NCBI GenBank assembly: GCA_030698765.1
Contig: JAUYMF010000040.1
Coordinates: 1-33,607 of the forward strand
Direction: 5' to 3'
From: Dehalococcoidales bacterium
GTDB lineage: Bacteria > Chloroflexota > Dehalococcoidia > Dehalococcoidales > UBA2162
DNA: 33,607 nucleotides
Shown piece after piece: positions 1 through 33,607 of this stretch. Positions within the stretch are counted from its first letter, which is position 1; each line of letters opens with the position of its first letter. The translations under genes and the position numbers were made by a program. Below the pieces are notes generated by a model, which had not been told where the DNA came from, made no database searches, and worked only from the letters and a program-made list of their open reading frames with translations.

Positions 1-16
1 CTAGTACTCACTTGCA
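1..16 (+). repeat. Left terminal inverted repeat of the IS630-type element
   Basis: Sixteen bases matching the inverted right end (1109-1124) at 14 positions; the two mismatches are adjacent, at positions 8-9. The transposase stop codon (8-10) lies inside this repeat. Confidence 0.8.
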
Positions 17-1108
17 TAAATCACTATAGTTATTTTTTAATGAGGATTGGAACACCTGAGTAGCTTTCCACTCGAATGGAGATGCCGTTTCATTGTGAAC
101 TTCGGCAAATTCATCAATAGCTTTTCTAACTTGCCGCGGAGAAGTGAAATTGGCTCCTCTTAAAGCCTTTCTCCACAATATACTGAACCAAACTTCTACC
201 TGATTTAGCCAGGAAGCATGAGTTGGGGTATAGAAGAAATGCACATTCTTGTGCCGTTGTAGCCATCGGTCATGCTTAGGTTTATGGGTATTGAGATTAT
301 CCAGAACCACAAAAACCTCTTTATCATAACCAGCCACAACATCATTCATGAAATCGAGAAACTCCCGGCGTTTACGATGTTGATAATGCCCCGTCTTTAC
401 CAATCCAGTCGCTACTTCCAGTGCAGCAAATAACGTGGTTGTTCCATGTCGTTTATATTCATGACTGAATCCGGTTAACGTCTTGCCATCCGGTAATCTC
501 AACCACCCTTGAGCCCTTTCGAGAGCTTGTATCGCGGGTTTCTCGTCGACAGATAACACTACCGCATTCTCCGGTGGATTCAGATACAATCCGACGATAG
601 CGGCTGCTTTAGGTACGAACTCTGGGTCAGTACTGATACACCAGCTATGCCTGCGGGTTAAGGAAATATTCAACTGGCGGAGAATACGCCAAACTTTATA
701 TTCCGATACATCCCTGATCTCTTTAGTTAATAGAGGTCCGGTCCATGTGGCATAACCATAGGGTACTGGTTTATCCAGCGTTTCTAGAATGCGTTTTTCT
801 AATTTTTTATCATCGTATTTTGGAGTGATACCAGGTCGTGAACTATCTGATAGTCCGCTAAGTCGACTCTCTGTAAAACGTTTACGCCATTTACCAACAG
901 TAGTAACTGTAGTATGTAAATCTCGGGCAATATCCTGGTTTTCCTTGCCTTTACCAGCAGCTAATATTATATTGCCGCGGAAAGCTATCCTCTGTTCAGT
1001 TTTACCAGACCGTGCCCATGATTCAATGGTCGCCGTTTCTTCCGGTGTTAATTCAATTATTCGTGCTTTTCTACTCATGATGTCATTATACATAACATTA
1101 GCTTTCAT
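8..1108 (-). CDS. IS630-family transposase
   Basis: The 366-aa product catalyses cut-and-paste movement of the surrounding element. The N-terminal ~120 residues look like the helix-turn-helix pair of this family. The DDE catalytic core is recognisable: the first Asp in LSVDEKPAIQ, the second in VFVVLDNLNTHKP, and the Glu in ASWLNQVEVWFSILWRKA. The gene is a single uninterrupted frame, whereas some relatives are split and need frameshifting, so the copy looks intact and possibly active. It starts with ATG just inside the right inverted repeat and ends within the left one. No accessory genes are present. Confidence 0.93.
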   Translation of the reverse strand: MKANVMYNDIMSRKARIIELTPEETATIESWARSGKTEQRIAFRGNIILAAGKGKENQDIARDLHTTVTTVGKWRKRFTESRLSGLSDSSRPGITPKYDDKKLEKRILETLDKPVPYGYATWTGPLLTKEIRDVSEYKVWRILRQLNISLTRRHSWCISTDPEFVPKAAAIVGLYLNPPENAVVLSVDEKPAIQALERAQGWLRLPDGKTLTGFSHEYKRHGTTTLFAALEVATGLVKTGHYQHRKRREFLDFMNDVVAGYDKEVFVVLDNLNTHKPKHDRWLQRHKNVHFFYTPTHASWLNQVEVWFSILWRKALRGANFTSPRQVRKAIDEFAEVHNETASPFEWKATQVFQSSLKNNYSDLCK

Positions 1109-1124
1109 TGCAAGTAGGTACTAG
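1109..1124 (-). repeat. Right terminal inverted repeat of the IS630-type element
   Basis: The inverted counterpart of bases 1-16, immediately upstream of the transposase start codon. A second CTAG (1126-1129) follows it at once in the flanking DNA. Confidence 0.8.
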
Positions 1125-1220
1125 TCTAGTTTATCTCCACAGGATTTTCAACTGAGCGTTGTCAAGATTACCATCTACTCATGGATAGGAGCTTCCTATG
1201 GATTAGACTTTGAATGCCAG

Positions 1221-1252
1221 TTCAAACGTCCGGGTTCTGCGTATTGGGCAGT
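1221..1252 (+). repeat. Dispersed repeat, copy A
   Basis: A 32-bp sequence containing the core GGTTCTGCGTATTGGGCAGT. It matches copy C (28850-28892, inverted) at 31 of 32 positions and is related to copy B (1713-1755), which lies in the same orientation. It abuts the 3' end of hicA, so copies A and B bracket the hicBA pair as direct repeats. Confidence 0.75.
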
Positions 1253-1429
1253 TCAATCACTCAACATTTTAAGGATGTGCTTCGCCAAACTGTCGGCGGT
1301 TTCGCGGTGTCTCGGAACAGGTTGTGAAACTTTAGTGTTTGGATTCTGATACCAGTCATGTTTGCCGCCGTGGCGTATCAAAACACATCCCATTCTCTCG
1401 ATTTTCCTGACTAGCTCGGTTCTTTTCAT
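1253..1429 (-). CDS. hicA: HicA-family mRNA interferase toxin
   Basis: This 58-aa protein starts MKRTELVRKIERMGC and has the HicA double-stranded-RNA-binding-like fold signature: the motif LIRHGGKHDWYQNP, where the His after the Gly pair corresponds to the catalytic His of the family, followed by PVPRHRETADSLAKHILK. HicA toxins cleave mRNA and are held inactive by HicB. The ATG overlaps the stop of the upstream antitoxin gene in an ATGA arrangement, so the pair is translationally coupled. The order is antitoxin first. The length is normal for HicA (about 55-80 aa). The gene is easily missed because it is so short. Confidence 0.85.
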   Translation of the reverse strand: MKRTELVRKIERMGCVLIRHGGKHDWYQNPNTKVSQPVPRHRETADSLAKHILKMLSD

Positions 1430-1617
1430 CCGACCACGAGTTCCCCGTATCTGCGGACATGGGGAATCTTCCCGGCGCTGAGGTCTTCATAAATATCCTT
1501 GAGGTTCTCTTTGAGTTCATCCAGAGTTTTTCCCTGGCTCCTGTAATCGGGATAGTCTTCAAGCCAGCCTACCCACATATCGTCTTCCTGATAGTATACA
1601 TATTTAATTGTTTCCAT
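1426..1617 (-). CDS. hicB: HicB-family antitoxin
   Basis: The 63-aa protein begins METIKYVYYQEDD and continues with MWVGWLEDYPDYRSQGKTLDELKENLKDIY, the typical partially degraded RNase-H-like fold of short HicB antitoxins. It would bind and neutralise the HicA product encoded immediately downstream. The start at 1617 is preferred over the in-frame start at 1704 because HicB homology begins here. The Shine-Dalgarno signal is weak (AGG, 8 nt upstream). No separate C-terminal DNA-binding domain is apparent, so autoregulation, if any, would need another mechanism. Confidence 0.83.
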   Translation of the reverse strand: METIKYVYYQEDDMWVGWLEDYPDYRSQGKTLDELKENLKDIYEDLSAGKIPHVRRYGELVVG

Positions 1618-1712
1618 TTTCAACCTGCCTGCCTGTAGAATCCAATCATCTGGAATTATAGCAGATTTTCCCCGAATGAGGATACGCTTAACGCTCATAA
1701 ACAAAACGCTAA

Positions 1713-1755
1713 TTCAAACATCTTAGTTCTGCGTATTGTACAGTACCGCCCACCA
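1713..1755 (+). repeat. Dispersed repeat, copy B
   Basis: This copy lies upstream of hicB. It shares TTCAAAC, then GTTCTGCGTATTG with copies A and C, and continues as CAGTACCGCCCACCA, which is identical to copy C but absent from copy A. The last 13 bases also resemble the 3' end of the tRNA-Val gene at the end of the window (one mismatch, including CCA). Confidence 0.65.
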
Positions 1756-1824
1756 CCGCTACCAGCTGGCGGAGTTTTCAAAAATTATCTCTTCACCTGC
1801 ATCATCCTGGTCGCCGTTACCGCA

Positions 1825-1844
1825 GGTAAAACTTGAGTTTTACC
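1825..1844. promoter_or_regulatory. Perfect 8-bp inverted repeat upstream of the nitroreductase gene
   Basis: GGTAAAAC and GTTTTACC are separated by four bases, 48 bp before the nitroreductase start codon. There is no T-run, so it is better read as a dimeric repressor operator or small hairpin than as a terminator. No regulator gene adjoins it. The remainder of 1618-1892 shows nothing else recognisable apart from repeat copy B. Confidence 0.35.
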
Positions 1845-1892
1845 TCTTGATAATGCTTCAATGTAGTTATCTCAATAATAAAGGAGCAGTAG

Positions 1893-2402
1893 ATGGATTT
1901 TTTAGAGTTGGTTGAGAAGCGGTATAGTGTACGGGCTTATAAATCCAATCCGGTAGTAGATGAAAAGTTACAGAAGGTTCTGGAGGCGGCACGTCTGGCG
2001 CCAACCGCCTCTAACCGGCAGCCGTTCCGGTTGATTGTGGTTCATACCGCTGGTAGAGAAGCAGATCTCAGCCGCATCTATTCCCGTCCCTGGTTCGTGC
2101 AGGCGCCGATAATAATCTGCGCCTGCGGTGTTGCTGAACCGGCCTGGGTCAGGCGGGACGGCCGGAGATATTGCGATGTGGATGTGGCCATAGCCATGGA
2201 CCACCTGATTCTGGCGGCCACAGACCTCGGGCTCGGCACCTGCTGGGTCGGGGCATTTGATTCGGCAGCCGCCCGGGAGATTATGGGACTCCCTGATGAG
2301 GTTGAACCGATTGCATTTACTCCTCTGGGTTATCCGGATGACCAGCCGAAAGAGAAAAAGCGCCAGTCAATTACCGAACTGGTACGCTATGAGCACTGGT
2401 AG
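1893..2402 (+). CDS. Nitroreductase family protein (FMN-dependent)
   Basis: This is a 169-aa flavoprotein of the short nitroreductase branch, which transfers electrons from NAD(P)H to nitro, quinone or other acceptors. The N-terminal motif KRYSVRAY and the FMN-contacting APTASNRQPFRLIVV (about residues 36-50) are typical. The C-terminal half has the conserved GLGTCWVGAFD stretch and ends in a PLGYP motif. A good Shine-Dalgarno (AAGGAG) sits 6 nt before the ATG. It is the only confident plus-strand gene in the first 19 kb and points towards the minus-strand block, with the next stop codon 44 bp away. The physiological substrate cannot be deduced. Confidence 0.88.
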   Translation: MDFLELVEKRYSVRAYKSNPVVDEKLQKVLEAARLAPTASNRQPFRLIVVHTAGREADLSRIYSRPWFVQAPIIICACGVAEPAWVRRDGRRYCDVDVAIAMDHLILAATDLGLGTCWVGAFDSAAAREIMGLPDEVEPIAFTPLGYPDDQPKEKKRQSITELVRYEHW

Positions 2403-2445
2403 AAACGGTATGGGCAGGGCGCATCAATAGAGAGTGTTCTAATTG

Positions 2446-3291
2446 TTATGTAACCTTGTAGCGTTTCTCCATGGCGTATATCTCGGGAAGCCCCAGCATA
2501 TCGAGCGCCTCATCCAGATTACCGAGCATCTCGGGGGGAACAACGCCGTTCTCTTTCAGCTCCCGGAATGCCCTCTTGACCGCGCCATAGACCACCAGGT
2601 TGGTGCCGCCGGTGATCATGATTTTGAATCCCAGCCTGGCAGCCTCCTCAGTGGTGACTGCCAGGTGTTGACCGCCGTTGAAGAGCCGGGGCAGGTCACG
2701 CAACTCGCGGGCGTAAATTTCCAGGTCTTCTCTGGACTTGACCCCGTCAACAAAGACAGCATCGGCGCCAGCCTCGTGGTAAGCGCGGCAGCGCCGGATG
2801 GTATCTTCCCAGCCATTTATCGCCAGGGCGTCACAGCGGGCGATGATAACAAATTCCTTGTTACGGCGCGCATCCAGGGCTGCCTTCAGCTTCGGTATGT
2901 AGTCTTCCATGGGGATTACCTGCTTACCGGCGAAAAAGCCGCACTTCTTGGGGAAGACCTGGTCCTCGATGTGAATAGCCGCTGCCCCCGCCGCCTCATA
3001 CTCGCGTACCGTGCGCCAGACGTTGATTGGATTACCGTAACCGGTATCAGCATCACAGATGACCGGAACATCTACCGCATTCACAATATAGCGGGCATTC
3101 TGTACTATTTCGGTCTGCGTAATCAGTCCGACATCAGGGAAGCCCCGCTCTGCGGCAGTGCCCCATCCGGTCATGTATACCGCCCCAAAACCGACGAGCT
3201 GCGCAATCTTGCCGTGATAAGCATTGAGACAAAAAGGGGCAACCACCATTTGACGGTCCATCATCTCTCTTAACTTTGCGGAATTATCCAT
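2446..3291 (-). CDS. Isocitrate lyase/PEP mutase-family lyase
   Basis: A 281-aa TIM-barrel enzyme of the methylisocitrate-lyase-like superfamily. Metal-binding and catalytic features are clear: CDADTGYGN (Asp80, Asp82), HIEDQ (Glu109, Asp110) and the loop PKKCGFFAGK with Cys117. That Cys-Gly loop is the hallmark of C-C bond lyases (2-methylisocitrate, dimethylmalate and related 2-hydroxyacids). PEP mutases have a different loop with Asn-Ser. The residue after KKCG is Phe, where the usual lyase loop has His, so the exact substrate is uncertain. It probably cleaves a substituted malate or citrate, yielding pyruvate or succinate-type products. It is the last gene of a minus-strand catabolic group. 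Confidence 0.85.
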   Translation of the reverse strand: MDNSAKLREMMDRQMVVAPFCLNAYHGKIAQLVGFGAVYMTGWGTAAERGFPDVGLITQTEIVQNARYIVNAVDVPVICDADTGYGNPINVWRTVREYEAAGAAAIHIEDQVFPKKCGFFAGKQVIPMEDYIPKLKAALDARRNKEFVIIARCDALAINGWEDTIRRCRAYHEAGADAVFVDGVKSREDLEIYARELRDLPRLFNGGQHLAVTTEEAARLGFKIMITGGTNLVVYGAVKRAFRELKENGVVPPEMLGNLDEALDMLGLPEIYAMEKRYKVT

Positions 3292-3428
3292 CTTTCATTA
3301 TCCTTCTTCTACTAAACTTAACCATTCCCCGAAAATTTCACGTTGAATTACCGGACGACAAATCCATTCCTTGTTACCGGCCGGTTTTCAAATCAACGGT
3401 AAATCATCAGCCGTTGCCCTGCCGCTTG

Positions 3429-3962
3429 TTACCGGCTCTCATCTAACGCCCGGATGAATTCCGGGGAGGTTATGACCGTCGCCTGCCCGAAGGCCGGGAA
3501 TACCTTCTCCATCAATACCCGGTGTACCTCTTCATCCGGGTCAGCACAACAATCGGAGAGCACTATCTGTCTGTAGTCGATGTCAGCCGCCCAGCGTACC
3601 GTGGAGAGGATACAGCCGCCGGTCCTGATTCCCATCAGTACCAGTGTGTCAATACCCTGGGCTTTCAACCTGGCGTCAAGGTCTGTGGTTGAAAACGGCC
3701 CCACGCGGCTCTTGGTCAGCACTACTTCTCCGGGGTGAGGGGTTACCGCCTGGTGAATTTCAGTCTCCGGTGTTCTCTCTCCCCGCCGCACTTCCACATA
3801 GATGACGGGAATGCCAATCTGCCGGGCTTTATCGAGGACTTTATTAGCTCTGGACAGTAGTTCCTTCTGGAAATCATCAGAGAAATTGCTCAGCTGCCGG
3901 TACTGGTAGTCCATGATGAGCAGCGCTGTTTTACTGCGGTTAATTGCTAATTGTGTTGCCAT
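3429..3962 (-). CDS. Isochorismatase-family cysteine hydrolase
   Basis: A 177-aa alpha/beta hydrolase of the isochorismatase/nicotinamidase/N-carbamoyl amidase superfamily. The catalytic triad is visible: Asp18 in LLIMDYQ, Lys84 in LTKSRVGPF and Cys117 in GIRTGGCILST. The cysteine makes a C-N hydrolase more likely than a true isochorismatase, which lacks it. Likely substrates are amides or carbamoylated amines. A strong GGAGGG ribosome-binding site supports the ATG at 3962. The gene lies 137 bp upstream of the lyase gene and downstream of the deacetylase-like gene on the same strand, suggesting shared degradation of a nitrogenous acid. Confidence 0.85.
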   Translation of the reverse strand: MATQLAINRSKTALLIMDYQYRQLSNFSDDFQKELLSRANKVLDKARQIGIPVIYVEVRRGERTPETEIHQAVTPHPGEVVLTKSRVGPFSTTDLDARLKAQGIDTLVLMGIRTGGCILSTVRWAADIDYRQIVLSDCCADPDEEVHRVLMEKVFPAFGQATVITSPEFIRALDESR

Positions 3963-4058
3963 AACCGTGACCCTCCTTCTCGTTTTTTGTCAGTGGCGAA
4001 TGGCTAATTATTTGTCCCGGCCCCGGAAATGTCAAGCACTTCCGGGATTAACCTGTTT

Positions 4059-4934
4059 TCAGGTTAGTTTCATGCCCAGGTAGTTCTCATAATACCAGTC
4101 AGCTATCTCCCGTGCGGTGGCGAACCAGACATCACCGTAGCCCTTGATGTATTGCAGTGCCTTGTCCAGATAGCCAATCCGGAAAGGTTGTCCAATGAGA
4201 AAAGGGTGCAAGGCGATGCACATGATGCGGGACTGCCCGGCCCCATCCCGATACAGGGTATCAAACTGGTCTTTAATCATTTCCCCGAACTGCTGGTGGG
4301 TTACATTCCGGCGGAAGGCAGCCCGGTCATTAATGTCCTGGGCGTAAGGCATCGAGATGAGGCTCCCCTCCTTTACCTTCATCGGAAAAGGCTGGTCGTC
4401 ACAGCACCAGTCGCAGAGATATTTTACGCCGTTCTCAGCCAGGATGTCAGGGGTATTGAAGGTCTCCTGCAGTGCCGGGCCCAGCCAGCCTACAGGACGC
4501 TGCTGTACCGCCCGGGTGATCGTGTCCAGGGTGGTGGCAATAACTTGCCTTTCTTCAGCTTCACTGAGACCACCCAGGGGGCGGGAATTGCTGGTGCCGT
4601 GTCCCAGAAACTCCCAGCCGCGCTTTTTACACTCCTCGATGACAACCGGATAGCGACTGCAGACATCCGAGTTGAGCAATACCGAGGCCTTGATATTGTG
4701 TTTGTCCAGCGTTTCCATGAGCCTCCAGATACCAACCCGGTTGCCGTAGTCCCGTACCGAGTAGTCCATGACATTGGGCGCGCCTGCCTGATAGGGTCTG
4801 TCACCGAAGTCGGTCGTACCAATATCAAAGTGCTCAATATTGACCCCCACCCAGACCGCCACCCGTGCCCGGTCAGGCAACTTGAAGGGTTCTCTCCTGA
4901 TGAGGGGGGAATAGTCATAGCGAAGGTTCTCCAT
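4059..4934 (-). CDS. Polysaccharide deacetylase-like protein (PuuE/allantoinase type)
   Basis: A 291-aa NodB-homology-fold protein. The N-terminal block RARVAVWVGVNIEHFD and the middle segments WEFLGHGTSNSRPLGGL and RPVGWLGPALQETF match the cytosolic polysaccharide deacetylase/PuuE allantoinase branch rather than secreted chitin deacetylases. There is no signal peptide. Such proteins hydrolyse amide or ureide bonds using a metal. AGGAGG lies close before the ATG. With the neighbouring cysteine hydrolase and permease, breakdown of an imported ureide or amide is plausible, but the substrate is not determined by the sequence. Confidence 0.8.
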   Translation of the reverse strand: MENLRYDYSPLIRREPFKLPDRARVAVWVGVNIEHFDIGTTDFGDRPYQAGAPNVMDYSVRDYGNRVGIWRLMETLDKHNIKASVLLNSDVCSRYPVVIEECKKRGWEFLGHGTSNSRPLGGLSEAEERQVIATTLDTITRAVQQRPVGWLGPALQETFNTPDILAENGVKYLCDWCCDDQPFPMKVKEGSLISMPYAQDINDRAAFRRNVTHQQFGEMIKDQFDTLYRDGAGQSRIMCIALHPFLIGQPFRIGYLDKALQYIKGYGDVWFATAREIADWYYENYLGMKLT

Positions 4935-4999
4935 CTTTATCCTCCTCTCCGGTAGTGACTGGTCAACAAATGCGGGTGGTGAGCGCCAGCCTGTAGATT

Positions 5000-5029
5000 G
5001 CAGGGTCAGGCAGGCGGACTCTACCCTGC
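5000..5029. terminator. Possible weak hairpin after the decarboxylase pair
   Basis: A 7-bp inverted repeat (GCAGGGT and ACCCTGC, 16-nt loop) lies 20 bp downstream of the beta-subunit stop codon. No T-run follows on the minus strand, so termination activity is doubtful. Confidence 0.2.
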
Positions 5030-5049
5030 TTTATCTCTGATATTAATGG

Positions 5050-5622
5050 TTATGGAGAAGGACGTTGTACCGCTTCCCTGAAGCGGGGGATAGCTCTGGC
5101 GGTGTTCAGAAACGGATAGGGCGGCCTCTCCGCCAGTGGCGGGACTTTCAGGCAGACGAAGGTGGGCCCGGCCTGATTCAGTACGGTTTCAATGTTATCT
5201 TCCAGACTAGCCAGATCGTCGAATTCGTGTACGCTGTTATACCCCGCCTCCCGCGCCAGTCCTATGAAACTGAATTTGCCGGCGCCGGGGATAGTCTGAC
5301 CTCCGGTAGTACGATAGATACTGTTCTCAAATAAGAAATGCACCAGATTGGGGGGCGCCATATTGGCAATAGTTACCAGACTGCCCAGGTTCATCAGCAA
5401 ACTGCCGTCACTATCCAGGACGAAGACTCTCCTGCCGGGCTGGGCCAGAGCCAGTCCCAGACCCAGAGACGAGGCCTTGCCCATTCCGTCGATTAACGGC
5501 AGGTCGAGGTCCAGGCTGGTGGATACCTGTGGCCATTCCCGGCTGGGAGTCATGGTAGTGATGACAATCGCCTTATTCCGGTAGCGGGAGATTACTCTCT
5601 GCGCTTCAAGACTGTCCAGCAT
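5050..5622 (-). CDS. TPP-dependent decarboxylase, beta subunit (sulfopyruvate/phosphonopyruvate decarboxylase-like)
   Basis: A 190-aa thiamine-pyrophosphate-binding subunit. The cofactor motif is seen as VLDSDGSLLMNLGSL (about residues 68-82) followed by the Asn in LFENSIY (Asn100), spaced as in the C-terminal domain of TPP decarboxylases. The family consists of two-subunit enzymes such as ComDE and the related phosphonopyruvate decarboxylases, which decarboxylate 3-substituted pyruvates to aldehydes. The ATG at 5622 is preferred over an in-frame TTG at 5643 because AGGGAG lies 10 nt upstream of it. It starts one base after the alpha-subunit stop codon, implying coupled translation. The substrate is unknown. 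Confidence 0.82.
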   Translation of the reverse strand: MLDSLEAQRVISRYRNKAIVITTMTPSREWPQVSTSLDLDLPLIDGMGKASSLGLGLALAQPGRRVFVLDSDGSLLMNLGSLVTIANMAPPNLVHFLFENSIYRTTGGQTIPGAGKFSFIGLAREAGYNSVHEFDDLASLEDNIETVLNQAGPTFVCLKVPPLAERPPYPFLNTARAIPRFREAVQRPSP

Positions 5623-5623
5623 G

Positions 5624-6121
5624 CTAACGGTACTCCCTGGCAATGAGGACGGCCACCGGCTTGCTGGTCTCCTGGGCTTCCCGGTAAGCTGTTGAGATAT
5701 ATTCCACGTCCTCGTCGGTCACCATCAAATAGTGCTTGATACTCCAGGCATCCAGCGTAGGTTCCAGCAAGATACCCGCGCAATCGGTCATCGGCATGTT
5801 GCGCCGCCAGCCCCGATAGCCGATAAGTAATAGCAGAGGGATTTTCAGGTCCAGGGCCAGACTGGCCACCGAATCCCCGGATTCAAAGAGACCGCTGTTC
5901 TGATGGAGCACCACTGGTCTCTTTCCCCCTAAAACAAGTCCGGCCGCGATGGCTATTGCCTCGCCCTCGCGGCATACCGGGATCAGGGTGATTTCCTGCT
6001 GGTCCATCATCGCTTCGTACATGAAGCGAGCTTCGCTATCAGGGAGCCAGACAATGTGGGTGATGCCACATTTCCTGAATTCATCGAAGACTCTGCTGGC
6101 AGTAAGCGACCCGGTGGTCAT
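5624..6121 (-). CDS. TPP-dependent decarboxylase, alpha subunit (sulfopyruvate/phosphonopyruvate decarboxylase-like)
   Basis: A 165-aa subunit equivalent to the N-terminal pyrimidine-binding domain of TPP enzymes. The catalytic Glu is in PVCREGEAIAIAAG, and LHQNSGLFESGDSVASL matches the conserved QNSG motif of sulfopyruvate decarboxylase alpha chains. The start at 6121 (MTTGSLTAS) is preferred over an upstream in-frame start at 6160 because AAGGAAG sits 9 nt before it. It pairs with the next gene to form a full active site at the subunit interface. No coenzyme M biosynthesis genes accompany it, so a catabolic role on another oxoacid is more likely. Confidence 0.82.
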   Translation of the reverse strand: MTTGSLTASRVFDEFRKCGITHIVWLPDSEARFMYEAMMDQQEITLIPVCREGEAIAIAAGLVLGGKRPVVLHQNSGLFESGDSVASLALDLKIPLLLLIGYRGWRRNMPMTDCAGILLEPTLDAWSIKHYLMVTDEDVEYISTAYREAQETSKPVAVLIAREYR

Positions 6122-6218
6122 TGCTGGACTTCCTTTATCTTTGATGAGTGAGTTTAACATCTACCTGGAAGTGCGTCAAATATCGATTTAGACTCTCCAG
6201 CATCTTCTCCAGAGGGCT

Positions 6219-7709
6219 TCAGGATTTCCGGTTACTCCCGGCTCTGGATGGCGGTGGGGAGTAATGAGTGAGCGGGATTCTCTTCCAGCGCCGGTACAGG
6301 TAATAGATGATGAAGCCAATTACCATCCAGATAAGGCCCATCCAGCGACTGTATGGGTGAATGATGATAACTACCGCCCATATCGTTGTTGTGGCTATCA
6401 AACCAAGTATTGCCGAGAGCGGAAACTCGCGTCCTTTGATTTCAATATTGAAGCGTAGCTTGAATGGTCTGGGCAACTCCGGCTTCCTGGCCCTCAAGCT
6501 AAGAATTGCCGCGTGGGCCAGACTGAAAGTTAACAGGGAACCGAATACGTACAGTGCCCCCAGATCGGTGAAAAAGTTGGGATTGACCAGCCCGGGAGCC
6601 AGTACCAGGATAGATAGTAGGCAGAACAAAATGATGGTCATGGAAGGCGTTCTAAAGCGGCGGTGCACCCGGCCCAGAAATGCTGGAAATTGCCGGTGTG
6701 ATGTCAGGTTGAAACCAAGCCGGGAGATACTCATCAAACCGGTATTGGTCGCCATAAGTAAAATAGTGGCAGCCAGCACTGCGATCAGAGGGGCAAATAG
6801 CGATCGCAGCGTGCTTGAAGGAAGGCTGGCGACAATACCCGCCACCGGATCTCTGGCCCAACCATTCACCGGGTCACCCAGCAACTGCGGAGTCATAGCG
6901 GACAAAGCGACTATTGAAATCCCGGCAAAGAGGACAAGAACAGCCGCTACCATCAGCGTATACGTCTGCGGCATTCTCTTTTGAGGCTGACGCGTTTCTT
7001 CTCCGTGCTGGGATACTGATTCAACACCGGTAAAGCACAGAGCCGCCAGGGCAATGCCGAAGACGAGATTCTGGGCAGTCGGCCAGTTACCCTGGCTAAA
7101 CATGTTCTGGAACAGGACTTCAGGGTGTGGCCCCAGTATGAGGATAGCACCCAGGATTACCAGGGTAAGCTGCGTAACTATATCCAACACGGTGAACGTT
7201 ATATTCATGACTGATGATTCTCTGATACCAAGCACGTTTATGACCATGAGAAAAAGGATGATTCCCATCGATACCATAGTGCCGGTTGCAGGTTCGCTGA
7301 GCGCGGGCCAGAAATAGGCAAGATACGGAGGAATAGTATAGGCTGCGATGGCCATGGTAATTATGTAACTCAACATCAGCGCCCACCCGGCGAAAAAACC
7401 GACGAAGTCATTGAACCCATGGCGAGCATAGCTGGTTGAGCCACCCCCCTCGGGAAGCATGGCCGAGCCTTCCGCGTAAGTAAGAGCGTTAAAAACGTAA
7501 ATGATACCGGCTATCGCCAGTGCAATGGGGGTAGCCCCCAGGGCAACAACCGCAACGACGCCTAAACCGTAGTAGATAGATGAACCTACATCCCCATACC
7601 CGATGCTGAAAAGAGCCGGGACCCCGAGTACCCTCCGGAGACGGCCCAGCATTATTCGCCGGGGACGGAAAAGCTGGTTTCCCGGTTTCGGCTGCCATGT
7701 TTCTTTCAT
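6219..7709 (-). CDS. APC-superfamily amino acid/polyamine permease
   Basis: A 496-aa integral membrane protein with about 12 hydrophobic segments. After a basic N-terminus the first helix carries the small-residue motif FSIGYGDVGSSIYYGLG, corresponding to the substrate-binding unwound helix of APC transporters. EGGGSTSYARHGFNDFVGFF and FTGVESVSQHGEETRQPQKRMP are typical conserved loops of the family. It would import an amino acid or related amine by proton symport or exchange. The stop is 98 bp from the start of the decarboxylase alpha gene on the same strand, so the pair may be co-transcribed. The ribosome-binding site before the ATG is weak. Confidence 0.88.
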   Translation of the reverse strand: MKETWQPKPGNQLFRPRRIMLGRLRRVLGVPALFSIGYGDVGSSIYYGLGVVAVVALGATPIALAIAGIIYVFNALTYAEGSAMLPEGGGSTSYARHGFNDFVGFFAGWALMLSYIITMAIAAYTIPPYLAYFWPALSEPATGTMVSMGIILFLMVINVLGIRESSVMNITFTVLDIVTQLTLVILGAILILGPHPEVLFQNMFSQGNWPTAQNLVFGIALAALCFTGVESVSQHGEETRQPQKRMPQTYTLMVAAVLVLFAGISIVALSAMTPQLLGDPVNGWARDPVAGIVASLPSSTLRSLFAPLIAVLAATILLMATNTGLMSISRLGFNLTSHRQFPAFLGRVHRRFRTPSMTIILFCLLSILVLAPGLVNPNFFTDLGALYVFGSLLTFSLAHAAILSLRARKPELPRPFKLRFNIEIKGREFPLSAILGLIATTTIWAVVIIIHPYSRWMGLIWMVIGFIIYYLYRRWKRIPLTHYSPPPSRAGSNRKS

Positions 7710-7848
7710 GCTATGCCTGTTCGTACTTCATATCAGATAAATCAATCCGGCGGACAAAGGCATACGTTTTGCCCGGCAACCATCTCAGGCGGTTAACATC
7801 CTACTGACCAGATTTAGCGTGATGGCCTGCGATTAATCTACGGACAAT

Positions 7849-9084
7849 CTATTCCCGGTAAGGTCTAACCTTGTCCGACAGGCGGAAGACAGGTTCAAAG
7901 GAACTAAAGAGGTCCAGGTACTGTTCCAGGTAACGAGTCAGCAGAAAGTGCTGTCTCACTTTCTCCCGAGCTTTTTGTCCCATCTGCTGTCTGAGGTCAG
8001 GGTCCCGGAGCAGTTGGACGATTCTATGCGCTGCTTCTTCAATAGAGGACACCAGGAAACCGTTAACTTTGTCCTCAATCTGATAACGGATCCCTCCGGT
8101 ATTCCCTCCGATGACAGCCGTTCCTTTCCACATCGCCTCAGCGACGGTTAAGCCGAACCCTTCCCTGATGGACTTCTGCAGCACCACGGCTGCCCGCCGC
8201 TGGAGAGCGTTTACCAGCGCTCCATCCTGGCGGCTCAGAATGATGATACGGTCCTCACGGGAATCGAGCAGGGAATCGTACACTTCTTCACCTTCAGGGT
8301 CATCGGTGGCTACATTACCCAGCAGCACCAGGGTGCAATCTACCTCTTTTCTCGCCATTTTGAAGGCCCGGATGACGCCTTCCGGGTCCTTCCAGCGGTC
8401 AAAGCGGGAAATCTGGACTACCAGAGGCAGATCAGTGGGAATATGGTAATGGTTCAGGCGGTTGTCTATCTCCTCTTCGGTTAGAGGTTTATTGGTGATG
8501 GCAAAAGGGTCTATCGCCGGCATGAAGAAGAGCTGGGGAGTTTCCAGCTTTTGTTTGTACTCCCTCAGGCTAAGAATAGCGGCATCATATTTCTCAATGA
8601 AAGGTACCAGGTAGTCCCACAGTTCCGGGTTAGGACTGGTCAGGTCAACGTGACAGCGCCATATCCAGGGGGAATTCTTCCGGTAGTGCTTTATCAGAGG
8701 CAGCGGCTGGGGGTCATGCACTATGATTATGTCATGGTCCAGGTGGTTCTGGATTGAGTTATCATAGACCACATCTTCATATATCTGCTTCTTTATTTGA
8801 CTCAGGTTAATTTCACCGCCCTGAAGGGCATTATGCATCTTTTTGGTTACGGAAAAGAAATCCGGCGGCCCGTGGATGGTACGCCAGCCGGTCTTGATAC
8901 CGAGACTATTCATCAGCAGGGTCAGGGGCGCCAGTAGCTGCGCGACCCCGCCGCCGTAATAGGTCGAGTTGATATTGGTTACGTGCAAACCCCGGAGCAC
9001 TTCAGCTTTCTGCCTGATACGCACTATTGCTTCAGAGCCGACAAACGGAATATAATCTTCAATCTGTACCGTTCGCGGGGGCAT
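7849..9084 (-). CDS. treT: GT4 glycosyltransferase, trehalose synthase (TreT)-like
   Basis: A 411-aa retaining GT-B glycosyltransferase. The N-terminal half has HVTNINSTYYGGGVAQLL and TGWRTIHGPPDFF, characteristic of the TreT-type trehalose glycosyltransferring synthase family (NDP-glucose plus glucose to trehalose). The C-terminal donor-binding half has VVQISRFDRWKDPEGVI and IREGFGLTVAEAMWKGTAVIGG, which contains the conserved E-x7-E of GT4. The ATG at 9084 is chosen over one at 9102 because GAGGAG lies just upstream of it. Close association with UspA and a stress-type protease gene fits a compatible-solute role. The gene symbol is by family resemblance. Confidence 0.8.
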   Translation of the reverse strand: MPPRTVQIEDYIPFVGSEAIVRIRQKAEVLRGLHVTNINSTYYGGGVAQLLAPLTLLMNSLGIKTGWRTIHGPPDFFSVTKKMHNALQGGEINLSQIKKQIYEDVVYDNSIQNHLDHDIIIVHDPQPLPLIKHYRKNSPWIWRCHVDLTSPNPELWDYLVPFIEKYDAAILSLREYKQKLETPQLFFMPAIDPFAITNKPLTEEEIDNRLNHYHIPTDLPLVVQISRFDRWKDPEGVIRAFKMARKEVDCTLVLLGNVATDDPEGEEVYDSLLDSREDRIIILSRQDGALVNALQRRAAVVLQKSIREGFGLTVAEAMWKGTAVIGGNTGGIRYQIEDKVNGFLVSSIEEAAHRIVQLLRDPDLRQQMGQKAREKVRQHFLLTRYLEQYLDLFSSFEPVFRLSDKVRPYRE

Positions 9085-9144
9085 AAAATCTCCTCTCTGC
9101 ATTCCGCGTAAACACAGGATGGCTCTATTCTGTGACGCGGGTTT

Positions 9145-10272
9145 CTAGACTTTGCGTTGCATGCCCAGTTCTTGATTGAGCTGCAGATGCCTGATGATAT
9201 CAGACCGGCTGAGTAACCCGGCGCATCGTCCTTGTTGATTAATCAGTACCTGATTAATATCGTGTTGGGCAATAAGCTTCATTGCAGTATTCAGGTTATC
9301 TTCAGGAGATACCATGTAGAGTGGATCACGGGTCATTATTTGTTCTACCGGCGTTTCCGCCCACTTATCGCGGGGTAGTTCTTTGACATCGGTTATGGTG
9401 ACAATGCCCAGCAGCTTGCCGTCCCGGCAGACTGGAACAGAGCGACCGTGGTTCTTACGAAAGATATTCCAGACAACATCTTCGACCCTGGTTTCCGGGG
9501 CGATGGTCTCCTGATCGGGGGTCATCAACTCCTTCACCTTGATGCCACTCAGGTGTTCACGCAGGGTAATCTCTCTATAACTGTTATCGGCGGCACTGCT
9601 GATAAACCAGCCGATGAAGGCAATCCACAGGCCTCCCAGGAAATCCCCGGCCAGTAAACGAAGCACGCCGAAGGCAATCAGCCCCCAGCCAAAGAAACGC
9701 CCTACCGTAGCCGCGATGTTGGTAGCCTGGATGAGGTTGCCGGTAGCGCCCCAGAGAATAGAACGAAGTACTCGCCCGCCATCCAGCGGGAAGCCGGGTA
9801 AAATGTTAAAGATGGCCAGAATCAGGTTAATCAGGGACAGATAACTGAGCATTGCTGCCAGAGGACCGTCCTGGTCTCCGGCTACCTGGGTTAACCCCCA
9901 GAAAATACCGGCCAGAGCCAGGCTGGTTAGAGGCCCCACTATGGCCATGGCAAACTCGATCCTGGGCTTTTCCGGCTCTTCTTCCAGGTTACTGACGCCA
10001 CCAAAAATGAAAAGGGTGATGCTATTGACGGACATACCTCTGGCCCGCGCCACTAAAGAGTGGGCCATCTCATGCAGCAGAACCGAGACAAAGAGAAGAA
10101 GGGCGGCCAGAATGCCCGTTATCCAGTAAGTAACCGTATCCCACCCCGGGTATGCCTGCGGAAAGAAACCCTGCGCCAGTGACCAGCTGATCAGGACAAA
10201 AATAAATATCCAGGTATAGTGAAGTCCGATATCAATGCCGGCAATGCGGAACAGGCGAAAAGAACTCTTCAT
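9145..10272 (-). CDS. Site-2 protease family M50 metalloprotease with CBS domains
   Basis: A 375-aa membrane protease. About six hydrophobic segments fill residues 1-225. The zinc-binding HEMAH motif is at residues 67-71, and the second motif NILPGFPLDGGRVLR, with the ligand Asp164, is present. Two CBS domains occupy about 245-370, the architecture of Rip3/SpoIVFB-like proteases whose activity is gated by nucleotide binding. It would cleave membrane-embedded anti-sigma factors or other regulators. AGGGAGA precedes the ATG. It sits 40 bp after the uspA-type gene and 60 bp before the trehalose gene, on the same strand. Confidence 0.9.
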   Translation of the reverse strand: MKSSFRLFRIAGIDIGLHYTWIFIFVLISWSLAQGFFPQAYPGWDTVTYWITGILAALLLFVSVLLHEMAHSLVARARGMSVNSITLFIFGGVSNLEEEPEKPRIEFAMAIVGPLTSLALAGIFWGLTQVAGDQDGPLAAMLSYLSLINLILAIFNILPGFPLDGGRVLRSILWGATGNLIQATNIAATVGRFFGWGLIAFGVLRLLAGDFLGGLWIAFIGWFISSAADNSYREITLREHLSGIKVKELMTPDQETIAPETRVEDVVWNIFRKNHGRSVPVCRDGKLLGIVTITDVKELPRDKWAETPVEQIMTRDPLYMVSPEDNLNTAMKLIAQHDINQVLINQQGRCAGLLSRSDIIRHLQLNQELGMQRKV

Positions 10273-10312
10273 GGATTTCTCCCTTTAACAATGCTATTCT
10301 CCAGCGCCGGAG

Positions 10313-10780
10313 TTACGTCTCCATTTTTCTTGGTTTTATTATCAGAACCGGTAAGCCTGATTGTCTAAGCACGTGGTCAGCGACACTGCCGAAAATAACA
10401 CGTCCCAGACCACTGTGCCCGTGTGTGGCCAGAGCGATGAGGTTAATATTTTCCTTCTGCGCGTAGTTAATGATAGTCTCACCGGCCTGTCCCTGCAAGA
10501 CGACACAGGTTACATCCAGTCCTTTCTCCTGCAACGACTTGGCTATTTTCTCCAGGTAGACTCTGGCCTCGGTCTCCAGCCTCTGAGCTTCTTCCCGTAT
10601 CAGGTCGGCGCCTACTACGGACGCTTCAGATGCCTCCGCAGCCGCGATATTGCTGGATATGGAGAACGCTTGAAGGAGTATTACTTTGCTATTAAAGTGC
10701 GTTGCCTGTTCTATCGCGTAGGGTAGAATCTGTTCAGCAAGATTGGAACCGTCCAGGCAAACCAGAATTTTATCAAACAT
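10313..10780 (-). CDS. Universal stress protein (UspA family)
   Basis: A 155-aa single Usp domain. It starts MFDKILVCLDGSNLAEQ and ends with the ATP-binding signature THGHSGLGRVIFGSVADHVL, so it is probably an ATP-binding member. The start at 10780 is chosen over the in-frame start at 10825 because AGGGAGG lies 10 nt before it and Usp homology begins there. It is followed by the protease and glycosyltransferase genes on the same strand, in line with a stress-response operon. Confidence 0.92.
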   Translation of the reverse strand: MFDKILVCLDGSNLAEQILPYAIEQATHFNSKVILLQAFSISSNIAAAEASEASVVGADLIREEAQRLETEARVYLEKIAKSLQEKGLDVTCVVLQGQAGETIINYAQKENINLIALATHGHSGLGRVIFGSVADHVLRQSGLPVLIIKPRKMET

Positions 10781-10893
10781 TTTGCTAAGCCTCCCTGAAT
10801 AATCGCTTATTGGATTATAGCACAAACCGCGTCAATAATACCCCGCGCATACGGCTCCAGTTGATTTATTTTTGCCTGGGCCCCGGCTCAACG

Positions 10894-11118
10894 CTATTTG
10901 GTGATCTTGAATCCCTTCTCTTCCAGTTGCCTGATAACCTCGGACAGGTCTTTACCCTGTTTCTGGCAGCCCTGCGGTATAGTGGTAACCCTGCCCAGTG
11001 TGTTTCGGGCGATACTATTAGCTACGCCCAGGAAGCCCAGTTCTTTAAGGGTACTGATAAGCTCCGGATAGGCTTCGGTCAGTTCATAAACGCTTTTATT
11101 GAGATCAATCTCTTTCAT
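10894..11118 (-). CDS. DUF1858-domain small protein
   Basis: A 74-aa cytoplasmic protein beginning MKEIDLNKSVYELTEAYPEL and containing LKELGFLGVANSIARNTLGR, the typical DUF1858/ScdA N-terminal-like helical domain. The start at 11118 is supported by GGAGAAG upstream and by homology. Its first 14 bases overlap the end of the DUF438-hemerythrin-PAS gene, showing coupling. Domains of this kind often occur next to, or fused with, hemerythrin/DUF438 proteins and hybrid-cluster or Fe-S repair proteins. The function is unproven; a redox or nitric-oxide stress role is inferred from context. Confidence 0.82.
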   Translation of the reverse strand: MKEIDLNKSVYELTEAYPELISTLKELGFLGVANSIARNTLGRVTTIPQGCQKQGKDLSEVIRQLEEKGFKITK

Positions 11119-12328
11119 CGAGTAGTTTCTTCTCCCCCTCCAGAGATTTGATGCCACTGACGTCCTGCGTAACTTCCAGAGTCCCCACGTACTGTCCCTT
11201 ATTGTCCCTGATGGCAAAATACCTTATGTAGACCAATTTGCCCTGGAGGTTCATCCAGAAATCATAAACATCCTTCTTTCCTTCCTTGAATGCGGTGAGT
11301 ATCTTCTCCACGACGTCTACACTCTGCGGCGGGTGGCAGTTCTGCACCTTCCGCCCGATGATGGCCCTGGTGCGGCGAAAAATCCGGTCTTTGCCTTCCG
11401 AGAAATAGCGAACGGTATCCTCCCGGTCGACAAAGGTCAGGTCTACCGGCAGGACATTGAGGAGAGGCATTAGTTCATCCAGCCTTATTGTCCCGGTCGG
11501 CAATGAAATGGTGTTGTCCTGAAATATAACTTCTTCAAGTAACGCCGCCTGGAGTTTGTTCACCAGGACAGACGTTTCCTCCGGTTTCTGGATAAAAACA
11601 TAGCCGATGTCATCGCTCTCTCTCAGTATCTCCACCCAATCAGTGGCATCAAGTTTTTCCAGTGAGGTCGGGAACAGGATGTTTTCCTCCTTAAAAATCA
11701 TTCCCAGGACTTCTTCAATAAGCGGATCAAGCGCCCGGTTACGGTACTCATTTAGGTCTTCCGCACTGGCAATATCGTCGATTTCGCTTAAGGCTGTCTT
11801 CATCAGGTCCCTGATTTCATTATCTTTACCCCACATCACTTTTGAAGGGCCCATAAAGCCCTGTCTTTCCAGGAACGGAAAAAGGAGCTGCTCTTTTCTT
11901 TCGTAGTGAAGCTCGATTCCCCGCAGCTGCTCCAGCAGCCCTTTCAGCTTCCTGATTAAAGCGGATAGGTCGTAGCCTTCTTTTTGCTCGGCGGCTGCTT
12001 TGAGCGAGTTAATCAGCTTTTCAATTTCCCGGTTTTCCAGCTTGAAAAGATAGACCGGATGGGAGGGGAACGTTTCATCAGCCGGGGATTTCTCCAAGGC
12101 GGATTGAAAGATCAGGGCATGGACATTGCAGAACTTTTTTATCTCTTCCGGCGATAGGCCGTCATTGATGAGGGACTGCTCTATCTCGGCAATCTCGGTG
12201 GAGGTGACGTTGCCTATTTCTTTTTCAAACCTGTTCTTGGCTTCCTCAGCGGATAAACCCCGGTGAAGCTGAAGGATGATGTCCTTCATTACTTCTTTTC
12301 TGGATTCCCTGGCAGCGGACTCAGTCAT
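11105..12328 (-). CDS. DUF438 / hemerythrin-like / PAS protein
   Basis: This 407-aa protein has three recognisable parts. An N-terminal DUF438 segment (about 10-80) reads LHRGLSAEEAKNRFEKEIG and DGLSPEEIKKFCNVHA. A hemerythrin-like HHE helical bundle (about 95-245) has HPVYLFKLENREIEKL and ELHYERKEQLLFPFLERQG, with His/Glu residues suited to a di-iron site. A C-terminal PAS domain (about 275-395) has LPVDLTFVDREDTVRYFSEG and IGRKVQNCHPP. Such proteins are thought to sense oxygen, nitric oxide or redox state. It heads the stress group and overlaps the DUF1858 gene by 14 bp. Confidence 0.87.
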   Translation of the reverse strand: MTESAARESRKEVMKDIILQLHRGLSAEEAKNRFEKEIGNVTSTEIAEIEQSLINDGLSPEEIKKFCNVHALIFQSALEKSPADETFPSHPVYLFKLENREIEKLINSLKAAAEQKEGYDLSALIRKLKGLLEQLRGIELHYERKEQLLFPFLERQGFMGPSKVMWGKDNEIRDLMKTALSEIDDIASAEDLNEYRNRALDPLIEEVLGMIFKEENILFPTSLEKLDATDWVEILRESDDIGYVFIQKPEETSVLVNKLQAALLEEVIFQDNTISLPTGTIRLDELMPLLNVLPVDLTFVDREDTVRYFSEGKDRIFRRTRAIIGRKVQNCHPPQSVDVVEKILTAFKEGKKDVYDFWMNLQGKLVYIRYFAIRDNKGQYVGTLEVTQDVSGIKSLEGEKKLLDERD

Positions 12329-12499
12329 ATCTTACCTCCGGTACTAGCAGTAGCTATCTTCGAAAAGTATATTGCTACTGAGTAAGCGGGTCAAGTTCAA
12401 GAGGAAAATTGTGTTAGCAAAATAAGCGCTTTACTCTGGCGGCGGAGGGAAGCCAGGGTATGTGTTGCTGGCAGTCTTGCGAAAACCTTAAGGTAGTTT

Positions 12500-12523
12500 G
12501 GGGGCTGCGCATATGCAGCCCCC
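12500..12523. terminator. 9-bp GC-rich hairpin after the amidohydrolase gene
   Basis: GGGGGCTGC and GCAGCCCCC pair perfectly with a 6-nt loop, starting 10 bp beyond the amidohydrolase stop codon. On the plus strand it is followed by TTTCTT, but on the minus strand, where the gene lies, there is no T-run. It may act as an mRNA 3'-end stabiliser or a factor-dependent terminator. Confidence 0.45.
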
Positions 12524-12532
12524 TTTCTTACG

Positions 12533-13507
12533 CTAAGTGCCGACGCGGCGGCTGAGGGCAAGGGCGTTGCCACCCAGTATCCCGGACTTTATCTCCGCGG
12601 GTAGATCCATGGACTGGACTGTATTCAGGGTATGCTCTACACCCGTTTCAAGGCCGTAGGGAACATCAGTGCCGAATATCAGATGGTTGCCGCCAACACG
12701 CTTGTAGGCCAGCATCAGCGAATCGGTATCGGTAAGCGCCGTATCATAGTAGAGCTGCTTCAGGTATTCAGTAGGCGGCGCACTGATATGGTCATGGCTG
12801 GGCGGACGGTTGCCCATATAGGGCATGTTGATACGCCACCAGATGTAGGGGATTGTCCCTCCGGCGTGGCTGAGGATGAAAGAGACGTCAGGACACTGCG
12901 CCAGGACTCCTGTATAGGCCATGCGGATGAAGGCGAGCGAGGTATCATAAGGGAAGCCCAGTATCATAAACATGAAATATTCCCGCAACGCCTCGTCCGA
13001 AGCCCTGGGCGCAATAGGGTGGACGTGCACAACCGTTTTCAATTTATTGGCTTCCTCAAAGAATGGCCGGAATTCGGGCGCATCGAGTGGTTTCCCATCA
13101 TAGTTAGACTGCAGGCAAATGCCGTGAAGACCAAGGTCTTTGAGCGCCCGCTTCATCTCATCAATGGCCGCATCGCCATGGGCCAGAGGAATATCGGCGA
13201 AGGCCATGTATTTGCCAGGGTAGCGCTGGCAAACAGCTGCAAGATAATCATTAGCCGTCCGTGCCACGGTAAGAACATGCGGAGATGACTGCGGAAGCTC
13301 TTTCACCCCGACGTAATACGGCGGCGTCCGGAAAGAGAACCACAGAACGTCTACGCCCTTCTTTTGGGCGATTTCCAGTTGTTCCTCCTCCGTGAGCATT
13401 CTTTCACGTTTGAAAATATCAGGTATCGGGATGGCAGCGCCAATCGCCTTGGCCAGGTTCGGGCTGATTACATGATAATGGGCATCAATAACCTTATTAT
13501 CTGGCAT
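12533..13507 (-). CDS. Amidohydrolase family 2 protein (ACMSD-like)
   Basis: A 324-aa TIM-barrel metal-dependent hydrolase or decarboxylase. The first metal ligands are in IDAHYHVISP (His10, His12), followed by TVVHVHPIAPRA, the histidine in FILSHAGGTIPY and the final Asp in LIFGTDVPYG. These match the amidohydrolase-2 group, which contains 2-amino-3-carboxymuconate semialdehyde decarboxylase and resorcylate-type decarboxylases. A non-hydrolytic decarboxylase of an aromatic-derived acid is therefore as likely as a hydrolase. AAGGAG lies before the ATG. Hairpins on both sides (12500-12523 and 13627-13658) suggest it is a separate transcript. Confidence 0.86.
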   Translation of the reverse strand: MPDNKVIDAHYHVISPNLAKAIGAAIPIPDIFKRERMLTEEEQLEIAQKKGVDVLWFSFRTPPYYVGVKELPQSSPHVLTVARTANDYLAAVCQRYPGKYMAFADIPLAHGDAAIDEMKRALKDLGLHGICLQSNYDGKPLDAPEFRPFFEEANKLKTVVHVHPIAPRASDEALREYFMFMILGFPYDTSLAFIRMAYTGVLAQCPDVSFILSHAGGTIPYIWWRINMPYMGNRPPSHDHISAPPTEYLKQLYYDTALTDTDSLMLAYKRVGGNHLIFGTDVPYGLETGVEHTLNTVQSMDLPAEIKSGILGGNALALSRRVGT

Positions 13508-13626
13508 CTCAATCTCCTTCGTTGATGGATTTGAATTGATATTGCATGATACCGCCGTGATACCTGGTTGTCAACCCTGAGTTAGCTGCTGCCCGGGCTT
13601 TTCTCCAGGGTATAGCATTACTGCAA

Positions 13627-13658
13627 AAGGGGTTGGAGGTTATAACCTCCAACCCCTT
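13627..13658 (-). terminator. Perfect 32-bp palindrome, terminator of the substrate-binding protein gene
   Basis: AAGGGGTTGGAGGTTA is followed directly by its own reverse complement. On the minus strand the stem ends in four Ts (CCCCTTTTGC), 30 bp past the stop codon of the substrate-binding lipoprotein. This fits an intrinsic terminator separating that gene from the amidohydrolase gene. Confidence 0.7.
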
Positions 13659-13688
13659 CTTCCTGTTTTCTATCTCCCGGTACAGGTA

Positions 13689-15563
13689 TCAGTAGCCCAT
13701 TGACTGCTTTAGTTCACGGTCAAGCCAGATGTACTGGGTAAAGCCAAAACGGTCAGTAGCGCCGAACATGTCTTCGCCGCTGTAACCCCTGACCCAGGGC
13801 CACCAGACGGTATAGCTCAGCGGTGATGGCATGGGTATGTAGTACGCCTGTTCAATCATGCGGGGAACAAGCTTGCCGAACTCTGGATAAGCTTTGCTAT
13901 CGTCAATCATGAAGTATTTGGCAAACTCGATGATTCCCTTGTTAATCTCGGGGTCGTCGACCATGCTGGAGTTGCTCAGGTCGTCAATCCGCCATTCATG
14001 CCAGGAATAGGGAGCGGCCATGCTGTCCCAGAAGCCTTCCGTATGAGTCCTGTTTTTCTCGATAGAGGTGTAAACGCCCTTCTCTTTCACCGCCAGTTCC
14101 ACGTCGACACCAATCTGGGCCATATAGAACTTGAACAGGGACGCCAGGTCGACATCGGCTTCCATCAGGATCACCTCCATCTTGAAGCCATTGGGGTAGC
14201 CGGCTTCAGCTAGGAGCTGTTTCGCTTTGTTCGGGTTGTAGGTGTAAAGCTCGCGGGCTGATGCGGGTAGCTCATCGAAGGGGATACTTGCCCCGAGGGA
14301 TATCCACATCGGGTCGGCATCGACCGGATAGTTGTAGATATCAGCCTCTCCTCCGTAGTAATCCTTCCTTATCGTCTCACGGTCGACGGCCATAAACATT
14401 GCCTGCCTGACACTGACGTCATACCATGGTAGGTCCGGGTTGTCCCCTCTGAGACCTACCATGGGAGCGCGCTGGTGAGCGCCGTTATACTTCATGCCGG
14501 GGTTGCCCTGCAACAGGCTCACCGCTTCTTCACGCAACAGACCGGCCCGTTCACCGAGGTGGTCGAGCTTGCCGGTGCGTAGCGCCGCCATCTGGGTTGA
14601 GCGGTCCGGGATGTAAAGCCATCTCAGGGTATCGATATAGGGTATCTGGTTGCCCTTGCCCGGGCCGACGGGGTCTGGCTGCCAGTAGGTGGGGTTCCTG
14701 ACGAAGGTAGTGCTGACTCCATCAACGTAATCGGTAATCATAAACGGGCCAGTGCCGACATGGTTCCGCGCGTCATTCATATTGAAATTGCGGGCGACCT
14801 CTGGAGGGTATATGTTCATGGATTGCGCCGTCCATTTGAAGAGAGAACCCAGACCGGCGGGCTGGGCCTTGATTTCCACCGTCCACTTGTCCAGGGCCTT
14901 GATGGATAATGGCTGCTCCTCGGCGGTAAGTCTGGCCGCAGCGTAGGGTTTGCTCACATAGCCGCCGTCATCTTCAGGTAACCAGCCGAAGCCTCGCAGA
15001 AAAGCATACTCGGCGTCATAAGCGTCGGCTTCACGGCCGCCAGCAAGACGGCTGGACTCGCTCAGCGGGTTCAGCCCGTAGTGATTGCCCTTACGGATGT
15101 GGTAAACAATGGTATCGTCGCCGACTATGTCCCAGCTCTCGGCGAAGGCGCCAATCATGTGGAGTGCCGAAACAATAATGGTGACGCCCTCAACTTCGCC
15201 CGCGCCGTAACCACCGGCCTTGCCCAGTGCCCAGTCCGCCATCATCATCGCTTCAGCGACCTGGGCGTAGTGTTGGGGAGTGGAGCGGCCGCGCAGGGCG
15301 TCATCAAAGGCTTTCTGTTCTATCTTCCACATGGTAAACGTCCCGCCGTACTGGGGTACGTCTGATGTCGTCGGCGTGGTTGGTGCTGTCGGTGCGGTTG
15401 GGGTTATCGGTGTTATCGGGACTATGGGGGTTGTCGGTGTGGTGGGTGTAGTGGGTGTGGTTGGAGCGGTCGGCGTCGTCGGTGCTGCGGGGCCGCAGGC
15501 GGCCAGCAACATGGCTAACGCTAACAGGCAACTAATTCCAAGCCACATACCTTTCCTCTTCAT
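13689..15563 (-). CDS. ABC transporter substrate-binding lipoprotein, family 5 (peptide/solute type)
   Basis: A 624-aa extracytoplasmic solute-binding protein. A lipoprotein signal peptide ends with LLAAC (lipidated Cys23). A low-complexity Pro/Thr linker of about 40 residues (27-66) then tethers the SBP_bac_5 domain. The domain is recognised from the N-terminal YGGTF strand, NHVGTGPFMITDYVDG, and the C-terminal half with QAMFMAVDRETIRKDYYGG and ELYTYNPNKAKQLLAEAGYPNGFK. It would capture a peptide or another organic solute. No permease or ATPase genes adjoin it, so it is an orphan that must share or borrow a transporter. AAGGAGG precedes the ATG. Confidence 0.9.
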   Translation of the reverse strand: MKRKGMWLGISCLLALAMLLAACGPAAPTTPTAPTTPTTPTTPTTPIVPITPITPTAPTAPTTPTTSDVPQYGGTFTMWKIEQKAFDDALRGRSTPQHYAQVAEAMMMADWALGKAGGYGAGEVEGVTIIVSALHMIGAFAESWDIVGDDTIVYHIRKGNHYGLNPLSESSRLAGGREADAYDAEYAFLRGFGWLPEDDGGYVSKPYAAARLTAEEQPLSIKALDKWTVEIKAQPAGLGSLFKWTAQSMNIYPPEVARNFNMNDARNHVGTGPFMITDYVDGVSTTFVRNPTYWQPDPVGPGKGNQIPYIDTLRWLYIPDRSTQMAALRTGKLDHLGERAGLLREEAVSLLQGNPGMKYNGAHQRAPMVGLRGDNPDLPWYDVSVRQAMFMAVDRETIRKDYYGGEADIYNYPVDADPMWISLGASIPFDELPASARELYTYNPNKAKQLLAEAGYPNGFKMEVILMEADVDLASLFKFYMAQIGVDVELAVKEKGVYTSIEKNRTHTEGFWDSMAAPYSWHEWRIDDLSNSSMVDDPEINKGIIEFAKYFMIDDSKAYPEFGKLVPRMIEQAYYIPMPSPLSYTVWWPWVRGYSGEDMFGATDRFGFTQYIWLDRELKQSMGY

Positions 15564-15750
15564 CCAGTTTCCTCCTTTATATTATATAAAGATTACTCAA
15601 CCAGCTCATTTGACTGACCTCTCAGGATATTAATTAATCCTTTTGCCATCTTCTGCCGGTTTGCTGAAGCTGGTGTGCATTCCCAACTCTTTATAGTTTA
15701 TGTTTATCGCTTTGTCAAGTCTACGCACATCTTTCTTATTACAGTCTTTA

Positions 15751-17751
15751 CTAAGAGAGTCCGGGCGAGGCGGTGACCGGATCGCGCGACACGCTTAAGA
15801 TTCTCCTTTGCTCCAGTTCCTGTAACACGTCATCCAGTCCCACCTCCTCCAGCGCTTCCCTGGTAGGTATGCCATCCTGGTTCCACCTCTTCAGTTCATA
15901 CCATTTATCGAGCCATTTATTGAACAGATCGCGGTCCAATTTGGCTTTACCGGTTCTCGGGTCTTTCTGGAAATGCTTTTCAGGCATACTATCATCTTTT
16001 CTCCTGATGCCGGTTCTGACATCATAAGAGCGTACCTGCCTGATTATTCGTCTGGCTACCCTTGTTGCCTTAGCCTCGTCAATATCCATTCCGGTAGCGG
16101 CCGATATGAGACTGGCAATCAAGGGTCGACTGCTTATCGGTGGCGACGGGTGGTGCCCTACCCAGTAGTAGCAGAGTCCGGTAGCATCCGCCAGCGCGAA
16201 TGTCTCTTCGTTATGAGAGATAAATAATAATGTTCCCTCATAATCAGCCTCAATGAGATTGCTCTCCGGCAACAGGTACTTCTTGAATTCTTCCGGGAAA
16301 TGGTAGTACTCTGATTCCAGATAAGCTGCTTTTTCCTCGGGGGTATGGACCTCAGCCCGCTCCCAGAAGGTCTCGGCGTTAGAGCCGATAAGCTTCTCGC
16401 CGCCGCCGCCGTCAGCGATAGCTGTGGTTATACTGCCGGGGCCGGACTCGCCGCCGCCTTCTCTGCGCTGGACCAGGTCCAGTTTCTTCACGTGGCGGGC
16501 AAACTCTTCAGCGCCTCTGCCTATCCGCCGGGCGGCACGGTAAACGCCATCAGCCAGCGCATCACCAATGCCCTCGCGGCGGGCAATCTTGTCAATCAGC
16601 CAGAGAGCTGATTTTTCATCACCGAACTCCAGGTGCATCCCTCCGGTATCTTTCCCGGTCAGTATCCCTTTTTCATAGAGCTTGATTGCCAGCGCGATTT
16701 GCGCCGTAATCGATTTGCTGTCCAGACCATATAATTCGCACTGGTGATAAAACCTTAAAGCGAAGTCAATATCAAGTATTCTGGTAGCGCGCAGACCAGC
16801 CACCCAGGAAGAGCACTTTATAAAGGAATACTCGCCATCAGGCTGGGCATAGGCGCGGAGGCAGCGCTGCCCGCAGTTATAGCAGGCAACCCTTTTATCC
16901 GTTTTTGTGTCCATGAAGTTCTGGGCTACCTCGCCAATATGGTCTATTTGATACTGAAGCTCAGGCGGGTATGCCCCCCCAGTGATGCCGTAGTCTACTC
17001 CCTTGGCGTATCCTTTAACACGGCCGTACCCGAAATTGTCATAAATCTGGTGCCTGACACGCTCGGTGCGGTTGAGGATTGGCTGGCACAGTTCGATGAG
17101 TCTGTCAGGATCGGCGACGTTAACGTCTTTGGTGCCATGAACGGCGATAGCCTTCAACATCTTGTCACCCATGATGGCGCCCGCTCCGCCCCGGCTGGCG
17201 CTGGAACCGTTGCCGTGTTCGATGGTAGACGTGTAGACCTTATTCTCACCGGCGAGGCCGATACACAGGACTTCCACCTCTTCGTTTTTCAATTCTTCAC
17301 GGATGAGTCTTTGGGTTTCTCGGGTGTTTTTTCCCCAGAGATGCCTGGCATCACGCAGTTCCACCCGGTCATCATCTATCCACAGGTACACCGGCGTGGA
17401 TGACTTTCCGGATAGCTTTATCGTATTGTAGCCGGCAAACTTAAGCCTGGCTCCAAAATTGCCACCGATATTGGAATACGAGTGTATTTCAGTCACCGGC
17501 GACTTGAAGGTAACGGTAGTGCGGTTAGCGCTGGGCACAATAGTCCCAACCAGAGCACCCGCGCTGATTACCAGTAAATTTTCAGCGGAAAAGGGTTCAA
17601 CTTCAGGAGGCACTCTCTCCCATAATGTCCTGACATTGGTACCTTTACCTCCGAGGAAAGCTTCATATAGCTTGCGGTCTGCCGCTTCTTTGACGATGGT
17701 GGCGTTAGACAGGTCAACTTCTAAATCAGCTTCAGCCCAACCGTACAACAT
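15751..17751 (-). CDS. Aldehyde:ferredoxin oxidoreductase family protein (tungstopterin)
   Basis: A 666-aa AOR-family enzyme, which oxidises aldehydes to acids (or reduces acids) with ferredoxin, using a tungsten bis-pterin and one [4Fe-4S] cluster. The N-terminal domain has FLGGKGTNVRTLWERV, SANRTTVTFKSP and NIGGNFGARLKFAGY. Three cluster ligands are in CYNCGQRCLRAY (Cys290, 293, 297), and the fourth is likely the Cys of DATGLCYYWVG. EHGNGSSASRGGAGAIMGDK is a conserved pterin-region loop. The length is slightly above the usual 600-630, with a charged C-terminal tail. AGGAGGAG lies before the ATG. The FAD oxidoreductase upstream on the same strand is a plausible electron partner, but a hairpin lies between them. 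Confidence 0.92.
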   Translation of the reverse strand: MLYGWAEADLEVDLSNATIVKEAADRKLYEAFLGGKGTNVRTLWERVPPEVEPFSAENLLVISAGALVGTIVPSANRTTVTFKSPVTEIHSYSNIGGNFGARLKFAGYNTIKLSGKSSTPVYLWIDDDRVELRDARHLWGKNTRETQRLIREELKNEEVEVLCIGLAGENKVYTSTIEHGNGSSASRGGAGAIMGDKMLKAIAVHGTKDVNVADPDRLIELCQPILNRTERVRHQIYDNFGYGRVKGYAKGVDYGITGGAYPPELQYQIDHIGEVAQNFMDTKTDKRVACYNCGQRCLRAYAQPDGEYSFIKCSSWVAGLRATRILDIDFALRFYHQCELYGLDSKSITAQIALAIKLYEKGILTGKDTGGMHLEFGDEKSALWLIDKIARREGIGDALADGVYRAARRIGRGAEEFARHVKKLDLVQRREGGGESGPGSITTAIADGGGGEKLIGSNAETFWERAEVHTPEEKAAYLESEYYHFPEEFKKYLLPESNLIEADYEGTLLFISHNEETFALADATGLCYYWVGHHPSPPISSRPLIASLISAATGMDIDEAKATRVARRIIRQVRSYDVRTGIRRKDDSMPEKHFQKDPRTGKAKLDRDLFNKWLDKWYELKRWNQDGIPTREALEEVGLDDVLQELEQRRILSVSRDPVTASPGLS

Positions 17752-17893
17752 TTCAATCTCCTCCTGGTGGGTTAGCGTAATTTGCTTGTTAAGGGTCCCG
17801 TACTATTATATTAAGTCTGTGATATGGCTCTGTCAAGGAAAGCGCCGTGGTTTCAAGGGTGATTTGTGGCTGGACGGGAACGTCTCTAACGCA

Positions 17894-17925
17894 GTTGGCG
17901 GGCTATTAAAAAATAGCCCGCCAAC
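17894..17925 (-). terminator. 14-bp perfect hairpin after the FAD oxidoreductase gene
   Basis: GTTGGCGGGCTATT and AATAGCCCGCCAAC pair perfectly around a 4-nt loop, 32 bp beyond the FAD oxidoreductase stop codon and before the AOR start. Read on the minus strand, the run of Ts falls in and beside the loop rather than after the stem, so it is a strong hairpin but not a textbook intrinsic terminator. Confidence 0.6.
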
Positions 17926-17957
17926 CTCTATACCTTGATAGTATCCAGTCTGCCTGT

Positions 17958-19235
17958 TTACACCAGCTTTTTGGAGAATATTCCGGTTAGACCCAGCTTC
18001 CCGATATTATCAGTGTACATCTTTTTAGCCTGAGTGGCTTCCAGTTCCTGCTCCTCGGCGGTTAATCTAAGGCCACCCCTGCTCTTGGGATCGTTTTGCT
18101 TTTCCAGGCTGAAGGCCATGGCTCTGCCGATAGCAGTGGTTACGGGTAGTTCAAGGGCTGGCATTCCGGCTGCCTTGCGTACCGCGTTGTGGCCAGCCAG
18201 CGCGCCGGAGATATAAGCTGCCGAGATGCTGCCAAATTTCGCCTTTTCACCGGCAACGAATAAGTTGTCCACGCCCTCGGCCTTTAGAGCCAGGTCCTTG
18301 GGTGAAATCGCCATGTACCTGATAGCATTACCAATCCAGCCGACATGCGGTTCAGCAATCATGGCGTTTTCCATGCCGGCTATCTTCTCCAGTTCTTCCC
18401 GCGGCAGCCAGGGCATTCTCCTGATATTAACGTAGCCGCAATAGTTTATTTCCAGTTCCCTGGCCATCTCCGGCGTTACGCCCATACCTACCATTGTCAT
18501 CCGCATTCTCTGGTATACCGCTTCGACATATTCCGGCGGCGTCTCTAACTGTATCTCACCTTCTGTTTCCAACTTCTTCTGAAGATCAGGGGAGAGCGAC
18601 TCTTTAATCAGGGTAACCGCGGAACTGTATATCCCGGGTGTACCATCCGCCCTCTGCCCGACGAACTCTTTGACGCCAGCCTTAGCGGCAATGCTAACCC
18701 TGCCACCAAACAAATAGCAGTTCATTATACAGGCGGCACAGCCCTGCCCGTATTTTTCACACATCGGTATCGGTCCGGCTCCCCCTGTAGCGTCGACCAC
18801 GGCATCAGCCTCCAGCACCGTGCCGTCCTTAAGCTTTATCGCCTTAATGCTCCGGCCGGACATCTCAACGTCTGAGCCGAGACCTCGTAAGATTATCTTT
18901 ACGCCCAGTCCCCGCAGGACCTTGTCTACCGCCTTTCCAATCTTGCGGGTGTCATACAGGGTAAGCATGCGCGGGTCTTTTAGCTTCAGATTTTCAAATC
19001 GGGAAAAAATTGCCACCGAGTCCAGAGCATCCAGCATATCTCCCGCTCCCATGGCAACAAGTTCCACCTCGCCGGGAACGGCGGAACCCCGCCGGTAAGA
19101 CCCGGCCAGCTGGCCCATACCTGTAAGCGTATCCGTCTTTTCGACCAGTGTTACATCCGCTCCGGCCCGTGCCGCTGCCGCAGCCGCACCGCAACCGGCA
19201 AACCCCGCACCCACCACGACTATTTTTTTGGACAT
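17958..19235 (-). CDS. FAD-dependent oxidoreductase with cysteine cluster
   Basis: A 425-aa flavoprotein starting MSKKIVVVGAGFAGCGAAAA, a Rossmann dinucleotide-binding fold, with the second FAD signature near VDNLFVAGEKAKFG (about 330-345). It resembles the FixC/fumarate-reductase-like or GidA-like FAD proteins. An unusual Cys cluster follows DATGG: MCEKYGQGCAACIMNC has Cys159, 166, 169 and 173, suitable for an Fe-S centre. The start at 19235 is preferred over an in-frame start at 19310 because GAGGAGGG sits 8 nt upstream. Position upstream of the AOR gene suggests passing AOR-derived electrons to another carrier, but this is inference. Confidence 0.85.
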   Translation of the reverse strand: MSKKIVVVGAGFAGCGAAAAAARAGADVTLVEKTDTLTGMGQLAGSYRRGSAVPGEVELVAMGAGDMLDALDSVAIFSRFENLKLKDPRMLTLYDTRKIGKAVDKVLRGLGVKIILRGLGSDVEMSGRSIKAIKLKDGTVLEADAVVDATGGAGPIPMCEKYGQGCAACIMNCYLFGGRVSIAAKAGVKEFVGQRADGTPGIYSSAVTLIKESLSPDLQKKLETEGEIQLETPPEYVEAVYQRMRMTMVGMGVTPEMARELEINYCGYVNIRRMPWLPREELEKIAGMENAMIAEPHVGWIGNAIRYMAISPKDLALKAEGVDNLFVAGEKAKFGSISAAYISGALAGHNAVRKAAGMPALELPVTTAIGRAMAFSLEKQNDPKSRGGLRLTAEEQELEATQAKKMYTDNIGKLGLTGIFSKKLV

Positions 19236-19408
19236 TTTTTCAACCCTCCTCTTCTGGTAGTTATTACCCGGAAAATTCTTTTTACAAAGGAACAGACGAA
19301 CCATTTTCACAAAGAAAGACGGATTTTGTCAAGTTGGTGTACTCGTTCATATGACCCTGCCCATCTGTTTACCGGCGTAATTTTATGCTAGACTACCCAC
19401 CGTAAATC

Positions 19409-19582
19409 ATGTTGATAAAAGAATTCGACCGTCAGTTAAATAACCTGATTCAAAAGGGATATCCCGATGCGGCAAGTCTACCAAGGCAGAGGTTCTTGAA
19501 TTATATCGATCCCCTCAGGGAGAAAATAAGTGAAATCGTGGTACCTGAAGTAGATTTAGAAGAAGATGCCCATCATGGCTAA
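19409..19582 (+). CDS. Small hypothetical protein (57 aa), possible truncated gene
   Basis: An open frame beginning MLIKEFDRQLNNLIQKGYPD and continuing LPRQRFLNYIDPLREKISE. The pattern of an FD-Q-L--LI-KGYP segment followed by F---I-PLR resembles the N-terminal part of a larger uncharacterised protein family, so this could be a short stand-alone gene or a truncated remnant. There is no strong ribosome-binding site. The codons look gene-like, with an acidic C-terminus. It lies between the divergent FAD oxidoreductase gene and the radical SAM operon. Nothing recognisable fills the 227 bp from here to 19810 apart from the ribosome-binding region of the next gene. Confidence 0.4.
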   Translation: MLIKEFDRQLNNLIQKGYPDAASLPRQRFLNYIDPLREKISEIVVPEVDLEEDAHHG

Positions 19583-19809
19583 AACTATGAGCCAGTCAAG
19601 ATAATAGAGCCGGGGTTTACCAACTGTTGCGGCAGAAAGGGAGGGATTGCCTGACCCGTTTCCTCCAAAGGAGCAGGCAGTTTCAATTATCGTGCTTAAC
19701 CTATTCGATATTATTGCCACCCGGAACTACCATCCTTTCTCAGGAATTTGACGTTATACCTCCAGACATTCTAGAATTTCTTTAGTGACTACTATGAGGG
19801 GAGGGGTCG

Positions 19810-21147
19810 GTGAAAATACTTCTTATAATGCCTCGCGGAGCGCTCTACCGATACGAAAAGGGTATCTTTAAGAGACCTATCCGCTATGCTCCATTGACTT
19901 TAACCACACTGGCAGCGTTGATCCCGCCGGAGATCGAAGCCGAAGTGGAGATCATCGATGAGGGGGTGGAAACCCTGCCCGGCGAGATCAAAGCTGATCT
20001 GGTTGGGATAACGGCTATTACCGGGACGGCGATGCGTGCCTACACACTGGCCGATCATATCCGGCAAAAAGGCATCCCGGTGGTGCTGGGTGGTGTCCAT
20101 GCCACCCTGATGCCCCAAGAAGCCGCATTCCACGCCGATGCCGTCGTTACCGGTTTTGCGGAAGAAAGCTGGCCGCAGTTGCTCCGTGATTTCATCCGTG
20201 GCAGGATGGGCAAGCTCTATACCCAGTCCCCGGCTCTCTCAATGAGCGATTTGCCATTCCCCCGCAGGGAGCTTCTCAGAGGTAAGAATTATATAACCGT
20301 CAATACCGTGCAGGCTACGCGTGGGTGTATTAATCATTGTGATTTCTGTGTCGTGCCTGTCGCCTGGGGTAGAAGGATGTACCTCCGTCCCGTCAGAGAT
20401 GTCATCTCGGAACTGGAACAGATTGAAAGCCGTAATGTCCTTTTCGTAGACGTGAGCCCTATTGAGGACCGGCAATACGCCAAAGACCTCTACCGCGCCA
20501 TGATACCGCTCAAGAAACGCTGGCTCAGTCCTTCCACCATCCGCATGGCGGATGACCCCGAGCTGCTGGATTTAGCCGCTAAAAGCGGCTGCAAAGGTCT
20601 CTTGATAGGCTTCGAGTCAGTCTCTCAGTCCACTCTAAAAGGTATGGGGAAGGGTTTCAATTACGCCGAAAAATACAAGACCCAGATTAAGAAGCTGCAC
20701 AACCGTGGAATCTCTATCCAGGCATGCTTCGTTTTCGGTTTTGACACCGATGACAAGACGGTTTTTGAAAAGACGGTGGAGATGGTCAATAAACTGAACC
20801 TGGACCTTCCCCGCTTTACGGCTTACACCCCGTTCCCGGGTACGCCCATCCACGAGAAATTAAAGAAGGAAAACCGCATTATCGAGACCAACTGGTCGAT
20901 GTATGATGCTCAGCACGTTGTCTTCCGACCCAAGCTCATGTCCCCCGGGGAGCTACAGGAGGGATTATATTGGACCTGGAAACAATGCTATACCGCCGGC
21001 TCGATATTCAAGCGGCTGGCAGGCTCGCGCTGTATATTACCCGTCTCAATCCCCGCGAATATCGCTTATCGTTTTTACGCGCGAAATCTCTTAAAATATG
21101 ATGAAAGCAAAATGCAGGACAATTCGCTAATCGAGACCATCGCATAG
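19810..21147 (+). CDS. B12-binding-domain radical SAM protein (first of three)
   Basis: A 445-aa protein with an N-terminal cobalamin-binding Rossmann-like domain (MKILLIMPRGALY, VVLGGVHATLMPQEA near residues 91-104) and a radical SAM barrel with the cluster motif RGCINHCDFC (Cys173, Cys177, Cys180). The domain lacks a D-x-H-x-x-G lower axial His motif, as in many class B enzymes. The C-terminal segment RFTAYTPFPGTPIHEKL is typical of the family. Likely chemistry is methylation or another radical change at an unactivated carbon. It starts with GTG after a GGGGAGGGG ribosome-binding region and opens a four-gene plus-strand operon. The substrate is unknown. Confidence 0.88.
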   Translation: MKILLIMPRGALYRYEKGIFKRPIRYAPLTLTTLAALIPPEIEAEVEIIDEGVETLPGEIKADLVGITAITGTAMRAYTLADHIRQKGIPVVLGGVHATLMPQEAAFHADAVVTGFAEESWPQLLRDFIRGRMGKLYTQSPALSMSDLPFPRRELLRGKNYITVNTVQATRGCINHCDFCVVPVAWGRRMYLRPVRDVISELEQIESRNVLFVDVSPIEDRQYAKDLYRAMIPLKKRWLSPSTIRMADDPELLDLAAKSGCKGLLIGFESVSQSTLKGMGKGFNYAEKYKTQIKKLHNRGISIQACFVFGFDTDDKTVFEKTVEMVNKLNLDLPRFTAYTPFPGTPIHEKLKKENRIIETNWSMYDAQHVVFRPKLMSPGELQEGLYWTWKQCYTAGSIFKRLAGSRCILPVSIPANIAYRFYARNLLKYDESKMQDNSLIETIA

Positions 21148-21225
21148 CTTTCCTGATAACAGATTCAACATGCTGATGTCGGTTGTCATTTCCGCCAGGT
21201 ACCCGGCCAGGTAGTGAAGGAGCTT

Positions 21226-23679
21226 ATGCCTCGTGTAACTTTTATCTACCCTTGCGTGGGACGTTTCCCCGGGACGCGCTATGTCCGCTCGTGGCAGATG
21301 CAGCCGCTTGCAATAGGGGTGCTGTCCGCCTTGACCCCCGCCGGCTGGCAAAAGTCATTCTATGATGACCGGCTGGAAGCCATTGATTTCTCTCAGCCCA
21401 CCGATCTGGCCGCGATATCTATTGAGACTTTTACTGCCCGCCGCGGCTACCAGATAGCGGATGAATACCGTAAAAAAGGGATCCCGGTGGTGCTGGGGGG
21501 CTATCATGCAACTCTTTGTCCTGAGGAAGCCAGGGAACACGCCGATTCTGTGTGTATCGGTGAGGCCGAAAAAGTCTGGCAGCATATTCTGAACGATGCC
21601 TCCGGAGGAAAGCTGGCTTCCGTTTACTCTGCGCCACGGAGCGCTAACCTTGCCGGCATCAGGACGGACCGCGGGATATTTGAAGGTAAACACTACTTTA
21701 AGCTCGCTATGGTGGAATCCGGCCGGGGCTGCCGTTTCAATTGCAGTTTTTGCTCAATCAGTGCCTTTTACCAGTCTACCTACCGCCGAAGACCGGTTGA
21801 CGAGATTATCGGTGAAATAAAGCAACTGAAGGAGAAAGTCATTTTTTTCGTGGATGATAATATCGTCGGGGACACAGCAACCGGCCGGGAGCTTTTTAAG
21901 GCACTGATACCGCTGAAAATCAACTGGATAGGCCAGTGTAGCATCAACGCTGCCACCGACACGGCATTACTGGAACTGATGTCACAAAGCGGTTGCCGGG
22001 GTCTCCTGGTCGGACTGGAATCGCTCCACGCAATCAACCTCAATACCGTTGGAAAAGCCATCAACCAGACAATCGATTACGAGCAAGCCCTCGGGGCTTT
22101 TCGGAAAAATGGTATCTCGATCTATGGCACTTTCATGTTCGGCTTTCCGGCCGATTCCACCCGGACCATCCGGGATGCCGTGGATTTTGCCCGGCGCCAG
22201 AAACTATTTTTAGCCGCCTTTGCCCAGATTATCCCCTTCCCTGGAACGCCTCTTTACTCTCAGTTCGAGGCTGAAAATAGACTGATGTATCCTGACTGGT
22301 GGCTGAGTGACCACTACCTCTTCGGGCAAGCCCCGTTCTATCCCGTCGGCATGTCGCCTGCTGAACTGGAGCAGTCATGTTACGCAGCCCGGCGGGACTT
22401 CTATTCATTCTCTTCCATACTGCAGAGAGGCCGGGAATTTTCGGCTAACTGCGCCCGGCCCCGGATGGCCGGGGTCTTCTACGGTCTGAACTATCTGATG
22501 CACCGGGAGGTATCCAGGAAATTCGGTATCCCCATGGGCATGAGGGAAACTCCCGTGAAGAAGCGTTCACCTCATGTTGTCGCCGAAATCGCAGGGCCTG
22601 ATAATGACGCTGAGATCCGCAATTTGCTCTGCCAGATTCCCGTGCCCGGAGCGGTTCAGATTACCTACCTTTACAACCCGTCATTCATGGCCTCCATGAA
22701 GGTTGAAGGGAGACAGTCCGATATCATCACCGGACGCGATACTGATACCGGCAAGTTGATTGGACTGGGCACCCGCTCCATAAAACCCGCTTTCGTAAAC
22801 GGCGAACTCTCTCCATTAGGCTATCTGGGGAGCCTGCGACTTGCCGAGGAATATCGCGGCAGCACTTACCTGGCTCGCGGTTACCGCGAGCTAAAGCGGT
22901 TGCACCAAGCCGGACCAGCCAGGCTGTATATCACTACCATCATAGAAAGCAATAAGAAGGCGCGAGAGATTCTGACTTCGGGGCGGGCGGGGTTGCCCGC
23001 TTATCATGATTTCGGCCGGTTTTGCAGTCTGGCCATTGGATTGAGACGGAGTCCGTCCCGGTTAAGCTTACCGGACAATCTCCTCATACGCCCGGCTGTT
23101 ATGGAAGATATCCCGTCGCTCATTGAGTTCTGGCAGCGTGAAGGTTCTCGCCGGCAGTTTTTCCCCGGTTATTCGGCTGCGGACTTGATTGATCCGGAAG
23201 GCTTGCTGGGTGGACTGGCTCCGGATGATATTCTGCTCGCTTTTAAAGAAGATAAACTGGTCGGAACCACAGGCGCATGGAACCAGGAACCGTTCCGCCA
23301 GAGCCGGGTAACCGGTTACAATCGCTGGCTCGGCATGCTGCGCTCTCCCTATAACCTCACCGCCGGCCGGCTGGGGTATCCGCTCCTGCCCCGTCCCGGT
23401 TCCGACCTGGACTACTTTAACCTGGCCCTGGTCTGTATCAGTAATGACGACCGAAAAGTCTTCGCTGCTCTGCTGTCTCAACTCCTGGCAAAATATCACG
23501 GCAGCTTTGATTTTTTTATGGCCGGACTGCATGAGCATGACCCGCTACTGCCTGTCCTGGCTAAATACCGTCATTTCAATTATTACAGCCGCCTTTACGT
23601 GGTCTGCTGGGAAGACGGAGAGCATGATTTTCATAATCTGGATGGACGCGTACCTTACCTGGAACTGGGGGCCTTATAA
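21226..23679 (+). CDS. B12-type radical SAM protein fused to tandem GNAT-like domains
   Basis: An 817-aa fusion. Residues 1 to about 435 form a cobalamin-binding plus radical SAM module (VVLGGYHATLCPEEA; cluster motif RGCRFNCSFC with Cys169, 173, 176). The rest reads as two acetyltransferase-like (GNAT) domains: about 440-625 with LSPLGYLGSLRLAEEYRGS, and about 630-800 starting LLIRPAVMEDIPSLIEFWQR. The ATG at 21226 is chosen because the protein then begins like its relatives. An in-frame GTG at 21214 is possible, and AAGGAG at 21217-21222 is unusually close to the ATG. The first base of the next gene overlaps this stop codon. Fusion suggests radical modification coupled to acyl transfer on one substrate. 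Confidence 0.82.
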   Translation: MPRVTFIYPCVGRFPGTRYVRSWQMQPLAIGVLSALTPAGWQKSFYDDRLEAIDFSQPTDLAAISIETFTARRGYQIADEYRKKGIPVVLGGYHATLCPEEAREHADSVCIGEAEKVWQHILNDASGGKLASVYSAPRSANLAGIRTDRGIFEGKHYFKLAMVESGRGCRFNCSFCSISAFYQSTYRRRPVDEIIGEIKQLKEKVIFFVDDNIVGDTATGRELFKALIPLKINWIGQCSINAATDTALLELMSQSGCRGLLVGLESLHAINLNTVGKAINQTIDYEQALGAFRKNGISIYGTFMFGFPADSTRTIRDAVDFARRQKLFLAAFAQIIPFPGTPLYSQFEAENRLMYPDWWLSDHYLFGQAPFYPVGMSPAELEQSCYAARRDFYSFSSILQRGREFSANCARPRMAGVFYGLNYLMHREVSRKFGIPMGMRETPVKKRSPHVVAEIAGPDNDAEIRNLLCQIPVPGAVQITYLYNPSFMASMKVEGRQSDIITGRDTDTGKLIGLGTRSIKPAFVNGELSPLGYLGSLRLAEEYRGSTYLARGYRELKRLHQAGPARLYITTIIESNKKAREILTSGRAGLPAYHDFGRFCSLAIGLRRSPSRLSLPDNLLIRPAVMEDIPSLIEFWQREGSRRQFFPGYSAADLIDPEGLLGGLAPDDILLAFKEDKLVGTTGAWNQEPFRQSRVTGYNRWLGMLRSPYNLTAGRLGYPLLPRPGSDLDYFNLALVCISNDDRKVFAALLSQLLAKYHGSFDFFMAGLHEHDPLLPVLAKYRHFNYYSRLYVVCWEDGEHDFHNLDGRVPYLELGAL

Positions 23680-24383
23680 TGGCGCTCCAGGCACACGTCA
23701 CCCCGGTCAATCAAATCAGCGAAGTCCAGATCTTGACCATGCTCAGGATAATGCAGACCTATTATCTGAATGTCGATGCGGTACAGTTCCGTACTGACCT
23801 GAAAGAAAAAGACCTGGTCATCCTTCTCCACGAAGAAGGAGCCATCCGCGGCTTTTCCACGTGGTTGTTGACCGAGCATGAAATGCCGGAGCAAAAGGTC
23901 AATATCATCTTCTCCGGAGATACGATTATTGAAAAGGCACACTGGCATTCCCTGGCCCTTCCCATCGCCTGGGGCCGCCTTATGTTATCAGCACTGGCCA
24001 GATATCCTGACCGGGAGCTTTACTGGGTGCTGACCAGCAAAGGCCACAAGACCTACCGTTTCCTTCCGGTGTTCTTCCGTGAGTTCTATCCTGCGTTCAT
24101 GAAGAATACCCCGGTTTTTGAAGAAGCTCTACTCCATAGTTTTGCCAGCCACAGGTTTGGGAACCGGTTTAATCCGGCTACCGGAACCCTGACCGCCTCA
24201 GACAAAGCCCAGAAATTGATTCCGGGTGTGGCTGATATTACGGAAGCCCGCCGCAAAGACAAACATGTCGCCTTCTTCGAGAGAATGAACCCCGGTTGTA
24301 CCCAGGGTGACGAACTGGTTTGCCTGGCCCGCTGCCACCCGGATAATATCAGTCCCTTTATCAAGAGGTATCTAAAAACATGA
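23679..24383 (+). CDS. Uncharacterised 234-aa protein, possibly GNAT-fold
   Basis: I do not recognise a named family. The protein is soluble, with no signal peptide or clear membrane segment. An alternating strand/helix pattern (LVILLHEEGAIRGFSTWLL, then LPIAWGRLMLSALARYPDR and LYWVLTSKGHKTYRFLP) is compatible with an N-acyltransferase (GNAT) fold, and the last third is charged. Its ATG shares one base with the upstream stop codon, and its end overlaps the GH3 start by 4 bp (ATGA), so it is surely part of the operon and probably made in a fixed ratio with the fusion protein and the GH3 enzyme. A role in acyl transfer or substrate handover is inference only. Confidence 0.75.
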   Translation: MALQAHVTPVNQISEVQILTMLRIMQTYYLNVDAVQFRTDLKEKDLVILLHEEGAIRGFSTWLLTEHEMPEQKVNIIFSGDTIIEKAHWHSLALPIAWGRLMLSALARYPDRELYWVLTSKGHKTYRFLPVFFREFYPAFMKNTPVFEEALLHSFASHRFGNRFNPATGTLTASDKAQKLIPGVADITEARRKDKHVAFFERMNPGCTQGDELVCLARCHPDNISPFIKRYLKT

Positions 24384-26008
24384 GAGCCGGACGGCTGTTA
24401 CCATTAGCAGTTAACTGGCTGTGGCTGCAAAACAGCTACGCCGGTAACCGGCGTTTCTCCCGCGCCCTGGAAAATCCCGGACCAACCCAGGAGCTGTATT
24501 TAAAAAATCTCCTCAGACGAAACGAGAGCACTCAATATGGCCGGGCAAATCATTTCTCGCAAATCTCCTCAATCCGCGACTTTCAGGAGAACATTCCCCT
24601 GACCCGATACGAAGATTACCTGCCTTACATCGAAGAAATTTCGCGGGGCAAGTCCAGCGTCCTGACTCATGATCCGGTGGCACTGTTTCAACCCACCAGC
24701 GGGACGTCTTCAGCCTCTAAACTGATCCCGTACAACCAACCGCTCAAGGCCGAGTATCAGATGGCCATCTCCCCCTGGGTTTATAATCTTTTTCGCCGGG
24801 TACCGGGATTGATGCGCGGCCGGGCATACTGGTCTATCTCTCCACCCGTTGAACGTAATAAATTCCACGGGTGCATCCCTGTTGGATTTGACGATGATTC
24901 CGAATATCTTGGCGGCATCGGGAAACGGTTGTATAATCTGGTTTCGGTCGGGCGACAAAAATTCACTCCGGATATTTCCCTGGATGATTTCAGGGACAGG
25001 ACGCTCACCAGTCTTCTCGCCGCCCGTAATCTTGCCCTGATATCCGTCTGGAGCCCCACCCTTCTCCTGACCCTCATCAAACACTTCCTGGAAAATCAGG
25101 GCAGGTTGATTGAGGTTCTGGCATCGAGTGGTTCGCCGGACGCCCGCGCCCGCGCCGGAAATATCCGGTGGACTATCCAAAAGCACGGCCTTAATTTTAA
25201 AGCTATCTGGCCAGACCTGAAACTGATTAGCTGCTGGACCCACGGAGCCAGCGAGCCGTTCATCCCCGAGATTCGCCGGTATTTCCCCGGCACCGAGATA
25301 CAGGGCAAAGGACTGGTAGCCACCGAAGCGTTTGTATCGCTGCCCCTGCTCCCGGACAACGATCCGGTGCTTGCCGTTAACTCCCACTTCTTTGAATTCC
25401 GCGATATCGAAACCGGTAAAATCCGGCTGGCACACGAGCTTGACCGGGGAGGCGTCTACTCGGTCATTGTGACCACCGGGGGAGGTCTCTACCGTTATGA
25501 GATGGATGATCTGGTAAGGGTAACCGGGTTCATCGCCGCCACTCCCGCGCTGCGCTTTATCTCTAAGAACGCCGTCTCCGATATATTTGGCGAAAAGCTC
25601 AACGCGGAACACGTTCAGCGCAGCCTCGCCGTTACCTTCGCCGAGTACTCGCTCAATCCGACATTTTTCTTTGTGGCGCCGACTGAATTGCCCGGAGGGA
25701 GAATATCTTATACTCTTTTCTTCGAATCTGAAAATGTGTCGGACGAACAGGGGAGAATGTTACGGGAAAAGCTGGAAGGCTGTTTCCTTGAAAACTTCCA
25801 TTACGCTTACTGCCGTAAACTGGGACAGCTTGGCCACCTGGAGGCGTTTTTAATCGACTGTTCGTCGGTCTCGCCGGAAGTGGCGTATCTGGGGGAGATG
25901 CACCGTAGGGGATTGAAACTGGGCGACATCAAACCATCCGTTCTAGACCGGGAGACAGGATGGGAAAAGCGCTTTCAAGGCCGGTTCATGGCTACCGACT
26001 ACTCATAA
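24380..26008 (+). CDS. GH3-family acyl-acid-amido synthetase
   Basis: A 542-aa adenylate-forming enzyme of the GH3 family, best known from plants, where members conjugate jasmonate, auxin or benzoates to amino acids. The ATP-binding motif 1 is FQPTSGTSSASK (about residues 103-114). Motif 2 corresponds to GLVATEAFVSLP and motif 3 to GLYRYEMDDLVRVTGF. The C-terminal swivelling domain is present, and the length is normal. The reaction would be carboxylate plus ATP to acyl-AMP, then transfer to an amine. The start overlaps the preceding gene by 4 bp. It is last in the plus-strand operon and overlaps the convergent radical SAM gene by 6 bp. Confidence 0.9.
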   Translation: MRAGRLLPLAVNWLWLQNSYAGNRRFSRALENPGPTQELYLKNLLRRNESTQYGRANHFSQISSIRDFQENIPLTRYEDYLPYIEEISRGKSSVLTHDPVALFQPTSGTSSASKLIPYNQPLKAEYQMAISPWVYNLFRRVPGLMRGRAYWSISPPVERNKFHGCIPVGFDDDSEYLGGIGKRLYNLVSVGRQKFTPDISLDDFRDRTLTSLLAARNLALISVWSPTLLLTLIKHFLENQGRLIEVLASSGSPDARARAGNIRWTIQKHGLNFKAIWPDLKLISCWTHGASEPFIPEIRRYFPGTEIQGKGLVATEAFVSLPLLPDNDPVLAVNSHFFEFRDIETGKIRLAHELDRGGVYSVIVTTGGGLYRYEMDDLVRVTGFIAATPALRFISKNAVSDIFGEKLNAEHVQRSLAVTFAEYSLNPTFFFVAPTELPGGRISYTLFFESENVSDEQGRMLREKLEGCFLENFHYAYCRKLGQLGHLEAFLIDCSSVSPEVAYLGEMHRRGLKLGDIKPSVLDRETGWEKRFQGRFMATDYS

Positions 26009-27346
26009 GCGGTCTCCGTCAAATAAAGGCGTCAGGTCACTCCCATCGCCAAGGGGCTGGTACCGCTTCCGACTGATTTCCTTCCTCGTGAGGAGATTTA
26101 CCTTAAGATAGACCCCGGCTTTTGTCGGGGAGCTAAAATTAGCATGCAGGTCAAGAGCGCGGCGGGCGATGGAACCGTACTTGTTAAACTCGGAGCGCAC
26201 CCAGTAACAGCGGTCTTCCAGTTGCTCCGGGGTCATCTTCGCGGGGCGGAATGGGGCTTGACCGAACCGGAAATCGGGGTGCAGCCACCACGGGTCGTGA
26301 ATTAGCCTCCCCTCCCGGCGCAATCGCTCATAGAGCGGGGTAGCCGGAAATGGTACGAGCGTATTCAGATTCGCCGTATAGAGTTTCGCTTTAATAGCAA
26401 AATCAAGGCTGATTTTAAACGAATCGAGTGTATCCTGGTCATAGCCGAAAATAAAAGCTCCGCACACCATAATGCCATGCTTCCGGAAAATCCTCACCGC
26501 CTCAAGATAGCTGCCGTAATTAAGATTCAGGCGCTTGCCCATTTGTTTCAAATTACCTGTTATCAGAGACTCAAAACCGATAGTCACCGCGATACACCCG
26601 GACTGTGCCATCAGGCGGATGAGGTCCCGGTTAGCTGAAATGTCCAGGCTTGCCTGACAACCCCATTTGATACCCAGGGGCGTAAGCGCCCGCAGCAGTT
26701 CATTGGTTGCGCTGTTATCGACGAACAGGTTATCATCAGTAAAAATAACCGGCTTCCTGCCGGTTTTGCGGATCTCTTCAACAACCGCATCGACCGGGCG
26801 TTGCCTTATATTACTCCCATAAAGGGCATGGACAGAACAGTATTCGCACGAGAAACGGCAGCCGCGGCCGAACTGGACCAAAGTAACCGGCAGATACCGC
26901 TTGCCCTTAAATATGCTCCGGTCGAACTGAAGCCGGTCCAGGGAAGGATACCGTTTTTCGTAAACCGGTTTGAGCTTCTTTCCCCTCGCATCGCGGACCA
27001 CTTCGTGCCAAACGCCTTCCGCATCGCCAATAACCACAGAATCTACAAAACGGAGGGCCTCCCGTGGACATAGGGTGGGATGAATACCTCCGGCAATGAC
27101 CGGGACTCCGCGCAGGTGATATTGAGCGGCAATCTGGTAAGCCGATTTCGCGGTAAACGTATCGATGGTCAGGACAGCCAGATCAGTCGGCTCATCAAAC
27201 GGGATTACCTCAATACGCTGGTCATAAAGCACGCGGTCAATATCCGGCGGGGTTAGCCCGGATAGTATGGCAAACACCAGCGGCTCAATCGAATCTCCGG
27301 CGACACCGGCCGGAATCAGGCTGGGGCGTATATAGGTAAATTTCAT
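26003..27346 (-). CDS. B12-binding-domain radical SAM protein (third)
   Basis: A 447-aa protein with an N-terminal cobalamin-binding domain (MKFTYIRPSLIP; VIAGGIHPTLCPREA) and a radical SAM barrel with RGCRFSCEYC (Cys163, 167, 170). The C-terminal portion, including WWLHPDFRFGQAPFRPAKM and KAGVYLKVNLLTRKEISRK, closely parallels the same region of the fusion protein at 21226-23679, so the two are paralogues. It lacks the GNAT extension. It starts 11 bp after the isoprenylcysteine-methyltransferase-like gene and probably depends on coupled translation, since the ribosome-binding site is weak. The substrate is unknown; methylation or another radical step on the same product is suggested by context. 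Confidence 0.88.
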   Translation of the reverse strand: MKFTYIRPSLIPAGVAGDSIEPLVFAILSGLTPPDIDRVLYDQRIEVIPFDEPTDLAVLTIDTFTAKSAYQIAAQYHLRGVPVIAGGIHPTLCPREALRFVDSVVIGDAEGVWHEVVRDARGKKLKPVYEKRYPSLDRLQFDRSIFKGKRYLPVTLVQFGRGCRFSCEYCSVHALYGSNIRQRPVDAVVEEIRKTGRKPVIFTDDNLFVDNSATNELLRALTPLGIKWGCQASLDISANRDLIRLMAQSGCIAVTIGFESLITGNLKQMGKRLNLNYGSYLEAVRIFRKHGIMVCGAFIFGYDQDTLDSFKISLDFAIKAKLYTANLNTLVPFPATPLYERLRREGRLIHDPWWLHPDFRFGQAPFRPAKMTPEQLEDRCYWVRSEFNKYGSIARRALDLHANFSSPTKAGVYLKVNLLTRKEISRKRYQPLGDGSDLTPLFDGDRL

Positions 27347-27357
27347 CGGCCTAATAT

Positions 27358-27921
27358 TTAATAAATAAACGGAATGAGTTTTTTGGTCTTTTCCATAAAT
27401 CTCAGGTATTCTGCCTGGAAGCAGGTAATCATCAATTGTTCCTCCAGCTTAATCCGGCGGTGATAACCCAGGAACGAAAGAGCAAGAATAACCGCCAGAC
27501 CTGCCCAGATCCCGAGGCCTAAACCAAAGCCTGTGAAGGCGAGCAGAGCTCCCGTATATGCAGGGTGTCGAATAAAGCGATACGGCCCCCGGTCAACGAC
27601 CTTTTGACCGTCCTGGATTGCCAGCACGGTCCGGAAATATTTACCGAGAGACCAGAATGCCCACCAACGGAGGACGGCACCGGCGAGCACAACGGAGGTA
27701 CCGATTAAATATCTATGATCCTGACCTATCGGAATCCTGGGCAGGTCAGTTTGTTGAATAATTACACATATAACCAGTGCCGCAATCAGAAGCGAAAACA
27801 AATGGAGACCGCTACTTTTGTCTTCAGTCGCATCGACTCTGGCCCTGTCGCGGAAGTTAAGCCATAATTCAAAAGACAGCCAGACAAAACCGCTGGCTAT
27901 AAAAGCGAAAGCAACACTCAT
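27358..27921 (-). CDS. Isoprenylcysteine carboxyl methyltransferase-like membrane protein
   Basis: A 187-aa integral membrane protein with four to five hydrophobic segments. The SAM-binding C-terminal signature GPYRFIRHPAYTGALLAFTG (about 112-131) and the closing pattern EEQLM followed by EYLRFMEKTKKLIPF match the ICMT/PEMT family. Bacterial members methylate carboxylates, thiols, amines or lipids rather than prenylated proteins. The gene is directly upstream of the third radical SAM gene and is likely co-transcribed, so a final O-, S- or N-methylation of the locus product, or of a membrane precursor, is plausible. Confidence 0.85.
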   Translation of the reverse strand: MSVAFAFIASGFVWLSFELWLNFRDRARVDATEDKSSGLHLFSLLIAALVICVIIQQTDLPRIPIGQDHRYLIGTSVVLAGAVLRWWAFWSLGKYFRTVLAIQDGQKVVDRGPYRFIRHPAYTGALLAFTGFGLGLGIWAGLAVILALSFLGYHRRIKLEEQLMITCFQAEYLRFMEKTKKLIPFIY

Positions 27922-27996
27922 TAATTTTCGAACCTTCTAAAGTTCATTAACTGAGATGGTTTAATGGTAAATGAAAACACAGTTACCTGATATCAA

Positions 27997-28464
27997 TTAT
28001 AGCAGACCGGAGCGGCACGCCGGAACCATCAACGCTACACAGGTGCGGACTTGCCAATGCTCGCCATCCAGATGCCAGCTATACGGTTCAACGTGTATCA
28101 CTTTATCCTCGTTAATCAGATTTTGCAGGACCCGTCCATGGCATTGAAGAAAACAACCATCGACCATGATCACTTTATCGCTCCCGGTTACCCAGCTTAA
28201 CATGGAGGAATGAGGAACAAAGAATGTTTCCGCGTGGCATGCCCGGGCAAAGGAAGGCGTTTCCTGGGCTATAATGTTCGCTGCGAGCCTGGCAATTTCT
28301 CCCCGGATGCAGGCTCCCTCGCAGGATAAGACCGGAATCTTTTTATCGGCAATGTTCTGTTTCGCATAGGCTTCACCAACCGGACAAACACCTTTTACGC
28401 TTGATACGTCAATTGAAAAATCGGCTGAGAGAACCGAGATGTCGTCCTGTGTGCAGGATTTCAT
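27997..28464 (-). CDS. DGC-domain putative zinc-binding protein
   Basis: A 155-aa cysteine-rich protein. VLSCEGACIRGEIARLAANI and MVDGCFLQCHGRVLQ match the DGC domain family, named for its conserved Asp-Gly-Cys, which is seen here. Further Cys/His residues (VCPVGEA, RACHAETF) could complete a metal site. The function of the family is not established. No good ribosome-binding site precedes the ATG at 28464, and the first ~20 codons overlap, on the opposite strand, sequence that reads as part of a sigma factor, so the true N-terminus may be altered by a rearrangement. About 75 bp separate its end from the methyltransferase gene. Confidence 0.75.
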   Translation of the reverse strand: MKSCTQDDISVLSADFSIDVSSVKGVCPVGEAYAKQNIADKKIPVLSCEGACIRGEIARLAANIIAQETPSFARACHAETFFVPHSSMLSWVTGSDKVIMVDGCFLQCHGRVLQNLINEDKVIHVEPYSWHLDGEHWQVRTCVALMVPACRSGLL

Positions 28465-28699
28465 CTATCGTCTGCCAGTCAGCTATCGGACGGTATTGGT
28501 ATTGCATGATGAGCATGGTTTGAAGAACCAGGAGATTGCCGATGTACTCGGTTGCTCTCTGCAGACAGTGAAAATACGGTTACATAGAGCCCGGAATGAG
28601 ATACGGCGTACCCTGAATACCGGTTGTCATTTTACTCGCGATGAGCGCAATGTTCTTGTTTGTGAATCAAAACCGGAAGAGGCAGAAAATCAGAGCTAG
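28439..28699 (+). pseudogene. ECF-type sigma factor remnant (region 4 only)
   Basis: An 86-codon frame encoding sigma region 4: the helix-turn-helix DEHGLKNQEIADVLGCSLQT followed by VKIRLHRARNEIRR, then RDERNVLVC. A complete ECF factor is about 170-200 aa with region 2 in front, which is missing. Sigma-like reading continues in frame upstream of the ATG to about 28403 (DTSIEKSAERTEMSSCVQDF), and a stop codon interrupts at 28367-28369. The 5' end therefore overlaps the divergent DGC gene. This looks like a deletion or rearrangement product rather than a functional regulator. ECF genes are often found beside DGC genes. Confidence 0.72.
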
Positions 28700-28849
28700 G
28701 CTACAAATCATGGGGAACCTTTTCAATCTCTTGAAGAATGCTGATGTTATATTTCGAGCCAGCAAGATCAACCTCATTTTAAGTTCTCTATAGTCCCGGT
28801 GTTCCCCTTCATTATCAAGAATGCATGGTTTGAGTGGTTTTTCTGAAGT

Positions 28850-28892
28850 TGGTGGGCGGTACTGCCCAATACGCAGAACCAGGACGTTTGAA
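28850..28892 (-). repeat. Dispersed repeat, copy C
   Basis: In reverse orientation this 43-bp copy matches copy A (1221-1252) at 31 of 32 positions and shares its other end, CAGTACCGCCCACCA, with copy B. Part of it forms an imperfect palindrome around GTAC. It lies in a 274-bp stretch (28700-28973) in which no convincing gene is seen. Confidence 0.75.
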
Positions 28893-28973
28893 GTAGCGTT
28901 CAGTCTATGATGTCGTGCCAACTCGAATTGCCGGTTGAGCAAAGGTTTTAACTATTATTTGTTACGAGTGTGA

Positions 28974-29567
28974 TTAATCACGTTCGACTGCTTCCCGATT
29001 ATTCTGGATTGCGTCAAGTTTACGTTCGATAAAATCAATGACGTATTTTTGTGTTTGCTCACCTATCCAGATAATGACGTATTTTTGTGTTTGCTCACCT
29101 ATCCAGATACCGTATCTACAGGCTAGTGCCCCCAATATCATCATCATGAATGGGACAATGACAAAACCTAGGTTTTCAATACGTATTCCACCTTCACTCG
29201 GTACAATGATAATTATTCCCACCAGAAAGAATAAAAATGCGACGCTCAACCAGAATATTGAAAAAGCTTTGGTAAAAAGCGATATATCAAAGTAACCTTC
29301 TATTTGGGTCTCGTTCCCCAAGTGATAAAAGTTACCATGATAATAAGAATGCCATGAGTTCCTATATGGCACTGTATATAACAAAAGATTCGTTCCTCTA
29401 ATTTTGCCTGCTACTTTGCCCGTGTAATCAAATGGGAGCCAGCTATTCTTCTTTGCAAGCGAGTTGGCTAAGCGAATGACGCATTCTTCCTCGGATAAGT
29501 GAGTGGAAAATAGATAATGTCTTTTTCTACCAAGAATGAATTCCTTGAATTCATTAACAACCCATAA
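28974..29567 (-). CDS. Small membrane protein with no usual start codon
   Basis: The open frame spans about 197 codons. The first ATG/GTG/TTG in frame is a TTG at 29384, yet protein-like sequence continues upstream, with RHYLFSTHLSEEECVIRLAN and WLPFDYTGKVAGKIRG. This resembles a recurrent hypothetical family that begins with a short strand and an LS-EEC motif, then RYRNSW-----GNF and EGYF. Two hydrophobic segments follow (FWLSVAFLFFLVGIIIIV and LGFVIVPFMMMILGALA), then a C-terminal tail containing a duplicated 12-residue unit. Either an ATT start (for example 29537) or a small frameshift near the 5' end is possible. The DNA is AT-rich relative to its neighbours, suggesting acquisition. Confidence 0.5.
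   Translation of the reverse strand, partial: LWVVNEFKEFILGRKRHYLFSTHLSEEECVIRLANSLAKKNSWLPFDYTGKVAGKIRGTNLLLYTVPYRNSWHSYYHGNFYHLGNETQIEGYFDISLFTKAFSIFWLSVAFLFFLVGIIIIVPSEGGIRIENLGFVIVPFMMMILGALACRYGIWIGEQTQKYVIIWIGEQTQKYVIDFIERKLDAIQNNREAVERD
29037..29109. repeat. 36-bp exact tandem duplication
   Basis: Two head-to-tail identical 36-bp units (plus one shared base) lie inside the small membrane protein gene. The unit is a multiple of three, so the frame is kept and the peptide IWIGEQTQKYVI occurs twice. This fits a recent slippage event. Confidence 0.85.
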
Positions 29568-29759
29568 TTAAACCATTTTTATTGTTTATTATACATCGCT
29601 AAAATGTAGCCGAAAAGCATCTGGTTACCCTCATGCCCACAAAGACCGTATGGGAAACAATGGAAAGGATTCTATTAGAAAAATATGTTTCGTTTGGGGA
29701 AGTCTATGTTCTTGCCATTCTGTCTATTGTACATTACTGTTATTTCGAGGCTAGAAAAC

Positions 29760-29780
29760 TGGGCGGTACAGGACTTGAAC
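29760..29780 (-). other. tRNA 3'-end-like fragment
   Basis: Twenty of 21 bases match the discriminator, acceptor and T-arm region of the tRNA-Val at the window end (33557-33577), in the same orientation. The match stops at the T-loop, the 5' strand of the T-stem is not conserved, and no complete tRNA can be folded. It is probably an attachment-site remnant. The flanking interval 29568-29853 has no convincing gene. Confidence 0.45.
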
Positions 29781-29853
29781 TTCCTCCCAAAGCCACCCCT
29801 TATTTCTCCGCCAGAGCGGGGCGTTCCGCTTCAGCCGGTGGCACAGGCCATGC

Positions 29854-30609
29854 TCACAGTGTTTTTGAGCTTAGATACATACAGATTGCCCCGCAGGCTG
29901 CGACGTTCAGCGACTCTACGTCCTGACTGATGGGAATTCGTAACCGGTAATCAGCTATCTCCAGCAGTTCTCCGGACATTCCCGCGGCTTCGTTACCGAG
30001 CGCCAACGCCAGCTTCTGCTGATGACAGAGAACTGACGGGTCTGGTGTGCCGCCAATATCGGTGGCCACCAGAAAGTAGCCGGCGTTCCTCAGAGTCCGG
30101 GTGAGGTCAAGATAGCCTCCGGTCCTCCTCAGCCAGACGGATAATACCGTGCCCGCAGTTGCCTGAACGCATTTGGGCGCCAGCGGGTCAGCGCACTTTT
30201 CGGTCATAATGACTCCGGAAAAATCGAAGGCGGCTGCCGTACGGATAAGAGTACCCATGTTGCCCGGATCCTGGATATCCTCCAGGATTAGAACCTTATT
30301 GCCGGGGTTATCAGGTAGAGAGTCAGAATAGACCTCTAGCGGCAGCTTCACAACGGCCAGAATTCCCTGCGGCGTTCTGGTCTGACAGATGGAGAGGAAC
30401 TGGCTCTCCGTAAGCTGTCTCACCGCATAATCCCGGTAGAGAGAAAGTGGCTCTTCGATGGAGAGAATCTCCATTATCTCCCCGGGCTGACCGGCCATTA
30501 TCTGGCGGATAGCCCTATCACCTTCGACGATAAAAGCCCCGGCTTCAAGACGGCCCTTCCTGGTCGCCAGCTTTCGGTACCATTTGACTGACCTCACAGG
30601 AGTGGACAT
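29854..30609 (-). CDS. TrmH-family (SpoU) RNA 2'-O-methyltransferase
   Basis: A 251-aa knotted SPOUT methyltransferase acting on tRNA or rRNA ribose with SAM. An N-terminal substrate-binding domain (about 1-95, with RKGRLEAGAFIVEGDRAI) precedes the catalytic domain, where all three SpoU motifs are visible: DPGNMGTLIRTAAAF, LALGNEAAGM and IPISQDVESLNVAACGAICM. This architecture suits RlmB-like or TrmH-like enzymes; the exact target nucleotide cannot be read. The ribosome-binding site is weak. The gene lies 64 bp downstream of the P-type ATPase gene on the same strand. Confidence 0.9.
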   Translation of the reverse strand: MSTPVRSVKWYRKLATRKGRLEAGAFIVEGDRAIRQIMAGQPGEIMEILSIEEPLSLYRDYAVRQLTESQFLSICQTRTPQGILAVVKLPLEVYSDSLPDNPGNKVLILEDIQDPGNMGTLIRTAAAFDFSGVIMTEKCADPLAPKCVQATAGTVLSVWLRRTGGYLDLTRTLRNAGYFLVATDIGGTPDPSVLCHQQKLALALGNEAAGMSGELLEIADYRLRIPISQDVESLNVAACGAICMYLSSKTL

Positions 30610-30673
30610 GGCGCTATCACCATCTTTGAGCTGATATTTAAGCTATCAATAACCACCGAAATCACAGATTATT

Positions 30674-33421
30674 TTACGCTCGTCTATATTTATTACTCAA
30701 AACCGTTTTGCGTATCCCTTTCTCTATTTCAATAATGATAAATCCCGGGAGCAGAGATAAGAGCACCCACGGCCACCAGGCGAGGGGAAATGAGGTCGTC
30801 TTAAATACAACCTGCAGAAATGGTACATAGATGATAGCTAACAATGTAAGAACGCTTACAGTAATACCAGCTAAGATTAGTTTGTTGGAAAATGGGTTCA
30901 AAGTAAAAGCTGAATCAGAAACAGAGCGAGCTGTTAAGAGATACCCCAGATGCAACAGGATAATCGAAGCTAAAGTTGCAGTCTGTGCTTGATTAATTAC
31001 ATTGGTGGTCTCCGGGTCAATAGCGTTTTGTCCGAATATCCAGTATACCGTGAAACCAGTTGCCGCCAGTACCAGTGAAACTAACCCCACCCTGATAAAG
31101 AACAGCCGGTTGGCAATTTTTTCTTTCGGATTGCGCGGTTTACCGCGGAGCAGTCCTCTTTCTTTCGGTTCGAATAATAACGGCATGGTTAAGAATACTG
31201 AATCAGCAAGATTCACCCACAAAATATGTATTGGTTCAACAGGGAGCCGTAATGCAAACAGGGGTACGAACGGAGCTAACAAGATAGCCCCCAGGATCAA
31301 TAGCATTTGCCCCCCATTAGTTGGCAGTGTGTAAAGTATCGCCTTCTCCAGATTTTTCCACGCGTGTCTCCCCTCTTCTATTGCGGCGACGATACTCGCA
31401 AAATTATCATCGGTAAGTATCATGCTGGAGGCTTCTTTACTCACTTCGGTCCCTGTGATTCCCATTGCAATACCGATATCAGCTGCTTTTAATGCGGGGG
31501 CATCATTGACACCGTCCCCCGTCATTGCCACGACATGTCCTCTCTTCTGTAATTGCTGCGCAATTCTAAGTTTATGCTCAGGCGCAACACGGGCATAAAC
31601 CGAGACTTTATCGACCTGATTAAATAAATCATCGTCACTCATGCGAAACAGTTCTTCACCAGTAAGAACGCTTCTTTCATCACCAGTCAGAATACCAAGT
31701 TGGCGAGCTATGGCAACCGCTGTAATAGCGTGATCGCCTGTTATCATCACGGTACGCACACCGGCTCTCTTGCATTTTTTAATAGCCTCAATCGCCTCTT
31801 GCCGCGGAGGGTCTATCATCCCCTGCAAGCCCAAAAACACCAAACCCGTCAGGTCGTCAGGGCTGATAGTTCGCTTGTCCCCGGGTGATTTCTTATAAGC
31901 CATAGCTAAAACACGCAGAGCCTCTCTCGCCATTGCCGCAGCTTTTTCACGCACTTCATCCTTATTAATCGGGATGACATGTCCACCAACCATACGGTTA
32001 TCACACATATCGATTATTTTTTCAGGAGATCCTTTAACGTAAATAATGTTATCCTCTTCATTTTGGTTTAACGTTGCCATATACATCAGTTCTGAACCAA
32101 AAGGGATCTCATCCAGCCGAGTAGATTTGCTGTTAATGCCAGCTTTCATTGCCGAAACCACCAGCGCGCCTTCGGTAGGATCACCGACGATATGATACCT
32201 GCCTTCTTCCTGGGATAATGAAGCGTTATTGCAGAGGTAACCGGCTCTGAGCGTTTCGATAAGTTCGATATCAGGTTTGTTGCTCAAATCATTGTTTTCC
32301 TTGTCGCTATCGAGTTTAATCTCCCCGGCAGGTTCGTACCCGACTCCGGTCACCTTATAATTTTTCCCGCCCGCATATATCATGAGAACCGTCATCTCAT
32401 TCTTTGTAAGTGTCCCGGTTTTATCAGAGCAGATAACAGTGGTACAGCCTAGAGTCTCCGCTGCCGATAGCCTCCGGATCAGGGCATTTCTTTTCGCCAT
32501 CACTGTGGCCGCCATGGCCAGTACCCCGGTTACAATCATAGGCAACATTTCAGGCATCCCGGCAACGATGAGAGCGACAGACGCCATGAACATATGTATC
32601 AGGTTTTGTCCAACAATCATACCCACAATGAAATTGATCAAACCCAGTCCGATAATTCCGATCACCAGCACCTGAGTGAAGGCGGCTATTTTTTTCTGTA
32701 GAGGCGTTTGCATAATATGAGCGGATTTCATCAAACCGGCAATCTTACCGAATTCAGTATTATCACCGGTACTGATAACTATCCCACGCGCACTGCCTCG
32801 TATCAGAAAAGTGCCACTGAAAGCAATGCAATGCTGGTCACCAGGAGAAATATTTGTTCCTTCCAGCGCGACGGTATCCTTACCTACCGGAGTTGATTCG
32901 CCCGTAAGAGGCGCCTCATCAGCATAAGCGTCCCTGGCAAAGAATAAGCGCAAATCGGCAGGTATCTTGTCTCCCCCGCTAAGGATGACGACGTCACCCG
33001 GTACTAATTCTTTTGAGGGAATAATTCGTTCGATCCCATCCCGCAGTACCGTGCAATTTTGCGACGCCATTTTCTTTAAAGCCTCAAGAGCAGCTTCTGC
33101 TTTACCCTCCTGGAAAAAACCTAACAGGACATTAAGAACGACCACCCCGGTAATTACAGCCGTATCCGCCCACATATCTTCAAGGTCTAATACTGACATC
33201 ACCGTTGTCACAATAGCTGCGATTAGCAGTATCCACACGAGCGGGCTGCGGAACTGGTCTAATAACCGAACAAGCATACTCCGGCCCTTTAGCACGATTT
33301 CGTTATAACCATGTATGCTAAGGCGAGCTTTGGCTTCTTCGGTCGATAATCCGCGGGTAGTCGCTTCCAGCATCTCGAGTGTTTTTTCTGCTGAAACCTG
33401 GTACCATCTGACTTCACTCAT
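30674..33421 (-). CDS. P-type cation-transporting ATPase
   Basis: A 915-aa pump with the full P2-like architecture: cation ATPase N-terminal domain, actuator with LTGES (172-176), phosphorylation site CSDKTGTLT (Asp333), MITGDH, and hinge MTGDGVNDAP (633-642), with about ten membrane helices. The transport sites are unusual. Helix 4 has PEMLP (Glu291), as in MgtA, instead of PEGLP. Helix 5 has TNGGQ, so the SERCA site Glu is Gln705. Helix 6 reads WVNLADS, with Ser741 at the SERCA Asp800 position. A calcium label would therefore be unsafe; the ion is unassigned. The tRNA-Val gene lies upstream on the same strand. Confidence 0.92.
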   Translation of the reverse strand: MSEVRWYQVSAEKTLEMLEATTRGLSTEEAKARLSIHGYNEIVLKGRSMLVRLLDQFRSPLVWILLIAAIVTTVMSVLDLEDMWADTAVITGVVVLNVLLGFFQEGKAEAALEALKKMASQNCTVLRDGIERIIPSKELVPGDVVILSGGDKIPADLRLFFARDAYADEAPLTGESTPVGKDTVALEGTNISPGDQHCIAFSGTFLIRGSARGIVISTGDNTEFGKIAGLMKSAHIMQTPLQKKIAAFTQVLVIGIIGLGLINFIVGMIVGQNLIHMFMASVALIVAGMPEMLPMIVTGVLAMAATVMAKRNALIRRLSAAETLGCTTVICSDKTGTLTKNEMTVLMIYAGGKNYKVTGVGYEPAGEIKLDSDKENNDLSNKPDIELIETLRAGYLCNNASLSQEEGRYHIVGDPTEGALVVSAMKAGINSKSTRLDEIPFGSELMYMATLNQNEEDNIIYVKGSPEKIIDMCDNRMVGGHVIPINKDEVREKAAAMAREALRVLAMAYKKSPGDKRTISPDDLTGLVFLGLQGMIDPPRQEAIEAIKKCKRAGVRTVMITGDHAITAVAIARQLGILTGDERSVLTGEELFRMSDDDLFNQVDKVSVYARVAPEHKLRIAQQLQKRGHVVAMTGDGVNDAPALKAADIGIAMGITGTEVSKEASSMILTDDNFASIVAAIEEGRHAWKNLEKAILYTLPTNGGQMLLILGAILLAPFVPLFALRLPVEPIHILWVNLADSVFLTMPLLFEPKERGLLRGKPRNPKEKIANRLFFIRVGLVSLVLAATGFTVYWIFGQNAIDPETTNVINQAQTATLASIILLHLGYLLTARSVSDSAFTLNPFSNKLILAGITVSVLTLLAIIYVPFLQVVFKTTSFPLAWWPWVLLSLLPGFIIIEIEKGIRKTVLSNKYRRA

Positions 33422-33553
33422 CGGATTTATTTACCTCTTGTTTCTTATCGGGGGGAATAAGGTTAAACCGGACAGGTGGAAAATCGTAAGAGAATCGTGC
33501 TACGTGCACCCGGATAGTGTATTTGATTAGTGCGCTATAAATACTTTTGCTAA

Positions 33554-33607
33554 TGGTGGGCAGTACAGGACTTGAACCTGTGGCCTCTTGCGTGTGAAGC
33601 AAGCGCT
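33554..33607 (-). tRNA. tRNA-Val (anticodon CAC), 5' part cut by the window end
   Basis: On the minus strand the anticodon arm is CTTGC-TTCACAC-GCAAG with anticodon CAC (33594-33596), followed by a short variable loop, a T-arm ACAGG-TTCAAGT-CCTGT, acceptor strand ACTGCCC, discriminator A and an encoded CCA (33554-33556). The D-arm and 5' acceptor strand lie beyond the window. CAC reads the Val codon GTG. Confidence 0.93.

Follow-up and report, generated by a model that had tools for sequence, protein, structure and literature searches.

A 33,607-nucleotide stretch of DNA from a Dehalococcoidales bacterium (assembly GCA_030698765.1, contig JAUYMF010000040.1; hereafter the window) carries what we judge, at a probability of about 0.7, to be a biosynthetic operon that moves horizontally and makes a small molecule containing an amide and probably resembling a lipid. 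The operon combines B12-type radical SAM proteins (rSAMs), a tandem GNAT protein, a single GNAT protein and a GH3-family acyl amido synthetase-like protein, and these five core genes almost certainly form one conserved biosynthetic unit. The enzyme families are known ones, joined here in a widespread and conserved operon that is apparently undescribed: no account of the cluster was found in the open-licence literature, in which the only relevant match was a paper on the ornithine-lipid enzyme OlsH (PMC12493201). The genes of the locus are laid out as follows.

19810-21147, plus strand: rSAM1, a B12-binding/radical SAM protein of family F3, 445 aa (Pfam; Cx3Cx2C motif; F3 clade)
21214-23679, plus strand: rSAM2-tandem GNAT fusion, 821 aa, with rSAM2 at about residues 1-442 (F5) and the tandem GNAT at about 445-821 (F2)
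23679-24383, plus strand: orf4, a single GNAT-fold protein of family F1, 234 aa (AlphaFold model; GNAT matches in the PDB)
24380-26008, plus strand: GH3-family acyl amido synthetase-like protein of family F0, 542 aa (Pfam GH3; plant GH3 structures; motifs)
26003-27346, minus strand: rSAM3, a B12-binding/radical SAM protein of family F9, 447 aa (Pfam; groups with the F9 cluster genes)
27358-27921, minus strand: ICMT/PEMT-like membrane methyltransferase (Pfam), a local neighbour outside the conserved set

An earlier note on this DNA had described these six open reading frames, their overlaps and the convergent minus-strand pair, and all six were confirmed as described. In the open reading frame list the fusion gene overlaps orf4 by 1 bp, orf4 overlaps the GH3 gene by 4 bp, and the GH3 gene and rSAM3 converge with an overlap of 6 bp; gaps of 66 bp and 11 bp separate rSAM1 from the fusion gene and rSAM3 from the ICMT-like gene, respectively. 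On the minus strand at 15751-19310, an aldehyde ferredoxin oxidoreductase gene adjoins a GidA/FAD-dependent oxidoreductase-like gene, and a homologue of the latter was not found in the other loci listed. A DGC-domain protein outside the conserved set is encoded at 27997-28464, 75 bp past the ICMT-like gene and on the same strand. Neither a cobalamin riboswitch nor any other Rfam RNA was found near the cluster.

Conservation and spread of the gene neighbourhood

A two-sequence GH3 alignment was used to scan 84,980 species genomes; of the 168 relatives that it recovered, the 80 best were retained. The loci of these best 80 of 168 come from about 12 phyla (Chloroflexota, Bacillota, Planctomycetota, Verrucomicrobiota, Acidobacteriota, Thermodesulfobacteriota, Pseudomonadota and Spirochaetota, together with Bacteroidota, Elusimicrobiota, Omnitrophota and Patescibacteria-type bins), with the qualification that some of the loci sit in metagenome bins, whose assignment could be wrong. 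By profile counts over the same 80 loci, orf4 is present in 75 and the tandem GNAT in 68, 73 have at least one B12-type rSAM gene and 67 at least two, and the whole set of orf4, tandem GNAT, two or more rSAMs and GH3 is found in 59; several of the loci with an incomplete set are short contigs. Where orf4 and GH3 both occur, they lie on the same strand and no more than 400 bp apart in 71 of 76 loci, the window included. The usual order among these neighbourhoods is rSAM1-rSAM2-tandem GNAT-GNAT-GH3, with rSAM3 and rSAM4 close by in many Chloroflexota loci. Clusters of Clostridia, which hold up to six B12-rSAM genes, follow an order of their own: rSAM families 8-7-4, the GNAT-GH3 pair, rSAM families 3-6 and then the tandem GNAT.

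This degree of neighbourhood conservation is far beyond chance. The earlier note had conjectured that the six genes constitute a complete pathway, an idea to be abandoned if homologues proved to be scattered, and had suggested a search for conserved neighbourhoods of the GH3 and fusion proteins; synteny is in fact conserved among the best 80 of 168 loci, with the order conserved in most of them. Co-occurrence nevertheless holds for the five-gene type set and stops short of the ICMT-like gene, which has no homologue in any other neighbourhood at an E-value of 0.1, so that neither a six-gene pathway nor carboxyl methylation is supported. The ICMT-like protein itself scores alike with the PEMT and ICMT Pfam models and reaches 75.2 bits against the isoprenylcysteine O-methyltransferase model NF040696, below the cut-off of 160.

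In a genome of the same class (G185), the cluster is spread over two contigs, one of which recurred in the GH3 scan (L077). One contig has rSAM1; the other has rSAM2 and the tandem GNAT as separate genes, followed by the 234-aa gene, a small ORF that looks membrane-bound, and GH3. The cluster proteins are 34-48% identical to those of the window. With the orf4 profile as an independent anchor, 5 of 400 Chloroflexota genomes were matched, all five beside other cluster genes, and in the order of Ruminococcaceae bacterium P7 the only match among 295 genomes was P7 itself. The cluster is widespread yet sporadic, and rare in Chloroflexota. No close GH3 was found in any of 100 relatives, and in a quick tree calculated without bootstrap the window GH3 groups with proteins of Desulfobulbaceae, Verrucomicrobia, Planctomycetota and Spirochaetia (SH-aLRT 99) and not with those of other Chloroflexota. 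Since the cluster is rare in Chloroflexota and its GH3 groups with other phyla, it is probably mobile horizontally, and the window copy was likely acquired in this way. GH3 relatives within the same order proved uninformative as a test of synteny, belonging as they do to a different GH3 clade.

Several loci adjoining this picture deserve separate mention. At 9309-11554 of contig C109 (L159) in the source genome, a PEMT/ICMT-like membrane methyltransferase gene is followed directly by a second, unrelated GH3 gene; this pair recurs in at least 10 genomes of the order (GH3 60-79% and methyltransferase 43-71% identical) and so is a separate conserved two-gene module. In genome G686 (L148, contig C81, 847-1461), the central part of an rSAM beside orf4 and GH3 seems to be missing, as alignment is confined to its N-terminal and C-terminal parts, and the orf4 frame there contains one TGA; cluster decay is possible. 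Distant orf4 homologues with 23-25% identity to the window protein occur in Azospirillum (L160, 7959-8705; L161, 7605-8753) without GH3 or GNAT partners, next to a gene that resembles a thioester reductase at its start.

Enzyme families of the cluster

The window GH3 belongs to the GH3 superfamily by its match to Pfam PF03321 (E 4e-42, 144.9 bits, cut-off 23.6) and resembles plant GH3 amido synthetases of known structure (E 1e-22). It shares with the plant enzymes JAR1, GH3.12 and GH3-1 the fold family as well as motif I (PTSGTSSASK in the window, conserved in the bacterial family as PTSGTS...K) and motif III (GLYRYEMDD in the window, conserved as GLYRY), but overall similarity is low, the window gene lies in an operon, and motif II reads ATE instead of SSE, with the T-E pair conserved in the family (motifs as given in PMC12493201). 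The earlier remark that GH3 enzymes are little studied in bacteria needs correction, as OlsH has now been characterised as an N-acyl-ornithine synthetase, joining a fatty acid and ornithine as an amide, and its relatives are proposed to make other amino lipids (PMC12493201). The OlsH/OlsI ornithine-lipid pathway of Singulisphaera acidiphila (PMC12493201) likewise has a bacterial GH3 in an operon, and ATP-dependent amide formation would be expected in both; the window protein, however, is distant from OlsH (40.4 bits with model NF052613, cut-off 620), and its cluster has several B12-rSAMs and GNATs and, by ORF list and Pfam, neither an OlsI-like alpha/beta-hydrolase O-acyltransferase nor an OlsG-like gene.

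The earlier note had also assigned GNAT domains, which Pfam did not detect in either orf4 or the last 384 residues of the 821-aa fusion; relatives and structure models nonetheless bear the assignment out. For orf4, the AlphaFold model (pLDDT 96.7) adopts a GNAT fold whose best PDB matches are GNATs (E about 2e-5), and 6 of 62 relatives match Acetyltransf_9. The C-terminal part of the fusion is modelled with similar confidence (pLDDT 95.6) as a tandem GNAT fold, and 27 of 57 relatives match Acetyltransf_1. On this model the closest PDB folds, which the protein appears to share, are those of MAB_4324 and N-myristoyltransferases (Foldseek E about 1e-13, query TM 0.56-0.60), though the likeness is structural only, sequence identity being 13-15%, and in the window the domain is fused to an rSAM. 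The fusion was found in the window only, and the other loci have separate genes. An apparent second fusion (L089) turned out to be two genes in one frame with a single in-frame stop between them, so that loss of the stop would suffice for fusion.

All three window rSAMs match the Pfam Radical_SAM and B12-binding models, as the earlier note had recognised, with the B12-binding hit above the cut-off for rSAM1 and just below it for rSAM2 and rSAM3. Each has the Cx3Cx2C core and N-terminal B12-binding domain of the B12-binding radical SAM superfamily, and the core motif is kept in 215 of 215 rSAM family members counted. Family F3, that of rSAM1, has it in 61 of 61 members and forms one clade (SH-aLRT 98). 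The seven rSAM families are separate clades in the tree, with the fewest label changes possible, and are therefore distinct orthologues rather than recent copies, presumably with distinct jobs. Even rSAM3, whose orientation is reversed relative to most other loci, groups with a cluster family (F9) that is present in 12 loci. The class also has rSAM2-like genes that stand alone, and these belong to none of the cluster families. An rSAM on another contig of the source genome (L158, contig C89, 9867-11135), considered as a missing part of the cluster, is also a standalone gene of another clade; at up to 71% identity to genes elsewhere in the class, it is conserved there but not tied to the GH3 cluster.

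All window rSAMs score below the curated NCBIfam cut-offs, and the models nearest to them are TIGR04072, PhpK, HpnJ and BchE. TIGR04072, the ladderane family, is among the best models for rSAM1, and both cluster types have several B12-rSAM paralogues; the scores, however, are 69.9-85.7 bits (85.7 for rSAM1) against a cut-off of 360, and the conserved partners here are GH3, GNAT and tandem GNAT. BchE, HpnJ and PhpK have the same B12-binding and radical SAM architecture and give similar scores, but the window proteins lie far below the family cut-offs and form distinct clades with their own operon position. As the rSAMs lie at about equal distances from the P-methylase PhpK and from BchE and HpnJ, methylation, which the earlier note had written into the product, stands as only one option among several.

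Variant clusters and the likely product

A completely sequenced IncF plasmid of Citrobacter portucalensis bears a version of the cluster comprising the 234-aa gene, GH3, two rSAMs, GNAT, two rSAMs, PAP2, a SnoaL-like gene and one further rSAM; it was found in no other plasmid record and in none of 5,426 E. coli genomes. Desulfuromonas sp. CSMB_57 has a further copy, and Clostridia living in animal guts account for many of the carriers. In bins of Leptospiraceae, Acidobacteria, Planctomycetes and Verrucomicrobia, the rSAMs have neighbouring genes of the desaturase, Rieske, PAP2 or SnoaL-like type, and the SnoaL-like genes of the variant clusters are membrane-anchored. Burkholderia arboris (L142) and a gammaproteobacterium (L120) have GH3, GNAT, tandem GNAT, a fatty acid desaturase and a Rieske gene without rSAMs, L120 with an additional MMPL exporter. 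In an Acinetobacter baumannii record (L143, NZ_CP104448.1, 4701-12065; labelled plasmid, yet 4.09 Mb), homologues of orf4, GH3 and the tandem GNAT, again without rSAMs, are co-directional with HlyD, MFS and outer-membrane efflux genes, an arrangement that looks like synthesis and export of a compound. The Acinetobacter and Burkholderia versions imply that the rSAMs are tailoring enzymes and not essential to the core. Collectively, the variant neighbours hint at an acyl or membrane-linked product that is exported in some bacteria, although lipid-type neighbours are absent from most loci, the window included.

In the pathway that we propose, GH3 would adenylate a carboxylate and join it to an amine, a fatty acyl chain being the likeliest carboxylate. 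Since the conserved set includes no gene for a carrier protein, PKS, FAS or other scaffold builder, the precursor would probably be drawn from primary metabolism. The tandem GNAT, with its N-myristoyltransferase-like fold, and the single GNAT would transfer further acyl groups, so that GH3 and the GNATs together form amides or esters. Two to six non-redundant B12-rSAMs may act on unactivated carbons of the substrate, which is probably acyl, either methylating them or carrying out an oxidation or cyclisation that needs no O2. It is likely that an amide made by GH3 is present in the product; whether the product is lipid-like we regard as evenly balanced. The note's view of B12-rSAMs, GNATs and GH3 as a single biosynthetic set without a characterised match agrees with the conserved set and with our failure to find such a match; that the set amounts to a complete pathway is a conjecture of the note. 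A defence-system reading was rejected, PADLOC returning only very weak radical SAM matches.

For the rSAMs, a different chemistry has some appeal but is on balance unlikely, namely that they resemble BchE in working as oxidases or cyclases without O2 and are not methylases, their place being taken in aerobes by the desaturase and Rieske proteins. The nearest models include HpnJ, BchE and TIGR04072, and the rSAM-free versions of Burkholderia arboris and L120 have just those two proteins beside the GH3/GNAT core. On the other side, the PhpK-type P-methylase matches equally closely, and several loci carry both rSAMs and O2-dependent enzymes. Low rSAM number was not significantly associated with O2-dependent enzymes (7 of 18 against 4 of 23, p=0.16), and a general replacement of one by the other was rejected on this ground.

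We also consider it rather unlikely that the cluster is an OlsH-like aminolipid pathway, in which the N-acyl amino acid made by GH3 becomes a structural lipid of the membrane, with further acylation by the GNATs and with its chains methylated or cross-linked by the rSAMs. OlsH is the sole characterised bacterial GH3 found, with relatives proposed to make other amino lipids (PMC12493201), and PAP2 and fatty acid desaturase genes neighbour the variants, yet a score of 40 bits against 620 and a set devoid of OlsI-like and OlsG-like genes speak against it. The exporter genes flanking the core in Acinetobacter and L120 better fit a released compound, and the sporadic distribution fits an accessory metabolite.

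It is improbable that GH3 does no more than activate a carboxylate, which might be passed on to a protein or peptide, in a cluster that tailors peptides or proteins and not lipids: GNATs and B12-rSAMs are generally known to act often on peptides or amino acids, but no conserved precursor-peptide gene appeared among the neighbourhood families (ORFs of at least 70 aa), and the known activity of the GH3 family is on free small acids. The notion that the genes serve separate pathways and stand together by chance has next to no chance of being right for the five core genes, given their conserved order in most of the 80 loci and about 12 phyla, even if the ICMT-like gene and the flanking aldehyde ferredoxin oxidoreductase, FAD-protein and DGC genes do resemble unrelated neighbours.

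Under the preferred reading, a mobile operon for an amide-containing small molecule, the loci may represent an unrecognised class of natural-product or lipid cluster, distributed over about 12 phyla by horizontal transfer and yielding a new class of compounds, in which GH3, GNAT and tandem GNAT would form the amide and two to six dedicated B12-rSAMs, or a desaturase and Rieske protein instead in some aerobes, would modify its carbon skeleton; to this broader proposal we give slightly less than even odds. Conservation over many phyla with up to six distinct B12-rSAMs, in a set for which no product was found described, points to a real and widespread metabolite. Its elucidation would extend bacterial GH3 chemistry past ornithine lipids and would offer B12-rSAMs with a traceable substrate, and the copies on the Citrobacter plasmid and in Desulfuromonas sp. 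CSMB_57 make the cluster testable.
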